Positions 1 through 64,000 of a stretch of DNA of 64,000 nt are shown here, piece after piece. Under the pieces are notes generated by a model. That model saw only the letters and a program-made list of their open reading frames with translations. It had not been told where the DNA came from and searched no databases. The position numbers were made by a program, and so were the translations under genes. How positions within the stretch are numbered: position 1 is the stretch's first letter; the number at the start of each line of letters is the position of its first letter. This stretch comes from Lysobacter sp. MMG2 (GTDB lineage: Bacteria > Pseudomonadota > Gammaproteobacteria > Xanthomonadales > Xanthomonadaceae): positions 496,001 to 560,000 of the forward strand of contig NZ_JAERQY020000002.1 in the NCBI RefSeq assembly GCF_016735495.2. Reading direction: 5' to 3'.

Positions 1-2
1 GC

Positions 3-689
3 GTGGAAGTCACCTCGCGCCCGCCGCGCATCGCCTACCGCGAAACCGTCAGCGGCAAGGCCGAGGGCCATCATCGCCACAAGAAGCAGACCGGCGGCGC
101 GGGCCAGTTCGGCGAGGTGTTCCTGCGCATCGAACCGCTGCCGCGCGGCGGCGGCTTCGAGTTCGTCGACGAAGTGAAGGGTGGCACCATCCCCGGCCAG
201 TTCATGCCGGCGGTGGAGAAAGGCGTGCGCCAGGTGCTGCGCAGCGGCGCGGTGGCCGGCTATCCGATCCAGGACGTGCGCGTGGTCGTCTACGACGGCA
301 AGCATCATCCGGTGGACAGCAAGGAAGTGGCGTTCGTCGCGGCGGGCAAGAAGGCGTTCCTCGATGCGATCGGCAAGGCGCGGCCGCAGGTGCTGGAGCC
401 GATCGTCGAGCTGGAAGTCAGCGCGCCGGAGCAGCACATGGGCGACGTCAGCGGCGGGCTGGCCAGCAAGCGCGCGCGCATCAGCGGTACCGACAGCGTG
501 CGCGGAAGCGAGATCGTGGTGAAGGCGCATGTCCCGCTGTCGGAGCTGGAAGGCTACGCGGCCGAACTCAAATCGGTGACCGCCGGACGCGGCCGGTATT
601 CGCTGGATTTCAGCCACTACGAGCCCGTTCCGGCCAACGTGCAGCAAAAGCTCGTGGAGGCCTACAAGCCGCGGCACGACGAGGACTGA
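3..689 (+). CDS. fusA: elongation factor G-like GTPase, C-terminal part (5' truncated by window)
   Basis: This is the last 228 codons of an EF-G-family translational GTPase; the G domain and domains II-III lie before the window. The visible part holds domain IV (KKQTGGAGQFGEV near the start, then the VDSKEVAF segment) and domain V (GGLASKRARISGTD, GRGRYSLDFSHYEP). The RHKKQTGGAGQ and DGKHHPVDSKEVAF spellings resemble the second, EF-G-like (EF-G2) subfamily more than canonical FusA, so it may be an accessory EF-G rather than the main translocase. No str-operon neighbours (rpsL, rpsG, tufA) follow, which fits that reading. The frame is open from the window edge to TGA at 687-689. Confidence 0.85.
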   Translation: MEVTSRPPRIAYRETVSGKAEGHHRHKKQTGGAGQFGEVFLRIEPLPRGGGFEFVDEVKGGTIPGQFMPAVEKGVRQVLRSGAVAGYPIQDVRVVVYDGKHHPVDSKEVAFVAAGKKAFLDAIGKARPQVLEPIVELEVSAPEQHMGDVSGGLASKRARISGTDSVRGSEIVVKAHVPLSELEGYAAELKSVTAGRGRYSLDFSHYEPVPANVQQKLVEAYKPRHDED

Positions 690-779
690 GCGCGTTCGAC
701 GCCGGCACCGCGGACAACGCGATGCCGGCTTCACGCGGTTGTGGCCACTCTGTGCGCTCCGCCCCCGGGGAACGCGCCG

Positions 780-2021
780 ATGCGACCGTCACGAAGCGTG
801 CTGCAGACCGTGCTCGTCGTTGGCCTTGGCATGAGCCTGGGCCTGTTCGCCGCCGCCCCGGCATGGACGCAGACCGCCGCGAGCGCCACCCGCTCGATCC
901 CGGCCTTCCCCCGCCCTGCGGGATTTCCCGACCCCGCTCGGCGCGTGATCTACGCATATGCCGACGAAGCGCCGCCGATGATGGTGCGCACCGGGCCCAA
1001 CACTCTCGAACCGCTGTACCGACGCAGCGGCGACGGCTTCACGCCCGTACGCGCGGCGGGCTATCGCATCGCGATGACCTCATGTCCGTCGATCACCACC
1101 GGCGGCGATTTCCGCACGCGCATGATCGACCTGGCCGCCGCCGAATGGGCCTACTTCGGCCTGCCCGTGCTGGACATGGCGGTGGAGCCGGCGGCGATCG
1201 TGCCGCGCGTACCGCAGCCGTCCGGCGTGGTCGAGATCATCTCTCCGCAACGCAACGCGTCCATCGGCGACCGCGTGCTGCGCCAGGCGCCGCGACTGGG
1301 CCTGATGGAGGACGACCTTGCGGTCGAGGCCGCGATCGCCGGGTACTGGGCCGCCACCGGCAACGAGGAAGCGATGCGCGTGCAGAGCATCGTCAACTAC
1401 GGCTGGCACGAAGCGGGCTGGGCGATGCCGTGGTCGGCGGCGTTCATATCGTGGCTGGCCTGCGAAGCGGGACTGACGACCGACCAGTTCCGTCGCAGCG
1501 GCGGCCACATCGATTACGTGCGCGCGGCGGTACGCGCGCGCGATGGGCAGGATCCCGGCCATCTGTTCGTCGCCTACGATCTCAAGGAAGCAACACCGGA
1601 GGCGGGCGACCTGCTGTGCACCGCGCGCGGCGAGAGTTCCTTCGCCTCCATCGCCGACATCCGTTCCGGAAACAGTCCGTCCACCGCGCTGCATTGCGAC
1701 CTGGTGGTGAAGACCGACGCCAAGCGCAACCGGCTCTATGCGATCGGCGGCAACGTCAACCACTCGGTCACGCTGTCGGTGATCGCCACCGACACGAAGG
1801 GCCGTCCGCTCACCGACCAGGACATCATCGGCGCGCACCGCTGGTTCGCGGTGCTCAAACCGCGCGCCGGCGGCAAGCTGGCGCACGACCTGGACGGCAC
1901 GCCGACGGTGCAGATGCTCTATCGCGATTACGCCCGTTACGCCGCCGGCCGCCGCGCGCCGCCGCCCGTGCCGGTGCGGGCGCGCGACGTGCGGGCCAAG
2001 ACCGATGCCGCGTCGCCGTGA
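780..2021 (+). CDS. exported DUF2272 domain protein
   Basis: The product is 413 aa with an N-terminal signal peptide (MRPSRS, a hydrophobic VLVVGLGMSLGLFAAA core, cleavage near APAWTQT). An in-frame start at 741 is possible, but 780 puts the charged n-region directly before the hydrophobic core. The C-terminal half (roughly residues 190-370) matches the DUF2272 pattern: YGWHEAGWAMPWSAAFISW, then CEAGL and GDLLCTAR. The WSAAFISW segment and conserved Cys resemble CHAP/NlpC-like amidase folds, so a periplasmic peptidase or amidase activity is possible but unproven. It has its own 90-bp upstream gap and no obvious operon partner. Confidence 0.7.
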   Translation: MRPSRSVLQTVLVVGLGMSLGLFAAAPAWTQTAASATRSIPAFPRPAGFPDPARRVIYAYADEAPPMMVRTGPNTLEPLYRRSGDGFTPVRAAGYRIAMTSCPSITTGGDFRTRMIDLAAAEWAYFGLPVLDMAVEPAAIVPRVPQPSGVVEIISPQRNASIGDRVLRQAPRLGLMEDDLAVEAAIAGYWAATGNEEAMRVQSIVNYGWHEAGWAMPWSAAFISWLACEAGLTTDQFRRSGGHIDYVRAAVRARDGQDPGHLFVAYDLKEATPEAGDLLCTARGESSFASIADIRSGNSPSTALHCDLVVKTDAKRNRLYAIGGNVNHSVTLSVIATDTKGRPLTDQDIIGAHRWFAVLKPRAGGKLAHDLDGTPTVQMLYRDYARYAAGRRAPPPVPVRARDVRAKTDAASP

Positions 2022-2122
2022 GGGCGCCAACGCGATGGAACGCTCCATCGCGTGCAGGCGCGTCGCGTGAAGCGATGCCGCGCGCATAGTCTGTCGTACT
2101 CCGATCACCGTCCACGCCCGCC

Positions 2123-2761
2123 ATGGCCCTGTTCGACCTGCAAACGCTGCTGACCTACCTGGCCGCCGCCGTGGTGCTGGTGATCCTGCCCGGCCCGGGC
2201 ACGGCGTGGATCGTCGGGCAGAGCCTGGCCGGCGGGACGCGGCGCGGACTGCAGGCCGGCCTTGGACTGGAAACGGCGACGCTGCTGCATGCGGTTGCTG
2301 CGGGCCTGGGCCTGTCGGCCCTGCTGGCGACCTCGGCCGTGGCCTTCGAATTCGTGAAGTACCTCGGCGCCGCCTACCTGATCTGGCTCGGCATCAAGGC
2401 CTGGCGCAACGGCGAGACCGCCGGCCCGCAGGCCGAAGCCGAAGGCGCGAAGCCGCGCGTCTCCGGCCGCAGTGTCTACCTGCGTTCGGTGGTGACCGGC
2501 GTGCTCAATCCGAAGGTGGCGCTGTTCTTCCTGGCCTTCCTGCCGCAGTTCGTCCACCCCGAGCGCGGCTGGGTGTGGCTGCAGTTCCTGCTGCTCGGCG
2601 CGTTGCTCGCGGTGGTGGGTTTCTGCAACGACGTGATCCTGAGTTTCGCCGCCGGGCGCTTCAGCCGACGCATGGCCGGCGGCGGGCGTTGGACGCAGCG
2701 CGTCACCGGCACCCTCTTCATCGGACTGGGTCTGCGCCTGGCGATGCAGCAACGCGCGTGA
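2123..2761 (+). CDS. LysE/RhtB family amino-acid exporter
   Basis: This 212-aa protein has about six hydrophobic segments and no signal peptide, the size and topology of LysE/RhtB exporters, which efflux amino acids or related metabolites across the inner membrane. Diagnostic features are the conserved VILPGPGTAWIV near residues 18-30, the FVKYLGAAYLIWLGIKAWR segment around residues 77-95, and LNPKVALFFLAFLPQFV in the second half. The family annotation is firm; the substrate (threonine, homoserine, lysine or other) cannot be read from the sequence. The ATG at 2123 lies 101 bases after the preceding gene, so it is probably transcribed on its own. Confidence 0.85.
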   Translation: MALFDLQTLLTYLAAAVVLVILPGPGTAWIVGQSLAGGTRRGLQAGLGLETATLLHAVAAGLGLSALLATSAVAFEFVKYLGAAYLIWLGIKAWRNGETAGPQAEAEGAKPRVSGRSVYLRSVVTGVLNPKVALFFLAFLPQFVHPERGWVWLQFLLLGALLAVVGFCNDVILSFAAGRFSRRMAGGGRWTQRVTGTLFIGLGLRLAMQQRA

Positions 2762-2883
2762 ACGACCGCCGGTCGGCTCGTCACCCGGCGTGGACGGGAC
2801 GGCGATAGCATCGATGCGTGTGGGGTCGTGTGGTGTTGTTCATGCGGCGCGGGTATCGTCCCGGCAAACCCGTGGAGCCCGAG

Positions 2884-3444
2884 ATGTACCCGCGCCGCTA
2901 TCTCCAGATCGCCTTCGTTGCCGCCTTCACCCTGCTGCTCGCCGCCTGTTCGACACTGGGCGCCATGCTCGGCGATGAAGTGCGTTTCACGCCGATGCAG
3001 TTGCAGCACTCGCTCGACCGCAACTTCCCCAAGCATTACGACAAGCTCGGCGGCCTCGTCTCGCTGACGCTGATGAACCCGCGCCTGACGATCCCGCAGG
3101 ATCAGAACCGCCTGCGCGTGGATTTCGACCTGGGCCTGGGTGCGCTGGGCAGCGACAGCAGCAAGCCGGCCGGCCATTTCGCCCTGACCAGCGCGCTGCG
3201 CTACGACCCGACCACGCGCGGCCTGCACCTGCAGGATCCGCGCATCGAGCAGGTCGACGTGCCCACGCTCGGCGGCGCCATGAACGGCAGCGCGCGCGCC
3301 CTGCTCAACTCCTGGCTGGCCGGTTACGCGCGCGAGGAACCCGTCTACCGCTTCGACAACAGCCTGCTGGACCGGCTGGGCTCGCGCCGCATCGGCACGA
3401 CCGCCATCGAGAACGGCGGCGTGGTCGTCCATCTGGATCAATGA
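2884..3444 (+). CDS. DUF1439 lipoprotein
   Basis: The 186-aa product begins MYPRRYLQIAFV and has a lipobox LLAAC around residues 18-22, so it should be lipid-anchored after signal peptidase II cleavage. An upstream in-frame start at 2818 would bury the signal peptide behind 22 residues and is less likely. The mature part matches the DUF1439 (YceB-like) family: MQLQHSLDRNFPKHY followed by beta-rich sequence of LBP/BPI-like character. The function of the family is unknown. Its stop overlaps the start of the next lipoprotein gene by the ATGA arrangement, so the two are translationally coupled. Confidence 0.7.
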   Translation: MYPRRYLQIAFVAAFTLLLAACSTLGAMLGDEVRFTPMQLQHSLDRNFPKHYDKLGGLVSLTLMNPRLTIPQDQNRLRVDFDLGLGALGSDSSKPAGHFALTSALRYDPTTRGLHLQDPRIEQVDVPTLGGAMNGSARALLNSWLAGYAREEPVYRFDNSLLDRLGSRRIGTTAIENGGVVVHLDQ

Positions 3445-4127
3445 CGATGCCCGCGCTGCGCCACGCCGTTCTCCTGTTCGTGCTCGCGCTGCCCGCGTGC
3501 GGCGGCGACAAGCCCGGCGCCGCCGGGCGTTCCGGCGGTGACGCCGAAGCCCTGCCCGCCCCGGCCGGTGCGCGCGGCAGCGTGACCGGCATGCCCGACC
3601 AGCCGGGCCCCGGTCAGATCGGCCCGCCGCAACCGGCCGATGCAGTCGCGCTCGATGCCGAAGGCAATCCGATCCTGCCCGCCGACGGCACCGTCACGGG
3701 CACGGAAACACCGGTGGATCCCACTGCGCCCGTGATCGATCCCGCAACCGCCGAGCCGACGCCGCAGGACGCCGTCGCGGTCATTCGCGACTACTACGCC
3801 GCGATCAACCGCCGCGACTTCGCGCAGGCCCATGCGCTGTGGTCCGACGGCGGCCGCGCCAGCAAACAGACGCTGGAGCAGTTCGCCGCGGGATTCGCCG
3901 ACACGACGGGCGTATCGGTGGAAATCATGCCGCCCGGGCAGGTGGATGCCGCCGCCGGTTCGCGCTACATCGAAGTGCCGGTCGCGCTGACCGCCACGCA
4001 TGCGGACGGTCGCCAGCAGCGCTTCGTCGGCGCGTACACGCTGCGCCGCGCGGTCGTGGATGGCGCGAGCGCGGACCAGCGAGCCTGGCGCATCGGCACG
4101 GCCGACATCCGCGAAGTGGCCCAGTGA
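3441..4127 (+). CDS. putative lipoprotein of unknown function
   Basis: This 228-aa protein starts MTMPALRHAVLLFVLALPACGG, a classic lipoprotein signal with lipobox LPAC at about residues 17-20. A Gly/Pro/Ala-rich linker (about residues 21-105) leads into a folded domain with AVAVIRDYYAAINRRDFAQAHALW, which is typical of NTF2-like/SnoaL-type folds. No catalytic motif is evident. The ATG overlaps the stop of the DUF1439 lipoprotein gene, so the two probably form an envelope operon; the PIN-domain gene begins one base after its stop. I do not recognise a named family for the whole protein. Confidence 0.65.
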   Translation: MTMPALRHAVLLFVLALPACGGDKPGAAGRSGGDAEALPAPAGARGSVTGMPDQPGPGQIGPPQPADAVALDAEGNPILPADGTVTGTETPVDPTAPVIDPATAEPTPQDAVAVIRDYYAAINRRDFAQAHALWSDGGRASKQTLEQFAAGFADTTGVSVEIMPPGQVDAAAGSRYIEVPVALTATHADGRQQRFVGAYTLRRAVVDGASADQRAWRIGTADIREVAQ

Positions 4128-4128
4128 C

Positions 4129-4587
4129 GTGAACACCGCGCACGGCGATGCGCCGCCGCGCATCGTGCTCGACACGAATGTCTGCCTGGACCTGTTCGTG
4201 TTCGGCGATCCCGCGGTGTCGGTACTGCGCGATGCGCTTTCCGCCGGCGATGTCGTCGCGGTGAGCAGCGCGGCGTGTCGCGAAGAATGGGAACGCGTGC
4301 TGTCGTACCCGGCGCTGCGGCTGGACGAAGCCGCGCGTGCGTCCCGGCTCGCGGCCTACGACTCGGCGATGGCGAGCGTGTTTGGCGTCGTGCAGGTGAC
4401 GCGACCCCTGCCGCGATGCCGCGACGCGGACGATCAGAAATTCCTTGAGCTGGCGGCCGCCGCCTCGGCGCGCTGGCTGCTGTCGCGCGATGACGAACTG
4501 CTGCGTCTGGCGAAGCGGACAAGGCGCGAGGGGTTGTTCGAGATCCTTGCGCCCGGGGAATGGGTCGGAGCGTGGGCGGGTCGCTGA
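4129..4587 (+). CDS. PIN-domain putative ribonuclease (orphan toxin-like)
   Basis: The 152-aa product has the PIN-domain layout: an N-terminal IVLDTNVCLDLF with the first metal-binding Asp (D15), then a C-terminal DADDQKFLELAAAASARWLLSRDDELL carrying the other acidic residues. It resembles the COG1569/TIGR00305 type of stand-alone PIN proteins, presumed metal-dependent RNases. The GTG start at 4129 is one base past the preceding stop. The frame runs open upstream to 4000, but that would overlap the lipoprotein gene by over 120 bases. No antitoxin gene lies beside it, so it should be treated as an orphan PIN protein rather than a proven toxin-antitoxin module. Confidence 0.7.
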   Translation: MNTAHGDAPPRIVLDTNVCLDLFVFGDPAVSVLRDALSAGDVVAVSSAACREEWERVLSYPALRLDEAARASRLAAYDSAMASVFGVVQVTRPLPRCRDADDQKFLELAAAASARWLLSRDDELLRLAKRTRREGLFEILAPGEWVGAWAGR

Positions 4588-4632
4588 CGGATACGCTCGC
4601 GCTCATGCTGTCATGACAGAAGGCTGGGGCTC

Positions 4633-4790
4633 TTGGGCCGCCGAACGGCGGCACTATCCAGGCCTGCGCGGCATCATGCTCGACACAGGCTTTCGTTTCG
4701 GCAAGTTGGATCCCCGCCTTCGCGGGGATGACGGCATCGCGTCGGAACCTTCGAGGACCTGGGTCCCGGCCTTCGCCGGGATGACGGCGT
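4633..4790. repeat. composite REP-like element, copy 1
   Basis: It has three blocks in order: a block with GGCCGCCGAACGGCGGC followed by ACTATCCAGGCCTG (about 4635-4668), a hairpin ATCCCCGC/GCGGGGAT at 4710-4729, and a second, weaker hairpin around GGTCCCGGCCTTCGCCGGGA at 4762-4781. The same three blocks recur in the same order at 8271-8427. It fills most of the 257-bp gap between two convergent genes, where paired hairpins may also act as a bidirectional terminator. It looks like a REPIN-type non-autonomous element; no transposase is present in the window. Confidence 0.75.
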
Positions 4791-4844
4791 TGCACGCGCA
4801 ATGCAGGACACTGCGCGATGCGAGGCTATCCACACCCCGCCCCA

Positions 4845-7067
4845 TCACAACTCGAAGCGATAACTCAACTTCACCAGCAGCTGCTCGTCGTCGCGCAGAT
4901 CGAAGCTGTCGCGCACCAGGTCGCTCGCGCTTTCCGTGAAGGGATCCTGCTGGTAACCGCCGCGCCCGTAGACGACGTACAGGTACGACAGCGGCGCCAG
5001 TTCGTAGCGATAGCGCACCTGGAAGCCCAGGTTGCGCACGCTGAAATCCTCGACGACATCGTCCGACGCGATCGCCGCGCCGCTCGGTGCGATCCGGTAG
5101 GCCTGCTCGATCCCCGCGTCCAGGCCGATCGCCTGCAGCTTCACGCGCAGCTCCTGCTTGTTGGTGATCGTCCAGTCCAGGCCGGCGTCGATCTGCAGCA
5201 TCTTCTCGTCGAACTCGCCGATCAGGTTGTCTTCCTGCCAGACCAGCCAGCTGGGAATGCGTTCGTAGAAGCCGCCCAGGTACACGCTGAAGGCGTCGCT
5301 GATGAAGTACGTCGGCTGCACGCGCAGGTTGTAACCGACCTTGTCGTTGCCGGCCAGGCCGCCGCTGAACACCTCCGATTCCATCTCCCAGCCCCAGTCG
5401 CCCTTGCGCGGGCGCTCGTACTCGAAGTAGGTGTTGAAGTTCGTCGGCTTGTTCACCACGCCGTTGCCGCGCGTGAGCAGGTCGTCCACGCCGGAGCTGT
5501 TGATGTTGATCTGCGCGTACTCGTAGCTGCCGTCGCGCACGTTGCCTTCGCGGCTGATGCGCAGCTGCCGCTGCAGGCGGTCGCCGTGATCGTTGTCCGT
5601 ACCGCTGATGCGGAAACGCCAGTCCTTGGCGGAGTAGCGCGACTCCTTCGGCAGATCGGTGAAGCGGCGCTTCACCTCCCAGTTGAGGTAATTGGTGCTG
5701 GCGCGCTGCAGGTAGCCGAAGTCGTTGATCTCCAGGTCGTTGCCAAAATGCATCGCCAGCCACTGTTGGCGCCAACCGTGGTCCATCTCGTAGTTGACCC
5801 ACATCGTCGCGCCGGTGTCGTCGGTGGTGCGGCCGAACTCGTCGATCTGGCTGCCGATCAGGCGTGTTTCCACGCTTACGCGCGCCGTCGGCCGCCAGTT
5901 GTGGTCCACGCCCATCACGGCGGCCGTGCGATCCAGGAACGGGCGATCGACGTAGGTGAGCATCGCGCCCAGGTTCTGCTTGGGCATGTCGCGCACCACG
6001 CGCACGGCGCCGAACGTGCGACCCACTTCATCGGCCTCGTCGGCGGCGAAGATGCCGTACTTGGTCGCGCCGACGCTGCCGTTGAGCTTCACCGCCGCGG
6101 TGATGTCGCCGGCGCCGTTGCCGTCGTCGGCCGGACCGCCCACGCGACGCGTGTAAAGCAGCTGGCTGTAGTCCGAGGGCGTGGTGAACTCGAAGATGCC
6201 CTGGTTCTCGGTGAAGAACGGGCGCTTGTCGCTGATGAAGATTTCGGTGGCGTCGAAGTTGACGACCAGGTCGTCGCTTTCGACCTGGCCGAAATCGGGG
6301 TTCACCGTCGCCGACAGCTGGAACTGGCCGTTGGGCTTCCAGAACAGGTCGGCGCCGCCGTCGAAGTCGCTGGAGCCGTTGACGTTGTCGTACAGGCCGG
6401 AGACGTAGGGCGTGATCGCCAGCAGCGACTGGCTGTACTGCGGCATCTCCACCGGCGCGAAGTCGGACAGGTAGCGCGGGCGTGCGAAGCTCGCGCCCGG
6501 CCACGCGGAACGTTCGCCGGTCGAGCCGATCACGCGGTCCAGGTAGACCTTCACCGTGCGCTTGCCGTCGCGGCCTTCGCGCATCGGCGCGATGTACCAC
6601 GGAATCAGGATCTCCACCGACCAGCCGGTGTCGTCCTCGCTTACGGCATGGCGCCAGTTGCCGTCCCAGTCGTCGTTGAACTGGTTTTCGTTGGTCACCA
6701 CCGCGTCGGCGATGCCGTCGGTGGAGGAGATGGTGAAGTTGTAGCCGGTGCGCCCGTCGCCGTCGTAGTCGACGACGAGGTTGACGCGGTCCACCTGCTC
6801 CTCGAAGTCACGCTGCACGCGTTGGCGCGTGCGCGTTTCCAGCGGCTGTGTCGCGCGGTACGCGACCGCCAGGCCTTCGGGCGTGGCGAGGATCCAGGCT
6901 TCGGTGGGCAGCGAGGCCGGCTCCAGCGACAGCGGCTGGACCTTGCGGAAGTCGGTGATGTGGCGCGCGCCCTGCCATTCGGCGGGGTCGATGCGGCCAT
7001 CGATCTCCACCGCGAAGGTGGGCGTGGAAAGTGCGGCCAGCAGGGCCAGGAGCAGCGGTGCGCGCAT
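4845..7067 (-). CDS. DUF5916 outer-membrane protein with N-terminal CBM9-like domain
   Basis: The 740-aa protein has a signal peptide (MRAPLLLALLAALSTPTFA), then a carbohydrate-binding family-9/DOMON-like domain at about residues 20-200 (VEIDGRIDPAEWQGA, WRHAVSEDDTGWSVEILIPW). The remainder is a DUF5916 domain rich in alternating beta-strand pattern and ending in an aromatic-poor FEL terminus (YRFEL), as expected for an outer-membrane barrel. A longer in-frame start at 7190 adds 41 residues before the signal peptide and is rejected. Related proteins are common in Xanthomonadaceae and Bacteroidetes; the ligand is unknown. It lies 239 bp downstream of the SDR gene on the same strand, a gap in which I see nothing. 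Confidence 0.75.
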   Translation of the reverse strand: MRAPLLLALLAALSTPTFAVEIDGRIDPAEWQGARHITDFRKVQPLSLEPASLPTEAWILATPEGLAVAYRATQPLETRTRQRVQRDFEEQVDRVNLVVDYDGDGRTGYNFTISSTDGIADAVVTNENQFNDDWDGNWRHAVSEDDTGWSVEILIPWYIAPMREGRDGKRTVKVYLDRVIGSTGERSAWPGASFARPRYLSDFAPVEMPQYSQSLLAITPYVSGLYDNVNGSSDFDGGADLFWKPNGQFQLSATVNPDFGQVESDDLVVNFDATEIFISDKRPFFTENQGIFEFTTPSDYSQLLYTRRVGGPADDGNGAGDITAAVKLNGSVGATKYGIFAADEADEVGRTFGAVRVVRDMPKQNLGAMLTYVDRPFLDRTAAVMGVDHNWRPTARVSVETRLIGSQIDEFGRTTDDTGATMWVNYEMDHGWRQQWLAMHFGNDLEINDFGYLQRASTNYLNWEVKRRFTDLPKESRYSAKDWRFRISGTDNDHGDRLQRQLRISREGNVRDGSYEYAQININSSGVDDLLTRGNGVVNKPTNFNTYFEYERPRKGDWGWEMESEVFSGGLAGNDKVGYNLRVQPTYFISDAFSVYLGGFYERIPSWLVWQEDNLIGEFDEKMLQIDAGLDWTITNKQELRVKLQAIGLDAGIEQAYRIAPSGAAIASDDVVEDFSVRNLGFQVRYRYELAPLSYLYVVYGRGGYQQDPFTESASDLVRDSFDLRDDEQLLVKLSYRFEL

Positions 7068-7306
7068 GCGGTCGGGGGTCGTCGCGGTCCATGTGGCCAG
7101 CCGGCGCGCTCCCGGCACCGCGTTAGCGGGTCGCCGGCCGGCGTTCCGTGCTGGAGGTTCAGCTTCATGCTGGCCCGCGCACGTCACCATGCCGGGCGAC
7201 GCGCAGACTAGCGGGCGGAGCGCACGCTACGCAGTGGCGTGAGTCATGGCAACCCTTTCGCTCCGCGGTGCATCACGACAGTACGGACCCGTCGCGCGTG
7301 GGACCG

Positions 7307-8119
7307 TTACTGCATGTGCCAGCCGTGGCTGACGACGAAGCTCTGGCCGGTGAATGCGGCGGTCGGGAATTCGGCGAGGAAGCGCACCGTGCGGGCCACG
7401 TCCTCCACGGTGGTGAAGATGCCGTCGACCGTGTTGCCCAGCATCACCTTGCTGACGACGTCGGCCTCGCTGATGCCCAGCTCCCTGGCCTGCTCGGGAA
7501 TCTGCTTGTCCACCAGCGGCGTGCGCACGAAACCGGGGCAGACGACGTGGCTGCGCACGCCGTGCTTCGCCCCTTCCTTGGCGAGCGTGCGCGACAGCCC
7601 CAGCAGGCCGTGCTTGGCGGTCACGTAGGCCGACTTCAGAGGCGAAGCCAGGTGCGAGTGCACCGAGCCCATGTAGATGACGGTGCCGCCGCGGCTGCTG
7701 CCGTCGGGCTTCTTGCCGTACATGTGCGGCAGCACGGCTTTCGTGGTCAGGAAGGCGCCGTCGAGGTGGATCGCCAGCATCTTCTTCCAGTCGGCATGGG
7801 CGAACTGCTCGATGGGATTGACGATCTGGATGCCGGCATTGGAGACGAGGATGTCCACGCCGCCGAAAGCCTCCGTCGCGCGCGCCACGCCTTCGTTGAC
7901 GGCGGCTTCGTCGGTCACGTCCATGGCGACGCCCAGCGCCTTGCCGCCGGCCGCTTCGATCTCGCTGGCGACCGCCTGCGCGCCCTGCACGTTGAGGTCG
8001 GCGATCACCACATGCGCGCCGGCGCGGGCGAGTTCGAAGGCGATTTCCTTGCCGATGCCGCTGGCGGCACCGGTGATCAGCGCGGTCTGGCCTTCGAGGG
8101 CGCGGGGCTGGGGGCTCAT
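7307..8119 (-). CDS. SDR-family 3-hydroxybutyrate dehydrogenase
   Basis: This 270-aa classical short-chain dehydrogenase has the NAD-binding TGAASGIG at residues 16-23, NAG at 94-96, catalytic Ser152 (YMGSVHSH) and the YVTAK pair Tyr165/Lys169. The C-terminal region ([32 protein letters not shown]) is of the 3-hydroxybutyrate dehydrogenase type, which interconverts 3-hydroxybutyrate and acetoacetate with NAD. A good Shine-Dalgarno (AGGAGT) lies just upstream of the chosen ATG; an alternative start at 8200 lacks one and adds an Arg-rich stretch. Specificity for 3-hydroxybutyrate is inferred from overall likeness, so another hydroxyacyl substrate is possible. Confidence 0.75.
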
Positions 8120-8252
8120 GCGTGACTCCTGTGCGATGCGAACCGGAACGCGCTCGACGGCGCGCGACGCAGTGTGTCGGCGCCCGGCCGGCGCCGCCAT
8201 TGCCCGATGGTACGGGACGGGTATGACGCGGCGATTCGCTCTCAGCCGTCGT

Positions 8253-8427
8253 TCCCGCGAAGGCGGGGTCTGTTGGGCCGCCGAACGGCGGCACTATCCA
8301 GGCCTGTGCGATATCACGCTGGACTCATGCCGTCCCGCTTCCGAGCGTTGGATCCCCGCCTTCGCGGGGATGACGACACTGCCTAGGAGCGTTCGAACGC
8401 CCGGGTCCCGGCTTTCACCGGATGACG
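8253..8427. repeat. composite REP-like element, copy 2
   Basis: This occupies most of the 363-bp gap between the starts and ends of two minus-strand genes (8120-8482). It begins with a REP hairpin (TTCCCGCGAAGGCGGG, 8252-8267), then repeats the three-block array of the 4633-4790 copy: the ACTATCCAGGCCTG block at about 8273-8306, the ATCCCCGCCTTCGCGGGGAT hairpin at 8352-8371, and a weaker GGTCCCGGCTTTCACCGG block near 8404-8421. The blocks are conserved but the spacers differ, so the hairpins seem to be what is maintained. Confidence 0.75.
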
Positions 8428-8482
8428 GACGCGGCGACGTGCCGCGCTGACTGTCGTGCGTCGTGCCAGCGCGGCCCAGGCT

Positions 8483-9100
8483 TCAGCGCTTGGCTGCCTT
8501 CTTTGCGCCCTTCTTCGCACCGGCCTTCTTGGCGCCGGCCTTTTCAGCCTTCTTGGCACCGCTCTTCTTGGCACCGCTCTTCTTGGCGCCGGCCTTCTTC
8601 GACTTGGCGGCCTTGGCGGGCTTTTTCTTCGCCGGGGTCTTCGGCTGGAGCATCGTGCCGGTGCAGTTGCGCGAACCGCAGCGGCATTCCCAGATCTTCT
8701 TCAGCTCCGCGGTGTGCTTCTCGTCCAGGGTGATGCCGTAGTTGTACGACAGCTCCTCGCCCGGCTTGATCTCGCGGATCGCCTCGATGAACACGCGATC
8801 GCGGGTGCGGTCGTCGCCGTCGTCTTCTTCCAGCACGGCCTCGCAGTTGGGCGAGCAGCTGTGGTTGATCCAGCGTGCAGTGCCGCCTTCGTAGTTCGCG
8901 TCGATGACGTATTCATCGTTCAGCGTGAACAGGAACGTATGGCCGGAATCGATGTCCCCGGCGGCGTCGGCGTCGACCTGCGCGTGCGTGCGGCGACGGC
9001 CCTTGTATTCGACGACGCGCTCGCCCTTGGCGATCGGGGCGACGGCGAAGACACCGTTGCCGTGGATGGCGGAACGACGGGCGACGATCTTGCGCGGCAT
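8483..9100 (-). CDS. SET-domain lysine methyltransferase with post-SET cysteines and histone-H1-like tail
   Basis: The 205-aa protein carries a SET domain (about residues 5-125): HGNGVFAV near the N-terminus, the knot motif WINHSCSPN at 77-85 and the catalytic ELSYNYG at 116-122. A post-SET-like cluster follows (C139, C141, C146), which with C86 could bind zinc as in SUV39-type enzymes. From residue 152 the tail is almost only Lys, Ala and Gly (repeats of GAKKSGAKKAG), resembling histone H1 C-termini. SET proteins transfer methyl from SAM to lysine; in bacteria histone-like or ribosomal proteins are candidate substrates. The start at 9100 (MPRKIV) is preferred to 9130. Function in this organism is inferred. 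Confidence 0.85.
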   Translation of the reverse strand: MPRKIVARRSAIHGNGVFAVAPIAKGERVVEYKGRRRTHAQVDADAAGDIDSGHTFLFTLNDEYVIDANYEGGTARWINHSCSPNCEAVLEEDDGDDRTRDRVFIEAIREIKPGEELSYNYGITLDEKHTAELKKIWECRCGSRNCTGTMLQPKTPAKKKPAKAAKSKKAGAKKSGAKKSGAKKAEKAGAKKAGAKKGAKKAAKR

Positions 9101-9291
9101 GCGGGAATCCGGATCTGGGAAAGCGGACATTCTGTACGGATCGGCGCGACATCGCCATCGCGACTGTGTCACGAACACGAAGATGCGACGCGATGCCCGC
9201 ACGTTCGCGCCGGTTCGGTACCGTGCCGGGCACCTCCGGCGAACCTGAACCGGATGCGCTTTCCAGCACCCTTGGCCGCGGCGGCGCGAAA

Positions 9292-9310
9292 CCGTACAAT
9301 TCCGGTACGG
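9292..9310. promoter_or_regulatory. candidate operator/promoter of the SUF operon
   Basis: A perfect 6-bp inverted repeat CCGTAC-N7-GTACGG sits 20 bases upstream of the regulator's ATG, in an otherwise GC-rich stretch. Position and symmetry suit binding of the Rrf2-type regulator encoded next (autoregulation), but I cannot match it to a documented site. Confidence 0.35.
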
Positions 9311-9329
9311 ATTGAACTTCCCCACCCCC

Positions 9330-9779
9330 ATGCTCCGCGTCACCAAGCTCACCGACTACGCCACGGTCGTCATGACCGTCCTCGCCCACGGCGAAGATTC
9401 CGTGCTCAGCGCCTCGGAACTCGCCGAGCGCGCGGGCCTGGAGGCCACGACCGTGGCCAAGGTCCTCAAGCCGCTGGCGCAGGCCGGCCTGGTGGAAGGC
9501 TTCCGCGGCGCGAACGGCGGCTACCGCCTGGCGCGTCCGGCCGATGACATCGGCCTGATAGAGATTGTCGAAGCCATGGAAGGGCCGCTGGGCATGACCG
9601 AGTGCAGCGTCCACACGGGTAATTGCGGCCTGGAGCAGTCCTGCGGCGTGCGCGCCAACTGGCGGCGCATCAACGATGTGGTGGTGGAGGCGCTGCGCGG
9701 GGTGACCCTGGCGCAGATGCTCACCCCGCCCCCACCCAATGAACCACCCGGCAGGCAGATCGACCTGCGCTTGGCTTGA
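9330..9779 (+). CDS. Rrf2-family SUF operon regulator
   Basis: The 149-aa protein starts MLRVTKLTDYATVVM, the hallmark of the gammaproteobacterial SUF-system regulators (the TIGR02944 type, typified in Xanthomonas), a branch of the Rrf2/IscR family. A winged helix-turn-helix covers about residues 1-75 (SASELAERAGLEATTVAKVLKPL, GANGGYRLAR). Three cysteines (C92, C99, C105) are placed to hold an iron-sulfur cluster, so it probably senses cluster status and controls the operon it heads. An upstream start at 9312 only adds six residues. It lies 16 bp before sufB in the same direction. Confidence 0.9.
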   Translation: MLRVTKLTDYATVVMTVLAHGEDSVLSASELAERAGLEATTVAKVLKPLAQAGLVEGFRGANGGYRLARPADDIGLIEIVEAMEGPLGMTECSVHTGNCGLEQSCGVRANWRRINDVVVEALRGVTLAQMLTPPPPNEPPGRQIDLRLA

Positions 9780-9795
9780 CGAGTAGGCAGCCCCC

Positions 9796-11244
<1,449 letters not shown>

Positions 11245-11246
11245 TC

Positions 11247-11272
11247 CCCTTCTCCCGCCTGCAGGAGAAGGG
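11247..11272 (+). other. intercistronic hairpin between sufB and sufC
   Basis: A 9-bp perfect stem (CCCTTCTCC/GGAGAAGGG) with an 8-base loop lies three bases after the sufB stop. No T-tract follows, so it is not a standard terminator; an mRNA-stability or processing element is more likely. Similar CCCTCTCC/GGAGAGGG stems are scattered through xanthomonad genomes. Confidence 0.6.
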
Positions 11273-11296
11273 TTCAAGAACAACTCGGAAACGAAC

Positions 11297-12061
<765 letters not shown>

Positions 12062-12062
12062 C

Positions 12063-13361
12063 ATGAGCGCCTTGCTCGACTCCTTCGCGACTGCCTTCGA
12101 TTCGCTCGCCGCGCGCGATGCCGCCGGCCTGGGCGCCAGCCGCCGCGCCGCGCTCGATGCCGTCCTGCGTGACGGAATTCCGCACGCGCGGGTGGAAGCG
12201 TGGAAATACACGCCGCTGCGCTCGCTGGAACGCCGTGCGTTCGTAGTGGCGCCGGCAGGCATTCCGACGTTCGATGACGCATTGCTGGCGGCGATTCCCG
12301 GCCCGCGCATGGTCTTCGTCAACGGCCGCTTCGACGCCGCGCACAGCGATCTTTCCGGCTTGCCTGCCGGTGTGACGCTTCAGCCGCTCTCGCGCGTGCT
12401 GATCGAAGGCGAGCCGCGTGAAGCGAACTTCCTCGCCCGCCGCTTCGACCGCGCCGACGAAATCTTCGCGCGCCTCAACGCCGCACTCGCCGATGACGGC
12501 GTCGTGCTGCGCGCTCACGCGAACGCGCGGATGGATACGCCGATCCACCTCGTCTTCATCGGCGCTCCGGCGCAGGCCGACGAGGCCTGGCACCTGCGCC
12601 ATCTGATCGAGCTGCGCGACGGTGCGTCGCTGGCCGTCGTCGAGCATCACATCGCAACGGATGCGCACCAGCACCTCGCCAACAGCCTGATGCATGTCCA
12701 CCTGGGCACGAACGCGGTGCTGCGTCACGCACGCGTCCAGGACGAAGGCGCCGGCGCGACGCTGATGGCACGCAGCGACGCCGTGCTCGCCAAGGATGCG
12801 GCCTACCATCGGCTCGACCTCGAGCTCGGTGCGGGCCTGTCGCGCCATGAGCTCAACGCCGCGCTGCACGGCAACGGCGCACGCCTGCACGCCAACGGTG
12901 TGCTGCTCGCGTCCGGCAAGCGTCACCTCGACACGCGGCTGGGCATCGACCACGTCGGTCGCGACACGGCATGCGACCTCACTTGGCGCGGCATGGCGGC
13001 GGGCCGCTCCAAGGCGGCCTTCCACGGCGGCATCCTGATCCGCGAAGGCGCCGACGGCACCGCCGCGAACCTGTCGAACAAGAACCTGCTGCTCAGCGAA
13101 GGCGCCGAGATCGACAGCCAGCCCGTGCTGGAGATCCACGCCGACGAAGTGCAGGCCGCGCACGGCGCCACCGTCGGCCAGCTCGATACGACCGCGCTGT
13201 TCTACCTGCGCAGCCGCGGGTTGCCGGCCGAACAGGCGCGCTCGCTGCTGACCGCCGCCTTCTGCCGCGAAACGCTGGCCGTGTTCGCACCGGGCGACGC
13301 CCTGCGCGCCGCACAGGAAGCCCGCCTCGACACCGCGCTGGCCCGACTGGGCACCGTCTGA
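12063..13361 (+). CDS. sufD: Fe-S cluster assembly protein SufD
   Basis: The 432-aa product is the SufD subunit of the SufBC2D scaffold, needed for iron acquisition by the complex. The C-terminal half carries the SufB/SufD beta-helix pattern (DLTWRGMAAGRSKAAFHGGI, EIHADEVQAAHGATVG, FYLRSRGLPAEQARSLL). The N-terminal part has VEAWKYTPLRSLERR, usual for SufD. A GTG three codons upstream (12054) overlaps sufC and is less likely than the ATG at 12063. The conserved HGAT histidine is present. It is followed after 11 bp by sufS. Confidence 0.95.
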   Translation: MSALLDSFATAFDSLAARDAAGLGASRRAALDAVLRDGIPHARVEAWKYTPLRSLERRAFVVAPAGIPTFDDALLAAIPGPRMVFVNGRFDAAHSDLSGLPAGVTLQPLSRVLIEGEPREANFLARRFDRADEIFARLNAALADDGVVLRAHANARMDTPIHLVFIGAPAQADEAWHLRHLIELRDGASLAVVEHHIATDAHQHLANSLMHVHLGTNAVLRHARVQDEGAGATLMARSDAVLAKDAAYHRLDLELGAGLSRHELNAALHGNGARLHANGVLLASGKRHLDTRLGIDHVGRDTACDLTWRGMAAGRSKAAFHGGILIREGADGTAANLSNKNLLLSEGAEIDSQPVLEIHADEVQAAHGATVGQLDTTALFYLRSRGLPAEQARSLLTAAFCRETLAVFAPGDALRAAQEARLDTALARLGTV

Positions 13362-13372
13362 CTGGAGCACGC

Positions 13373-14617
13373 ATGAACCTGCCCGCCGCCGAATCCGCGT
13401 CCGCCATCGACTGGGCCCGCGTCCGCGCGGATTTCCCGCTGCTCACGCGCCAGGTCCACGGCAAGCCGCTGATCTACTTCGACTCGGCCAATACCGGACA
13501 GAAGCCCGAAAGCGTGATCGAAGCGGTCGATGACTTCTATCGCCGCCACAACGCCAACGTCAGCCGCGCGGTGCATGCGCTGGGCACCGAAGCGACCGAA
13601 GCCTACGAGGGCGCGCGCACGAAGCTGGCGAAGTTCCTCAACGTGCGCGGCGACGAACTCGTGCTGTGCAGCGGCACCACGTTCGCGCTGAATCTCGTCG
13701 CCTACTCGTGGGCACTGCCGCGCCTGCAGCCGGGCGATGCGATCGTGCTCACGCGGATGGAGCACCACGCCAACATCGTGCCGTGGCAGTTGGTCGCACA
13801 ACGCACGGGCGCGACGATCAAGGTCGCGGAGATCGACGAGCGCGGCGAACTGGATCTTGCGCAGCTGTATTCGCTGCTCACTCCGGAAGTGAAACTGCTC
13901 TCGCTCACGCACGTGTCGAACGTGCTGGGCACGGTGAATCCCGTTCGCGAGATCTGCCGCGAGGCCCGCAAGCGCGGCATCGTCACCGCCATCGACGGCT
14001 CACAGGCCGCGCCGCATCGCGCGCTCGACATCGCGTCCATCGGCTGCGACTTCTATGCCGTCACCGGGCACAAGATGTCCGGCCCCACCGGCACCGGCGC
14101 GCTGTGGGCACGCCGCGAGCATCTGGCCGCGATGCCGCCCTTCATCGGCGGCGGCGAGATGATCAAGGAAGTGCGCTTCGAGGGCACGGTATTCAACGAC
14201 CCGCCGCATAAGTTCGAGGCCGGCACGCCGAACATCGCCGGCTTCGTCGGACTCGGCGCCGCGGTCGACTATCTCTCGACGCTGGGCATGCACAACGTCG
14301 AGACGCGCGAGCAGGAATTGCTGGCCCACTTCAACGAAGCGGTTTCTTCCGTCGAGGGCCTACGCATCTTCGGCCAGGCGCGCGAGAAGGCCGCGGTGGT
14401 GAGCTTTCTGATCGAGGGCGCGCACGCGCACGACCTGGCGACACTGCTCGACCTGGAGGGCGTGGCGATCCGTTCCGGCCACCATTGCGCGCATCCGCTG
14501 ATGCAGCATTTCGGCGTGCCGGCGACATGCCGCGCGTCCCTCGCCTTCTACAACACACACGAAGAAATCGAAGCCTTCGTTACCGCCCTGCGCAAGGTGC
14601 GTAAACTGCTCGCATGA
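13373..14617 (+). CDS. sufS: cysteine desulfurase SufS
   Basis: The 414-aa group II PLP-dependent desulfurase removes sulfur from cysteine and feeds it to the SUF scaffold. The PLP lysine is K234 in VTGHKMSGPTG, the cofactor-binding HH pair is in RMEHHANIVPW, and the catalytic cysteine is C372 in RSGHHCAHP. The start MNLPAAESAS follows the sufD stop by 11 bp with GGAG upstream. SufS normally needs a SufE or SufU sulfur acceptor; neither is in this operon. Its stop overlaps the next ATG by the ATGA arrangement. Confidence 0.97.
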   Translation: MNLPAAESASAIDWARVRADFPLLTRQVHGKPLIYFDSANTGQKPESVIEAVDDFYRRHNANVSRAVHALGTEATEAYEGARTKLAKFLNVRGDELVLCSGTTFALNLVAYSWALPRLQPGDAIVLTRMEHHANIVPWQLVAQRTGATIKVAEIDERGELDLAQLYSLLTPEVKLLSLTHVSNVLGTVNPVREICREARKRGIVTAIDGSQAAPHRALDIASIGCDFYAVTGHKMSGPTGTGALWARREHLAAMPPFIGGGEMIKEVRFEGTVFNDPPHKFEAGTPNIAGFVGLGAAVDYLSTLGMHNVETREQELLAHFNEAVSSVEGLRIFGQAREKAAVVSFLIEGAHAHDLATLLDLEGVAIRSGHHCAHPLMQHFGVPATCRASLAFYNTHEEIEAFVTALRKVRKLLA

Positions 14618-15168
14618 ACACCACTGTCGATACGCCGGCACGGCCCGGCCTGAAATTCCGCAACGCCACACATGCCGACATCGATGCGCTGGTCGCGCTC
14701 GTGGAATCGGCCTACCGGGGCGACGTGAGCAAGCAGGGCTGGACGACCGAGGCGGACATGCTCGGCGGCCGCCGTACCGGCCCGGACGATATCCAGGCGT
14801 GCATCGATCGTCCGCGCAGCGTCATCCTGATCGCCGAGCGTGCGGATGCAGAGCTGATCGCCTGCGCGCATGTAGCCGAGGAGAACGGCGCGGGCTACTT
14901 CGGCATGTTCTCCGTGTCGCCCACGCAGCAGGGCGGCGGCATCGGCAAGCAGGTCATCACCGAGGCCGAGCGCCTGGTTCGCGAAGACTGGTCGTTGCCG
15001 GCGATGCGCATGACCGTCATCGACATCCGTGACGAGCTCATCGCGTTCTACGAGCGCCGTGGCTATCGCCGCACCGGCATCAAGAAGCCCTTTCCGTACG
15101 GCGACGAGCGCTTCGGCGTTCCCAAGCGCGACGACCTGCGTTTCGAGGTGCTGGAGAAGTCGCTGTGA
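14614..15168 (+). CDS. GNAT-family N-acetyltransferase
   Basis: The 184-aa product has the GNAT fold: FRNATHADIDALVALVESAYRGD at the N-terminus, the acetyl-CoA-binding SPTQQGGGIGKQVITEAE around residues 104-122 (the Q-x-x-G-x-G pattern is seen as QQGGGIGK) and LIAFYERRGYRRTG in motif B. The acceptor cannot be deduced. Overlap by ATGA with sufS and by GTGA with the Rieske gene places it firmly in the SUF transcript, so its substrate may relate to iron-sulfur metabolism or stress, but this is only context. Confidence 0.85.
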   Translation: MNTTVDTPARPGLKFRNATHADIDALVALVESAYRGDVSKQGWTTEADMLGGRRTGPDDIQACIDRPRSVILIAERADAELIACAHVAEENGAGYFGMFSVSPTQQGGGIGKQVITEAERLVREDWSLPAMRMTVIDIRDELIAFYERRGYRRTGIKKPFPYGDERFGVPKRDDLRFEVLEKSL

Positions 15169-15491
15169 GCGACAACTGGGTCTTCGTCTGCGCCACATCG
15201 CAACTGCTCCCTGGTGAGCGCACCGTGGCCTGGGACGGCGATACACCGATCCTCGTCGTCAACTACGACGGCGATTACTACGCGCTCGAGGACAAGTGCT
15301 CGCACGAGGACTTCGAGTTGTCCGCCGGCAATTACGACGGCGACGAGGCCACGATCGAATGCGTCCTGCACGGAGCGAAGTTCGACGTGCGCGATGGGCG
15401 CGCACTTTGCGCGCCCGCTTACGAGCCCGTGCTGAAGTTTCCGGTGAAGGTCGACGACGTCGGGATCTGGACGCGGGACGATCGCGGCTGA
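15165..15491 (+). CDS. Rieske [2Fe-2S] ferredoxin
   Basis: This 108-aa soluble protein has a complete Rieske cluster motif, C45-x-H47 (DKCSHED) and C66-x2-H69 (ECVLHGA), with no membrane anchor. It resembles the ferredoxin subunits of non-haem iron oxygenases (BphF/NirD-like). The GTG start overlaps the acetyltransferase stop by one base. As the last gene of the SUF operon it may be an electron donor for cluster assembly or simply a client protein; there is no oxygenase gene beside it. Confidence 0.88.
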   Translation: MSDNWVFVCATSQLLPGERTVAWDGDTPILVVNYDGDYYALEDKCSHEDFELSAGNYDGDEATIECVLHGAKFDVRDGRALCAPAYEPVLKFPVKVDDVGIWTRDDRG

Positions 15492-15783
15492 TCCATAGCC
15501 CTGCCACGCAGGGTTGAATCTGCTCCGGCCCGATGGGCCAGGCCCGTTGTCTTCCTGTGCCGCGCACGCGACCCCTGGCGGAATGGCGCAACCAGGCACC
15601 GGGCCGGATTGCGCGACGCGCCCGCGCCAAGGCGGAGCGACTTCTTCTTTCGATCACGGCCCTCCGCGGGCGCGTGCGCCTTCGTTTTCTCCTTGTTTCA
15701 TGGGCTGTGCCATGCCGGTCGGTTCCGGCCGGTGAGGCACTTTGAAGGTGCCGCTCGTCCGGGCGCGTTCACTTTTCGTTGCA
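15492..15783. other. intergenic region between the SUF and iron-uptake operons
   Basis: These 292 bases hold a short hairpin right after the Rieske gene (CCCTGC-N3-GCAGGG, 15499-15513) without a T-tract, and otherwise no gene, RNA or repeat that I can recognise. Small open frames here have no start signal or protein-like composition. Confidence 0.5.
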
Positions 15784-15802
15784 AATGAGAATTCCTCTCA
15801 TT
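15784..15802 (+). promoter_or_regulatory. Fur box
   Basis: AATGAGA-ATTCC-TCTCATT is a perfect 7-bp inverted repeat matching the alternating AATGAnA/TnTCATT core of Fur operators. It lies 55 bases before the receptor ATG in an AT-rich island that stands out from the flanking GC-rich DNA. It predicts iron repression of the whole operon to 23722. Confidence 0.85.
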
Positions 15803-15857
15803 ACCATTCAACGCCGAACCGCGGCCGTGCCGCCTGACCTCTCCCCCAGGGATTCCC

Positions 15858-18200
15858 ATGCACAACAGGAAGTTCGTCGTCTCGCCGCTCACCGGCGCCC
15901 TTGCCCTCGCGATCGCCGCCCCCGTTCTGGCCGATCCGGCCGGCGAGGCTGCCGACGCGCGCAACCTGGACAAAATCGAAGTCCACGGCGAGTACGTCGA
16001 GAAGCCCTCTTCGGTGAAGTACACGCAGCCGCTGCTCGACACGCCGCAGACCATCACCGTGGTCACCCGTGACGTGATGGACCAGCAGAACCTGATCGGC
16101 CTACGCGACGTGCTCAGCACCCTGCCGGGCATCACCTTCGGCGCGGGCGAAGGCGGCGGCGGTTACGGCGACAGCATCACGCTGCGCGGCTTCAACGCCA
16201 ACAGCGACATCACCACCGACGGCGTTCGCGACAGCGCGCAATACACGCGCACCGACAACTTCAACCTGGACGCCGTCGAACTGATCAACGGCGCCAACTC
16301 GGTGTACTCGGGCGCAGGCTCGGTGGGCGGCAACATCAACCTGGTCAGCAAGGTCGCACGCAGCGGCGACTTCACCGTGCTGCAGGCGGGTGCGGGCACC
16401 GACAGCTTCGGCCGCCTCACGGTGGACAGCAACACGGACCTGGACAACGGCACCGCCGTGCGCGTCAACGCGATGGTGCACCAGAACGACGCCCCGGGCC
16501 GCGACCGCGAGACCTTCGAGCGCTGGGGCTTCGCGCCGTCGGTCGCGTTCGGCCTGGACGAGGACACGCGCTTCACCGCCAGCTACTTCCACCAGAGCGA
16601 CGACAACATCCCGCAGTACGGCGTGCCGTTCTTCAGCGCGTTCGGCGGGCCGCTGCCGGGCGTGGATCCGAGCAACTACTACGGCTACCACAACGTCGAC
16701 CGCCAGAAGATCGACATCGACATGGTGACCGGCGTGTTCGAGCACGACTTCAGCGAGAACACCACGCTGCGCAGCCTGGCGCGCTACCAGCAGGTCGAGC
16801 AGCTGAGCATTGTCAATCCGCCACAGGGCACGTGGTGCCTGGCGAATGGAACCAATCCGGCGGGCGGCGCCTGCTCGGTCACGGTCAACGGTGCGCTGGT
16901 CCGGGTTCCGCCGGACATGTACCAGCCAACGGGTCCGCGCGGCAACACGCGCGACACGCGCAACACCATCGCGATCAGCCAGACCGACCTGACCACGCGC
17001 TTCCAGACCGGCTCGGTGAGGCACTCGCTGGTGACGGGCGTGTCGATCTCGCAGGAGAACTTCGACCTCGACACCGGCAACGTGCTGCGCACCGCCAACG
17101 GGACGATCGTGCCGTTGCCGCTGATGTCGTTGCCCAACCCGGATTCGACCTACCTCGGGCCGATCAACTACATCCGCAGCAGCACGAGTGAAGGCAAGCT
17201 CGACAACCAGGCCCTCTACGTGTTCGACACGCTGGAGTTCAACGACCAGTGGATGTTGAACCTCGGCGCCCGCTACGAGCACAACGAAGGCGACACCGTT
17301 TCGTACACGTACAACACGACCGCCGGCAGCCCGCTGCTGGGCCGCCCCACGGCCGTGACCGTGGGCGAAAACAAGGACGATCTGTTCTCCTACCGCGCGG
17401 GCCTGGTCTTCAAGCCGGTCGAGAACGCCAGCCTGTATCTGTCGTACTCCGACAGCAAGACGCCGTCGAAGGCGTCGGTCAACGGCACGTGCACCCCGGT
17501 CAGTTCGACCACCGGCGCCACCGGCACGGCCAATTGCAATGTCGATCCGGAAACCGCGGTCAACATGGAATTCGGCGGCAAGTGGGACATCAACAACCGC
17601 CTGGCGCTGACCGGCGCGGTGTTCCGCAACGAGCGCGAGGACTACAAGGTCGCCGACCCGGGCAATCCGGACAATCCGACCGGCGAGCAGCAGCTGGACG
17701 GCAAGGCGCGCGTCGACGGTGTCACGCTCGGCGCGGCCGGGCGCCTCACCCATGACTGGTCGATCTTCGCCAACGTGACCTGGCTCGACAGCGAAGTGCT
17801 GCAGGGCGTGTCCGACTTCTGCCGCGCCCATCCGTCGACCGCCTGCGCCAACACGCCCGCCAATCCCGATCCGCTCAAGGGCCTGCCGATCACCGGCACG
17901 CCGGAGCGCTCGGGCAGCCTGTGGACCACGTACGACCTGCAGCAGTGGACCTTCGGCTACGGCGTGACGTACATGAGCAACTACGACGTCTACACCGGCA
18001 ACGGTGCCAACATCGCCGAGGTGAAGGGCTTCACCACGCACCGTGCGATGGTCGGCTACGACATCAACGAGCGCTTCGCGCTGCAGCTCAATGTCAACAA
18101 CCTGTTCGACAAGGAGTACTACACGCGCATCCGCAACAACGGCTGGGCGACGCCCGGCGATGCGCGCTCGGTGGTGCTGATGGCCACCTACAGGTTCTAA
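15858..18200 (+). CDS. TonB-dependent siderophore receptor
   Basis: The 780-aa outer-membrane receptor has a signal peptide (HNRKFVVSPLTGALALAIAAPVLA), a plug domain at about residues 45-165 (TPQTITVVTRDVMDQQNLIGLRD, SITLRGFNANSDITTDGVRDSAQ, INGANSVYSGAGSVGGNINLVSK) and a barrel ending in ATYRF with the terminal Phe expected for outer-membrane insertion. The plug and the C-terminal FDKEYYTRIRNNGWATPGDARSV are of the catecholate siderophore receptor type (Fiu/CirA-like). A possible TonB box is LDKIEVHG near residue 36. It is the first gene after the Fur box and heads the iron operon. Confidence 0.93.
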   Translation: MHNRKFVVSPLTGALALAIAAPVLADPAGEAADARNLDKIEVHGEYVEKPSSVKYTQPLLDTPQTITVVTRDVMDQQNLIGLRDVLSTLPGITFGAGEGGGGYGDSITLRGFNANSDITTDGVRDSAQYTRTDNFNLDAVELINGANSVYSGAGSVGGNINLVSKVARSGDFTVLQAGAGTDSFGRLTVDSNTDLDNGTAVRVNAMVHQNDAPGRDRETFERWGFAPSVAFGLDEDTRFTASYFHQSDDNIPQYGVPFFSAFGGPLPGVDPSNYYGYHNVDRQKIDIDMVTGVFEHDFSENTTLRSLARYQQVEQLSIVNPPQGTWCLANGTNPAGGACSVTVNGALVRVPPDMYQPTGPRGNTRDTRNTIAISQTDLTTRFQTGSVRHSLVTGVSISQENFDLDTGNVLRTANGTIVPLPLMSLPNPDSTYLGPINYIRSSTSEGKLDNQALYVFDTLEFNDQWMLNLGARYEHNEGDTVSYTYNTTAGSPLLGRPTAVTVGENKDDLFSYRAGLVFKPVENASLYLSYSDSKTPSKASVNGTCTPVSSTTGATGTANCNVDPETAVNMEFGGKWDINNRLALTGAVFRNEREDYKVADPGNPDNPTGEQQLDGKARVDGVTLGAAGRLTHDWSIFANVTWLDSEVLQGVSDFCRAHPSTACANTPANPDPLKGLPITGTPERSGSLWTTYDLQQWTFGYGVTYMSNYDVYTGNGANIAEVKGFTTHRAMVGYDINERFALQLNVNNLFDKEYYTRIRNNGWATPGDARSVVLMATYRF

Positions 18201-18263
18201 TCACGCTTCACCCAGGCCACGCGACGCCCGGCCCCGCCGGGCGCTCGCATGAAGGAATGCCCG

Positions 18264-18950
18264 ATGCTGCTGCAGGTTCCGCAAGTCCTCACCGCCGAAC
18301 AGGTGGCCCATTGCCGGGACCGCCTGCGGCAGGCCGGCTGGGCCGACGGCCGCATCACCGCCGGCCACCAGTCGGCGATGGCCAAGGACAACGCGCAGCT
18401 GCCGGAGAACGATCCGGTGGCGCGCGAGTTGGGCGGGCTGATCCTCGAGGCGCTGGCGCGCAACACCACGTTCTTCTCCGCGGCGCTGCCGCAGCGGATC
18501 TATCCGCCGCTGTTCAACCGTTACGGCGGCGGGCAGTCGTTCGGTTTCCACGTCGACAACGCGATCCGCTACGACCGCAGCCGCGGCGGTGCCGATCCCA
18601 TCCGTACCGATCTTTCGGCCACGCTGTTCCTCAGCGATCCGGACGATTACGACGGCGGCGAGCTCATCATCGAGGACACTTACGGCGTGCAGCGCGTGAA
18701 GCTGGCGGCCGGCGACATGGTGCTCTACCCGGGCACGAGCCTGCACAAGGTCACGCCGGTCACGCGCGGCGAGCGCGTGGCGTCGTTCTTCTGGATCCAG
18801 AGCCTGCTGCGCGAGGACGCGCAACGTCGGCTGATGTTCGAGCTCGACGTCTCGATCCGCCGCCTGACGCAGGACGTGCCGGAGCATCCGTCGCTCGTGC
18901 AGCTCACCGGCATCTACCACAACCTGCTGCGCCGCTGGGCCGAGCCCTGA
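18264..18950 (+). CDS. piuC: PiuC-like Fe(II)/2-oxoglutarate-dependent hydroxylase
   Basis: The 228-aa protein is a PKHD-type dioxygenase. Iron ligands H96 and D98 (FGFHVDNA) and H161 (TSLHKV) and the 2-oxoglutarate-binding R171 (GERVASFF) are all present. PiuC proteins are encoded next to TonB receptors and are iron-regulated; a role in processing ferric siderophores or in siderophore resistance is assumed. The ATG at 18264 has a GAAGGA ribosome site eight bases upstream; an in-frame ATG at 18249 would add five residues. It lies 63 bp after the receptor gene. Confidence 0.88.
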
Positions 18951-18957
18951 GGCGCGC

Positions 18958-19602
18958 GTGGGTCCTTCTTCCGCACCGCAGGATCTGGTCGCGCAGCAGC
19001 AGCGCCGTGGCTTCTGGCTGCGCACGCTGCATTCCTGGCACTGGATCAGCTCCGCCATCTGCCTGATCGGCATGCTGCTGTTCGCCATCACCGGCATCAC
19101 GTTGAACCATTCGGCCGCGATCGAGGCGAAGCCGGACACGCTCACGCGCAAGGTCGAGATGCCGGCTTCGGTGTTGCGTGCGCTGGGCAAGCGTGAGGAC
19201 GGCAACGCGCCGCTGCCGGGCACGGTCAGCGACTGGCTCAACGACGTGCTGCCGGTGTCGATCGGCGCGCAGCCGGCTGAATGGTCGAGCGAGGAGATCT
19301 ACCTGTCGCTGCCGCGTCCCGGCGGCGATGCATGGCTGAGCATCGACCGCGAAAGCGGCGCGGTGGAGTACGAGCGCACCACGCGCGGTTGGATCGCCTA
19401 CCTCAACGACCTGCACAAAGGCCGCAACGCCGGTGCCGCGTGGCGCTGGTTCATCGACGTGTTCGCGCTGGCCTGCCTGGTGTTCTGCGTGACGGGCCTG
19501 TTCCTGTTGCAGATGCACGCGCGGCAGCGGCGCATGACCTGGCCGTATGTCGCGCTCGGGCTCGCATTGCCGGTGTTGCTCGCCCTCCTCTTCATCCACT
19601 GA
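18958..19602 (+). CDS. PepSY-associated inner-membrane protein
   Basis: The 214-aa product has an N-terminal membrane helix (RTLHSWHWISSAICLIGMLLFAITGI, preceded and flanked by His residues), a periplasmic PepSY-like middle domain (SIDRESGAVEYERTTRGWIAYL) and a C-terminal hydrophobic pair (FIDVFALACLVFCVTGLFLL, YVALGLALPVLLALLF). The LHxWHW and LNDLHKGRNAG patterns are those of PepSY-TM proteins, several of which bind haem and carry electrons across the inner membrane. It starts with GTG, seven bases after piuC. In this operon it is the natural electron conduit between the cytoplasmic flavoprotein and the periplasm, which is an inference. Confidence 0.82.
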   Translation: MGPSSAPQDLVAQQQRRGFWLRTLHSWHWISSAICLIGMLLFAITGITLNHSAAIEAKPDTLTRKVEMPASVLRALGKREDGNAPLPGTVSDWLNDVLPVSIGAQPAEWSSEEIYLSLPRPGGDAWLSIDRESGAVEYERTTRGWIAYLNDLHKGRNAGAAWRWFIDVFALACLVFCVTGLFLLQMHARQRRMTWPYVALGLALPVLLALLFIH

Positions 19603-19633
19603 ACCTGCTTACTTTCAAAATAAGGGAGTTTCC

Positions 19634-20143
19634 ATGCGCGTCCAACTGACCATCGCGCTGAGCGGACTGCTCGCGTTGCCGGCCTACTCGGCCGAGATCG
19701 ACGTCAACGTGCAGATCCCCCAGCTCAACGTCGCCGAATACCACCGTCCGTACGTGGCGATCTGGGTCGAGGGCGCCGACCAGAAGGCCGCGGCCAACCT
19801 CGCCGTGTGGTACCAGCAGAAGGCCACCAACGAAGGCGCCGGTACCAAGTGGCTGCCCGACCTGCGCCAGTGGTGGCGCCGCAGCGGTCGCACGCTGAAG
19901 GTGCCGGTGGACGGCGTGACCGGTCCGACGCGCCCCGTCGGCACGCATGCGCTGAAGTTCGGCAGCCAGCATCCGGAGCTGGGCAAGCTCCCGCCCGGCG
20001 AATACACGCTGGTCGTGGAGGCCGCGCGCGAAGTCGGCGGCCGCGAGCTGCTGAAGATCCCCTTCACCTGGGGCGGCGCCAGCGCCGGCAAGGCGCAGGG
20101 CAAGTCCGAACTCGGCCTGGTCACGCTGGCCAGCAAGCCCTGA
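19634..20143 (+). CDS. DUF2271 exported protein with flavinylation-like motif
   Basis: The 169-aa protein has a signal peptide (MRVQLTIALSGLLALPAYSA) and a DUF2271 domain (NVAEYHRPYVAIWVEGAD, NLAVWYQQKA, WLPDLRQWWRRSGR). At residues 93-99 it has DGVTGPT, close to the D-x-x-[ST]-G-A-T site at which ApbE covalently attaches FMN in NqrC/RnfG proteins; the candidate flavinylated residue is T99. With an apbE gene three genes later, a periplasmic flavin carrier is a reasonable hypothesis. A GGGAG ribosome site precedes the ATG. The gap from the PepSY gene is only 31 bp. Confidence 0.82.
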   Translation: MRVQLTIALSGLLALPAYSAEIDVNVQIPQLNVAEYHRPYVAIWVEGADQKAAANLAVWYQQKATNEGAGTKWLPDLRQWWRRSGRTLKVPVDGVTGPTRPVGTHALKFGSQHPELGKLPPGEYTLVVEAAREVGGRELLKIPFTWGGASAGKAQGKSELGLVTLASKP

Positions 20144-20147
20144 TCCC

Positions 20148-20247
20148 GCTGTCGTCCCTGCGAAGGCGATCCAACTCGAAGACGCATCACGCCCGACGCC
20201 AGGCGTGAACTCGCGCAACGATGGATCCCCGCCTTCGCGGGAATGAC
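20148..20247. repeat. REP-like inverted pair
   Basis: A degenerate left copy (GTCGTCCCTGCGAAGGCGATCCA) and a good right copy (GATCCCCGCCTTCGCGGGAATGAC) face each other across the 146-bp gap between the DUF2271 and DUF4198 genes. It belongs to the same family as the pairs at 4.6, 8.3, 27.3 and 63.3 kb and is the only one inside this operon. Confidence 0.7.
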
Positions 20248-20289
20248 GGCAGAACGCGAACACACATCCACTTACGCAGGAGCATCGCA

Positions 20290-21102
20290 ATGAAGCCGAC
20301 CCTGAAGCTCGCCGCGCTCGCGCTGGCCCTTTCCCTTCCCTTCGCCGCGCAGGCACACAAGGCGTGGCTGCAGCCGTCGCAGACGGTGCTGGCCGGCAAC
20401 AATCCGTGGGTGACGGTGGACGCGGCCGTGTCCAACGACCTGTTCTACTTCAACCACGTCCCGCTGAAGACCGACAACCTCGCCATCACCGCGCCCGACG
20501 GCAGCACCGTGGCCGCGCAGAACGCCGCCACCGGCAAGTACCGCACGGTGTTCGACGTCGAGCTCAAGCAGACCGGCACGTACCGCATCGGCGTGGTCAA
20601 CAACTACGTCACCGGCAGCTGGGAAGACGCGAACGGCCAGACCAAGCGCTGGCGCGGCACCGAGGCGACCTTCGCCACCGAAGTGCCCAAGGACGCGAAG
20701 AAGCTGCAGGTCGGCCAGTCGGTGAGCCGTGTGGAAACCTTCGTCACCAGCGGCTCGCCGAACGAGACCGCGCTCAAGCCCAGCGGCGTGGGCCTGGAGC
20801 TGGTGCCGGTGACGCATCCCAACGATCTGTTCGCTGGCGAGGAGGCGAAGTTCCGCTTCCAGATCGACGGCAAGCCGGCGGCGAACCTGGACGTGGAAAT
20901 CGTCCGCGGCAACACGCGCTACCGCAACGCGCAGGACGAGCTGAAGGTGAAGACCGATGCCAAGGGCGAGTTCGTCGTGACCTGGCCGGAAGCCGGCATG
21001 TACTGGCTCGAAGCGAATTCCGAAGACAACAAGACCACGGTCAAGCAGGCCAAGCAGCGCCGCCTGGGCTATGTCGCCACGCTGGAAGTGCTGCCGCAGT
21101 AA
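20290..21102 (+). CDS. DUF4198 exported protein
   Basis: The 270-aa product has a signal peptide ([22 protein letters not shown]) followed directly by [12 protein letters not shown], the N-terminal His being characteristic of DUF4198 (NikK/CbtA-like) periplasmic proteins thought to handle metal ions. The body is beta-rich and Ig-like: [35 protein letters not shown] metal-sensing or metal-binding role in the periplasm fits the iron operon but is unproven. It is preceded by GCAGGAG as a ribosome site and lies 17 bp before apbE. Confidence 0.82.
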
Positions 21103-21119
21103 CGAAGACGCAACACGCA

Positions 21120-22097
21120 GTGGCCACGCACGCATCCGCGACGCAGCCCGCCCCGCGCGCCGTCGACATCCTCGGCGGCGCGACGATGGGCACGACCTGG
21201 TCGGTGAAACTCGCCGCGCCGCGCAACGCCGACCTGCATGCGCTGCACGCGGGCATCCAGTCGCGCCTGGACGACGTGGTCGCGCAGATGAGCAACTGGG
21301 AGGCCGGCTCGGACCTGAGCCGGTACAACGCGTCGGACGCGGGCTCGTGGCACGCGCTGCGCGATGACTTCTGGACGGTGCTGTCGTGCGCGCTCGACAT
21401 CGCACACGCCAGCGGCGGCGCGTTCGACCCGACCGTGGGGTCGCTGGTGGACGGATGGGGCTTCGGCCCGCCCAGCGCGGGCGCGTCCGCGTTCTCGCCC
21501 GAAGCCGCACGCGCCCACGTGCAGTGGCGGCGCGTGATCCTGGATCCGGCGCAGCGCCGCGCCTTGCAACCGGGCGGCACACGGCTGGACCTGTGCGCGA
21601 TAGCCAAGGGTTTCGGCGTGGACGCCGTGGCCGCCCATCTGCGCGCGCAGGGCATCGACGCGGCGCTGGTCGAAGTCGGCGGCGAACTCTACGGCTACGG
21701 CCGCAAGCCCGACGGCGCGCCATGGCGGGTGATCGTGGAAGGCTGGTCCGGCGACGAGGACGATGCGAACGAAGCGCGCGTGCTGGCGCTGGATGGCCTG
21801 GCGGTCGCGACGTCGGGCGATCGCTGGCACCGACGGGAGCACGAAGGCCGCGCGATCAGCCACACACTCGACCCGCGCAGCGGGCATCCGGTCGTGGATG
21901 CGCCGGCCGCGGTCACCGTCGTCGCCGCCGATGCGATGCGGGCCGACGCCTGGGCGACGGCGCTCACGGTGCTCGGCATGCACGATGGCTTCGACGCTGC
22001 ATGCGCGAACGGGCTCGCGGCACGCTTCGTGGACACGCGCGGCGACGCCGTGACCGAACGCATGACACCTGCCTTCGAAACCCTGTTGCACGCATGA
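21120..22097 (+). CDS. apbE: FAD:protein FMN transferase ApbE
   Basis: The 325-aa protein is an ApbE-family flavin transferase, which attaches FMN from FAD to Thr/Ser of target proteins in the periplasm. Family signatures are GGATMGTTWSVKL near the N-terminus, FDPTVGSLVDGWGFG, the LDLCAIAKGFGVDAVA block, VEVGGELYGYG and AVATSGDRWHRREHEGRAISHTLDPRSG. The GTG at 21120 is chosen because the first downstream ATG (21186) would cut into the conserved GATMGT block. No clear signal peptide is visible, which is odd for a periplasmic enzyme; an unidentified upstream start cannot be excluded. Its stop overlaps the next ATG. Confidence 0.93.
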   Translation: MATHASATQPAPRAVDILGGATMGTTWSVKLAAPRNADLHALHAGIQSRLDDVVAQMSNWEAGSDLSRYNASDAGSWHALRDDFWTVLSCALDIAHASGGAFDPTVGSLVDGWGFGPPSAGASAFSPEAARAHVQWRRVILDPAQRRALQPGGTRLDLCAIAKGFGVDAVAAHLRAQGIDAALVEVGGELYGYGRKPDGAPWRVIVEGWSGDEDDANEARVLALDGLAVATSGDRWHRREHEGRAISHTLDPRSGHPVVDAPAAVTVVAADAMRADAWATALTVLGMHDGFDAACANGLAARFVDTRGDAVTERMTPAFETLLHA

Positions 22098-23722
22098 ACA
22101 CCGATTCTTCACTGAAGACCTGGCTCGGCAACGGCTTCGTGCTGGCGATGCTGCTCGCCTTCGTGCTCGTCTTCGGGCGCTGGCAGTCGGGGCCGTGGTG
22201 GATCGCTTCGCCGCGCGCGGGGAGCTGGGTGCTGGCGACGCTGGTGGTGCTCGCCTTCCTCGGCCTGTGCACGGCCACATGGCTGCGCGTGCGCGAGGAA
22301 CGCGCCGCCGCGCGCGTCGACCCGGGCAGCGGCGAGGATGCGCTGCTCCTCGCGTGGGCGAGCCAGACCGGATTCGGGCAGCAGCTCGCCGAACACACGG
22401 CGCAGGCGCTGCGCGGCGCCGGGATGGACGTGCGCCTGCTGCCGCTGCATCGCATCGATGCCACCGTGCTGCAGACGCATCGGCGCGCGCTCTTCATCGC
22501 CAGCACGACGGGCGAAGGCGATCCGCCGGACCATGCGCTTGGATTCACCCGGCACGTGCTCGGCCAGTCGATGGCATTGGCCGGGCTGGAGTATGCGGTG
22601 CTCGCGCTGGGCGATCGCGCCTACGACCGCTTCTGCGGTTTCGGTCGGCGACTGGACCAGTGGCTGCACCACAACGGCGCGCAGCCGTTGTTCGATCGCA
22701 TCGACGTCGACGCCGGCGACGCCGGCGCGCTGCGCCACTGGCAGCATCGCCTGGGGCAGCTCGCCGGCCATGCGGAGCTGGCCGACTGGAGCGCACCCGA
22801 ATACCGCCCGTGGCGCCTGCTGGAACGCCAGTGGCTCAACCCCGGCAGCCTCGGCGGGCCCGCGTATTACCTCGCCCTGGTGCCGGCGGATGCGCGCGAT
22901 CTGACGTGGCAGGCGGGCGACATCGCGGAGATCGGGCCGTGCCATGCGCCGGCCGATGTCATGGCGTGGCTGCTTGCGTCCGGCCAGGATGGAACGGCGG
23001 ACATCGAGCGCGACGGCGACACGCTGGAGCTTGCGACGCTGCTGCAGCACTCGCGTCTGCCGGAACCGGCGAGCGTGCGGGGTCAGTCCGCGCAGACCGT
23101 GGCCGACGGCTTGCAGGCGTTGCCGCATCGCGAGTATTCGATCGCCTCGCTGCCCGCCGACGGCAGCCTCCAGTTGCTGGTCCGCCAGATGCGCCATCCC
23201 GACGGCCGCCTGGGCAGCGGAAGCGGCTGGCTCACCGCGCACGCGGACGTCGGAATGCGTATCGACCTGCGCATCCGCCGCAACGCGGCTTTCCATCCGC
23301 CGCAGGACGACCGGCCGATGGTGCTCATCGGCAACGGCACGGGCCTGGCGGGCCTGCGTGCGCACCTGAAGGCGCGTGCTGCTGCGGGCCATCATCGCAA
23401 CTGGCTGGTGTTCGGCGAACGTCAGCGCGCGCACGACTTCCATCATCGTGACGAGATCGAAGGCTGGCTGCGCGACGGCCATCTGCAGCACCTGGACCTC
23501 GCCTTCTCCCGCGATGGTGCCCAACGCACCTACGTGCAGGACCGTCTGCACGAACAGTCCGCGCGCCTGCGCGAATGGATCGCCGACGGCGCGGCGGTCT
23601 ACGTCTGCGGCAGCCTGGAAGGCATGGCGCCGGCGGTCGATGCCGTGCTGCGCGAGACGGTCGGCCTGGATGCGCTGGAAGCCATGGCCGCCGAGGGCCG
23701 CTACTGCCGCGACGTCTACTGA
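22094..23722 (+). CDS. membrane-anchored flavodoxin/FNR oxidoreductase
   Basis: The 542-aa product has two N-terminal membrane helices (GFVLAMLLAFVLVFG, WVLATLVVLAFLGLCTATWL), then a flavodoxin domain (SQTGFGQQLAEHTAQAL, TTGEGDPPDHA) and a ferredoxin-NADP reductase domain (REYSIASLP for FAD, GNGTGLAGLRA for NADPH), ending RYCRDVY. The layout resembles CysJ with a membrane anchor. It would oxidise NADPH in the cytoplasm and pass electrons through FAD and FMN to a membrane partner, plausibly the PepSY protein of the same operon. Overlap with apbE by ATGA supports joint function. A role in sulfite reduction is unlikely, as cysJ is present separately. Confidence 0.9.
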   Translation: MNTDSSLKTWLGNGFVLAMLLAFVLVFGRWQSGPWWIASPRAGSWVLATLVVLAFLGLCTATWLRVREERAAARVDPGSGEDALLLAWASQTGFGQQLAEHTAQALRGAGMDVRLLPLHRIDATVLQTHRRALFIASTTGEGDPPDHALGFTRHVLGQSMALAGLEYAVLALGDRAYDRFCGFGRRLDQWLHHNGAQPLFDRIDVDAGDAGALRHWQHRLGQLAGHAELADWSAPEYRPWRLLERQWLNPGSLGGPAYYLALVPADARDLTWQAGDIAEIGPCHAPADVMAWLLASGQDGTADIERDGDTLELATLLQHSRLPEPASVRGQSAQTVADGLQALPHREYSIASLPADGSLQLLVRQMRHPDGRLGSGSGWLTAHADVGMRIDLRIRRNAAFHPPQDDRPMVLIGNGTGLAGLRAHLKARAAAGHHRNWLVFGERQRAHDFHHRDEIEGWLRDGHLQHLDLAFSRDGAQRTYVQDRLHEQSARLREWIADGAAVYVCGSLEGMAPAVDAVLRETVGLDALEAMAAEGRYCRDVY

Positions 23723-23831
23723 TGTCGACGAGCGAAGCCCACGCGCGAAGCCCCGTGGCTGGCAGCGGGCCCTGGGACCACGCGACATCCCCACGACACC
23801 CGATCGCTTGCACGACCGGGCAGCACGCGAC

Positions 23832-24452
23832 TCAGCCTTCGGCCGCCGGCTCGATGCGTATGAGGAGCAGTTCGCCACCGCCGTCGATGACGTGACGCAG
23901 GCGCAGCTCCCCCGCCTCGAAGAACGCCGTATCGCCCGCCGACATCGCCGGCAATCCCGATTGGTCTGCGAACTCCGCCTGCCCCGCCATCAGGTGCGCC
24001 ACCCAGGTCGTGCCCGGTTCGGCGAACACCACCATCGGCCCCACCAGCGGGCGATGCCAGAGTGCGGCGCGGACGCGGTCGCGACGCCACATCAGATTGA
24101 AGTCGTGCGTGGGGCCGTCGATGAGTTCGCCGACGACCTTGCGCTCGCCCGCGAAACGCAGGCGATCGTGAGGCGGATGAAGCTCGTGTGTCTCGCCATC
24201 CTCGAAGCGCAGGCGCACACCGTTGCCGCTGAGCAGCACCAGCTCGCGATCGACTCCCGGGAATGCGGAGAACTCCGCGTCCCGCTCGATCTCCGCGATC
24301 GACAGACGCCAATCCCACGGTGCATCCGGTTCGGCGTCACGCAGACGGCCGGCGTGGATCTCGCGCGTCCATCCCAGCTGGTTGCGCCAGCGTTCGCGGC
24401 GGTATTCGTTGGCGGGAACCACCCGCGAGCGGCTGCGTTGCGCGTTGGACAT
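23832..24452 (-). CDS. hutD: HutD family protein
   Basis: The 206-aa protein matches the HutD (DUF886) cupin-like family: RVVPANEYRRERWRNQLGWTREI near the N-terminus, WRLSIAEIERDAEFSAFPGVDREL, and GPTHDFNLMWRR. HutD occurs with histidine-utilisation genes in pseudomonads, where it is thought to tune hut expression, but no hut gene is nearby. The start MSNAQRS at 24452 is preferred; a longer frame reaches 24479. It faces the iron operon convergently, with a 109-bp gap that shows nothing recognisable. Confidence 0.85.
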   Translation of the reverse strand: MSNAQRSRSRVVPANEYRRERWRNQLGWTREIHAGRLRDAEPDAPWDWRLSIAEIERDAEFSAFPGVDRELVLLSGNGVRLRFEDGETHELHPPHDRLRFAGERKVVGELIDGPTHDFNLMWRRDRVRAALWHRPLVGPMVVFAEPGTTWVAHLMAGQAEFADQSGLPAMSAGDTAFFEAGELRLRHVIDGGGELLLIRIEPAAEG

Positions 24453-24564
24453 CGGCACGTCCGGAAGTCGTTGCCGCACAGTCTAACGGCGGCATCTTCC
24501 GCACGAGGCGTCATCGCACGGCCGGCCCGGCGCGCCGGATCGCGCCGGACCGGCAGCGCTCCCC

Positions 24565-24936
24565 TTAACGCCTGACCGGGGCGGCCGGTTGCTTGGCCGC
24601 CGCAGCATTCGCCGTCGGCGCCGGCTTGGCGGCGGCCGACGCCGCCGCGCCTCCGGCGAACACGATGCGGTCCTTGTTCTTCTCCACCGTCTTCAGGCCG
24701 ATGCCCGGCACCTGGGCCAGCTGGTCGGCGCTGCGGAACGGCCCGTTGGTCTTGCGGTAGGCGACGATCGCCTCGGCCTTGCTCGGGCCGATGTTGACCA
24801 GCACGCGGTCCAGCGTGGCGGCATCGGCGGTGTTGACGTTGACGGTCTCGGCCGCGACGGCCGGGGCCGCGAGCAGCAGCGACAACAACAGCGCGCGGGC
24901 GAAGTTCGCGAGCGACGGGACGGCAATGGATTTCAT
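24565..24936 (-). CDS. ComEA-like helix-hairpin-helix protein
   Basis: The 123-aa protein has a signal peptide (SIAVPSLANFARALLLSLLLAAPAVAA), a tandem helix-hairpin-helix DNA-binding domain (VNVNTADAATLDRVLVNIGPSKAEAIVAYR, FRSADQLAQVPGIGLKTVEKN) and an Ala/Pro/Lys-rich tail of about 30 residues. Such small ComEA proteins bind incoming DNA in the periplasm during natural transformation. No other competence gene is close by. The tail (AAAKPAPTANAAAAKQP) is low-complexity and may be a flexible extension. Confidence 0.85.
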   Translation of the reverse strand: MKSIAVPSLANFARALLLSLLLAAPAVAAETVNVNTADAATLDRVLVNIGPSKAEAIVAYRKTNGPFRSADQLAQVPGIGLKTVEKNKDRIVFAGGAAASAAAKPAPTANAAAAKQPAAPVRR

Positions 24937-25221
24937 GGCGACTCCTGGGGGCCCACGTGGGGCCCGTCGATGTGGAAGGACTCCCGCCGGCGAGATGCGC
25001 GGCGGCCATGAAAGTCTCCATACCCTCCCGGATGCGTCGTATCGGCCAAGGCGCCGATCGCACGAAGGAAGCGGCCGCAACCTTGCGTAGGTGCGTTCCC
25101 AAGGTGTGTCGGGGCGTTTCCCACTGGGTTCGGAACCTTCCGTGGCATGGGTAGGGGGTCGGCCGGGTGCCGCGGAGGCGTAAACTTGTCGTCCCCCGCA
25201 CGAATCGAGGCGCTCTCCGCC

Positions 25222-26715
25222 ATGGACATCAGCAAGGTCGACCGCTACGTCGGCGACAAATGGGACGACGAGATCGTTCCCCAACTCGTCGAGTACATCC
25301 GAATTCCCAACAAGTCCCCGATGTTCGACGCCGACTGGGTCAAGCACGGTTACATGGACGATGCGGTCAAGCTGATGGAAACCTGGGCGAAGGCCCAGCC
25401 GATTCCCGGCATGCAGGTCGAAGTGGTGCGTCTGGAAGGCCGCACGCCGCTGATCTTCATCGACATCCCCGCCGCCAATGGCGGACGCAACGACGATTGC
25501 GTGCTGCTGTACGGCCACCTGGACAAGCAGCCGGAGATGACCGGCTGGGATCCGGAGTTCGGCCCGTGGAATCCGGTCATCAAGGGCGACCGCCTGTACG
25601 GTCGTGGCGGCGCGGACGACGGCTACGCGATCTTCGGTTCGCTCACCGCGGTGCTGGCGTTGCAGGAACAGCAGCTGCCGCATGCGCGCTGCGTGATCCT
25701 GATCGAAGCCTGCGAGGAATCCGGCAGCTACGATCTGCCCGCCTACGTGGATCATCTTTCCGATCGCATCGGCAAGCCGTCGCTGGTGGTGTGCCTGGAC
25801 TCGGGCTGCGGCAACTACGAGCAGCTGTGGTGCACGACCTCGCTGCGCGGCCTGGCCGGCGGCAACTTCACGGTGAAGGTGCTGGAAGAAGGCGTGCATT
25901 CGGGCGATGCGTCCGGCATCGTGCCGTCGAGTTTCCGCCTGCTGCGTCAGTTGCTCTCGCGTCTTGAAGATGAAACCACCGGCAAGGTCCGCGTCGAGGG
26001 CCTGTATTCCGAGGTTCCCGCCGAACGCCTGGCGCAGGCGCGCGAAGCGGCGAAGGTGCTCAACACTGCGATCTTCGACAAGTTCCCGCTGCTGCCCGGC
26101 ATGACGCCGATGGCCGACGACCTCACCGAGCTGGTGCTCAACCGCACCTGGCGGCCGGCGCTGTCGGTGACCGGCGTGGACGGCATGCCGGCGCTGGCCT
26201 CGGCCGGTAACGTGCTGCGTCCGTACACGTCGGTGAAGCTCTCGCTGCGCCTGCCGCCGACGCTGGACGGCAAGAAGGCCGGCGAACTGCTCAAGGACGT
26301 GCTCACGCGCAATCCGCCCAACGGCGCGAAGGTGACGCTGGACCTGGAGAAGTCCTCCACCGGCTGGAACGCACCGGCGCAGTCGCCGTGGCTGACCAAC
26401 GCGATCGACGCCTCCAGCCGCGAGTTCTTCGGCAAGCCCGCGATGTACATGGGCGAAGGCGGCTCGATTCCGTTCATGGGCATGCTCGGCGAGAAGTTCC
26501 CCGGCGCGCAGTTCATGATCACCGGCGTGCTCGGCCCGCACAGCAACGCGCACGGTCCCAACGAGTTCCTGCACATTCCGATGGGCAAGCGTGTGACGGC
26601 CTGCGTGTCGCGCGTGATCGCCGAACACCACCACGCCAGCCTGCGCGGGGAGACCACCGGCGCGTCGGTCGCACCGGACAGCGGCGACCGCCACGGCGGG
26701 CACGGCTGCTGCTGA
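25222..26715 (+). CDS. M20-family metallopeptidase
   Basis: The 497-aa cytoplasmic enzyme is an M20 dipeptidase/carboxypeptidase-type zinc hydrolase. Active-site residues are visible: H99 and D101 in LLYGHLDKQPE, D132 in GRGGADDGYA, E165/E166 in EACEESGSY and a distal His in GPHSNAHGPNEF. The ATG at 25222 (MDISKVDRY) follows a 285-bp gap in which I see no gene. An upstream frame to 25147 is not needed. The protein ends in GDRHGGHGCC, an unusual His/Cys tail absent from most relatives. The exact peptide substrate is not inferable. Confidence 0.88.
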   Translation: MDISKVDRYVGDKWDDEIVPQLVEYIRIPNKSPMFDADWVKHGYMDDAVKLMETWAKAQPIPGMQVEVVRLEGRTPLIFIDIPAANGGRNDDCVLLYGHLDKQPEMTGWDPEFGPWNPVIKGDRLYGRGGADDGYAIFGSLTAVLALQEQQLPHARCVILIEACEESGSYDLPAYVDHLSDRIGKPSLVVCLDSGCGNYEQLWCTTSLRGLAGGNFTVKVLEEGVHSGDASGIVPSSFRLLRQLLSRLEDETTGKVRVEGLYSEVPAERLAQAREAAKVLNTAIFDKFPLLPGMTPMADDLTELVLNRTWRPALSVTGVDGMPALASAGNVLRPYTSVKLSLRLPPTLDGKKAGELLKDVLTRNPPNGAKVTLDLEKSSTGWNAPAQSPWLTNAIDASSREFFGKPAMYMGEGGSIPFMGMLGEKFPGAQFMITGVLGPHSNAHGPNEFLHIPMGKRVTACVSRVIAEHHHASLRGETTGASVAPDSGDRHGGHGCC

Positions 26716-26736
26716 TTCCACCGGCGGCACGCTCAG

Positions 26737-26764
26737 AAAAACCCTCGCTTTGGCGGGGGTTTTT
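26737..26764 (+). terminator. rho-independent terminator after the M20 peptidase
   Basis: A 12-bp stem (AAAAACCCTCGC/GCGGGGGTTTTT, one G-T pair, TTTG loop) with a T-run 3' and an A-run 5' lies 22 bases after the stop codon. It can act in both directions. Confidence 0.9.
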
Positions 26765-26863
26765 CGTTTGCTGCCGTAGCATGCCTGCCGTTCGTCGGGC
26801 ATTCCGACGGATGTGTGCCGAAGCGCTACGATGCCTCGGCATCACCCACCTCAGGAGGACGCC

Positions 26864-27100
26864 ATGGGCAGTCTGCTCTACACGATCATCATCGGTGCGG
26901 TCATTGGTGTGCTGGCCCGCTTCTTCAAGCCGGGCGCGGATCCGATGGGCTGGATCCTGACCATCCTGCTCGGCATCGTCGGCGCGTACATCGGCAGCCT
27001 GCTCTACGCCCGCGGCGGCATCATCGGTTTCGCCATTTCCATCGCCTGCGCGGTCGCGCTGTTGTTCCTGTATGAGCTGGTGCGCAAGAAGCGCGCCTGA
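26864..27100 (+). CDS. GlsB/YeaQ/YmgE family membrane protein
   Basis: This small protein (78 aa) is almost entirely hydrophobic, with three predicted membrane helices: LLYTIIIGAVIGVLARFF, GWILTILLGIVGAYIGSLLYA and IIGFAISIACAVALLFLYEL. The RFFKPGADPMGW segment after helix one is typical of the GlsB/YeaQ/YmgE stress-response family. A strong ribosome site (AGGAGGA) precedes the ATG at 26864; an upstream frame from 26813 is unlikely. Terminators on both sides indicate a monocistronic gene. The family is linked to general stress, with no known biochemical activity. Confidence 0.9.
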   Translation: MGSLLYTIIIGAVIGVLARFFKPGADPMGWILTILLGIVGAYIGSLLYARGGIIGFAISIACAVALLFLYELVRKKRA

Positions 27101-27123
27101 TCCGACGGTGGTTCGCAAGAACG

Positions 27124-27152
27124 AAAAACCCCGGCTTCGCGCCGGGGTTTTT
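27124..27152 (+). terminator. rho-independent terminator after the GlsB/YeaQ gene
   Basis: A 12-bp perfect stem (AAAAACCCCGGC/GCCGGGGTTTTT) with a five-base loop and T-run lies 23 bases after the stop codon. Its symmetry with the A-run suits bidirectional use. Confidence 0.93.
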
Positions 27153-27239
27153 CTTTGTGCGTGCTCGTTGGGAGCACGGCATGGGCGCGGCGGTGGTGCG
27201 GCGCGGATGGCGCTGGCAGTCGTCATTCGGGCGAACGTG

Positions 27240-27345
27240 AGTTGTCATTCCCGCGAAGGCGGGAATCCAACCGTCTGCGCCGTCATGTCCTCCGGAGGGC
27301 GGTGAGGCTCGGAAAGTTGGGTCCCCGCCTTCGCGGGGACGACGC
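27240..27345. repeat. REP-like inverted pair
   Basis: TCATTCCCGCGAAGGCGGGAATCCA (about 27244-27268) faces GTCCCCGCCTTCGCGGGGACGAC (about 27320-27343), with a CTCCGGAG hairpin between them. It fills much of the 290-bp gap between the YeaQ terminator and the end of cysN; I see no gene in the remainder. Confidence 0.8.
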
Positions 27346-27442
27346 CGTGGGGGCGTGTGCGGTGCAAGTGCCCACCCGAGTGCCGGCGCGACCCCACTCC
27401 GCACCTCGTGCGAACCCGCGCCTGCACTGTCGCGCACGCGCC

Positions 27443-29413
27443 TCAGCCCAGCAGGCGGTCGATCACCTGCTGCGCCAGGCGCTCGGCGGAATCGGACACC
27501 GTGTCGAGCGTGAGCTCCGCCGCCTCCGGCACTTCGTAGGGCGAGTCGATGCCGGTGAAGTTGCGCAGCTGGCCGGCGCGCGCCTTCGCGTACAGGCCCT
27601 TCACGTCGCGCTTCTCCGCCACCGCCAGCGGCGTGTCGATGTAGACCTCGACGAACTCGCCCGGCGCGAACAGCTCGCGCGCCATGCGCCGCTCGGCGCG
27701 GAACGGCGAGATGAAACTCACCAGCACGATCAGCCCCGCGTCGCTCATCAACTTCGCCACTTCGGCGACGCGGCGGATGTTCTCCACGCGATCCTCGTCG
27801 GTGAAGCCCAGGTCCTTGTTGAGGCCGTGGCGCACGTTGTCGCCGTCGAGGATGAAGGTGTGGTAGCCCATCGCGTGCAGGCGCTTGTCGACCAGGTTGG
27901 CGATGGTCGACTTGCCCGAACCCGACAGGCCGGTGAACCACAGCACGCGCGGCTGCTGGCCCTTGATGCGCGCACGCGCGGTGCGGTCCACGTCCAGGTG
28001 CTGCCAGTGGATGTTGCCTGCGCGGCGCAGCGCGAACTGCAACGTGCCCGCCGCGACCGTCGCATGGGTCTGGCGGTCGATCAGGATGAAGCCGCCCAGC
28101 GTGCGGTTGTCCGCATACGCCTCGAACGCCACCGGCTGATCCAGGTACAGATTGCAGAAGCCGACCTCGTTGAGCTCCAGGTGCTTGGCCGCCAGCGGTT
28201 CCTGCGTGTTGACGTCGGTCTTGTGCTTGATCTCGGTGACGCTGGCGCTGACCGTGCGCGTGCCGATCTTCAGCCAGTACGGGCGCCCGGGCAGCAACGG
28301 CTGTTCGCCCATCCACAGCAGGTGCGCGGCGAACTGATCGGCGACCTGCGGCGGGCGGTGCGCGTGCGCGATGACGTCACCGCGGCTGATGTCCACTTCA
28401 TCGCGCAGCGTGAGCGTGATGGCCTGACCTTCGCGCGCGAGGTCGAGGTCGCCGTCGGCGGTGACGATGCGCGCGACGTGCGAACGGCGGCCCGACGGCA
28501 ACGCGACGACCTCGTCGCCGGGCCGCACCTCGCCCGCAGCGACGGTACCTGCGAAGCCGCGGAAATCCTGGTTCGGCCGATTCACCCACTGCACCGGCAG
28601 GCGGAAGCCGATGTCCTGCGCATGGCGCGAGACGTCGACGGTTTCCAGGTACTCGAGCACGTTCGGCCCGGTGTACCACGGTGTGCGTTCGGAGGAACCC
28701 AGCAGGTTGTCGCCACGCAGCGCGGACAGCGGCACCGCCTGGACGTGTTCGATGCCCAGCTGCGTTGCAAGCTCGCGGTAACCGGCCAGGATCTCGTCGA
28801 ACACCGCGCGGTCGTAGTCGACCAGGTCCATCTTGTTCACCGCCAGCAGCACATGGCGTATGCCCAGCAGCGAGACGATGTAACTGTGGCGCCGCGTCTG
28901 CGGCAGCAGGCCCTTGCGTGCGTCGACCAGCACCACCGCCACGTCTGCGGTGGACGCACCGGTGGCCATGTTGCGCGTGTACTGCTCGTGGCCCGGGCAG
29001 TCGGCGACGATGAACTTGCGCTTTTCCGTGCTGAAGAATCGGTACGCGACGTCGATGGTGATGCCCTGCTCGCGCTCGGCCGACAGGCCGTCGAGCAGCA
29101 GCGCGTAATCGATGTCGGCGCCCTGGGTGCCGTGACGACGGCTGTCTTTCTCCAGCGCCGACAGCTGGTCGTCGAACAACGCGCGGCTTTCGAACAGCAA
29201 GCGGCCGATCAGCGTGCTCTTGCCGTCGTCCACGCTGCCGCAGGTGATGAAGCGCAGCAGGCCTTTGGTTTCGTGGCGGGCGAGGTAGGCCGCTACGGCG
29301 GCCTCGGGATTCGGGATTCGGGATTCGGGATTCGAAACAGCCAAAGCCGAGTCCTCCGAAGCGCCCTGCACTTTCGCCAATCCCGAATCCCCAATCCCCA
29401 ATCCCGGCTTCAT
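27443..29413 (-). CDS. cysNC: bifunctional sulfate adenylyltransferase subunit 1 / adenylylsulfate kinase (CysNC)
   Basis: The 656-aa fusion activates sulfate: the N-terminal EF-Tu-like GTPase drives APS formation with CysD, and the C-terminal kinase makes PAPS. The GTPase P-loop is [10 protein letters not shown], with DCPGHEQY and VNKMDLVD following; the kinase P-loop is [10 protein letters not shown]. The first about 37 codons are abnormal: they read [11 protein letters not shown] and later [10 protein letters not shown] and are made of the heptanucleotide repeat, where relatives have an ordinary leader before [13 protein letters not shown]. The ATG overlaps the cysD stop (ATGA), which supports this start. 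It is the second gene of cysD-cysNC. Confidence 0.95.
29304..29407. repeat. heptanucleotide inverted-repeat element inside cysN
   Basis: The left arm (29304-29334) is four tandem TCGGGAT units; the right arm (29377-29407) is AATCCCGAATCCCCAATCCC-like, so the arms pair over a 42-base loop. It lies wholly within the first 37 codons of cysN, in frame and without a stop. The same repeat occurs at 51.3, 52.9 and 63.2-63.4 kb. Confidence 0.85.
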
Positions 29414-30327
29414 CAGAAATACCCCTCCTGCTTCTTCTTCTCCATCGACGCCGACGGATCGTGGTCGATCACGCGGCCCTGGCGTTCGGACGTGGTCGCC
29501 ACGAGCATCTCGGCGATGATCTTCTCCAGCGTGTCGGCCTGCGATTCGATCGCGCCGGTGAGCGGGTAGCAACCCAGCGTGCGGAAGCGCACCTGCCGCA
29601 GCTGCGGCGTTTCGCCTTCGCGCAGCGGCAGGCGATGGTCGTCGACCAGGATCAGCGCGCCGTCGCGTTCCACCACCGGGCGTTCCGCCGCGAAGTACAG
29701 CGACGGCACCGGGATCTTCTCGCGGTAGATGTAGAGCCACACGTCCAGCTCGGTCCAGTTGGACAGCGGGAACACGCGCACCGATTCGCCTTTGTGAATG
29801 CGCGCGTTGTACAGGCTCCACAGCTCCGGTCGCTGGCTCTTGGGATCCCAGCGGTGTTGTTCGTTGCGGAACGAGAACACGCGCTCCTTCGCGCGCGACT
29901 TCTCTTCGTCACGGCGCGCGCCGCCGATGGCCGCATCGAAACCGTACTGGTCCAACGCCTGCTTCAGCGCCTGCGTCTTCATCACGTCGGTGTGCACGGT
30001 GGCGCCGTGGGTGATGGGGCCGATGCCCTGCGCCACGCCGTCGGGGTTGGTGTGCACGCGCAGCTCCACGCCGGTCTGCGCGGCGCGCTGGTCGCGGAAG
30101 GCGATCATCTCGCGGAACTTCCAGCCGGTGTCCACGTGCAGCAGCGGAATGGGCGGCGTCGGCGCCGGCGCGAACGCCTTGAGCAGCAGGTGCAGCAGCA
30201 CCGAGCTGTCCTTACCGATGGAATACAGCATCACCGGATGCCGGAACTCCGCCGCGACTTCGCGCAGGATGTGGATGCTTTCCGCTTCGAGGCGGTCGAG
30301 GTGGCTCAGGTCCAGGGGCAGCGTCAT
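29413..30327 (-). CDS. cysD: sulfate adenylyltransferase subunit 2
   Basis: The 304-aa ATP-pyrophosphatase subunit forms APS from ATP and sulfate together with CysN. The PP-loop-like [12 protein letters not shown] is at about residues 34-45; [20 protein letters not shown] and the C-terminal [15 protein letters not shown] and [10 protein letters not shown] are diagnostic for CysD. The length is normal. It is the promoter-proximal gene of cysD-cysNC and is divergent from cysJIH across a 202-bp region, so both halves of sulfate activation and reduction can share control. Confidence 0.97.
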
Positions 30328-30529
30328 CGGGTCTTGATCTTGCGGAACCGGGGTTGAAGGCCGGTTGCGGACAGTGTGCGCCGGCGACCGCTCTAGTGGA
30401 GCACATTGTAGGAACGGGGGCCTCGCGGCGCGGAAATAAGCCCCCGGCATGAGCGCATAACCCGACTTCCTTTCATATGGCGACGCCGCGGACCTAGCCT
30501 GCAATGGTCCCCGCCGTGCACCTTCGCCC
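30328..30529. promoter_or_regulatory. divergent cysD/cysJ control region
   Basis: These 202 bases separate two divergent sulfate-assimilation operons. The centre holds AT-richer words (GGAAATAAG at 30432-30440, GCATAACCC at 30455-30463, TTTCATATGG at 30471-30480), the sort of sites CysB uses; CysB is encoded at 36.9 kb. I cannot fix a -35/-10 pair, and cysJ has no clear Shine-Dalgarno. Confidence 0.45.
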
Positions 30530-32410
30530 ATGTCGGCTTTCCAGCCCAGCGTTCCCGCAGCACTCGCCACCCCCTTCTCCGAGGACCGGCTGGCGGCGCT
30601 CGCGCGCGTCACCGAGGGGCTGGACACGCATGGGCTGTGGTGGCTCTCCGGCTATGCCGCCGGCCTGGCGACGCGCAGCGGCGGCAGCGTGCAAACGGTT
30701 ACAGCCCCCATTGCGGACGCGCAGCCCGCCAGCCGCCTGACCATCGTCTACGGAAGCCAGACCGGCAATGCCAAGCGACTGGCCGAACAGCTCGCGCGCC
30801 AGAGCGAGGTCGCCGGGCTGGCCGTGCGCCTGCTGCGCGCCGACGCCTACCCCACGCGCGAACTGAAGGACGAGCGCACGCTGTACCTCGTCGTCAGCAC
30901 GCAGGGCGACGGCGATCCGCCGGACGATGCGCGCGCGCTGGTCGAGTTCATCGCCGGCAAGCGCGCGCCCGCGCTCAAGCAGCTGCGTTATGCGGTGCTG
31001 GGGCTGGGCGATTCGAGCTACCCGCAGTTCTGCGCGATCGGGCAGAAGCTGGACGCGCGCCTGGCCGAACTGGGCGCGACCCGTCTGCTGCCGCGCGCCG
31101 ATGCCGACCTCGACCTGGAAACCGTGGCCGAGCCCTGGCTCGCCCAGGCACTGGCGAAGGCGAAGGACGCGTTGAAGCCCGCCGCGCCGCTCGCCACCGT
31201 GACGCCGCTGCGCCCGCTTCCGGCCGCGCCGCTGCACGGACGCGACGCGCCCTTCGCGGCGGAACTGCTCGCCAACCAGCGCATCACCACGCGATCGAGC
31301 GCGAAGGACGTGCGCCACATCGAGCTGTCGCTGGAGGGCTCGGGCCTGCACTACGAGCCCGGCGACGCGCTGGGCCTGTGGCCGGTGAATCCGCCGGCGC
31401 TGGTCGAGGCGATCCTGCGCACAGGTGGACTCGACGGCGATGCCGTCGTCGAGCACGGCGGCCAGCGCCTGCCGCTGCGGCAATGGCTGGGCGAGAAGCG
31501 CGAACTCACCAAGCTCGCGCGGCCGTTCGTCGCCAGCCACGCCGCGCAGGCGCGCAGCGACGAGCTCAACGGCCTGCTCGCGCCCGACCGCCAGGCTGAC
31601 CTGTCGCGCCTGCTCAACGAGGCGCAGGTGCTGGACCTGCTGCGCCAGCATCCCGCCGACTGGAGCGCGGAGGAGCTGGTCGCCGCGCTGCGCCCGCTCA
31701 CGCCGCGGCTGTACTCCATCGCTTCCAGCCAGAAGCACGTCGGCGATGAGGTGCACCTGACCGTCGCGCACGTCGAATACGACGCGGGCGACGGCCTGCG
31801 CTGGGGCAGCGCGTCGAACCATTTCGCGCGCAGCGACGAGGGCGCACGGCTTCCGGTGTTCATCGAACACAACGATCGCTTCCGCCTGCCCGCCGACGCA
31901 TCGCGCGACGTGATCATGATCGGCCCCGGCACCGGCGTGGCGCCGTTCCGCGCCTTCGTGCAGGAACGCGCGGCAACTCGCCCGATGACAGCAGGCGCCT
32001 CCGGGCGCAACTGGCTGTTCTTCGGCAACCCCCACTTCCGCACCGATTTCCTCTACCAGGTCGAGTGGCAGCAGGCGCTCAAGGACGAGACGCTGCACCG
32101 CTTGGACCTGGCCTTCTCACGCGACCAGGATTCAATGCGAGTCCCTCGCAACAGCCCGCATATCCCTGTGCGGACTCCTCAAAAAATCTATGTGCAAGAT
32201 CGCCTGCGCGAGCGCGGCCGCGAGCTGTTCGACTGGATCGAAAACGGCGCGCATGTCTACGTCTGCGGCGATGCCACGCGCATGGCGAAAGACGTGCACG
32301 AGGCGCTGCTTTCGATCATCGGCGAACACGGCGGCCGCTCCGCCGATGACGCCAACGACTACCTCAACACCCTGCAGCAACAGGGACGCTACGCCCGGGA
32401 CGTGTACTGA
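30530..32410 (+). CDS. cysJ: sulfite reductase [NADPH] flavoprotein alpha-component
   Basis: The 626-aa subunit passes electrons from NADPH through FAD and FMN to CysI. The flavodoxin domain starts with [19 protein letters not shown] (about residue 69); [12 protein letters not shown] and [12 protein letters not shown] bind [12 protein letters not shown] binds [15 protein letters not shown] binds NADPH; the end is RYARDVY. Residues 534-551 (nt 32129-32182) are an 18-residue insertion, [18 protein letters not shown], between LAFSRDQ and KIYVQDRL, where relatives have only one or two residues. Its composition and codon use differ from the surroundings. It overlaps cysI by TGATG. Confidence 0.95.
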
Positions 32411-34125
32411 TGAGCAGCCATTCCGTCGAGGACATCAAGCAACAAAGCGACCGCCTGCGCGGCACGCTGCTGGCCTCGCTCGCCAACCCGATCACCGGCG
32501 CGCTGCACGACGACGACCAGACGCTGATCAAGTACCACGGCAGTTACCAGCAGGACGATCGCGACATCCGCGAGGAACGCCGGCTGGCGAAGCTCGAGCC
32601 CGCCTACAGCTTCATGATCCGGACGCGCACGCCCGGCGGCGTGGTCACGCCAGCGCAGTGGCTCAAGCTCGACAGCATCGCCACGACCTACGCCGAACGC
32701 GGCCTGCGCATCACCACGCGCCAGGCGTTCCAGTTCCACGGTGTGATCAAGACCGAACTGAAGGCGACGATGCAGGCGATCAACGCCGCGCTCATCGACA
32801 CGCTCGCCGCCTGCGGCGACGTGAACCGCAACGTCGCCGTGGCCGCCAACCCGCTGCAGTCGCAGGCGCATGCGCAGGTGCACGCGCACGCCGCCGCGCT
32901 GTCCGAACACCTGCTGCCGAACACGCGCGCCTACTACGAGATCTGGCTGGACGAAGAGCGCGTCGCCGGCAGCGGCAGCGAGGACGAGCCCGTGTACGGC
33001 GCGACCTACCTGCCGCGCAAGTTCAAGATCGGCTTCGCGATCGCGCCGTACAACGACGTGGACGTGTTCGCGCAGGACCTGGGCTTCATCGCCATTGTCG
33101 AGGACGGCGAACTGCTGGGCTACAACGTCAGCGTGGGCGGCGGCATGGGCGCGACGCACGGCGATCCGGAAACCTACCCGCGCCTTGGGGACGTGATCGG
33201 CTTCGTCACGCCGGAGCAGCTCACCGCCGTCGCCGTGGCGGTCGTCACCGCGCAGCGCGATTTCGGAAACCGCGCGGTGCGCAAGCGCGCGCGGCTGAAG
33301 TACACGATCGACGACCACGGCCTGGAGTGGTTCAAGGCCGAAGTCGAGCGGCGCGCCAGCTTCGCGCTCTCCCCGGCGCGTCCGTTCGGCTTCGTCCACA
33401 ACGGCGACCGCTTCGGCTGGATCGAAAGCGACGACGGCCGTGCGCACCTGACGCTGCGCATCGTCGCCGGACGCATCTGGGATCGCGACGGGCTCACGCA
33501 CCTGAGCGGCCTGCGCGAGATCGCACGCGTGCTGGACGAGGCCGACGCGGGCGCCGAATTCCGCCTCACGCCGAACCAGAACCTCGTCATCGCCGGCGTG
33601 CCCGCGGCGCTGCGCGATCGCGTCGATGCGCTCGTCGCGCAGTACGGCCTGGACACGCATGCACGCGCCACGCCGCTGCAACGCAACGCGCTGGCCTGCG
33701 TCGCGCTGCCCACCTGCGGCCTGGCGATGGCCGAAGCCGAACGCTACCTGCCCGAGTTCGCCGACAAGGTGCAGGCATTGCTCGACACGCACGGCCTGCA
33801 CGATGCGCCGATCCACCTGCGCATCAGCGGTTGCCCGAACGGCTGCTCGCGCCCGTACCTGGGCGAGATCGCGCTCGTCGGCAAGGCACCGGGCCGCTAC
33901 AACCTGATGCTGGGCGCGGACCATCGCGGCCAGCGCCTGAACACGCTGTACCGCGAGAACATCGCCGAGGCGCAGATCCTCGAATCGCTGGATCCGCTCT
34001 TCGCTCGCTATGCCGGCGAGCGCGACACCGACGAAGGCTTCGGCGATTTCCTCGTGAGAACCGGCACCGTCGTGCCGCCCCGACCCGCCATCGCACTGCA
34101 ACTTCGCACCGAGAACGCCGCATGA
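32410..34125 (+). CDS. cysI: sulfite reductase hemoprotein beta-component
   Basis: The 571-aa enzyme reduces sulfite to sulfide by six electrons on a coupled sirohaem/[4Fe-4S] centre. The four cluster cysteines are C430 and C436 ([17 protein letters not shown]) and C475 and C479 (GCPNGCSRP). Sirohaem-binding arginines and lysines lie in [11 protein letters not shown] and [10 protein letters not shown]. Length and order after cysJ are standard. Sirohaem would come from the CysG encoded at 38.2 kb. The stop overlaps the cysH ATG. Confidence 0.97.
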
Positions 34126-34859
34126 GCCCGCCCGATCCCATCACTGCCGCCGAATCGCCCCGAGCGCTGGCCGAACTGAACGCCTGGCTCGGCGGCCTCA
34201 ACGCGTCCGAGCGCATCGCCTGGGCGCTGGAACACACCGCAGGCGAGCACGCGCTGTCGTCGAGTTTCGGCGCGCAGGCCGCCGTGTCGCTGCACCTGGC
34301 CACGCGCCAGCGGCCGGACATGCCGGTGATCCTCATCGACACCGGCTATCTCTTCCCGGAAACGTACCGCTTCATCGACCAGCTCACCGACACGCTCGGA
34401 TTGAACCTGAAGGTGTATCGCCCGCAGATCGGCATCGCCTGGATGGAAGCGCGACTGGGCAAGCTGTGGGAAGGCGGCCTGGACGGCATCGAGCGTTACA
34501 ACCGCATGCGCAAGGTCGAGCCGATGCAGCGCGCGCTGGACGACCTGGGCGTGCGCACCTGGATCGCCGGCCTGCGCCGCAGCCAGTCGCGCACGCGCGC
34601 CAACATCGATTTCCTGCAACTGCGCGACGGCCGCTGGAAGCTGCATCCCATCGCCGACTGGACCGATCGCGACGTGTACCAGTACCTGCGCGAGCACAAC
34701 CTGCCCTACCACCCGCTGTGGGACCAGGGCTATGTATCGATCGGGGATGTGCACACCACGCGTCGGCTCGAGCCGGGCATGAACGAGGAAGACACGCGTT
34801 TTTTCGGCCTCAAGCGTGAGTGCGGACTGCATTTCGACGGCGAACCGAACGCGGCGTGA
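34122..34859 (+). CDS. cysH: phosphoadenylyl-sulfate reductase
   Basis: The 245-aa thioredoxin-dependent enzyme reduces PAPS to sulfite. The PP-loop-like [28 protein letters not shown] and [12 protein letters not shown] are conserved, and the catalytic cysteine is C234 in KRECGLH. The two extra Cys pairs that hold a [4Fe-4S] cluster in APS reductases are absent, so it is the PAPS type, in agreement with the fused CysC kinase upstream. The start overlaps the end of cysI by ATGA; longer frames upstream are antisense-like shadows. Confidence 0.95.
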
Positions 34860-35007
34860 GCGCGCGCTCGCGCGATCCCCGACGCCCACGCTGAACGTTG
34901 CGCATCGGCTCCGACGGCTTTCCGACGGGCCGCGTTCGACAGTGCGCGCCCCAGCCGTTCCGTTTCGAGGTCGTGCCGCCCGGGCGCATTCCGAGCGCGC
35001 CGCGCGC

Positions 35008-35367
35008 ATGCACGATGCATTCGATGTTCTACGCAATTTCGTCACCACGCTCGTCATGGCATGGGCGGCCTTCGCCGCGCTGCGCTGGCAGCAGCCGTTG
35101 ATCGCGAAGGGCGGCGGTGCGTGGTGGACAGCGTTGGCGGGCACCCTCGCCTTCGGTCAGTGGCCACTCAACGCGTGGTTGGGCAGCCCGATCGGCGCGC
35201 CGATTGTCGTCGCCCTGCTCTACCTGCTCTCGCTGATCGGCCTGGCTCCCGACGATTCGGTGCTGAGCGCGCAGGCCAGCGAACACTCGCGCTGGTTCCG
35301 GCGCGGGCTGGTCTGCGCGGTGTTGGGCACGTTCGCCGGAATGGCGGCGTGGGCGGCGCTGCTGTGA
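35008..35367 (+). CDS. small hypothetical membrane protein
   Basis: The 119-aa product (MHDAFDVLRNF) has about three hydrophobic segments: VTTLVMAWAAFAALRW, APIVVALLYLLSLIGLA and LVCAVLGTFAGMAAWAALL. I do not recognise a family. An upstream in-frame extension to 34816 overlaps cysH and has shadow-like Arg/Ala composition, so the ATG at 35008 is preferred. It sits between cysH and a convergent serine hydrolase, with three bases between the two stops, and no link to sulfur metabolism is visible in its sequence. Confidence 0.6.
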   Translation: MHDAFDVLRNFVTTLVMAWAAFAALRWQQPLIAKGGGAWWTALAGTLAFGQWPLNAWLGSPIGAPIVVALLYLLSLIGLAPDDSVLSAQASEHSRWFRRGLVCAVLGTFAGMAAWAALL

Positions 35368-35370
35368 CGC

Positions 35371-36453
35371 TCAGCGCTCGGGCCGACCGCTGAGCACCAC
35401 GCGGCCGATGCGCGCGACGAACTCGTCCAGGTCCGTGTTGCCGACGTTGGCGAGGATGACGACGGTGACCTCGTCGTCCAGCAAGCGATACAGCTGCGCC
35501 TGCGCGCCCATGATGCGGCCCGGACGCTTGGCGATGCGGTGTGGCTTGCCGGCGATCGTGGATTCGTAACTCCACACGCCGAATCCGTAGTCGTCCAATC
35601 CCGGCGCGAGCATGCGCTTCAGGCTGTCCTCGCCGATCAGCCGCCCGCCGTACAGCGCGTCGGCGAACACGCGAAGGTCGCGCACGGTCGAGTACATCGC
35701 GCCGGCTGCGTACCAGTTCTCCGGATACACGGGCAGATCGTTGATGAGCGCGCCATCGCTCTCGCGCACGAAGTAGGTGTTCGCCAGTCGCGGCAGGATC
35801 TCGGCCTGCCGCAGCATGCCGGTGTCGGCCAGTTTCAGCGGCGCCAGGATGCGACGCGACAGCGCCTGCTCGAAGGGCATGCCGGTCGCACGCTCGACGA
35901 TCTTGCCCAGGATCACGTAGTCGCCGTTGTTGTAATCGAAGGTCGTGCCCGGCGCGTGCACGCGCTTTCCGCTGGCGTAGCGACGCAGCAGTTCGCCGCT
36001 GTCGTGCGGCAGCTGGTAGGCGGGAATGCCTTCGCGCAATGCCGTCGCCGCGTCGGTGACGGTGTCGAAATTGGCGATGCCCGAGGTGTGGTTGAGCAAC
36101 TGCCGCACGGTCGCCTCGCGCCCTTCGCCCGCGTAATCGGGAAGCACGGTGCGGATCGGCGCATCCAAGTTCAGGCGGCCCTCCTCCACCAGCTGCATCA
36201 CCAGCGTCGCGGTGAACAGCTTGGTGATCGAGCCGATCCAGTAACGCGTGTCCGGCGTGTTGGGCACGGCGAAAGCGCGATTGGCCAGGCCGAAGCTGCG
36301 TTCGTATTCCACCCGGCCCGCGCGCTCGACCAGCACGGTGCCGCTGAAATCGTGCTCGCCCGCGTAGGCTTCGATAAACGCAGCGGTCGACACCGTCTGT
36401 GCCATCGCAAGGGCCGGCCACAGCGCCAGGCAGCCCAGGATCCACTTCTTCAT
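35371..36453 (-). CDS. serine hydrolase, beta-lactamase/class C-like
   Basis: The 360-aa protein has a signal peptide (KKWILGCLALWPALAMA) and the serine beta-lactamase-like fold. The catalytic SxxK is SITK at residues 75-78 (YWIGSITKLFTATLV), the second motif Y-x-N appears as FDYNNGDYVILG, and LLNHTSGI is conserved in this family. It is an exported esterase, D-Ala-D-Ala peptidase or aminopeptidase-type enzyme; true beta-lactamase activity should not be assumed. The upstream in-frame start at 36492 is rejected because it precedes the signal peptide. Confidence 0.85.
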   Translation of the reverse strand: MKKWILGCLALWPALAMAQTVSTAAFIEAYAGEHDFSGTVLVERAGRVEYERSFGLANRAFAVPNTPDTRYWIGSITKLFTATLVMQLVEEGRLNLDAPIRTVLPDYAGEGREATVRQLLNHTSGIANFDTVTDAATALREGIPAYQLPHDSGELLRRYASGKRVHAPGTTFDYNNGDYVILGKIVERATGMPFEQALSRRILAPLKLADTGMLRQAEILPRLANTYFVRESDGALINDLPVYPENWYAAGAMYSTVRDLRVFADALYGGRLIGEDSLKRMLAPGLDDYGFGVWSYESTIAGKPHRIAKRPGRIMGAQAQLYRLLDDEVTVVILANVGNTDLDEFVARIGRVVLSGRPER

Positions 36454-36511
36454 GACCGTCCTCCTCGTCGACTCCAGGAGGAGATACGCCATGACGGCGC
36501 GCGGTTGCGCC

Positions 36512-36892
36512 TCAGGTATGGATCAGCCGGCCGCCGCCGAAGGACCAGTTTTCCCAGGTGGTTTCCTTGAAGGCCACCATCACGTGCTCCGGATCCAGGC
36601 CGGCCGCCGACAGCCGCTCCATCAATTCGGCGAGCAGTTTCTTCTTCACCTTCACGCTGCGACCGACCGACCACAGGATCTCGATGAGCACGAAGTCCTC
36701 CGTGCGCGGCGAGGCCAGATCGGGATAGGAGGGATCGAAACGGAAGTCGGCCGCGTCCAGTTCGAACACACGCTGGAACAGGTCGGCCTGCGGCACGCCG
36801 CTGGACACCAGGCTCGCGTGGACCGCATCGAGCACGGAGGACTTGAACGCCTCCGCCTTGGGTTTGCGCACGGTGAGGGTCACGAGCGGCAT
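36512..36892 (-). CDS. tautomerase family protein
   Basis: This 126-aa protein begins MPLVTLTV, leaving Pro as the N-terminal catalytic base after Met removal, the hallmark of the 4-oxalocrotonate tautomerase superfamily. It is about twice the length of 4-OT, like the Tautomerase_2 group, and shows FDPSYPDL, DFVLIEIL and an amphipathic KVKKKLLAELMERL helix. The substrate is unknown. It lies 58 bp upstream of the serine hydrolase on the same strand, so the two may be cotranscribed, and 40 bp downstream of cysB. Confidence 0.8.
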   Translation of the reverse strand: MPLVTLTVRKPKAEAFKSSVLDAVHASLVSSGVPQADLFQRVFELDAADFRFDPSYPDLASPRTEDFVLIEILWSVGRSVKVKKKLLAELMERLSAAGLDPEHVMVAFKETTWENWSFGGGRLIHT

Positions 36893-36932
36893 GGCGGTTC
36901 CTCGTTCGACGACGGGTCGCGGCGTGCGGCCC

Positions 36933-37916
36933 TCAGGTGGTGATGGGTTGGCTCAACTCGCGCCACGACGGCGCGTGCGGCCACTGCGGCTCCAGGTTGC
37001 CTTCGAGCACGCGGCGCAGGTCGCGACGATCCAGCTGCGGCGCGATGCCGTGCAGCAGCGCCAGCGCATACTCGCGCAGCACGCGTGCGCGCGGGATCAC
37101 GGCCCAGGTGATGCATTCGGGCAGCGCGTCCGGCGCGGGCAGCGCGATGAGGTCTTCGTCGCGCGAGCCCACGGCCATCTCCGCCAGCACGCCGACGCCC
37201 AGGCCGGCACGCACGTAGGTCTTGATGAGGTCGGCGTCGCGCGCGGTCATCGCCAGCTGCGGCTCCAGGCCGGCCTCGACGAAGGTGCGGCGCAGCGAGG
37301 ATTCGGCGCGGTTGGACGACTCGTAGCTCACCAGCGGATGCGCGGCGAGTTCGGCCAGCGTCGGCGCGCGCTTCAGCGATGCGAGCGCATGCGTGCGCGG
37401 CACCAGCACCACGCGACGCCAGCGGTACAGCGGTACGGCGACGCCGCCGTCGGGCTCCGTGCCCGCGGTGCTGATGACGGCCAGGTCCGCTTCGCCGCGT
37501 GCGAGCTGCTCCAGCACTTCGTCGCCCGCGACCGCCTGCAGGTGCATGCTCACCTGCGGGAACTCGCGCTTCACCGCGGCGATGACAGACGGCAGCACGA
37601 AGCGCGCCTGCGTGTGCGTGGTCGCCAGCACCAGACGGCCGCTGTGCTGACCGCGTTCGTTGGCGGCATAGGCGCGGATGTTGCCGGCCTCTTCCAGGAT
37701 GCGGCGCGCGTGCATGAGCACGCGCTCGCCTGCGGGCGCGATCGATTCCAGGCTGCGTCCCTTGCGGGTGAACAACTGGAAACCCAGCTCGTCCTCCAGC
37801 TGCTTGAGCTGCTTGGACAGGCCGGGCTGGGTCGCGTGCACGCGCTCGGCGGCCAGGGTGATGTTGAGGCCCGAGTCGGCGATGGCGACGAGGTAGCGGA
37901 GCTGGGTGAGGGTCAT
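36933..37916 (-). CDS. cysB: LysR-type regulator, CysB family
   Basis: The 327-aa regulator has an N-terminal winged helix (TLTQLRYLVAIADSGLNITLAAERVHATQPGLSKQLKQLE) and a periplasmic-binding-protein-like effector domain with ATTHTQARFVLP and YVRAGLGVGVLAEMA, spellings typical of CysB/Cbl. Length and the TTHTQAR effector site agree with CysB, which activates sulfate assimilation when N-acetylserine accumulates. It is transcribed divergently from cysG, next to a symmetric LysR-type site, and probably controls cysDNC, cysJIH and cysGK. The start at 37916 removes a non-conserved upstream stretch. Confidence 0.9.
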   Translation of the reverse strand: MTLTQLRYLVAIADSGLNITLAAERVHATQPGLSKQLKQLEDELGFQLFTRKGRSLESIAPAGERVLMHARRILEEAGNIRAYAANERGQHSGRLVLATTHTQARFVLPSVIAAVKREFPQVSMHLQAVAGDEVLEQLARGEADLAVISTAGTEPDGGVAVPLYRWRRVVLVPRTHALASLKRAPTLAELAAHPLVSYESSNRAESSLRRTFVEAGLEPQLAMTARDADLIKTYVRAGLGVGVLAEMAVGSRDEDLIALPAPDALPECITWAVIPRARVLREYALALLHGIAPQLDRRDLRRVLEGNLEPQWPHAPSWRELSQPITT

Positions 37917-38021
37917 GTCGAAGCGGTTCGTGGCGGCGGCGGGACAGGCCCGCACGGGCGGGCAGCGATCGGTTCCGGCGTCCGTCGACAGATCGGGGCA
38001 CGGCGGGCTGCCGCGTTCATA

Positions 38022-38033
38022 TATCGCTCGATA
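38022..38033. promoter_or_regulatory. candidate CysB/LysR-type site between cysB and cysG
   Basis: TATCG-CT-CGATA is a perfect 5-bp inverted repeat of the T-N10/11-A LysR type, in a locally AT-rich patch (about 38016-38060) inside the 280-bp divergent region. It could serve autoregulation of cysB and activation of cysG. Apart from it I see nothing in that region. Confidence 0.4.
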
Positions 38034-38196
38034 CGAATAAAGGGATGGACGAAAACTAACCCGCCCCGCGGGCCCTGTCCAGCACGGGGCCGGGGTCATT
38101 CCGAAAGGGCATGACCCCAGGCGGCCGAGTCATTTCCGCACGTCCGGGTGCATGCGTAGCGTCACGGTATCGCCCCCTCTTCCCGGCTCCGACGCC

Positions 38197-39624
38197 ATGG
38201 CCCAGCCTTTGTTTCCCGTTTTTGCCGACCTGCGCGGGCGCCCCGTGCTGGTGGTCGGCGGCGGCACGGTCGCGCTGCGCAAGGCGACCGCGCTGCGGGA
38301 AGCCGGCGCGCTCGTGCGCGTCGGCGCGCCGGAGCTCAATGCGGAACTGGCGGCGCTGGCGGATACGGGCGAGATCGAGCATCTGCCCGGCCGATTCGCC
38401 CCGCACTGGCTCGACGACGTGTGGCTGGCCGTGGCGGCCACCGACGACGAAGACGTGAATCGCGCCGTCGCCGAAGAAGGCCAGGCGCGACGCCTGTGGG
38501 TCAACGTGGTCGACGACGCGCGGGCGTCGAGCGTGCAGATCCCCGCGCGCGTCGACCGCGGTCCGTTGCAGGTGGCGATTTCCAGTTCCGGCACCGCGCC
38601 GATGCTGGCGCGCCACCTGCGCGAGACGCTGGAAAGCCAGCTCGACGCCTCGCTTGGCGACCTGGCCGAATTGCTCGGCCGCGAGCGCGATCGCATCCGA
38701 ACGCGCTTCCCGCAGATCAACGCGCGGCGCCGCTTCTTCGACCGCCTCCTGCGCGGACGCGTCCCCGCCCTGTTGCGCCGACGCCAACGCCTGGCAGCGG
38801 AACACGAGTTCAGTGCGCAGCTCAGCGCCGATGCGTCCAGCGCGCGCGGCTCCGTCGCGCTGGTTGGCGCCGGCCCGGGCGATCCCGGCCTGCTGACGCT
38901 GCGCGCGCTGCGCGTGCTCAACGAAGCCGACGTGATCCTGCACGATCGCCTCGTCAGCAGTGAGGTGCTGCAACTCGTGCGTCGCGATGCGCAGCGCATC
39001 GAAGTCGGCAAGCAGGCGGGCAACCACCACGCGACGCAGGACCAGATCCATGCGCTGATGCTCGAACACGCCCGCGCCGGCAAGCGCGTGGTGCGCCTGA
39101 AGGGCGGCGATCCGTTCGTGTTCGGTCGCGGCGGCGAGGAACTGGAAGTGCTGCGCGCGCACGGCATCGACTTCGAGGTCGTGCCCGGCATCACCGCCGC
39201 GCTCGCCTGCGCCGCGTATGCGGGCGTGCCGCTCACGCACCGCGAGCACGCGCAGTCGGTGCGGCTGGTCACCGCGCATTGCAAGCAATCGCAGGACACG
39301 CTGGACTGGCAGGCGCTCGCACTGGAGCGGCAGACGCTGGCGGTCTACATGGGCGTCGCCGGGCTGGAAGGCTTCAGCGCGCGCCTGATCGAACACGGCC
39401 GCGCGCCGTCCACGCCGTTCGCCATCGTCGAGAACGGCTCGCGCGCGAACCAGCGCGTCGTCACCGGCGCGTTGGCCGATCTGGCCGATCTAGCCCGCGT
39501 GCACGCGGTGCAGTCGCCTGCGCTGTTGATCGTCGGCGAAGTCGCCTCGCTCGCGAACACGCTGCACTGGTTCGGCGACGCGCCCCTCGGCGCACCCGCG
39601 CCCGCCGTCGCCGAAGCCGCCTGA
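38197..39624 (+). CDS. cysG: siroheme synthase CysG
   Basis: The 475-aa trifunctional enzyme makes sirohaem for CysI. The N-terminal Rossmann domain ([22 protein letters not shown], about residues 13-34) is the precorrin-2 dehydrogenase/ferrochelatase; the C-terminal part, from about residue 220, is uroporphyrinogen-III methyltransferase ([60 protein letters not shown]). The length is normal. It is divergent from cysB and 43 bp upstream of cysK, completing the sulfite-reduction branch of the pathway. Confidence 0.95.
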
Positions 39625-39667
39625 CTCCTCACCTCCCACGCACGTCCCACGTACGCAGAGAACCCCC

Positions 39668-40645
39668 ATGGCCCTGTACGACAGCATTCTCGACACCATC
39701 GGCAGCACGCCCATCGTCAAACTGCATCGCATCGCGCCCAAGCACGTCACGCTGTATGCGAAGGTCGAATCGTTCAATCCCGGCGGCTCGGTGAAGGACC
39801 GTCTTGCGCTGGCGATCGTGCTCGACGCCGAACGCAAGGGACTGCTCAAGCCGGGCCAGACAATCGTGGAGGCGACGTCCGGCAACACCGGCATCGCGCT
39901 GGCGCTCGTCGCGGCGGCGCGCGGGTATCCGTTCGTGGCGGTGATGACGGAGACGTTCTCCGTCGAGCGCCGCAAGCTCATGCGCGCCTACGGCGCGAAG
40001 GTCATCCTCACGCCCGCCGCCGAGCGCGGCAGCGGCATGGTGCGCAAGGCGAAGGAGCTGGCCGACAAGCACGGCTGGTTCCTGGCTCGGCAGTTCGAGA
40101 ACGAAGCCAACCCCGCCTATCACCGCAGCACCACCGGGCCGGAAATCCTGCGCGATTTCGCCGGCAAGCGGCTGGATTACTTCGTCAGCGGCTGGGGCAC
40201 CGGCGGCACGATCACCGGCGCGGGCGAAGTGCTCAAGCTCGCGCGCCCGGATCTGAAGATCATCGCCAGCGAACCGGCCGGCGCCGCATTGCTCTCGGGC
40301 AAGGAGTGGGCGCCGCACAAGATCCAGGGCTGGACGCCGGACTTCCTGCCGGCGGTGCTCAGTCGCACGATCGCCGACGAGGTCCTGCCCGTGGACGAAG
40401 TGCTGGCGCGCGACACGGCGCGTCGCCTGGCCGCGGAGGAAGGTCTCTTCGTCGGCATTTCCGCCGGCGCGACGGTGGCCGCCGCGTTGAAGGTCGCCGA
40501 ACAGGCGCCGGAAGGCTCGGTGCTGCTGGCGGTGCTGCCCGATACCGGCGAGCGCTACCTGTCCACGTTCCTGTTCGAGGGCGTGGCGGAAGGCTCCGAC
40601 GACGAGTGGCTGGCCTCGCTGGAGCGCGACGCCGTCGCGGCCTGA
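39668..40645 (+). CDS. cysK: cysteine synthase (O-acetylserine sulfhydrylase)
   Basis: The 325-aa PLP enzyme condenses O-acetylserine with sulfide to cysteine. The PLP lysine is K43 in NPGGSVKDR; the substrate loop is EATSGNTGIALA; the phosphate-binding loop is GWGTGGTITGAGEVL; the C-terminal ISAGATVAAAL is typical. It could be the CysK or CysM type; the position next to cysG and the overall likeness favour CysK. It is followed by a strong hairpin. Confidence 0.93.
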   Translation: MALYDSILDTIGSTPIVKLHRIAPKHVTLYAKVESFNPGGSVKDRLALAIVLDAERKGLLKPGQTIVEATSGNTGIALALVAAARGYPFVAVMTETFSVERRKLMRAYGAKVILTPAAERGSGMVRKAKELADKHGWFLARQFENEANPAYHRSTTGPEILRDFAGKRLDYFVSGWGTGGTITGAGEVLKLARPDLKIIASEPAGAALLSGKEWAPHKIQGWTPDFLPAVLSRTIADEVLPVDEVLARDTARRLAAEEGLFVGISAGATVAAALKVAEQAPEGSVLLAVLPDTGERYLSTFLFEGVAEGSDDEWLASLERDAVAA

Positions 40646-40649
40646 TCGC

Positions 40650-40675
40650 ACGTCCCGGCCTTCGCGCCGGGACGT
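40650..40675 (+). terminator. strong hairpin after cysK
   Basis: A 10-bp perfect stem (ACGTCCCGGC/GCCGGGACGT) with a 6-base loop starts 4 bases after the stop. No T-run follows, so termination is plausible but may need Rho; the CTTCGC loop resembles the REP hairpins of this genome. Confidence 0.55.
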
Positions 40676-40749
40676 GATCGCCGTGCATTCCAACGTGCAG
40701 GCCCTGCGGGCTACCCTGTGCGCGGCGGCCATTGCCGCGCGGAGCCTGC

Positions 40750-41790
40750 ATGACGGTCGTACCCGGTTCGAATCCCCCTCCCGCGCCCGACGCGGCCGAG
40801 CGCGAAGCCGCGCGCCTGGCCTGGGCGCGCGCCGCGACGGACGACGGCGAGTTGCAGCTGGTGCGCGCCTCGGTCGACGCGGGTTTCCGCAGCTACTGGC
40901 GCGCGCAGACGTCCGGCGGCAGCCGCATCGTCATGGATTCGCCGCCGCAGTTGGAGGACGTGCGCCCCTGGCTGCGCATGCGCGCGCTGCTGGAAAGCGG
41001 CGGCGTGCGCGTGCCGCAGGTGCTGGTGGAGGACGTCGGCAGCGGCTTCCTGCTGCTGGAAGACCTGGGCGGGCCGACGCTGGCGCAGGTGATCGACGAC
41101 GACACCGCCGACGCGCATTTCGACGCCGCCATCGAACAACTGCTGCGATTGCAGGCGATCCAGCCGCCTCTGGGTACGGGCGAGTTCGGCGAGGCGCTGT
41201 TGCAGCGTGATGCGGGGCTGTTCGAGGACTGGTTCCTGCGACGGCATCTGGGACTGGAGCTGGATCGCGACGACCTCGACCGATTGGAACTGGTGCAGCG
41301 CCGCCTGATGGACAACGCGTTGTCGCAGGCGCGCGTGCTCACGCACCGCGACTTCATGCCGCGCAACCTGATGCCGATTGCCGGCGGCCCGGCGGTGCTG
41401 GATTTCCAGGACTGCGTGTGGGGCCCGGTGGCCTACGATCCGGTGAGCCTGTTCAAGGACGCGTTCCTGAGCTGGCCGCTGCAGCGCGTGGACGAATGGC
41501 TGGTGCGTTATCACGAGCGCGCGATGAAGGCACGCATCCCGGTGCCGTCGCTGCCGGAGTTCATGCGCGACGCGGACTGGCTGGGCGTGCAGCGCCACCT
41601 GAAGATCCTGGGCATCTTCTCGCGCCTGCATTACCGCGACGGCAAGAGCAAATACCTGCCCGACGCGCCGCGCTTCATCCGCTATCTCGACGAAGTCCTG
41701 CCGCGCCATCGCGAACTGCAACCGCTGCGCGAAGTGCTGGACGTCCGCATCCGCCCGGCGATGCAACGCGTCGCCCTGCCCTCGCCCTGA
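40750..41790 (+). CDS. amgK: anomeric sugar kinase AmgK
   Basis: The 346-aa protein is a phosphotransferase of the APH fold. The catalytic loop is LTHRDFMPRNLM and the metal-binding motif is VLDFQDCVWGPVAYD. Adjacent MurU identifies it as AmgK, which phosphorylates N-acetylmuramic acid and N-acetylglucosamine at the anomeric position, feeding the cell-wall recycling route that bypasses MurA and confers intrinsic fosfomycin tolerance in pseudomonads. The start at 40750 (MTVVPGS) is preferred to 40732. A 16-bp gap precedes murU. Confidence 0.88.
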   Translation: MTVVPGSNPPPAPDAAEREAARLAWARAATDDGELQLVRASVDAGFRSYWRAQTSGGSRIVMDSPPQLEDVRPWLRMRALLESGGVRVPQVLVEDVGSGFLLLEDLGGPTLAQVIDDDTADAHFDAAIEQLLRLQAIQPPLGTGEFGEALLQRDAGLFEDWFLRRHLGLELDRDDLDRLELVQRRLMDNALSQARVLTHRDFMPRNLMPIAGGPAVLDFQDCVWGPVAYDPVSLFKDAFLSWPLQRVDEWLVRYHERAMKARIPVPSLPEFMRDADWLGVQRHLKILGIFSRLHYRDGKSKYLPDAPRFIRYLDEVLPRHRELQPLREVLDVRIRPAMQRVALPSP

Positions 41791-41806
41791 AAGCCCGGAG
41801 TCATTC

Positions 41807-42511
41807 TTGAAAGCCCTGATCTTCGCCGCCGGCCTGGGCGAGCGCATGCGCCCGCTGACCAACCACACGCCCAAGCCGTTACTGCGCGCGGGCGGCAAGG
41901 CGTTGATCGAATGGCATCTGGAAAAACTCGCCGCGATGGGCGTGCGCGAAGTCGTGGTCAACACGAGCTGGCTCGCGGCGCAGTTTCCGCAGCATCTGGG
42001 CGACGGCGCGCAGTGGGGCTTGTCGATCCGCTATTCGTTCGAAGGCGACGCGCCGCTGGAAACCGGCGGCGGCATGCTGCATGCGCTGCCGCTGCTGGGC
42101 GATGCGCCGTTCCTTCTCGTCAACGGCGACGTGTGGACCGACTACGACTTCACGCGTCTGCCGCGCGAGCCCGACGGCCTGGCGCACCTGGTGATGGTCG
42201 ATCGCCCGCCGCAGGCGACGCAGGGCGATTTCGCGCTCGACGCGGATGGCCTGGTGCGCAGCGAGGGCGAGAGCCGGCTCACGTATGCGGGCATCGGCGT
42301 TTATCGTCCGCAGTTGCTCGATGGCTGGCGCGTGCACACGACCGACACGGGCGCCGATGAAACGCCGCCGCGTTTCCGCCTCGCGCCGATCCTGCGTGCG
42401 TTCATGACGCAGGGATTGATTACCGGCGAGCACCATCGTGGTCGCTGGACGGATGTGGGGACACCGCAACGGCTGGCGGGCCTGGAGCGGGAACTCGCCG
42501 ATATCGCGTGA
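41807..42511 (+). CDS. murU: N-acetylmuramate-1-phosphate uridylyltransferase MurU
   Basis: The 234-aa nucleotidyltransferase converts MurNAc-1-P to UDP-MurNAc. The N-terminal signature is FAAGLGERMRPLTNHTPKPLL (G-x-G-x-R-x-x-P..PKP) and the metal-binding site is LLVNGDVWTDYDF. The start is TTG, with GGAG seven bases upstream; the first in-frame ATG is much later and would remove the signature, so TTG is required. It follows amgK closely, forming the recycling pair. Confidence 0.92.
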   Translation: MKALIFAAGLGERMRPLTNHTPKPLLRAGGKALIEWHLEKLAAMGVREVVVNTSWLAAQFPQHLGDGAQWGLSIRYSFEGDAPLETGGGMLHALPLLGDAPFLLVNGDVWTDYDFTRLPREPDGLAHLVMVDRPPQATQGDFALDADGLVRSEGESRLTYAGIGVYRPQLLDGWRVHTTDTGADETPPRFRLAPILRAFMTQGLITGEHHRGRWTDVGTPQRLAGLERELADIA

Positions 42512-42530
42512 TGGCGCCGCGCTAGAGCGC

Positions 42531-43232
42531 CTACGCGCTCCCCAGCGTCTGCCGCAGAAACGGCACCGTGATCCGTCGCTGCGCCGCGAGCGAAGCGCGA
42601 TCAAGGCGGTCCAGCAGCGAAGTCAATCCACCCAGGTCGCGCTCCACGCGGCGCAGCAGCCAGTCGAGCGCGGCGTCTTCCAGCACCAGTCCGCGTCGCT
42701 GCGCGCGTTGACGCAGCACGTCGCGGCGACCTTCCTCGTCCAGCGGTGCGAGCGTGACGCGCGTGCACTGGCCCAGGCGCGAACGCAGGTCCGGCAGTCC
42801 CAGGCCGACGGCGTCGGGAATGTCGCGCGCCGCGTACACCAGCACGACGCCGGCAGCGCGCGCGCGGTTGTGCGCGTCGAACAGCGCCACTTCGTCCTCG
42901 CGCTGCCCGGCGATGACATCCAGACCGTCGAGGGCGATCACGTCGTTGCCTTCCAGCGATTCCAGCGCGTCGCGCAGGCGGCCGGCCGCGGCCATCAGCG
43001 GGAGGTAGGCGGCGCGGCGTCCGGCGGCTTCCGTCGCCGCGCAGGTCGCCAGCAGCAGGTGCGTCTTGCCGACGCCCGCAGGCCCTGCAAGAAACACGCT
43101 CTCGCGCCGCGCGTCGCGGCCCTCGGCCAGCGCGCGCAGCTGTTCGATCGCGCCGTCGGGCGCGTGCACGAAGGTGTCCAGTCGCTGGTCGGGCGGATAG
43201 CGCAAGGCCAGCGGCAACTGCGGAACGCTCAC
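42531..43232 (-). CDS. hda: DnaA regulatory inactivator Hda
   Basis: The 233-aa AAA+ protein stimulates hydrolysis of DnaA-ATP at the replication clamp, preventing re-initiation. It starts MSVPQLPLAL, where QLPLAL is the beta-clamp-binding motif, followed by a DnaA-like fold: FLAGPAGVGKTHLLLA (Walker A), VIALDGLDVIA (Walker B) and a C-terminal lid domain with sensor II. It overlaps nothing and is 28 bp downstream of the permease gene on the same strand. Confidence 0.92.
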   Translation of the reverse strand: MSVPQLPLALRYPPDQRLDTFVHAPDGAIEQLRALAEGRDARRESVFLAGPAGVGKTHLLLATCAATEAAGRRAAYLPLMAAAGRLRDALESLEGNDVIALDGLDVIAGQREDEVALFDAHNRARAAGVVLVYAARDIPDAVGLGLPDLRSRLGQCTRVTLAPLDEEGRRDVLRQRAQRRGLVLEDAALDWLLRRVERDLGGLTSLLDRLDRASLAAQRRITVPFLRQTLGSA

Positions 43233-43260
43233 TGCAAATGACTCATTACGTTGTGGGCGG

Positions 43261-44424
43261 TTACTCGGGCTTGCGTTCGACCGGCGGCGGCAGATGCGGA
43301 TCGGCGAGTGGATCGGGCGCTTCGCCTTCCGGCAGCGGACTCGCGCCGACGTACAGCCGGCTGTGGCGATAGCGCTCCTGCGCGTAGCGCAGCAGCACGT
43401 TGACCACCGCCGCCACCGGCAACGCCAGCAGCATGCCGAGGAAGCCGAACAACTGGCCGCCCGCGAGCACGGCGAAGATCACCGCGACCGGATGCAGGCC
43501 GATGCGGTCGCCGACGAGCTTGGGCGTGAGCACGTAGCTCTCGATCACCTGGCCGATGCCGAACACCACCAGTACACCGGCGACGTGCTGCCAGTCGCCG
43601 TACTGCACCAGCGCGGCGATCACGCCCAGGATGATGCCGCTGGCCGGGCCCAGGTACGGCACGAAGGTCAGGATGCCGGCGATCAGGCCGATCAGGATGC
43701 CCAGGTCCAGCCCCACCGCCCACAGGCCCAGGCCGTACATCACGCCCAGCACCAGCATCACCAGGAACTGCCCGCGCAGGAACGCGCCGAGCACGTCGCT
43801 GGATTCGCGCGCCAGGCGGCTCGCGGTGTCGAGGTGGTCACGCGGAATCATCGACGCCACGCGTTCGACGATCAGGTCCCAGTCGCGCAGGAAGAAGAAG
43901 GTGATGACCGGAAGCAGCGCGACGTTCGCCACCAGCGCGATCACCGCGAAACCCGAACGCGACAGGTAACCCAGCAGCGTGCTCGCGATGCCGCCGGCCT
44001 GGTCCCAGTTGTCGCGCACGAGTTGGCTGATGTGGCTGAAGTCGAGCCACTCGGTGATTTCAACGCCCAGGCGTTGTTCGACCCACGGCACCGCGGTGAG
44101 CATGAACCAGTCGCGGTAGTGCGGCCACGACGAGACCAGCGTGGTGATCTGCCGCTCGATCAGCGGCACCAGGATCAGCAGGCCGGCGAGCACGATCAGC
44201 GCCATCGCCGTGAACACCAGGCTCACCGCGACATTGCGCGAGCGGCCGGCGCGTTCGAGCCGGTCGACCAGCGGGTCGCCCAGCCAGGCCAGCATCAGCG
44301 CGAACACGAACGGCGTGAGGATCGGCGCGAGCAGCCAGATCAGCCAGCACACGCCAACACCGAGCGCCACCCATTGCAGGCGGCGTAAGAAGAGTGCGAT
44401 GTCGTCCAGTGCTTGCGATTGCAT
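43261..44424 (-). CDS. AI-2E family transporter (PerM/TqsA-like)
   Basis: The 387-aa inner-membrane protein has about eight hydrophobic segments. Features of the family are [32 protein letters not shown] at the N-terminus, [17 protein letters not shown] in the cytoplasmic/periplasmic loop and [22 protein letters not shown] and [22 protein letters not shown] in the C-terminal half. Members export AI-2, ions or other small molecules; the substrate here is unknown. The final 30 residues are Pro/Glu-rich. It lies between hda and the DUF2066 gene, the conserved xanthomonad order. Confidence 0.88.
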
Positions 44425-44447
44425 GCGGATCCTTGTCGGTGATGACG

Positions 44448-45563
44448 TCAGCGCAGGTGATACACCGGCGGCTGGCCTTCCAGGCCTTCCAGTACATCGA
44501 CCACGCCGTCGCGCGCCAGCAGGCGGTTCAGGCCGGGCATGCCGCTGACGAGTTGGAGTTCGTATTCCAGCCCCTGCGGCGTCGCCCGCACCGGCACGCT
44601 GCGGCGCACGACCGACAGCTTCTGCAGGTAGCCCGCCAGGCGGATGAAATCATCGCTGCTGTCGATGCCGGTGAAGGTGACGCGGTACACACCCGGTTCG
44701 CCCGAAGGCGCGCGCTTGGCGTAACGCTTCATCAGCGCGTCGGCCGCGCCGTCGGCGCCGCTGGCCATCAACTGGCGGGGGTCGGTGCCGGTCTGCGACC
44801 AGGTGGCGAGCACCTTGCCGGTGTCGACGAAGGTCCAGTCGGCCTTCCAGCCGGCGGTCGTGTCGCGGTAGAGCTTGCCGATCAGTTGCATCGGCGGGCT
44901 GTAGCGGGCCGAGGCGCGCGCGACGGCGGCGCTGTCGCCGCGCCAGATCGCGCCGACCGCGGCCTGCTCGGCGGCGTTGCCGGTGGGCAGGCCGAGCTTG
45001 TAGCCACGCTCGACCGCCCGGTTCAGCGCCGGTCGTGCCGCGTTCACCTGCGGCAGGCCGACCAGACGCGGGCCGCTGCCGTCGTCGATGGCCAGCCACA
45101 GGACCGGCTTGGGGCGCGGCTGCGGCCAGATCGGAATGCCCAGGGTCGCGGCGAGGTCGTTGACGGCTTCCTCGTCGTACTGGATGACCAGGGTGGTCCG
45201 GAAGCTCGGCGCGCCGGTGGGGCCCAGTCCCTCGTCCTGCCGGTAGTCGTAGGCCTTCACGTAGGTGCGGGCCTGGCGGAGCTCGTTGCCCACGCCGGGG
45301 CGGGAAGCCGCGCCACGGTCGCCGGAGAGCTTGCCCAGCACCTGGGCCAGGCCACGCGCGAGCGCAGCGTTGCGCTCCGTCTCGCCCTGCCCGTTCACCT
45401 GCACTTCGGTCGCGTAGATGCCCTCGGCCCGGGCGCGGTCGCCCTCCACGCGCTGCGCGGCGGCACCCAAGCTCGTCAGCAGCAACAAGGCGGCCACGAT
45501 CGTCAGATGAACCTGCCGGAGGAGCGTCGTGCGCGGTGTTCCCGCGCGAATTGCCCGAACCAT
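44448..45563 (-). CDS. DUF2066 exported protein
   Basis: The 371-aa product has a signal peptide ([24 protein letters not shown]) and a DUF2066 domain ([47 protein letters not shown]). The family has no assigned function but is conserved between purM and hda in xanthomonads. The C-terminus ([23 protein letters not shown]) is of the type that could pack against a membrane. It is divergent from purM across 141 bp that holds only AT-richer words near 45664 (TTAAAAT), possibly a -10. Confidence 0.8.
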
Positions 45564-45704
45564 CGCTATCCCTGGGTACGTAAACAGTCGAAATGGTGCC
45601 GCAGCCGACCCGCCCCGTCCATTCGCGGCGTGATCCAGACCACAGCCGGGGTCGCGCGACTGTTAAAATCGCCGCTTCATCTCCCGCGACCGCCGAGGCC
45701 GCCC

Positions 45705-46763
45705 GTGTCGAATTCCCCCACCACGCCCACCCCGATCACCTACCGCGATGCCGGCGTCGACATCGACGCGGGCAACGAGGTGGTCGAACGCATCAAGCCG
45801 CTGGTCAAGCGCAGCTTCCGGCCGGAAGTCATGGGCGGACTGGGCGGCTTCGGCGCGCTGTTCGACCTGTCGGGCAAGTACAAGGAGCCGGTGCTGGTCT
45901 CGGGCACGGACGGCGTGGGCACCAAGCTCAAGCTGGCGCAACAGCTCAACCGCCACGACACCATCGGCATCGACCTGGTCGCCATGTGCGTCAACGATGT
46001 GCTGGTTCAGGGCGCCGAGCCGCTGTTCTTCCTAGACTATTTCGCCACCGGCAAGCTCGATGTCGACACCACGGTCGCCGTGGTCGGCGGCATCGCCAAG
46101 GGTTGCGAGATGTCGGGCTGCGCGCTGATCGGCGGCGAGACGGCCGAGATGCCCGACATGTACCCGCCCGGCGAGTACGATCTGGCCGGCTTCTGCGTCG
46201 CCGCGGTGGAGAAGTCCAAGCTGCTCGACGGTGCCAAGGTGCGCGAAGGCGACGTGCTGATCGGCATCGCCTCCAGCGGCCCGCATTCCAACGGCTACTC
46301 GCTGGTGCGAAAGATCTACGACCGCGCCGGCCGCCCAGCCGACCTCGACATGGGCGGGGTGAAGCTCATCGACGCGCTGATGGCGCCGACGCAGCTGTAC
46401 GTGAAGCCGATCCTCGAACTGCTCGGCAAGCACGATCTGCACGCCATGGCGCACATCACCGGCGGCGGTCTGACCGAGAACATCATCCGCGTCATCCCCG
46501 ATGGCCTGGGTCTGGACATCGAGGCGTCGGCCATCGTGCTGCCGCCGGTGTTCGACTGGCTGCAGCGCGAAGGCGCGGTGCCGAACGACGACATGTGGCG
46601 CACCTTCAACTGCGGCGTGGGCTTCGTACTGGTGGTTGCACCGGGCGAGGTCGCCGCGGTGGAAGCCGACCTCGACCGCCTGGGCCTGCGCCATCGCCCG
46701 ATCGGGCAGGTGGTGAAGGCCGCTGCCGGTGCCCCGGTCGACAGCCGCGTCCGCATCGGCTGA
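45705..46763 (+). CDS. purM: phosphoribosylformylglycinamidine cyclo-ligase
   Basis: The 352-aa ATP-dependent ligase closes the imidazole ring in de novo purine synthesis (FGAM to AIR). Typical blocks are [48 protein letters not shown] and [17 protein letters not shown]. The start is GTG at 45705 ([10 protein letters not shown]), since no ATG precedes the conserved ITYRDAGVD region. It is divergent from the DUF2066 gene and leads a purM-DUF2238-purN operon. Confidence 0.96.
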
Positions 46764-46788
46764 TCGACGCTTCGCCACGCCAAGCCCC

Positions 46789-47481
46789 ATGACCGACCAA
46801 GCCACGCGGGAAGGATCCCGCGCACGCGATCCGGGATTCGCCATGTGTTTGCAAAAACGCTGGGCGTTGGGGGCCTTGCTTCTCGTGTTCGTGGCCACCT
46901 GGTTGAACCCGCAGTGGCCCAGGGAACAGGCGTTGCACACCATCGGCACCGTGATCGCCGTGGTGTGGCTGTGGTGGCACGACCGGCGCTGGAACACGCG
47001 CACCCGCGACTTCGTGCTGGTATGCGGATTCCTCGCCGTGCACTGCCTGGCCGCTCGCTGGCTGTACTCGAACGTGCCCTACGACGACTGGTTCCGTGCC
47101 GTGCTGCACTGGTCGCCACAGGACGCGTTCGGCTGGACACGCAACCATGCCGATCGCTTCATCCACCTGATGTACGGCCTCTGCCTGACGCCCCTGCTCG
47201 CCGGCCATGCAACGCAGCGGTGGCCGCGTCTGTCGGCTGCGCAGGCGTTCGGGCTCGCGGTGATGGCGATCATGTGCACGAGCCTGGTGTACGAATGGAT
47301 CGAATGGGGCATCGCGTTGACGATGTCGCCGCAGGAGGCCGAGTCCTACAACGGCCAGCAGGGCGACATCTGGGACGCACATACCGACATGCTTCTGGCC
47401 ACGCTGGGTGCGCTGGCCACCTGGCCGCTGGTGTGTTCGGCGCGGATGCCGGCCTGCATCGTGGCGGAGGCGGCCCCATGA
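46789..47481 (+). CDS. DUF2238 (YjdF-like) inner-membrane protein
   Basis: The 230-aa protein has about six hydrophobic helices and the DUF2238 pattern: DRFIHLMYGLCLTP, YEWIEWGIAL and AESYNGQQGDIWDAHTDMLLATLG, with conserved Asp/His/Glu in membrane-adjacent positions. Its function is unknown. It starts 25 bp after purM and its stop overlaps the purN ATG (ATGA), so it is translationally coupled to purine biosynthesis despite no obvious link. The upstream in-frame start at 46729 overlaps purM and is rejected. Confidence 0.8.
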   Translation: MTDQATREGSRARDPGFAMCLQKRWALGALLLVFVATWLNPQWPREQALHTIGTVIAVVWLWWHDRRWNTRTRDFVLVCGFLAVHCLAARWLYSNVPYDDWFRAVLHWSPQDAFGWTRNHADRFIHLMYGLCLTPLLAGHATQRWPRLSAAQAFGLAVMAIMCTSLVYEWIEWGIALTMSPQEAESYNGQQGDIWDAHTDMLLATLGALATWPLVCSARMPACIVAEAAP

Positions 47482-48152
47482 ACGAGCGCATCGCGGTGCT
47501 GGCTTCGGGACGCGGCAGCAACCTGCAGGCGATCCTCGACGCGATCGCGGACGGCTCGCTGCCGGCGCGGATCGTCGGCGTGTTTTCCGACAAGCCGACC
47601 GCCGCCGCGCTCGACCGCGTCGAACCGGAACTTCGCTGGGGCGCGAGCCCGAAGGACTTCCCTTCGCGCGAGTCATTCGACGCGGCATTGGCCGACGCCA
47701 TCGAAGCCACGCAGCCGGACTGGATCGTCTGCGCCGGTTACATGCGCATTCTGTGCGATGCCTTCGTGGAGCGGTTCCGCGGGCGGCTGCTCAACATCCA
47801 TCCCTCGCTGCTGCCCAAGTACCCGGGCCTGCGCACGCATGCGCGGGCGATCGCCGAGGGCGATGCCGAGCACGGCGCCAGCGTGCACTTCGTGATTCCC
47901 GAGCTGGACGCCGGCACGGTCATTGCCCAGGCGCGCGTGCCGGTCCTGCCTGGAGACGACCCAGAGGCCTTGGCCCAGCGCGTCCTGCAGGTGGAGCACC
48001 CCCTGCTCGTGGCCGTGCTGCAGTTGGCCGTCGCGGGCCGCTTGGCTGAACAGGGCACAACCACGACCCTGGACGGTCATGCCCTGTTTACGCCCTTGCT
48101 TCTAGATTCCGCCGGTGCCCTGCAGGCATCCGGCACCGGCGCCCCCCGCTGA
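47478..48152 (+). CDS. purN: phosphoribosylglycinamide formyltransferase
   Basis: The 224-aa folate-dependent enzyme formylates GAR in purine synthesis. Signature blocks are VLASGRGSNLQAILDAI at the N-terminus, GYMRILCDAFVERFRGRLLNIHPSLLPKYPGLRTH (the catalytic NIHPSLLP region) and ASVHFVIPELDAGTVIAQARVPV. The catalytic Asn-His-Asp set is present. The ATG overlaps the DUF2238 stop. It is slightly longer than E. coli PurN at the C-terminus. Confidence 0.95.
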   Translation: MNERIAVLASGRGSNLQAILDAIADGSLPARIVGVFSDKPTAAALDRVEPELRWGASPKDFPSRESFDAALADAIEATQPDWIVCAGYMRILCDAFVERFRGRLLNIHPSLLPKYPGLRTHARAIAEGDAEHGASVHFVIPELDAGTVIAQARVPVLPGDDPEALAQRVLQVEHPLLVAVLQLAVAGRLAEQGTTTTLDGHALFTPLLLDSAGALQASGTGAPR

Positions 48153-48201
48153 ACGCCGCCCCGGAGCAGGCATGCACGGCATCCTTCCGCACTACCTTTC
48201 G

Positions 48202-48942
48202 ATGAAGCGTCCTCTCCGCGTCCTGATCACCGCCCCCCTCCTGACCACGCTCGCCCTGGTCTCCTTCGCCGCGCCCGCCTCCGCGCTGGAGCCGTTCGTG
48301 GCGAACTACCAGATCTTCAACGAGGGCAAGCCGCTGGGCGAAGCGACCATGCAGGTGGTGCCGTCCAGCGCGCCGTCGCACTGGCGCATCGACCTCAACA
48401 TGCGCGGTACGCGCGGCCTGATCGGCCTGGCCGGCGCCAATGCGCAGCAGAGCACGGTGTTCGACGTGGTCGGCAGCGATGTCTACCGCCCGCTGAGTCA
48501 AAGCACGGTGCGCAAGGCGGTGTTCGTCGGCAAGGAAATCACCGGCACCTACGACTGGGCCTCGCACACGGCGCGCTGGACGGGCGACGTGAAGAAGAAG
48601 CGCCAGGCGCCGGTGCCGCTGAAGGACGGCGACATGAGCGGGCTGCTGATCAACCTGGCGATCGTCCGCGATGCCCAGCCGGGCAAGACGCTCCAGTACC
48701 GCTTCGTCGACAACGGCCGCGCGCGCGACCACCTATATTCGGTGTCGCAGGAACTCGAAGGCGTGAGCGTCGACGGCATGGGCTTCAATGCCATGCGCGT
48801 GAGCCGTGTTCAGGGCGGGGGCAACGGCGAGACGGTACTGTGGGTGGTTGAAGGCGTGCCCACGCCCGTGCGCATTCTGCAGCGCGAAAATGGCGAGGAC
48901 ACTTTCGACCTGCGCCTGGTCGACTACAAGGGAGCCCCGTGA
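48202..48942 (+). CDS. DUF3108 exported protein, paralogue 1
   Basis: The 246-aa product has a signal peptide (KRPLRVLITAPLLTTLALVSFAAPASA) and a DUF3108 domain: EPFVANYQIFNEGKPLGEATM, STVFDVVGSDVYRP, YDWASHTARWTGDVKKK, LLINLAIVRD, PVRILQREN. An upstream start at 48172 has a weak ribosome site but would put ten residues before the signal peptide. It is followed with overlap by a second copy of the same family; the two share the TYDWA...W-TGDVK and MSGLLINLAIVRD patterns. The family's role is unknown (periplasmic, possibly envelope-related). Confidence 0.75.
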   Translation: MKRPLRVLITAPLLTTLALVSFAAPASALEPFVANYQIFNEGKPLGEATMQVVPSSAPSHWRIDLNMRGTRGLIGLAGANAQQSTVFDVVGSDVYRPLSQSTVRKAVFVGKEITGTYDWASHTARWTGDVKKKRQAPVPLKDGDMSGLLINLAIVRDAQPGKTLQYRFVDNGRARDHLYSVSQELEGVSVDGMGFNAMRVSRVQGGGNGETVLWVVEGVPTPVRILQRENGEDTFDLRLVDYKGAP

Positions 48943-49631
48943 TGGCCACTGTTTCTACCCGCGTGCTGCGCTGCGCATTCGCCGCCGCGCTCCTGGCGAC
49001 GGTCAGCGCGCCTGCGCTTGCGATCAAGCCTTTCACGGCCGATTACCAGGCCAACTACATGGGCATGCAGGGCGCCGGCAAGATGACGCTGACGGCCGAC
49101 GGCGCCAACCGCTGGAAGTACGACCTGTCCGTCTCCAGCCCGCTGGCGAACCTTCGCCAATCCACCGTGTTCGAGGACAACGGCGGCCAGTGGCGGCCGC
49201 TCTCGGGCAACGACAGTTCGCAGGTGCTGACCAAGAAGCAGAACAAGAACGCCACCTACGACTGGGCCAAGGGCGTGGCGAGCTGGACCGGCGACGTGAA
49301 GCCCGAACGCGCCGGCCCGATCAAGCTGCAACCCGGCGACATGGACGCGCTGCTGATCAACCTGGCGATCGTGCGTGACGTGCAGGCCGGCAAGACGATG
49401 AACTACCGTATGGTGGAGGACGGCCGCGTCAAGCAACTCACCTACACCATCGCCGGCAAGGAACCGATCACCATCGGCGGACAGTCGAAGCAGGCGACCA
49501 AGGTCGTGAGCACGCAGGGCAACAAGCAGACCATCGCGTGGATCGTGGACGGCATGCCGGTGCCGGCGCGCATCCTGCAGCGCGACAAGGGCCAGGACGC
49601 GATCGACCTGCGGGTGCAGGCGGTGCGTTGA
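48942..49631 (+). CDS. DUF3108 exported protein, paralogue 2
   Basis: The 229-aa paralogue has its own signal peptide (STRVLRCAFAAALLATVSAPALA) and repeats the DUF3108 pattern: KPFTADYQANYMGMQGAG, STVFEDNGGQWRPLSG, TYDWAKGVASWTGDVK, LLINLAIVRD, PARILQRD. The ATG at 48942 overlaps the preceding stop; a GTG one codon earlier is equally close to the GGGAG ribosome site. The pair probably arose by tandem duplication. A terminator follows directly. Confidence 0.78.
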   Translation: MATVSTRVLRCAFAAALLATVSAPALAIKPFTADYQANYMGMQGAGKMTLTADGANRWKYDLSVSSPLANLRQSTVFEDNGGQWRPLSGNDSSQVLTKKQNKNATYDWAKGVASWTGDVKPERAGPIKLQPGDMDALLINLAIVRDVQAGKTMNYRMVEDGRVKQLTYTIAGKEPITIGGQSKQATKVVSTQGNKQTIAWIVDGMPVPARILQRDKGQDAIDLRVQAVR

Positions 49632-49651
49632 GCACGATCGACGCAGGCAAG

Positions 49652-49680
49652 AAAAAAGCCCCGCGGAAGCGGGGCTTTTT
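49652..49680 (+). terminator. rho-independent terminator after the DUF3108 pair
   Basis: AAAAAGCCCCGC and GCGGGGCTTTTT form a 12-bp stem with a four-base loop and a T-run, 21 bases after the stop. It lies between convergent transcription units and can serve both. Confidence 0.93.
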
Positions 49681-49707
49681 CGTTTCGTGGCCTGGCGCCG
49701 CGGACGC

Positions 49708-50019
49708 TCACTTCGTCGCGGGCTGCACCACGGTCCGGCAATCCATGCGCAGCGTATCGTTGCTTCCGCGCCACGAATACGCACGGCATTCGCGCGCACC
49801 TTCCTTCGTGACCTTCACGGTGACGGCGTAGAACGACTGCAGCATCTCCTGCATGGAGACGTTGCCGTCGCCGTTCCAGTCCATGTCCTTGCGGTCCATG
49901 CCGCGCGTGCCGGCCGCACCGGTGAAGTGCAGCCAGCCCACCACGATCAGCAGCGTGACGAAGAAACCCAGCGTCGCAAGACGACGCGGCGTGAACGGTG
50001 CGCGCTTGATCACAGCCAT
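49708..50019 (-). CDS. small membrane protein with EF-hand
   Basis: The 103-aa protein has one N-terminal membrane helix (LATLGFFVTLLIVVGWLHF) and a canonical 12-residue EF-hand loop at 47-58 (DWNGDGNVSMQE), so it could bind calcium outside the cytoplasm. Two cysteines (ECRAYSW and MDCRTV) near the C-terminus could form a disulfide. I do not recognise a named family. It is 3 bp downstream of murA on the same strand and is probably transcribed with it. Confidence 0.7.
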   Translation of the reverse strand: MAVIKRAPFTPRRLATLGFFVTLLIVVGWLHFTGAAGTRGMDRKDMDWNGDGNVSMQEMLQSFYAVTVKVTKEGARECRAYSWRGSNDTLRMDCRTVVQPATK

Positions 50020-50022
50020 GGA

Positions 50023-51628
<1,606 letters not shown>

Positions 51629-51800
51629 GGGGGAAACAGCCTCGGGACGCGGAACTCGGGGGGGAAGATGGGGGCTTGATTCGTGCGCCGCGCGTCCTGC
51701 GCCCCGCACGCCGGTGGCGGGATCCGTCGTTGACGGGCTTTTGCCGGCCAGACCGCCTAAAATGGATGGATTAGCCTAACGGAAAGGCCCCCGGTCCGAA

Positions 51801-52844
51801 ATGGCACGCCCCATGGCAAGCATCCCCTTTACCTCGCCCGCCTCGCCCGTCCACGCCCAGGCATACGCCGACGACCCGGCCACCCTGGCCGCGAGCGGCC
51901 GCCGCGTCTTCGAGATCGAAGCACAGGCGCTCTCCGCCGTCGCCGCGCGCATCGACGGCGACTTCAGCGCGGCCTGCCGCCTGATCCTCGCCTCGCAGGG
52001 CCGCGTGGTCTGCACCGGCATGGGCAAGTCGGGCCATATCGCGCGCAAGATCGCCGCGACGCTGGCCTCCACCGGCACGCCCGCCTTCTACGTGCACCCG
52101 GGCGAAGCCGGCCACGGCGACCTGGGCATGATCACCGACGTCGACATCGTGCTCGCCCTGTCCTACTCCGGCGAGAGCGATGAAGTGCTCATGCTGCTGC
52201 CCGGCCTCAAGCGGCAGGGCAACAAGCTGATCGCGATGACGGGCCGGCCGAACTCCTCGCTGGCGCGCGAAGCCGACGTGCACCTGGACGTCAGCGTGCC
52301 CGCCGAAGCCTGCCCGCTCGCGCTGGCGCCGACGTCCAGCACCACCGCTTCGCTGGCGATGGGCGACGCCCTCGCCGTCGCGCTGCTGGACGCGCGCGGC
52401 TTCACCGCCGACGACTTCGCCCGCTCGCACCCGGCCGGCGCGCTGGGCCGCCGGCTGCTGTTGCACATCGCCGACATCATGCATTCCGGCGACGACATTC
52501 CCCGCGTGACGGCCGACGCCAGCGTCAGCGAAGCGCTGGTGGAAATGAGCCGCAAGCGTCTGGGCATGACCGCCGTGGTCGATGCGGACGATCGCTTGCT
52601 CGGCCTGTACACGGACGGCGATCTGCGCCGCACGCTCGACGACGACCGCGTCGACCTGCGCGGCACGCGCATCGCCGAAGTGATGACCCGTTCGCCCAAG
52701 ACCATCGGTTGCGATGCGATGGCGGTGGAAGCGGCGCAGTTGATGGAAGCGCACAAGATCAGCGGCCTGCTGGTCGTGGATGGAGAGGGACGCCTCGTCG
52801 GTGCCCTCAACATTCATGACCTGTTGCGCGCGCGGGTGGTTTAA
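51801..52844 (+). CDS. kdsD: arabinose-5-phosphate isomerase KdsD
   Basis: The 347-aa enzyme makes arabinose 5-phosphate, the first step of Kdo synthesis. A SIS domain (about residues 50-190: VVCTGMGKSGHIARKIAATL, ALSYSGESDE, SHPAGALGRRLLL) is followed by two CBS domains from about residue 220 (ADASVSEALVEM, CDAMAVEAAQLMEAHKISGLLVVD). It heads a kdsD-kdsC-lptC-lptA-lptB-rpoN run, the conserved lipopolysaccharide-core and transport order. In-frame ATG choice (51801 or five codons on) is uncertain. Confidence 0.95.
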   Translation: MARPMASIPFTSPASPVHAQAYADDPATLAASGRRVFEIEAQALSAVAARIDGDFSAACRLILASQGRVVCTGMGKSGHIARKIAATLASTGTPAFYVHPGEAGHGDLGMITDVDIVLALSYSGESDEVLMLLPGLKRQGNKLIAMTGRPNSSLAREADVHLDVSVPAEACPLALAPTSSTTASLAMGDALAVALLDARGFTADDFARSHPAGALGRRLLLHIADIMHSGDDIPRVTADASVSEALVEMSRKRLGMTAVVDADDRLLGLYTDGDLRRTLDDDRVDLRGTRIAEVMTRSPKTIGCDAMAVEAAQLMEAHKISGLLVVDGEGRLVGALNIHDLLRARVV

Positions 52845-52848
52845 AGGC

Positions 52849-52938
52849 CGGGATTCGGACTGGGGATCGGGGATTCCAATCCCCCAGGAGATACCCGTTC
52901 TTGCGAATCCCGAATCCCGAATCTCGAATCCCAATCCC
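52849..52938. repeat. heptanucleotide inverted-repeat element between kdsD and kdsC
   Basis: GGGATTC-rich left arm (52850-52876) and CGAATCCC-rich right arm (52904-52938) enclose a short loop that contains AGGAG (52886-52890). The right arm ends directly on the kdsC ATG. It starts five bases after the kdsD stop, so it makes up almost the whole spacer. Confidence 0.85.
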
Positions 52939-53520
52939 ATGCCCTACAGCCACCTCAACGACTATCCCGCCGACGTCCGCGAACGCGCCTCGCGCATCCG
53001 CCTGGCCTGCTTCGACGTGGACGGCACGCTGACCGACGGTCGCCTGTATTTCGATGGCGAGGGCAATGAACTCAAGGCGTTCCACGTCCACGACGGGCAA
53101 GGCCTCACGCTGCTGGGCAAGGTCGGCATCGCGGTGGCCTTCATCACCGCGCGCGGCGGGCCGATCGCCAAGCGCCGTGGCGCGGACCTGGGCATCACCG
53201 AGGTCCATGTCGGCGTGAAGGACAAGCTCGCCTGCGTGCAGGAGATCGCCACACGCATGGGCGTGGACATTTCCCAGGTCTCCTTCATGGGCGACGACCT
53301 GGCCGACCTGCGCGTGATGCTGCAGACCGGCTTCGCCGTCGCGCCGGCCGATGCGCACCGCTGGGTCGCCGAACGCGTGCACTGGCGCACCAGCGCGCGC
53401 GCCGGCCACGGCGCCGTGCGCGAATTCTGCGATCTGCTGCTGGCCGCGCAGGGGCATGCCGAGCCGCTGCTCGCCGATCTGCTGCGTGTCGAAGGCGTGC
53501 GCGTGGAAGGCAACGCATGA
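52939..53520 (+). CDS. kdsC: 3-deoxy-D-manno-octulosonate 8-phosphate phosphatase
   Basis: The 193-aa HAD-superfamily phosphatase releases Kdo from Kdo-8-P. The nucleophile motif is CFDVDGTLTDG (D26, D28), motif II is FITARGG and motif IV is FMGDDLADL. The ATG at 52939 is where family alignment starts (MPYSHLNDYP), yet the 35 bases before it are heptanucleotide repeat with no Shine-Dalgarno; the nearest one is 49 bases upstream. It overlaps lptC by ATGA. Confidence 0.95.
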   Translation: MPYSHLNDYPADVRERASRIRLACFDVDGTLTDGRLYFDGEGNELKAFHVHDGQGLTLLGKVGIAVAFITARGGPIAKRRGADLGITEVHVGVKDKLACVQEIATRMGVDISQVSFMGDDLADLRVMLQTGFAVAPADAHRWVAERVHWRTSARAGHGAVREFCDLLLAAQGHAEPLLADLLRVEGVRVEGNA

Positions 53521-54101
53521 ACTGGGGTCAGATGAACTGGCGCGCCGTGCTCACGGTCGTGCTCATGGTGGGTGCGCTGCTTAGCGGCTGGCTCATGTGG
53601 CAGCAGCGCGATCGCGGTAGCCCGACTGGCCCGGTCGGCAAGCGTCCGGACTACGTGCTGCACGACTTCCAGGTCAGCGTGCTGGACAAGGAAGGCCGCG
53701 AGGCCTTCACGCTCAACGCGCCGCGCCTGGAACGCGACCCGGATGTGAGGACGATGCAGATCGCCACGCCGGTCTTCCACCTTCCGCCGAAGCAAGGCAG
53801 CCAGGCCTCGCCGTGGGACATCCGCTCGCAGACCGGCTGGGTCAGCGAGAAGGGCGACGAAGTGCGCCTGCGCGGCGGCGTCAAGGCCGAAAGCACCAAC
53901 GCCGACGGCAAGCCGATCCGCGTGGTCACCGAGGAACTGAACGTTTTCCCCGACGCCCGGCGGGCCACGTCGTCCGCCCAGGTAACGCTCACGCAGCCGG
54001 GCCTTATACTGAACGGCCGTGGCCTCGAAGCCGACCTCGATGCCAAGCGCATCATCCTTCAGAACGACGTCAAGGCCCGATATGAACGTGCTGCTCCATA
54101 G
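53517..54101 (+). CDS. lptC: LPS export protein LptC
   Basis: The 194-aa product has a single N-terminal membrane anchor (AVLTVVLMVGALLSGWLMW) and a periplasmic beta-jellyroll domain (PDYVLHDFQVSVLDKEGREAFTLNAPRLERDP). LptC connects the LptBFG transporter to LptA in the LPS bridge. Weak sequence conservation is normal; the position between kdsC and lptA is diagnostic. It overlaps kdsC by ATGA and lptA by about 20 bases. Confidence 0.9.
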   Translation: MNWGQMNWRAVLTVVLMVGALLSGWLMWQQRDRGSPTGPVGKRPDYVLHDFQVSVLDKEGREAFTLNAPRLERDPDVRTMQIATPVFHLPPKQGSQASPWDIRSQTGWVSEKGDEVRLRGGVKAESTNADGKPIRVVTEELNVFPDARRATSSAQVTLTQPGLILNGRGLEADLDAKRIILQNDVKARYERAAP

Positions 54102-54660
54102 CGAGTGTCTGGCGCATGCGCGCGCGATCCAGCGGCGCCGCGTTCGCGAAACGCCCATACACGTCCGGATGTTTCTCAGTCTCGCACTGGTGCTCGCCCT
54201 GACGCCGGCCCTGGCCCTGGCGCGCACGTCCGACCGGAACAAGCCGATGGACATCGATGCCGGCCACAGCGACTACTCGATGGACGACAGCCGCCCGACC
54301 ACGCTCAGCGGCGGCGTGATCATCACGCAAGGCACGCTCGACATCCGCTCCAACCAGGCCGTGATCACCTCGCGCGACGGCGAGCCCGTGCGTGCGGTGC
54401 TGACCGGCGCGCCGGTGACGCTCAAGCAGGAACTGGACGACGGCAAGCAGATGGACGCGGTCGCCAAGAAAGTGGATTACGACCTCAAGAGCGAGATCGT
54501 CGTCTTCACCGGCGGCGTGAACATCCGCCAGCCTTCCGGCTCCATCGCCGGCGAACGCGTGGTGTACAACATGAAGACCGGCCAGGTGCAGGGCGGCGGA
54601 CAGGACGCGGGCCGCGTGAAGATCCGCATCATTCCCAAGAACAGCCAGGGGGGCGGCTGA
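54082..54660 (+). CDS. lptA: LPS transport periplasmic protein LptA
   Basis: The 192-aa protein has an OstA/LptA domain ([65 protein letters not shown]). It forms the periplasmic bridge that carries LPS to the outer membrane. Two starts are possible: 54082, with an AAGG ribosome site and a long charged n-region, or 54169 ([18 protein letters not shown]), which alone has no positive n-region. The former is preferred here. It is coupled to lptB by TGATG. Confidence 0.93.
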
Positions 54661-55379
54661 TGCTGGTCGCCCAGGGCCTGCGCAAGGCTTACCGTGCGCG
54701 CGAGGTGGTCAAGGACTTCGGACTGACCCTGGACGCCGGCGAGGTGGTCGGCCTGCTCGGCCCCAACGGTGCCGGCAAGACCACCTGCTTCTACATGATC
54801 GTGGGCCTGGTGCCGGCCGACGCCGGCCAGATCGTCCTGGACGGCAAGGACATCACCTCCGAGCCCATGTACGCACGCGCGAAGTACGGCGTGGGCTACC
54901 TGCCGCAGGAACCCTCGGTCTTCCGCAAGCTCTCCGTGGCGGACAACATCCGCCTGGTGCTGGAGCTGCGCGAGGACCTGGACCGTCACGGCCGCGACCG
55001 CGAACTGGAAAGCCTGCTCGACGAACTGCAGGTCGGCCATGTCGCCGACCAGATCGGCGCGAGCCTGTCCGGCGGCGAGCGCCGTCGCGTGGAAATCGCA
55101 CGCGCCCTGGCCGCGCGTCCGCGCCTGATGCTGCTCGACGAACCCTTCGCCGGCGTGGACCCGATTTCGGTCGGCGAGATCCAGCGGATCGTGCGCCACC
55201 TCAAGAATCGGGGAATCGGCGTGCTCATTACCGATCACAACGTCCGCGAAACCTTGGGCATTTGCGATCGGGCGTATATCCTCAACGAAGGCGGCGTTCT
55301 GGCGCAGGGTGCTCCGGATGCGTTGCTAGCGAACCCCGATGTACGCCGCGTGTACCTGGGCGAGACCTTCCGGCTGTAA
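54660..55379 (+). CDS. lptB: LPS export ABC transporter ATPase LptB
   Basis: The 239-aa ATPase powers LPS extraction by LptFG. Walker A is GPNGAGKT at residues 34-41, the Q-loop is [12 protein letters not shown], the signature is [16 protein letters not shown] and Walker B is [15 protein letters not shown], with [10 protein letters not shown] as the H-loop. LptF/LptG are not in the window. It overlaps lptA by TGATG and is 83 bp upstream of rpoN, the standard proteobacterial order. Confidence 0.97.
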
Positions 55380-55462
55380 GGATGTAGTCGAAGGGTGCGG
55401 AAATTCCGCACGTCCAGAGCGCAGCGGCCGTCGGTTCCCCCTGGTCGCGTTGGCCTTCGACA

Positions 55463-56878
55463 ATGAAACCGCGTCTTCAAGCCGCACTTGGACAACAGCT
55501 GGTGATGACACCGCAGTTGCGTCAGGCGATCCGCCTGCTGCAATTGTCTGCTGTGGAGCTTGAGGCTGAACTGGCCGCAGCGGTGGAGAGCAATCCACTG
55601 CTGGACTGGACCGAGACCGCGATCAGCGTCTCCAACGGCGAGTCCGGCGGCGAACAGCCCGGCAACGGCGCTGAAACCGAGCACCTGCCGCCGGAGGCCG
55701 AATGGACCACCGACGGCGAGCCCTGGTACGAACGCCTGGGCCCGTCCGACAACGAGGAAGAGACGCCCATCGCCGAGCAGGTCGCCGAGTCGGACACCCT
55801 GCACGATCACCTGCTGTGGCAGTTGCACCTGAGCCCGCTCTCCGCGCGCGATCGCTCGCTCGGCGTCGCCCTGATCGAATCCATCGATGACGACGGCTAC
55901 CTGCGCGAGCCGCTGGAGTCCATCGCCGCCTCGCTGGCGGAGACGTTCGACTGCTCCGTGGAGGAGCTCACGACCGTGCTGCACCAGGTGCAGCAGTTCG
56001 ATCCCGTCGGCGTGGGCGCGCGCTCGCTGGGCGAATGCCTGCGCCTCCAGCTTGCCCAGTTCACGCCCGAGACCCCGGGCAAGGCATTGGCCCATCAGCT
56101 GGCCAATGGCCCGTTGGAACGCCTGCCGCGCATCGGCGTGGCGGGCCTTGCGGCGGAACTCAAACTCGATCTGGGCGAGGCCGAAACGGCCGTGCAGCTG
56201 CTGCGTTCGCTCGATCCGCGCCCCGGCGCGCAGATCGGCGCGATCGCCAGCGACACCTACATCGCCCCGGATCTGGTGATCTGGCGCCAGCACGGGCTGT
56301 GGCGCGTCGCGCTCGCCGACGGCATGCGCCCGCGCATCTCCATCCACCGCGGCTACGAGAACATGCTCCGCCACGCCAGCGGCACCGACGCCAGCTACCT
56401 GCGCGGCCACCTGCAGGAAGCGCGCTGGCTGCTCAAGAGCCTGGAAGCGCGGGGCGAAACCCTCATCAAGGTGGCGCGCTGCCTGATCAAGCAGCAGGCG
56501 GCGTTCCTGGAGTTCGGCGACAGCGCGCTGCGCCCGCTGACGCTGCGCGAGGTGGCGGCCGAAGTCGGCCTGCACGAATCCACCGTTTCACGCGCGATCG
56601 CCCGCAAATACGCGCGAACGCCGCGTGGAACCGTGCCGATGCGTGCGTTCTTCGCATCGGGCATCGACACCGGCGCCGGCGGCGAGGCCTCCAGCACGGC
56701 GATCCAGGCCATGATCCGGCGCCTGATCGAGGCGGAGAACCCGCGCAAGCCGCTCTCCGACGCCCGCCTGGCCGAAACGCTCAAGGCCACGGGCGTGCCG
56801 GTTGCGCGCCGCACCGTCGCCAAGTACCGCGAGGCGATGAGCATCCCCTCCTCGCAGGACCGCGTAAGAATCGGTTAG
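55463..56878 (+). CDS. rpoN: RNA polymerase sigma-54 factor
   Basis: The 471-aa factor has the N-terminal activator-interacting region (QALGQQLVMTPQLRQAIRLLQLS), an acidic region II, the core-binding domain and the C-terminal RpoN box ARRTVAKYRE. The LRPLTLREVAAEVGLHESTVSRAIARKY segment is the helix-turn-helix. Alternative sigma factor for -24/-12 promoters and enhancer-dependent activation. It is linked to lptB and to the hpf-ptsN-hprK-rapZ run; I found no -24/-12 sequence in the window. Confidence 0.97.
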   Translation: MKPRLQAALGQQLVMTPQLRQAIRLLQLSAVELEAELAAAVESNPLLDWTETAISVSNGESGGEQPGNGAETEHLPPEAEWTTDGEPWYERLGPSDNEEETPIAEQVAESDTLHDHLLWQLHLSPLSARDRSLGVALIESIDDDGYLREPLESIAASLAETFDCSVEELTTVLHQVQQFDPVGVGARSLGECLRLQLAQFTPETPGKALAHQLANGPLERLPRIGVAGLAAELKLDLGEAETAVQLLRSLDPRPGAQIGAIASDTYIAPDLVIWRQHGLWRVALADGMRPRISIHRGYENMLRHASGTDASYLRGHLQEARWLLKSLEARGETLIKVARCLIKQQAAFLEFGDSALRPLTLREVAAEVGLHESTVSRAIARKYARTPRGTVPMRAFFASGIDTGAGGEASSTAIQAMIRRLIEAENPRKPLSDARLAETLKATGVPVARRTVAKYREAMSIPSSQDRVRIG

Positions 56879-57031
56879 GAAAACGAAACACCTGCGTGAA
56901 GAAGTTGCGGACGAAACCTTGCCGGATCAATGCGTTCTGTCCGGATCCTCCAAACTGCGGACGTTCGCCCCTTGCGCAACGCACCGGGCGTGCCATCCTG
57001 TCTTCCCGTCGCGACGTAAAGGAGGTCTCCG

Positions 57032-57358
57032 ATGCGTATCGAAACCTACGGTCAGCAGATCGAGGTAACCCCCGCCCTGCGGGATTACGTGGAAAGCAAG
57101 CTCTCGCGACTGGAACGTCATTGTGAACAACCCTTCGACGTGCGCGCCCAGCTGAGCCTCGAGAAACCGAACCACCGGGCCAAGGCCACCGTCAACCTTG
57201 CAGGCCGCACGCTCGTGGCCGATGCCCAGGCGATCGACATGTACGCCGCGATCGACCTGCTCACCGACAAGCTCGACCGCCTGCTGCGCGAGCATCGCAG
57301 CAAGGTCGTCGATCACCATCGCGGCGAAAGCGCCGCACGCAGCGACAGCTTCGGCTGA
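57032..57358 (+). CDS. hpf: ribosome hibernation-promoting factor
   Basis: The 108-aa protein has the short HPF/YfiA fold (MRIETYGQQIEVTPALRDYVESKLSRLERH, MYAAIDLLTDKLDRLLREHRSK). It binds the 30S decoding centre of stationary-phase ribosomes. Length fits short HPF; there is no C-terminal dimerisation domain. A good Shine-Dalgarno (AAAGGAGG) precedes the ATG. It lies 153 bp after rpoN in a gap without other features and 26 bp before ptsN. Confidence 0.95.
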   Translation: MRIETYGQQIEVTPALRDYVESKLSRLERHCEQPFDVRAQLSLEKPNHRAKATVNLAGRTLVADAQAIDMYAAIDLLTDKLDRLLREHRSKVVDHHRGESAARSDSFG

Positions 57359-57384
57359 CGCACGCCCCACCCCGCCACAACACC

Positions 57385-57885
57385 ATGCCGCTGCACGATC
57401 TATTGAACCGCGCGCGTGTCGCCATCCTCGATGGTCACGCGATAGAGGCGAGCGCGTCCGATGAGGGAGGCAAGCCGCACGCGCGCGCGCTCGATGCGGC
57501 GGCATGGCTGTTGGCGGACGGCTTCGACAGCGCCGCCATCGCGCTCGCACTGCGCGAGCGCGAGGCGCGCGCCAGCACCGCATTCGGCTTCGGCGTGGCG
57601 ATTCCGCACGCCCGCGTCGCCGATCTGGACGAATGCCGCGCGGCGTTCCTGCGGTTGGAGCATCCGGTCGATTTCGGTGCCGCCGATGACCGACCGGTCG
57701 ACCTGATCCTCGCGCTGCTGGTGCCCGAGCACGACATCGACGGGCAACTGCGCCGCCTGGCCGAAATCGCCGAACGCTTCGCCGATGCCGACTACCGTGC
57801 GGCGCTGCGCGAGGCGCGCGATGCGGGCCAGCTTCGACGCACCCTGGCCGGCCCCGGCCCCGATTTCCTTCCCTGCGCCGCCTGA
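57385..57885 (+). CDS. ptsN: nitrogen-regulatory PTS EIIA protein
   Basis: The 166-aa EIIA-Ntr carries the phosphorylated histidine H75 in [10 protein letters not shown]. Such proteins are regulatory phosphocarriers of the nitrogen PTS, affecting potassium transport and other targets. The short C-terminus is slightly longer than in E. coli. It is nine bases upstream of hprK, between hpf and hprK, an order conserved in proteobacteria. Confidence 0.92.
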
Positions 57886-57893
57886 GGACCTGG

Positions 57894-58844
57894 ATGAGCA
57901 CCAGCATCAGCGCAGGGGAACTGTTCGAACAACAACGCGATCGTCTGGGCCTGCGCTGGCTGGCCGGACAGAAGGGCGACCGCCGCATCCTCGAATCGGT
58001 GAACACGGTCGCGCGCCGACCGTCGCTGGCCGGTTACCTCAACGCGATCTATCCCAACAAGGTGCAGATCCTGGGCACCGAGGAACTGGCGTGGCTCGAC
58101 GCGCTGGAACCACGTCTGCGCTGGGAGACGATCGAGAAGATCATGCAGTTCCGCCCGCTGGCACTGGTCATCAGCAAGGACCAGACCTGCCCGGAGGATC
58201 TGCGCATCGCCGCCGAGGAAAGCTACACGCCGTTATGGGTCTCGCCGCGGCGCGGGCACGAGTTGCTCAACCACCTGCAATACCACCTCGCGCGCACGCT
58301 GGCCCCGCGCGTGACGTTGCACGGCGTCTTCATGGAGATCTACTCCATCGGCGTGCTCATCACCGGCGAATCCGGTTCGGGCAAGAGCGAACTCGCACTT
58401 GAGCTGGTGACGCGCGGCCACCGCCTGGTCGCCGACGACGCGCCGGAGTTCACCCAGATCGCGCCGGACGTGCTCGACGGCACCTGCCCGGAAATGTTGC
58501 AGGACCTGCTGGAAGTGCGCGGCCTGGGCGTGCTCAACATCCGCCAGATGTTTGGTGACACGGCGGTGAAGAACAACAAGTACCTGCGCCTGATCGTGCA
58601 TCTGGCCAAGCCGATGACCGAGCCCAAACCCATGGGCATGGAACGGCTCACCGGCGACAGCGGGATGCGTCGCGTGCTGGACCTGGACGTGCCGATGATC
58701 ACCCTGCCCGTCATGCCCGGCCGCAACCTGGCCGTGCTGACCGAAGCGGCCACGCGCCTGCACAGCCTGCGCATGAAGGGGCTCGACCCGGCCGCGGCGT
58801 TCATCGCGCGTCACAGCAATTTCCTCGAACGCGGCGACGCATAA
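57894..58844 (+). CDS. hprK: HPr kinase/phosphorylase
   Basis: The 316-aa bifunctional enzyme phosphorylates or dephosphorylates HPr at Ser46 according to metabolic state. The P-loop is GESGSGKS at residues 158-165 and the HprK signature [15 protein letters not shown] is intact; the catalytic His in [11 protein letters not shown] is present. It is common in Gram-positive bacteria and in some proteobacteria with an incomplete PTS, as here. The HPr at 61.2 kb has the target Ser46. Confidence 0.95.
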
Positions 58845-58875
58845 GCCGCCCACGCCACCTCCCGCCCATCGCGCC

Positions 58876-59757
58876 ATGAGCGAACCGTCCAACTCCACTC
58901 TCGTCATCGTCAGCGGCATGTCCGGCTCCGGCAAGTCGGTGGCCCTGCGCACCTTCGAGGACCTGGGCTACTTCTGCGTCGACAACCTGCCGGCCGATCT
59001 GCTGCCGCAGTTCGTCGCCAGCGTGCAGCGCGCCGACGACGGCGTGCCGGCGAAGATGGCCGTGAGCATCGACGTGCGCAACCGCCACAGCGATCTGAGC
59101 AACATCCCCGAGTGGCTGTCGGCCGTGGGCGCGCTGGGCCTGGACCCGCGCCTGGTGTTCTTCGACGCAGGCGATGAAACCCTGCTCAAGCGCTACGCCG
59201 ACACGCGCCGCCGTCACCCGTTGAGCCACCTGGGCCTGTCGCTGGCCGATGCGATCTCGCTGGAACGCCAGGTGCTCAAGCCGCTGCGCTCCATCGCCGA
59301 CGCCGTCGTCGACACCAGCAGCCTCAACGTGCATCAGCTGCGTCGGCAGGTGCTGACCGAGTTCGGCATCGGCGGCGACACCGGCATGTCGCTGCTGTTC
59401 GAATCCTTCGCCTACCGCCGCGGCGTGCCGGCCGACGCCGACTTCGTGTTCGACGCACGCGCGTTGCCGAACCCGCACTGGGATCCGGTGCTGCGCCCGC
59501 TCTCCGGACGCGACGCGGCGATCCGCGACTATCTGGGTTCGCAGGCCGACGTGAATCTGTTCTTCGAGCAGATCCGCCAGTTCCTCGATACCTGGCTGCC
59601 GCGCCTGCACGTGGACAGCACGCGCAGCTACGCGACCATCGCCTTCGGTTGCACGGGCGGTCGACATCGCTCGGTGTACCTGGCCGAACGCTTCGCCGAA
59701 CACGCGCGTTCGCAGGGTTGGGATGAAGTTGCCGTGCATCATCGCGAACTGGACTGA
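58876..59757 (+). CDS. rapZ: RNase adapter protein RapZ
   Basis: The 293-aa protein has a P-loop GMSGSGKS at residues 14-21, the conserved [11 protein letters not shown] and the C-terminal [19 protein letters not shown]. RapZ binds small RNAs and guides RNase E in glucosamine-6-phosphate control in enterobacteria and is associated with the PTS through its partners; here it is adjacent to the PTS genes. It lies 31 bp after hprK. No GlmY/GlmZ-like RNA was seen in the window. Confidence 0.95.
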
Positions 59758-59925
59758 GGCGCCGCGCCTTCACGGTATCGCGACGCGCGCGGTGAACGCG
59801 TCCTGACTCGGTCGGCCATATCGCGCCGACTCACGAAATTTTTGCACCACGCTTGCGCACGCCTTGCGCCTGGACGGCTACGGTCGGGTTGCGCTGCCTC
59901 ATGGCGCCATCCGCAGGAGTGTGCA

Positions 59926-60237
59926 ATGCGAACGACTTCCACCCTGATGCTCGCGCTGGCCAGTGTGCTCGCGGCGTCACCTGCCCTCGCGCAGAAGACC
60001 GAACGACCGACACCGACCCCGCCGCCCACCGGCAGCACCACCGACACCACACCGCGCGCGCTCAGCTTCGCCGACCTCGACGTCAATGCCGACGGCAAGG
60101 TGAGCAAGGACGAAGCCGCCGCGGACGCACGCCTCACCAGTCACTTCGCCCAGGTCGATCGCGACGGCGACGGCCAGTTGTCGGCGACCGAGTTCGCCGC
60201 GGGCCACGCGAGTTCCGAATCCAGTCCGCCACGCTGA
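59926..60237 (+). CDS. exported protein with two EF-hands
   Basis: The 103-aa product has a signal peptide (RTTSTLMLALASVLAASPALA), a Pro/Thr-rich linker and two canonical EF-hand loops at residues 52-63 (DVNADGKVSKDE) and 78-89 (DRDGDGQLSATE). It should bind calcium outside the cytoplasm. It may belong to the small bacterial calmodulin-like group common in Xanthomonadaceae. It is preceded by GCAGGAG; the upstream gap of 168 bp shows nothing recognisable. Confidence 0.75.
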   Translation: MRTTSTLMLALASVLAASPALAQKTERPTPTPPPTGSTTDTTPRALSFADLDVNADGKVSKDEAAADARLTSHFAQVDRDGDGQLSATEFAAGHASSESSPPR

Positions 60238-60297
60238 TCCATCCGCGGCGACCACGACGGTTCGCGCACCTCACCCTTCCCTAGCAGAGGAGTCCCC

Positions 60298-60567
60298 ATG
60301 AACCACCACGGCATCCATCGACTCACCGCCGCGCTGGCGCTGGTCCTGATCACCTCGACGCTGGCCCTGGCCGGCTGCCAGAAGACGGAGACCGAAACGG
60401 TCGCACCGCCTCCGCCGGCCGACACCGCGCCGCCGCCGGAACCGACCCCGCCTCCGCCGGAGACCACCATGCCCCCGACGGACACCACGACGCCGCCCAC
60501 CACGCCGCCCCCGGCCGAAGGCGAGCAGCCCCCGCCGCAGGATCAAACCACCCCGCCGCGTACGTGA
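60298..60567 (+). CDS. proline-rich lipoprotein
   Basis: The 89-aa product has a lipobox (LALAGC at about residues 22-27) and a mature part almost only of Pro, Thr, Glu and Gln (PPPPADTAPPPEPTPP). Such a stretch could span the periplasm or peptidoglycan as an extended rod, but no fold is evident. A GAGGAG ribosome site lies upstream. A strong terminator follows 25 bases later. I do not recognise a family. Confidence 0.65.
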   Translation: MNHHGIHRLTAALALVLITSTLALAGCQKTETETVAPPPPADTAPPPEPTPPPPETTMPPTDTTTPPTTPPPAEGEQPPPQDQTTPPRT

Positions 60568-60591
60568 TCCTCGCGCCCTGACCCACTCCCC

Positions 60592-60620
60592 GGAACGGCC
60601 CGCTCGAGCGGGCCGTTTCC
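60592..60620 (+). terminator. rho-independent terminator after the proline-rich lipoprotein
   Basis: AACGGCCCGCTC/GAGCGGGCCGTT is a 12-bp perfect palindrome with little loop, followed by TTTCCTTT. It closes the small-protein unit before the PTS genes. Confidence 0.85.
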
Positions 60621-60738
60621 TTTGCGCAGCCGCATTCTGTGACCGCGCTCGGCCAACCGCACAGGCACGCGCACGACTCGCCTCCCGGGGCTCGATTTCT
60701 GCTTCCGGGCCGTCACCCGGACCTGTTAAGTTGGCGGC

Positions 60739-61131
60739 ATGGCCGTCGGCATCCTCCTCATCACCCACGAAGGCATCGGCAACGCGCTGGTCGCGGTGGC
60801 GCGTCGGCTGTTGAGCCAGCTGCCGCTGCATACCGAGGCATTCGAGGTGCCGTTCGAGGGAGATCCCGACGCACTGCTGCCGCAGGCCAGCGCGGCGCTG
60901 CGCAGGGTGGACCGCGGTGACGGCGTACTGGTGCTGACCGATCTGTACGGCGCCACGCCCAGCAACCTGGCGGCCAAGGTCGCCCGGCTGGGCACGCCGG
61001 TGCGCCGCGTATCGGCGGTGAGCCTGCCGATGCTGTTGCGGGTAATGAACTACGCCGACCTGGGCCTGGACGAACTGCCGGCGGTCGCCGCCGCAGGGGC
61101 CCGCAACGGCGTGATCGTGGATGAGGCCTGA
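60739..61131 (+). CDS. PTS EIIA-Man family phosphocarrier
   Basis: The 130-aa protein has the mannose-family EIIA fold with phosphorylated His10 (ILLITHEGIGNALVAVA) and the VLTDLYGATPSNLAAKVA segment. No EIIB, EIIC or EIID permease gene is present, so it is likely a regulatory phosphorelay partner. It is followed by ptsH after 80 bp in which no gene is seen, and by ptsI. Confidence 0.9.
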   Translation: MAVGILLITHEGIGNALVAVARRLLSQLPLHTEAFEVPFEGDPDALLPQASAALRRVDRGDGVLVLTDLYGATPSNLAAKVARLGTPVRRVSAVSLPMLLRVMNYADLGLDELPAVAAAGARNGVIVDEA

Positions 61132-61211
61132 CTGCGGTCGGCCCGAAGTGGACAGAGCATGAGTGGAGCAATGGACAAGCGGACGCGGCAGTCGGCCCGG
61201 AGGATGCGGCG

Positions 61212-61481
61212 ATGATCGAGCACGACCTGACGGTCACCAATCGTCTGGGCCTGCACGCGCGGGCCACGGCCAAACTCGTCCAGACGCTGTCCGCCTATCG
61301 CAGCAGCGCCACGCTCACCGCCAAGGGCCGCGAAGTGAACGCCAAGAGCATCATGGGCGTGATGCTGCTCGCCGCCGGCCAGGGGACGCAGGTGAAGCTG
61401 CGCGTGGAAGGCGAGGACGAAGACCACGCCGCGCAGGCGGTGGTGTCGCTGTTCGAACGGCGTTTCGACGAAGACAGCTGA
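61212..61481 (+). CDS. ptsH: phosphocarrier protein HPr
   Basis: The 89-aa protein has the active-site His15 (RLGLHARA) and the regulatory Ser46 (NAKSIMGV), the site for the HprK encoded 2.4 kb upstream. Length is normal. Close spacing (7 bp) with ptsI implies cotranscription. The presence of Ser46 with HprK suggests catabolite-type signalling independent of sugar transport. Confidence 0.97.
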   Translation: MIEHDLTVTNRLGLHARATAKLVQTLSAYRSSATLTAKGREVNAKSIMGVMLLAAGQGTQVKLRVEGEDEDHAAQAVVSLFERRFDEDS

Positions 61482-61488
61482 GGCGCGG

Positions 61489-63216
61489 ATGAGGCAGGAG
61501 TTCACCGGACATGGCGCATCGCGCGGAAGCGCACTCGGGCGCGCCCGTGTCCGCCTGCCCCATGCCCTGGAGGTTGCCGAGGAGCACATCCCGGCCAAGC
61601 GCGTGGAAGGCGAGATCAAGCGCCTGCACACGGCCATCGCCACCGTGCGCGAGGAGATGTTCGCCCTGCGCGAGCGCCTGCACGGCGCACTGGCGCACGA
61701 GGTCGGCGAATTCCTCGACCTGCACAGCCTGCTTCTGGACGATCCGGAACTGCTGCAGGGCTTGGATGAACTGATCCGCAAGGGCCGTTATTCGGCCGAC
61801 TACGCGCTGCGCCTGCAACGCGACCGCATCGCCTCCGTGTTCCAGAACATGGACGACGCCTATTTCCGCAGCCGTGTGGACGACATCGACCAGGTCATCG
61901 GCCGCATCCACGCCGCGCTGCATCGTCGCGACGCGGCCATGCCGGGCGTGGCCGGCGAAATCCTGGTGACCGACAACGTCGCTCCGGCCGAGATCGCTCA
62001 ATTGCAGGCGCAGGGCGTGATGGCCATCGTCATCGCCTCCGGCAGCGTGCTCTCACACAGCGCGATCCTCGCGCGCAGCCTGCACCTGCCGCTGGTGGTC
62101 GGCGCGGCGCAGGCGATGCAGAAGATCAACGACGGCGATGTGCTCGCGGTCGACGGCACCAGCGGCCGCGTGATCCTGGAACCCGATGCCGCCGACCTGC
62201 GCGCGCATCGCGCCCGCGTGCGCGAACTGGCGCGCGAGCGCAAACAGCTGCACCGCCTTCGCCGCGAGCCCACGCGCACGCTCGACGGCGCCGACATCAA
62301 GCTCTACGCCAACGCCGAATCGCGCGAGGACGTGGCCGAAGCCCACGCGCTCGGCGCGGCCGGCGTGGGCCTGTACCGCACCGAGTTCCTGTTCCTGCAA
62401 CGCAACGAGCTGCCGGACGAGGAAGAGCAGTTCCGCGTCTACCGCGACGTCGTGCTCGGCATGACCGGTCGCACGGTGACAATCCGCACGCTGGACCTGG
62501 GGGCCGACAAGGCCGACCGCACCGGCCTTGCGCTGCGCGACGAGCCCAACCCGGCGCTGGGGCTGCGCGGCGTGCGCCTGTCGCTGGCGCGCGAGGGCCT
62601 GCTGGAAGCACAGCTGCGCGCACTGGTGCGGGCATCGGGTTACGGGCCGGTGCGCATCCTGCTGCCGATGATCAGCACGCGCGAGGAAGTCCGCTCGGTC
62701 CGTGCCACGCTCAAGCGCGTCACGGCGCAGCTGCGCGAACAGGGGCACGAGATCGCCGACAGCGTTCCGCTGGGCGCGATGATCGAAGTGCCCGCCGCGG
62801 CGGTCGCACTGCCCACCTTCATCGGCAGCGTGGATTTCCTCTCCATCGGCACGAACGACCTCGTCCAGTACCTGCTCGCCGCCGATCGCAACAACGAGGC
62901 GCTCATCGATCTCTACACGCCGCTGCATCCGGCGGTGATCCGCCTGATCCGCAGCGTGATCCACCTGGGCCAGAAGCGTGGCAAGCCGGTGGCCGTGTGC
63001 GGCGAGATGGCCGGCGATCCGCACTTCGCGCCGATGCTGCTCGCGCTGGGCCTGACGGAGTTCAGCCTGCACCCCGCCACGCTGCTGGAGCTGCGGCGCA
63101 CGATCCGCCACTGCGACCTCGCGCAATTGCAGGCGCGCGCGCCGACCCTGCTGCGCGCGCGTGACCGCGCCGCGATCGAGGCGTGGATCGCGGAGAACGC
63201 GCCGACGGTGGCGTGA
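61489..63216 (+). CDS. ptsI: PTS enzyme I
   Basis: The 575-aa PEP-dependent kinase phosphorylates HPr. The active-site histidine is H190 in SGSVLSHSAILARS. The PEP-binding C-terminal domain has GVGLYRTEFLFLQRNELPDEEEQ, FLSIGTNDLVQYLLAADRNN and VAVCGEMAGDP. There is no N-terminal GAF domain, so it is PtsI rather than PtsP. The stop is followed at once by heptanucleotide repeat. Confidence 0.97.
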   Translation: MRQEFTGHGASRGSALGRARVRLPHALEVAEEHIPAKRVEGEIKRLHTAIATVREEMFALRERLHGALAHEVGEFLDLHSLLLDDPELLQGLDELIRKGRYSADYALRLQRDRIASVFQNMDDAYFRSRVDDIDQVIGRIHAALHRRDAAMPGVAGEILVTDNVAPAEIAQLQAQGVMAIVIASGSVLSHSAILARSLHLPLVVGAAQAMQKINDGDVLAVDGTSGRVILEPDAADLRAHRARVRELARERKQLHRLRREPTRTLDGADIKLYANAESREDVAEAHALGAAGVGLYRTEFLFLQRNELPDEEEQFRVYRDVVLGMTGRTVTIRTLDLGADKADRTGLALRDEPNPALGLRGVRLSLAREGLLEAQLRALVRASGYGPVRILLPMISTREEVRSVRATLKRVTAQLREQGHEIADSVPLGAMIEVPAAAVALPTFIGSVDFLSIGTNDLVQYLLAADRNNEALIDLYTPLHPAVIRLIRSVIHLGQKRGKPVAVCGEMAGDPHFAPMLLALGLTEFSLHPATLLELRRTIRHCDLAQLQARAPTLLRARDRAAIEAWIAENAPTVA

Positions 63217-63405
63217 TCGGGAATCGGGAATCGCAAGAGCATGTCATTCCCGCGTAGGCGGGAATCCATGGATCCGACGACATTCCGGCCTACGTCAGCG
63301 GTGAGGCACGCAAGCCTGGATCCCCGCCTTCGCGGGGATGGACAGCTAAAGGCAACCCTCCGCGCCTTTGCGATTCCCAATTCCCGATTCCCAAATCTGA
63401 AATCC
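63217..63405. repeat. heptanucleotide element enclosing a REP-like pair, between ptsI and mgtE
   Basis: The left arm CGGGAATCGGGAATCG (63220-63235) begins three bases after the ptsI stop; the right arm GATTCCCAATTCCCGATTCCC lies at about 63372-63392. Between them is a REP-like inverted pair (TCATTCCCGCGTAGGCGGGAATCCA at about 63243-63268, GATCCCCGCCTTCGCGGGGATGG at about 63319-63341). Together they fill most of the 296-bp gap to mgtE; the rest shows nothing. Confidence 0.8.
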
Positions 63406-63512
63406 CACAACCCAAAGGGGTGGGCATCCCCAACGATCAGGGCGATAATGCGCGCCATGAACGCCTGACCCTGTCGTGCCAGTCCGGCTCGACGCGCCAC
63501 CGGAAGCCCCGC

Positions 63513-64000
63513 ATGGCCGAAGCCGTCCGCCACGACAAGACCGCACGCCAGCTGCGCCTGCTTTCCGACGCGCTCGACAGCGGTCGTCTGGGGCCCGTGC
63601 GCCGGCTGGTCAACACGCTCTCGCCCGCCGAGATCGGCAACCTCCTCGAATCGCTCCCGCCGGCCAAGCGCACCATCGTCTGGGGCCTGGTCGACGCCGA
63701 GGACGACGGCGAAGTGCTGGTGCACGTCGGCGACGAAGTGCGCGAAAGCCTGCTGGCCGAGATGGACCCCGACGAAATCGTCGCGGCCGTCGAAGACCTG
63801 GACATCGACGACCTCGCCGACCTGGTCGAGGACCTGCCCGACACGGTCATCGACGAAGTCCTCAAGTCGATGGACCGCGAGAACCGCGAACGGCTCGAAC
63901 AGGTGCTGTCGTACCCGGAGGACACCGCCGGCCGCCTGATGAACCCCGACGTGGTGACGGTTCGCGCCGACACCACCATCGACGTCGTCCTGCGCTACCT
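63513..64000 (+). CDS. mgtE: magnesium transporter MgtE, N-terminal part (truncated by window)
   Basis: The first 162 residues are seen; the rest lies past the window. They form the MgtE N-terminal domain of superhelical repeats (LLESLPPAKRTIVWGLVDAEDDGEVL, LLAEMDPDEIVAAVEDLDIDDLADLVEDLP) and the start of the CBS pair (SYPEDTAGRLMNPDVVTVRADTTIDVV). MgtE is a gated Mg2+ channel of the inner membrane that closes when cytosolic magnesium is high. The ATG at 63513 is the first start after the repeat region. It follows the PTS genes, the usual xanthomonad order. Confidence 0.93.
   Translation, partial: MAEAVRHDKTARQLRLLSDALDSGRLGPVRRLVNTLSPAEIGNLLESLPPAKRTIVWGLVDAEDDGEVLVHVGDEVRESLLAEMDPDEIVAAVEDLDIDDLADLVEDLPDTVIDEVLKSMDRENRERLEQVLSYPEDTAGRLMNPDVVTVRADTTIDVVLRY

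Follow-up and report, generated by a model that had tools for sequence, protein, structure and literature searches.

Gene content and conservation of the locus

The window analyzed here, that is, the whole 64,000-nucleotide stretch of Lysobacter sp. MMG2 DNA, contains a Fur-box-like site followed by seven genes for a TonB receptor, PiuC, a PepSY membrane protein, DUF2271, DUF4198, ApbE and a flavodoxin/FNR protein (Table 1). The genes named in the initial annotation were all recovered, each on the forward strand, by Pfam and NCBIfam profile matches; their spacing by short gaps or ATGA overlaps, as described there, does not apply to the 146 bp that separate DUF2271 from DUF4198. This gap encloses an inverted repeat, one arm of which is a dispersed repeat present 100 times on the forward and 90 times on the reverse strand of the genome (at most two mismatches; reversed control, 0). 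The host is a soil bacterium with a Lysobacter-like chromosome.

Table 1. Features of the operon, with positions in the window and the evidence for each assignment.
Feature	Position	Strand	Evidence
Operon: TonB receptor, PiuC, PepSY, DUF2271, DUF4198, ApbE, flavodoxin/FNR	15784-23722	+	Seven genes after a Fur-box-like site
Fur-box-like palindrome AATGAGAATTCCTCTCATT	15784..15802	.	16/19 match to the assumed consensus
TonB-dependent siderophore receptor, Fiu-like (PiuA/CciT kind)	15858..18200	+	PF00593, PF07715, TIGR01783
PiuC/YbiX-type Fe(II)/2-oxoglutarate dioxygenase (CciO kind)	18249..18950	+	PF13640, PF18331, NF003975, NF003973
PepSY_TM_like_2 membrane protein with three helices, may conduct electrons through two hemes, starts at GTG	18958..19602	+	PF16357, 282 bits
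DUF2271 protein with Sec-type signal peptide, may carry covalently bound FMN	19634..20143	+	PF10029, 167 bits
DUF2271 motif DGVTGPT, flavinylation-like, with Thr99 as presumed acceptor	19910..19930	+	Asp93/Thr99 conservation
DUF2271-DUF4198 gap with inverted repeat, one arm a dispersed genomic repeat	20144..20289	.	Genome pattern count
DUF4198 exported protein, predicted mature N-terminus His (codon 20356-20358)	20290..21102	+	PF10670, 209 bits
ApbE-type FAD:protein FMN transferase without export signal, GTG start	21120..22097	+	PF02424, 243 bits
CysJ-like flavodoxin/FNR protein with membrane anchor, presumably the NADPH dehydrogenase that feeds the relay	22094..23722	+	PF00258, PF00175

A search of other genomes for the same gene order, proposed as a check in the initial annotation, found the five-gene core (PepSY-DUF2271-DUF4198-ApbE-flavodoxin/FNR) complete and ordered in 115 of 121 loci, which belong mostly to one family. 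The full set of DUF2271 loci comprised 155; L206-L211 were excluded since they gave no match to the DUF2271 model, and two of the genomes concerned, G616 (L207) and G620, were examined instead as L258 and L259. The locus also falls within the operational definition of a PepSY-like flavinylation cluster by Meheust et al. (2021), which places PF03929 or PF16357 at most five genes from ApbE/DUF2271 together with at least one target gene carrying a signal peptide.

Components of the putative iron-uptake relay

The receptor passes the model of the TonB-siderophore subfamily TIGR01783 (244.2 bits, cut-off 223.5) and stays under the cut-off of the Fiu equivalog NF007349 (388.9 bits against 686). Similarly, PiuC exceeds the cut-offs of the PRK05467 models NF003975 (368 bits against 180) and NF003973, and scores below that of the YbiX model NF003972 (265 bits against 399).

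The palindrome upstream of the receptor agrees at 16 of 19 positions with AATGAGAATCATTCTCATT, which we take to be the Fur consensus. The chance expectation for such a match within the window is 0.00, and only four distinct sites with at most three mismatches, this one included, occur in the whole genome (reversed control, none); the "near-perfect" Fur box of the initial annotation is thus better described as good. With up to six mismatches allowed, 55 of 73 loci have a Fur-like site ahead of the receptor gene, compared with 1 of 73 that has one inside this gene, taken as control. The pattern fits an operon that would be under Fur control, of the iron-starvation type.

The PepSY protein belongs to the PepSY_TM sequence family according to its match to PF03929 (48.2 bits, cut-off 28.8). 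His28, His51, His153 and His214 are invariant in the alignment (47/47) and His25 and His187 are conserved in at least 90% of it. Helices span residues 6-50, 159-190 and 192-213 of the AF2 model (monomer, mean pLDDT 87, pTM 0.70), and by helix order His28, 51, 153 and 187 are candidate ligands, in pairs, of two hemes. In a comparison with the FoxB fold, Foldseek retrieved no structure for this model at E<=0.001, VIA-align placed 7abw 44th, and a PDB sequence search with the PepSY profile gave no match at E<=1. The flavodoxin/FNR protein, in turn, matches the sulfite reductase flavoprotein structures 6efv (E 1.2e-47) and 1ddg, and two hydrophobic helices are visible by eye at its N-terminus.

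Cleavage of DUF4198, predicted from the AxA pattern, would leave a His at the mature N-terminus in 41 of 41 aligned proteins; the strict pattern is found in 148 of 154 and the remaining six also have AH at that place. Unrelated enzymes made up the four weak matches (E 0.005 to 0.99) of a single-sequence PDB search. In Ideonella sakaiensis, IsDUF4198, which likewise has a signal peptide followed by an N-terminal His, is described to bind Ni(II) at this residue with a Kd of 18 nM (PMC12537917), and by analogy the DUF4198 of the window is a candidate metal-binding protein with its N-terminal His as likely ligand. The second ligand given for the Ideonella protein is His18, whereas the next conserved histidines of the window protein are at mature positions 34 (39/41) and 154 (41/41), so the metal site may differ.

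ApbE, DUF2271 and the side of flavinylation

The single DUF2271 of the genome carries a signal peptide evident both by the hydrophobicity test and by eye, with no twin arginine in the n-region. Twin-arginine export was rejected as a general route, an RR pair being present ahead of the hydrophobic segment in 1 of 11 DUF2271 proteins that accompany leadered ApbEs and in 1 of 125 that accompany leaderless ones. The motif DGVTGPT departs from the pattern published for ApbE substrates, D-x-x-[S/T]-G-A-[S/T], by a Pro in place of Ala and retains its Asp, Thr, Gly and acceptor Thr; an A-to-V exchange in a fumarate reductase is reported to reduce flavinylation to about half (PMC12052999). Asp93 and Thr99 are conserved in 41 of 41 sequences and are also invariant in an alignment of 44. 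The relaxed pattern D-x-x-[S/T]-G-[A/P]-[S/T] was detected in 102/103 DUF2271 proteins, 1/103 cassette ApbEs and none of the PepSY (0/103), DUF4198 (0/103) or flavodoxin/FNR proteins (0/102). The AF2 model of DUF2271 (mean pLDDT 74.6) falls below 50 at residues 90-94 of the motif region and was left out of the mechanism. The search for other substrates covered the families FMN_bind and NqrB/RnfD, neither of which was found in the genome, and within this scope DUF2271 is the only recognisable ApbE substrate found there. Meheust et al. (2021) report that in A. ursilacus the DUF2271 protein receives FMN from the ApbE of that organism.

The ApbE of the window combines PF02424 with the Ser-His-Asp triad that define an FMN transferase, with a triad spacing that agrees with Ser241-His257-Asp285 of V. 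cholerae as quoted in PMC12052999; the triad is intact in 121 of 123 cassette ApbEs and falls in alignment gaps in two. Its GTG codon at 21120 is the sole in-frame ATG/GTG/TTG from 300 nt upstream of 21099 to the ATG of the domain at 21186. The 22 residues between this GTG and MGTTW contain no hydrophobic stretch, as judged by hydrophobicity scan and not by SignalP, and the protein has no recognisable form of the signal peptide or lipobox expected of an extracytosolic ApbE. It is the only ApbE found in the genome, and a single ApbE was likewise counted in 47 of the 60 genomes checked.

A simple hydrophobicity scan (threshold 1.7; not SignalP) found no leader in 112 of 123 distinct ApbEs encoded beside DUF2271, with 10 to 11 leadered (14 pass at a threshold of 1.5), whereas it detected leaders in 113/123 DUF2271 and 121/122 DUF4198 proteins, in 0/88 PiuC proteins and in 38/42 ApbEs encoded elsewhere. 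Those 123 remained from 136 ApbEs after removal of identical domains, 19 of the 155 loci having no ApbE in the stretch fetched, and the genome sets behind the ApbE counts overlap. The ApbE of L204 passes as leadered at 1.7, yet looks doubtful. Among the 42 non-cassette ApbEs, six lie in a short stretch that also gives a DUF2271 match; in G946 both domains occupy one 506-aa frame, and the long frames of the other pairs suggest that they are fusions as well. Leader and motif appear associated in raw counts (a Pro motif with 0/10 leadered and 93/112 leaderless ApbEs, one ApbE having no readable motif); this link was not supported after correction for descent because the tree holds few independent changes (four of leader, eight of motif, two usable independent pairs).

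The new feature at this locus is a sole ApbE predicted to be leaderless that faces an exported substrate, a pairing for which no report was found in the open-licence PMC literature, as far as its accessible text goes. The initial annotation remarked neither on the missing export signal of ApbE nor on the Pro of the motif or the candidate metal-binding His of DUF4198. The reading we favor, at about even chances, is that the DUF2271 precursor would receive its FMN while still in the cytosol and the flavinylated chain then be exported via Sec. Against it stand the leaders on 10 to 11 of 123 cassette ApbEs and those on ApbEs in genomes whose cassettes lack the gene, the use of a "signal peptide-truncated" form to express the A. 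ursilacus ApbE (PMC8238504), and an early study, quoted in PMC12052999, in which an ApbE that lacked the first 20 residues did not function in vivo.

It is possible, and we hold it tentatively, that the same reductase is flavinylated in the periplasm, either by an ApbE that crosses the membrane without a classical signal peptide or by an unrecognised transferase. ApbE is described as typically membrane-anchored in the periplasm, where it modifies secreted targets (PMC12052999), and the leadered minority beside DUF2271 agrees with that location. Moreover, in one genome search each of the 14 genomes without ApbE in the cassette stretch encodes a leadered ApbE elsewhere, as does G162, and therefore DUF2271 is presumably served in the periplasm there (30 of the 35 ApbE matches listed in that search were examined). 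In the window no stop separates the ApbE frame from DUF4198 upstream and would bar an occasional fusion by frameshift; as a general route such a fusion was rejected, since a stop bars it in 43 of 108 leaderless loci and the relative frame of the two genes varies (45/33/30). Periplasmic flavinylation is also disfavored by the single ApbE of 47/60 genomes and by the recurrence of leaderless ApbEs in distant groups and in DUF2271 operons of another type (L257-L259).

We consider it unlikely that a cytosolic ApbE leaves DUF2271 unmodified, the DUF2271 of this clade working without covalent FMN or ApbE having another target. The Pro for Ala would suit this explanation, as would the altered motifs in 8 of the 19 stretches without ApbE (SAAT 2, SSAT 3, TSAT 2, TSAS 1; nine others have GAT or GPT and two are unreadable) and three beside leaderless ApbEs (SSAT, TQPT, TSPT). 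However, the motif Asp and Thr are invariant in the aligned sets, the motif occurs in at most one of about 100 of any other cassette protein, neither FMN_bind nor NqrB/RnfD was found in the genome, and the ApbE triad is intact.

If attachment is cytosolic, a covalent cofactor would be loaded before Sec translocation and the need for periplasmic FAD would be removed. A sole leaderless ApbE with an exported substrate, in many genomes, is at odds with the usual picture of FMN attachment outside the cytosol, and this mismatch poses a directly testable question, namely on which side of the membrane DUF2271 is flavinylated. In addition, a census that counts only ApbEs with signal peptides, as the first count described in PMC8238504, misses leaderless ones; the later cluster step need not.

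Proposed function and relation to known systems

Taken together, the operon probably encodes an iron-starvation reductase, in which a ferric chelate imported into the periplasm by the TonB receptor would be reduced there. Electrons would flow from cytosolic NADPH through the FAD and FMN of the CysJ-like flavodoxin/FNR protein to a pair of b-type hemes in the PepSY protein, and from these to FMN on Thr99 of DUF2271 and the Fe(III)-chelate; the Fe(II) released may be picked up by DUF4198 via its mature N-terminal His, and the substrate of PiuC would be the ligand that is imported or a compound related to it. We infer the electron flow, iron as acceptor, heme binding and the role of DUF4198, as well as ferric siderophore as the substrate. 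The path from NADPH over flavoprotein and PepSY protein to flavinylated DUF2271, already outlined in the initial annotation, fits the anatomy (PepSY histidines, ApbE triad, invariant Thr); a point against it is that comparison of the PepSY model with FoxB yielded no clear similarity. Service to another metal or redox task, for instance nickel or copper, is quite improbable: the Ni(II) binding of IsDUF4198 (Kd 18 nM; PMC12537917) would favor it, but the Fur-like site with the receptor/PiuC pair, the iron regulation and EDTA phenotype reported for the Caulobacter cassette (PMC3751524; PMC12004947), and the SufS, GNAT and Rieske genes that share the stretch in 67/121 loci argue for iron.

The pathway had been regarded as outside the textbooks; it cannot be called unpublished, because the model was essentially put forward in 2021 (PMC8238504) and Caulobacter data on iron regulation and EDTA sensitivity exist. 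Meheust et al. (2021; PMC8238504) describe flavinylation clusters of the PepSY-like kind that include DUF2271 and DUF4198, propose iron reduction or assimilation for them and count TonB receptors in 231 of 3220. These share the PepSY-like PF16357, DUF2271, DUF4198 and ApbE with the window, whose operon differs in the ApbE without export signal, in the site TGPT instead of [S/T]GA[S/T] and in being headed by a receptor and PiuC; no discussion of ApbE location in the clusters was found in the text parts of that article. The ApbEs of Klebsiella pneumoniae and trypanosomatids are described as intracellular, as the window ApbE seems to be, but the proteins they modify reside in the cytosol or form a fusion with ApbE (PMC12052999), whereas the substrate in the window bears a signal peptide. 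With the PepSY reductases FoxB, HiuB and VciB, the window protein shares the PF03929 relationship and conserved histidines that would fit two heme sites.

A close parallel is Caulobacter CC_3059-3063 (CCNA_03155-03159), which encodes PepSY, DUF2271, DUF4198, ApbE and a sulfite-reductase-like flavoprotein in the order of the window, is reported as Fur-bound and iron-repressed (PMC3751524) and, when disrupted by insertions, shows reduced fitness in EDTA (PMC12004947). There, the receptor/dioxygenase pair cciT-cciO (CCNA_00028/00027) is found at another place than the core, whereas the receptor and PiuC of the window directly precede it. The same succession of receptor and PiuC-type dioxygenase characterizes CciT/CciO, PiuA/PiuC and Fiu/YbiX (PMC12004947); the window pair differs in being joined to the flavin relay, and its receptor scores below the Fiu equivalog cut-off. 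The gene set is of a published kind, to which the window operon adds a well-conserved member.

Operon layout and predicted iron-dependent control

The genome measures 4.17 Mb, the window being part of its contig C3; among named organisms the closest relatives of the DUF2271 protein, at 87-88% identity, are from Lysobacter soli, L. arvi and L. prati. The operon comprises, after a Fur-like palindrome, seven genes encoding a TonB receptor, PiuC, PepSY_TM_like_2, DUF2271, DUF4198, ApbE and a flavodoxin/FNR protein, spaced in this order by 48, 7, 31, 146 and 17 bp and then by a 4-bp ATGA overlap, as read from coordinates. All the genes named in the initial annotation were found, their identities are correct and the operon is real.

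The palindrome agrees in 16 of 19 bases with a Fur consensus; the chance expectation of such a site within the window is 0.00. At the same stringency the whole genome holds four distinct sites, and the reversed pattern gave none. Among relatives, a Fur-like site (<=6 mismatches) occurs within 330 nt 5' of the receptor's matched start in 55/73 loci and is missing there in 18/73, and a control stretch inside the receptor gene contains one in 1/73.

The gap between DUF2271 and DUF4198 holds a 21-nt inverted repeat. One arm/core of this element recurs as a dispersed repeat, at 100 plus-strand and 90 minus-strand sites in the genome (<=2 mismatches). The end of a suf operon (SufS, GNAT, Rieske protein) shares a stretch with the five-gene core PepSY-DUF2271-DUF4198-ApbE-flavodoxin/FNR (the cassette) in 67/121 loci.

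Features of the operon and its surroundings, in window coordinates
Feature	Position	Strand	Remark
SufD-like and SufS-like genes, GNAT acetyltransferase, Rieske protein	12054-15491		Directly 5' of operon; Suf names assigned by eye, GNAT and Rieske by Pfam
Operon	15784-23722	+	
Fur-like site	15784-15802		
C-terminal residue of PepSY protein	19597-19599	+	His214
DUF2271-DUF4198 gap	20144-20289		Inverted repeat
GTG 5' of ApbE domain	21120	+	Sole ATG/GTG/TTG in frame (300 nt examined)

Conservation of the cassette and related operons

DUF2271 scored above the cut-off in 168/297 genomes of the family, and in 6/274 and 65/398 genomes of even samples of the class and phylum, respectively. The core is complete and collinear in 115 of 121 loci, a mostly Lysobacteraceae set made up of the window and L049-L168. 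Receptor and PiuC lie immediately 5' of it (<300 nt) in 45/121 and farther upstream in 48/121; 16/121 have a receptor without PiuC and 12/121 have neither. A Lysobacteraceae-like locus in a Bacillus subtilis record (L143, DUF2271 identity 72%) is probably a contaminated assembly, and a close cassette (61%) in a Rhodopirellula solitaria record (Planctomycetes, L161) reflects either transfer or contamination. The DUF2271 frame of a Pseudoxanthomonas locus (L142) is 496 aa long and perhaps continues into the next gene.

A second operon type has the order DUF2271, long flavoprotein, ApbE; its ApbEs are leaderless, i.e., lack an export signal, in L212, L252 and L254. Its DUF2271 proteins match our own model weakly (E 2.4e-6 to 4.9e-5), and the Pfam DUF2271 match is strong for genomes G616 and G620. 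The loci of these genomes (L258, L259) and L257 are of this type, with a large N-terminal part on the flavodoxin/FNR protein and a leaderless ApbE. Second ApbEs in L218, L219, L220, L221, L223 and L224, with a DUF2271 match in the same stretch, are probably DUF2271 fusions; with a threshold of 1.7, five of the six count as leadered (L223 scores 1.54), and D-x-x-[S/T]-G is lost in the two with a readable site, L218 and L220.

Components of the proposed relay and the possible site of flavin attachment

All 47 PepSY sequences have histidine at positions 28, 51, 153 and 214 (the C-terminus), and at least 90% keep His25 and His187. An AF2 model (mean pLDDT 87.4, pTM 0.70) places helices 6-50, 159-190 and 192-213 around a soluble domain; comparison of this model with FoxB gave no clear match. 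The helix order would put the His28/His187 pair on the cytosolic and the His51/His153 pair on the periplasmic side. The flavodoxin/FNR protein begins with two hydrophobic helices (by eye), its closest solved structure being the sulfite reductase flavoprotein 6efv (E 1.2e-47).

The DUF2271 protein carries DGVTGPT, in which Asp93 and the presumed acceptor Thr99 are invariant in the aligned sets. The pattern D-x-x-[S/T]-G-[A/P]-[S/T] is present in 102/103 DUF2271 proteins, in 1/103 ApbEs and in none of the PepSY (0/103), DUF4198 (0/103), flavodoxin/FNR (0/102), PiuC (0/80) or receptor (0/94) proteins. The ApbE is closest to structure 5mgy, and the Ser-His-Asp triad is intact in 121/123 homologs, the other two having gaps. 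In DUF4198 a histidine directly follows the AxA-like signal-peptide end in 41/41 sequences; a strict pattern finds it in 148/154, and the other six also show AH. The protein might take up Fe(II) produced by the relay. A nickel-bound DUF4198 structure of 2025 has the N-terminal His and His18 as ligands (PMC12537917), and the metal-binding idea is therefore already in print.

Between GTG 21120 and the ApbE domain lie 22 residues with no hydrophobic stretch. Leaders were scored in 155 loci as the best 11-residue window free of D, E, K, R, H, N and Q with mean Kyte-Doolittle >=1.7 near a possible start, identical ApbE domains being removed before counting. They are present in 113/123 DUF2271, 121/122 DUF4198 and 0/88 PiuC proteins, and in 10 to 11 of 123 cassette ApbEs. 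ApbEs elsewhere in DUF2271-bearing genomes have one in 38/42 (13/14 and 25/28), many with a lipobox by eye; L212 in the first set and L212, L252 and L254 in the second were regrouped as DUF2271-operon ApbEs, outside the 42. A single ApbE occurs in 47/60 genomes. The window's genome has one ApbE, and a search there for the substrate families FMN_bind and NqrB/RnfD found none. Leaderless ApbEs of other groups (L172, L180, L182, L183, L188, L192, L195, L197, L200) share an RVLIP/RVLVP-like stretch N-terminal to the domain (by eye).

The simplest reading, to which we give about an even chance, is flavinylation on the cytosolic side, where FAD is produced: FMN would be joined there to the precursor of DUF2271, which would then pass through Sec, whose pore lets through attached groups bigger than FMN. 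Flavinylation in the periplasm is a more tentative possibility; the leaderless majority speaks against it, the few leadered cassette ApbEs for it, as does a leadered ApbE elsewhere in G162 (the genome of L085) and in 14/14 genomes whose cassette stretch lacks ApbE. Any flavinylation of DUF2271 in those genomes presumably takes place in the periplasm, so both membrane sides may be in use across species. In five loci whose fetched stretch holds a cassette but no ApbE (L085, L093, L094, L161, L162), the motif reads SAAT or SSAT in three cases and SGPT in two. Export of ApbE as a frameshift fusion with DUF4198 is not general: a stop bars it in 43/108 loci (relative frames 45/33/30). In the window it is not barred, the ApbE reading frame extending upstream into DUF4198 with no stop.

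Comparison with published systems

A search of open-licence PMC articles found no description of a leaderless ApbE with an exported carrier, nor of the GPT site; these two features appear to be new. The initial annotation had proposed flavin-mediated reduction of siderophore iron and regarded the whole as not a textbook pathway; this interpretation is partly supported, and most of it is already in print. Among 3220 PepSY-like clusters, DUF2271 occurs in 2833, DUF4198 in 1500 and a TonB receptor in 231; one DUF2271 protein was shown to be flavinylated by its ApbE, and reduction of iron, including siderophore iron, was proposed (PMC8238504). DUF4198-DUF2271 pairs close to iron-responsive receptors are described (PMC7190382), and DUF2271 and PepSY models were treated (PMC11334425). 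In Caulobacter, CC_3059-3063 is bound by Fur and iron-controlled (PMC3751524), and this locus and the TBDT/dioxygenase pair cciT-cciO show EDTA fitness defects (PMC12004947). A FoxB-like PepSY protein serves ferrioxamine use (PMC13001220), and the published ApbE motif, with Ala in place of Pro, is reported together with known intracellular ApbEs (PMC12052999).
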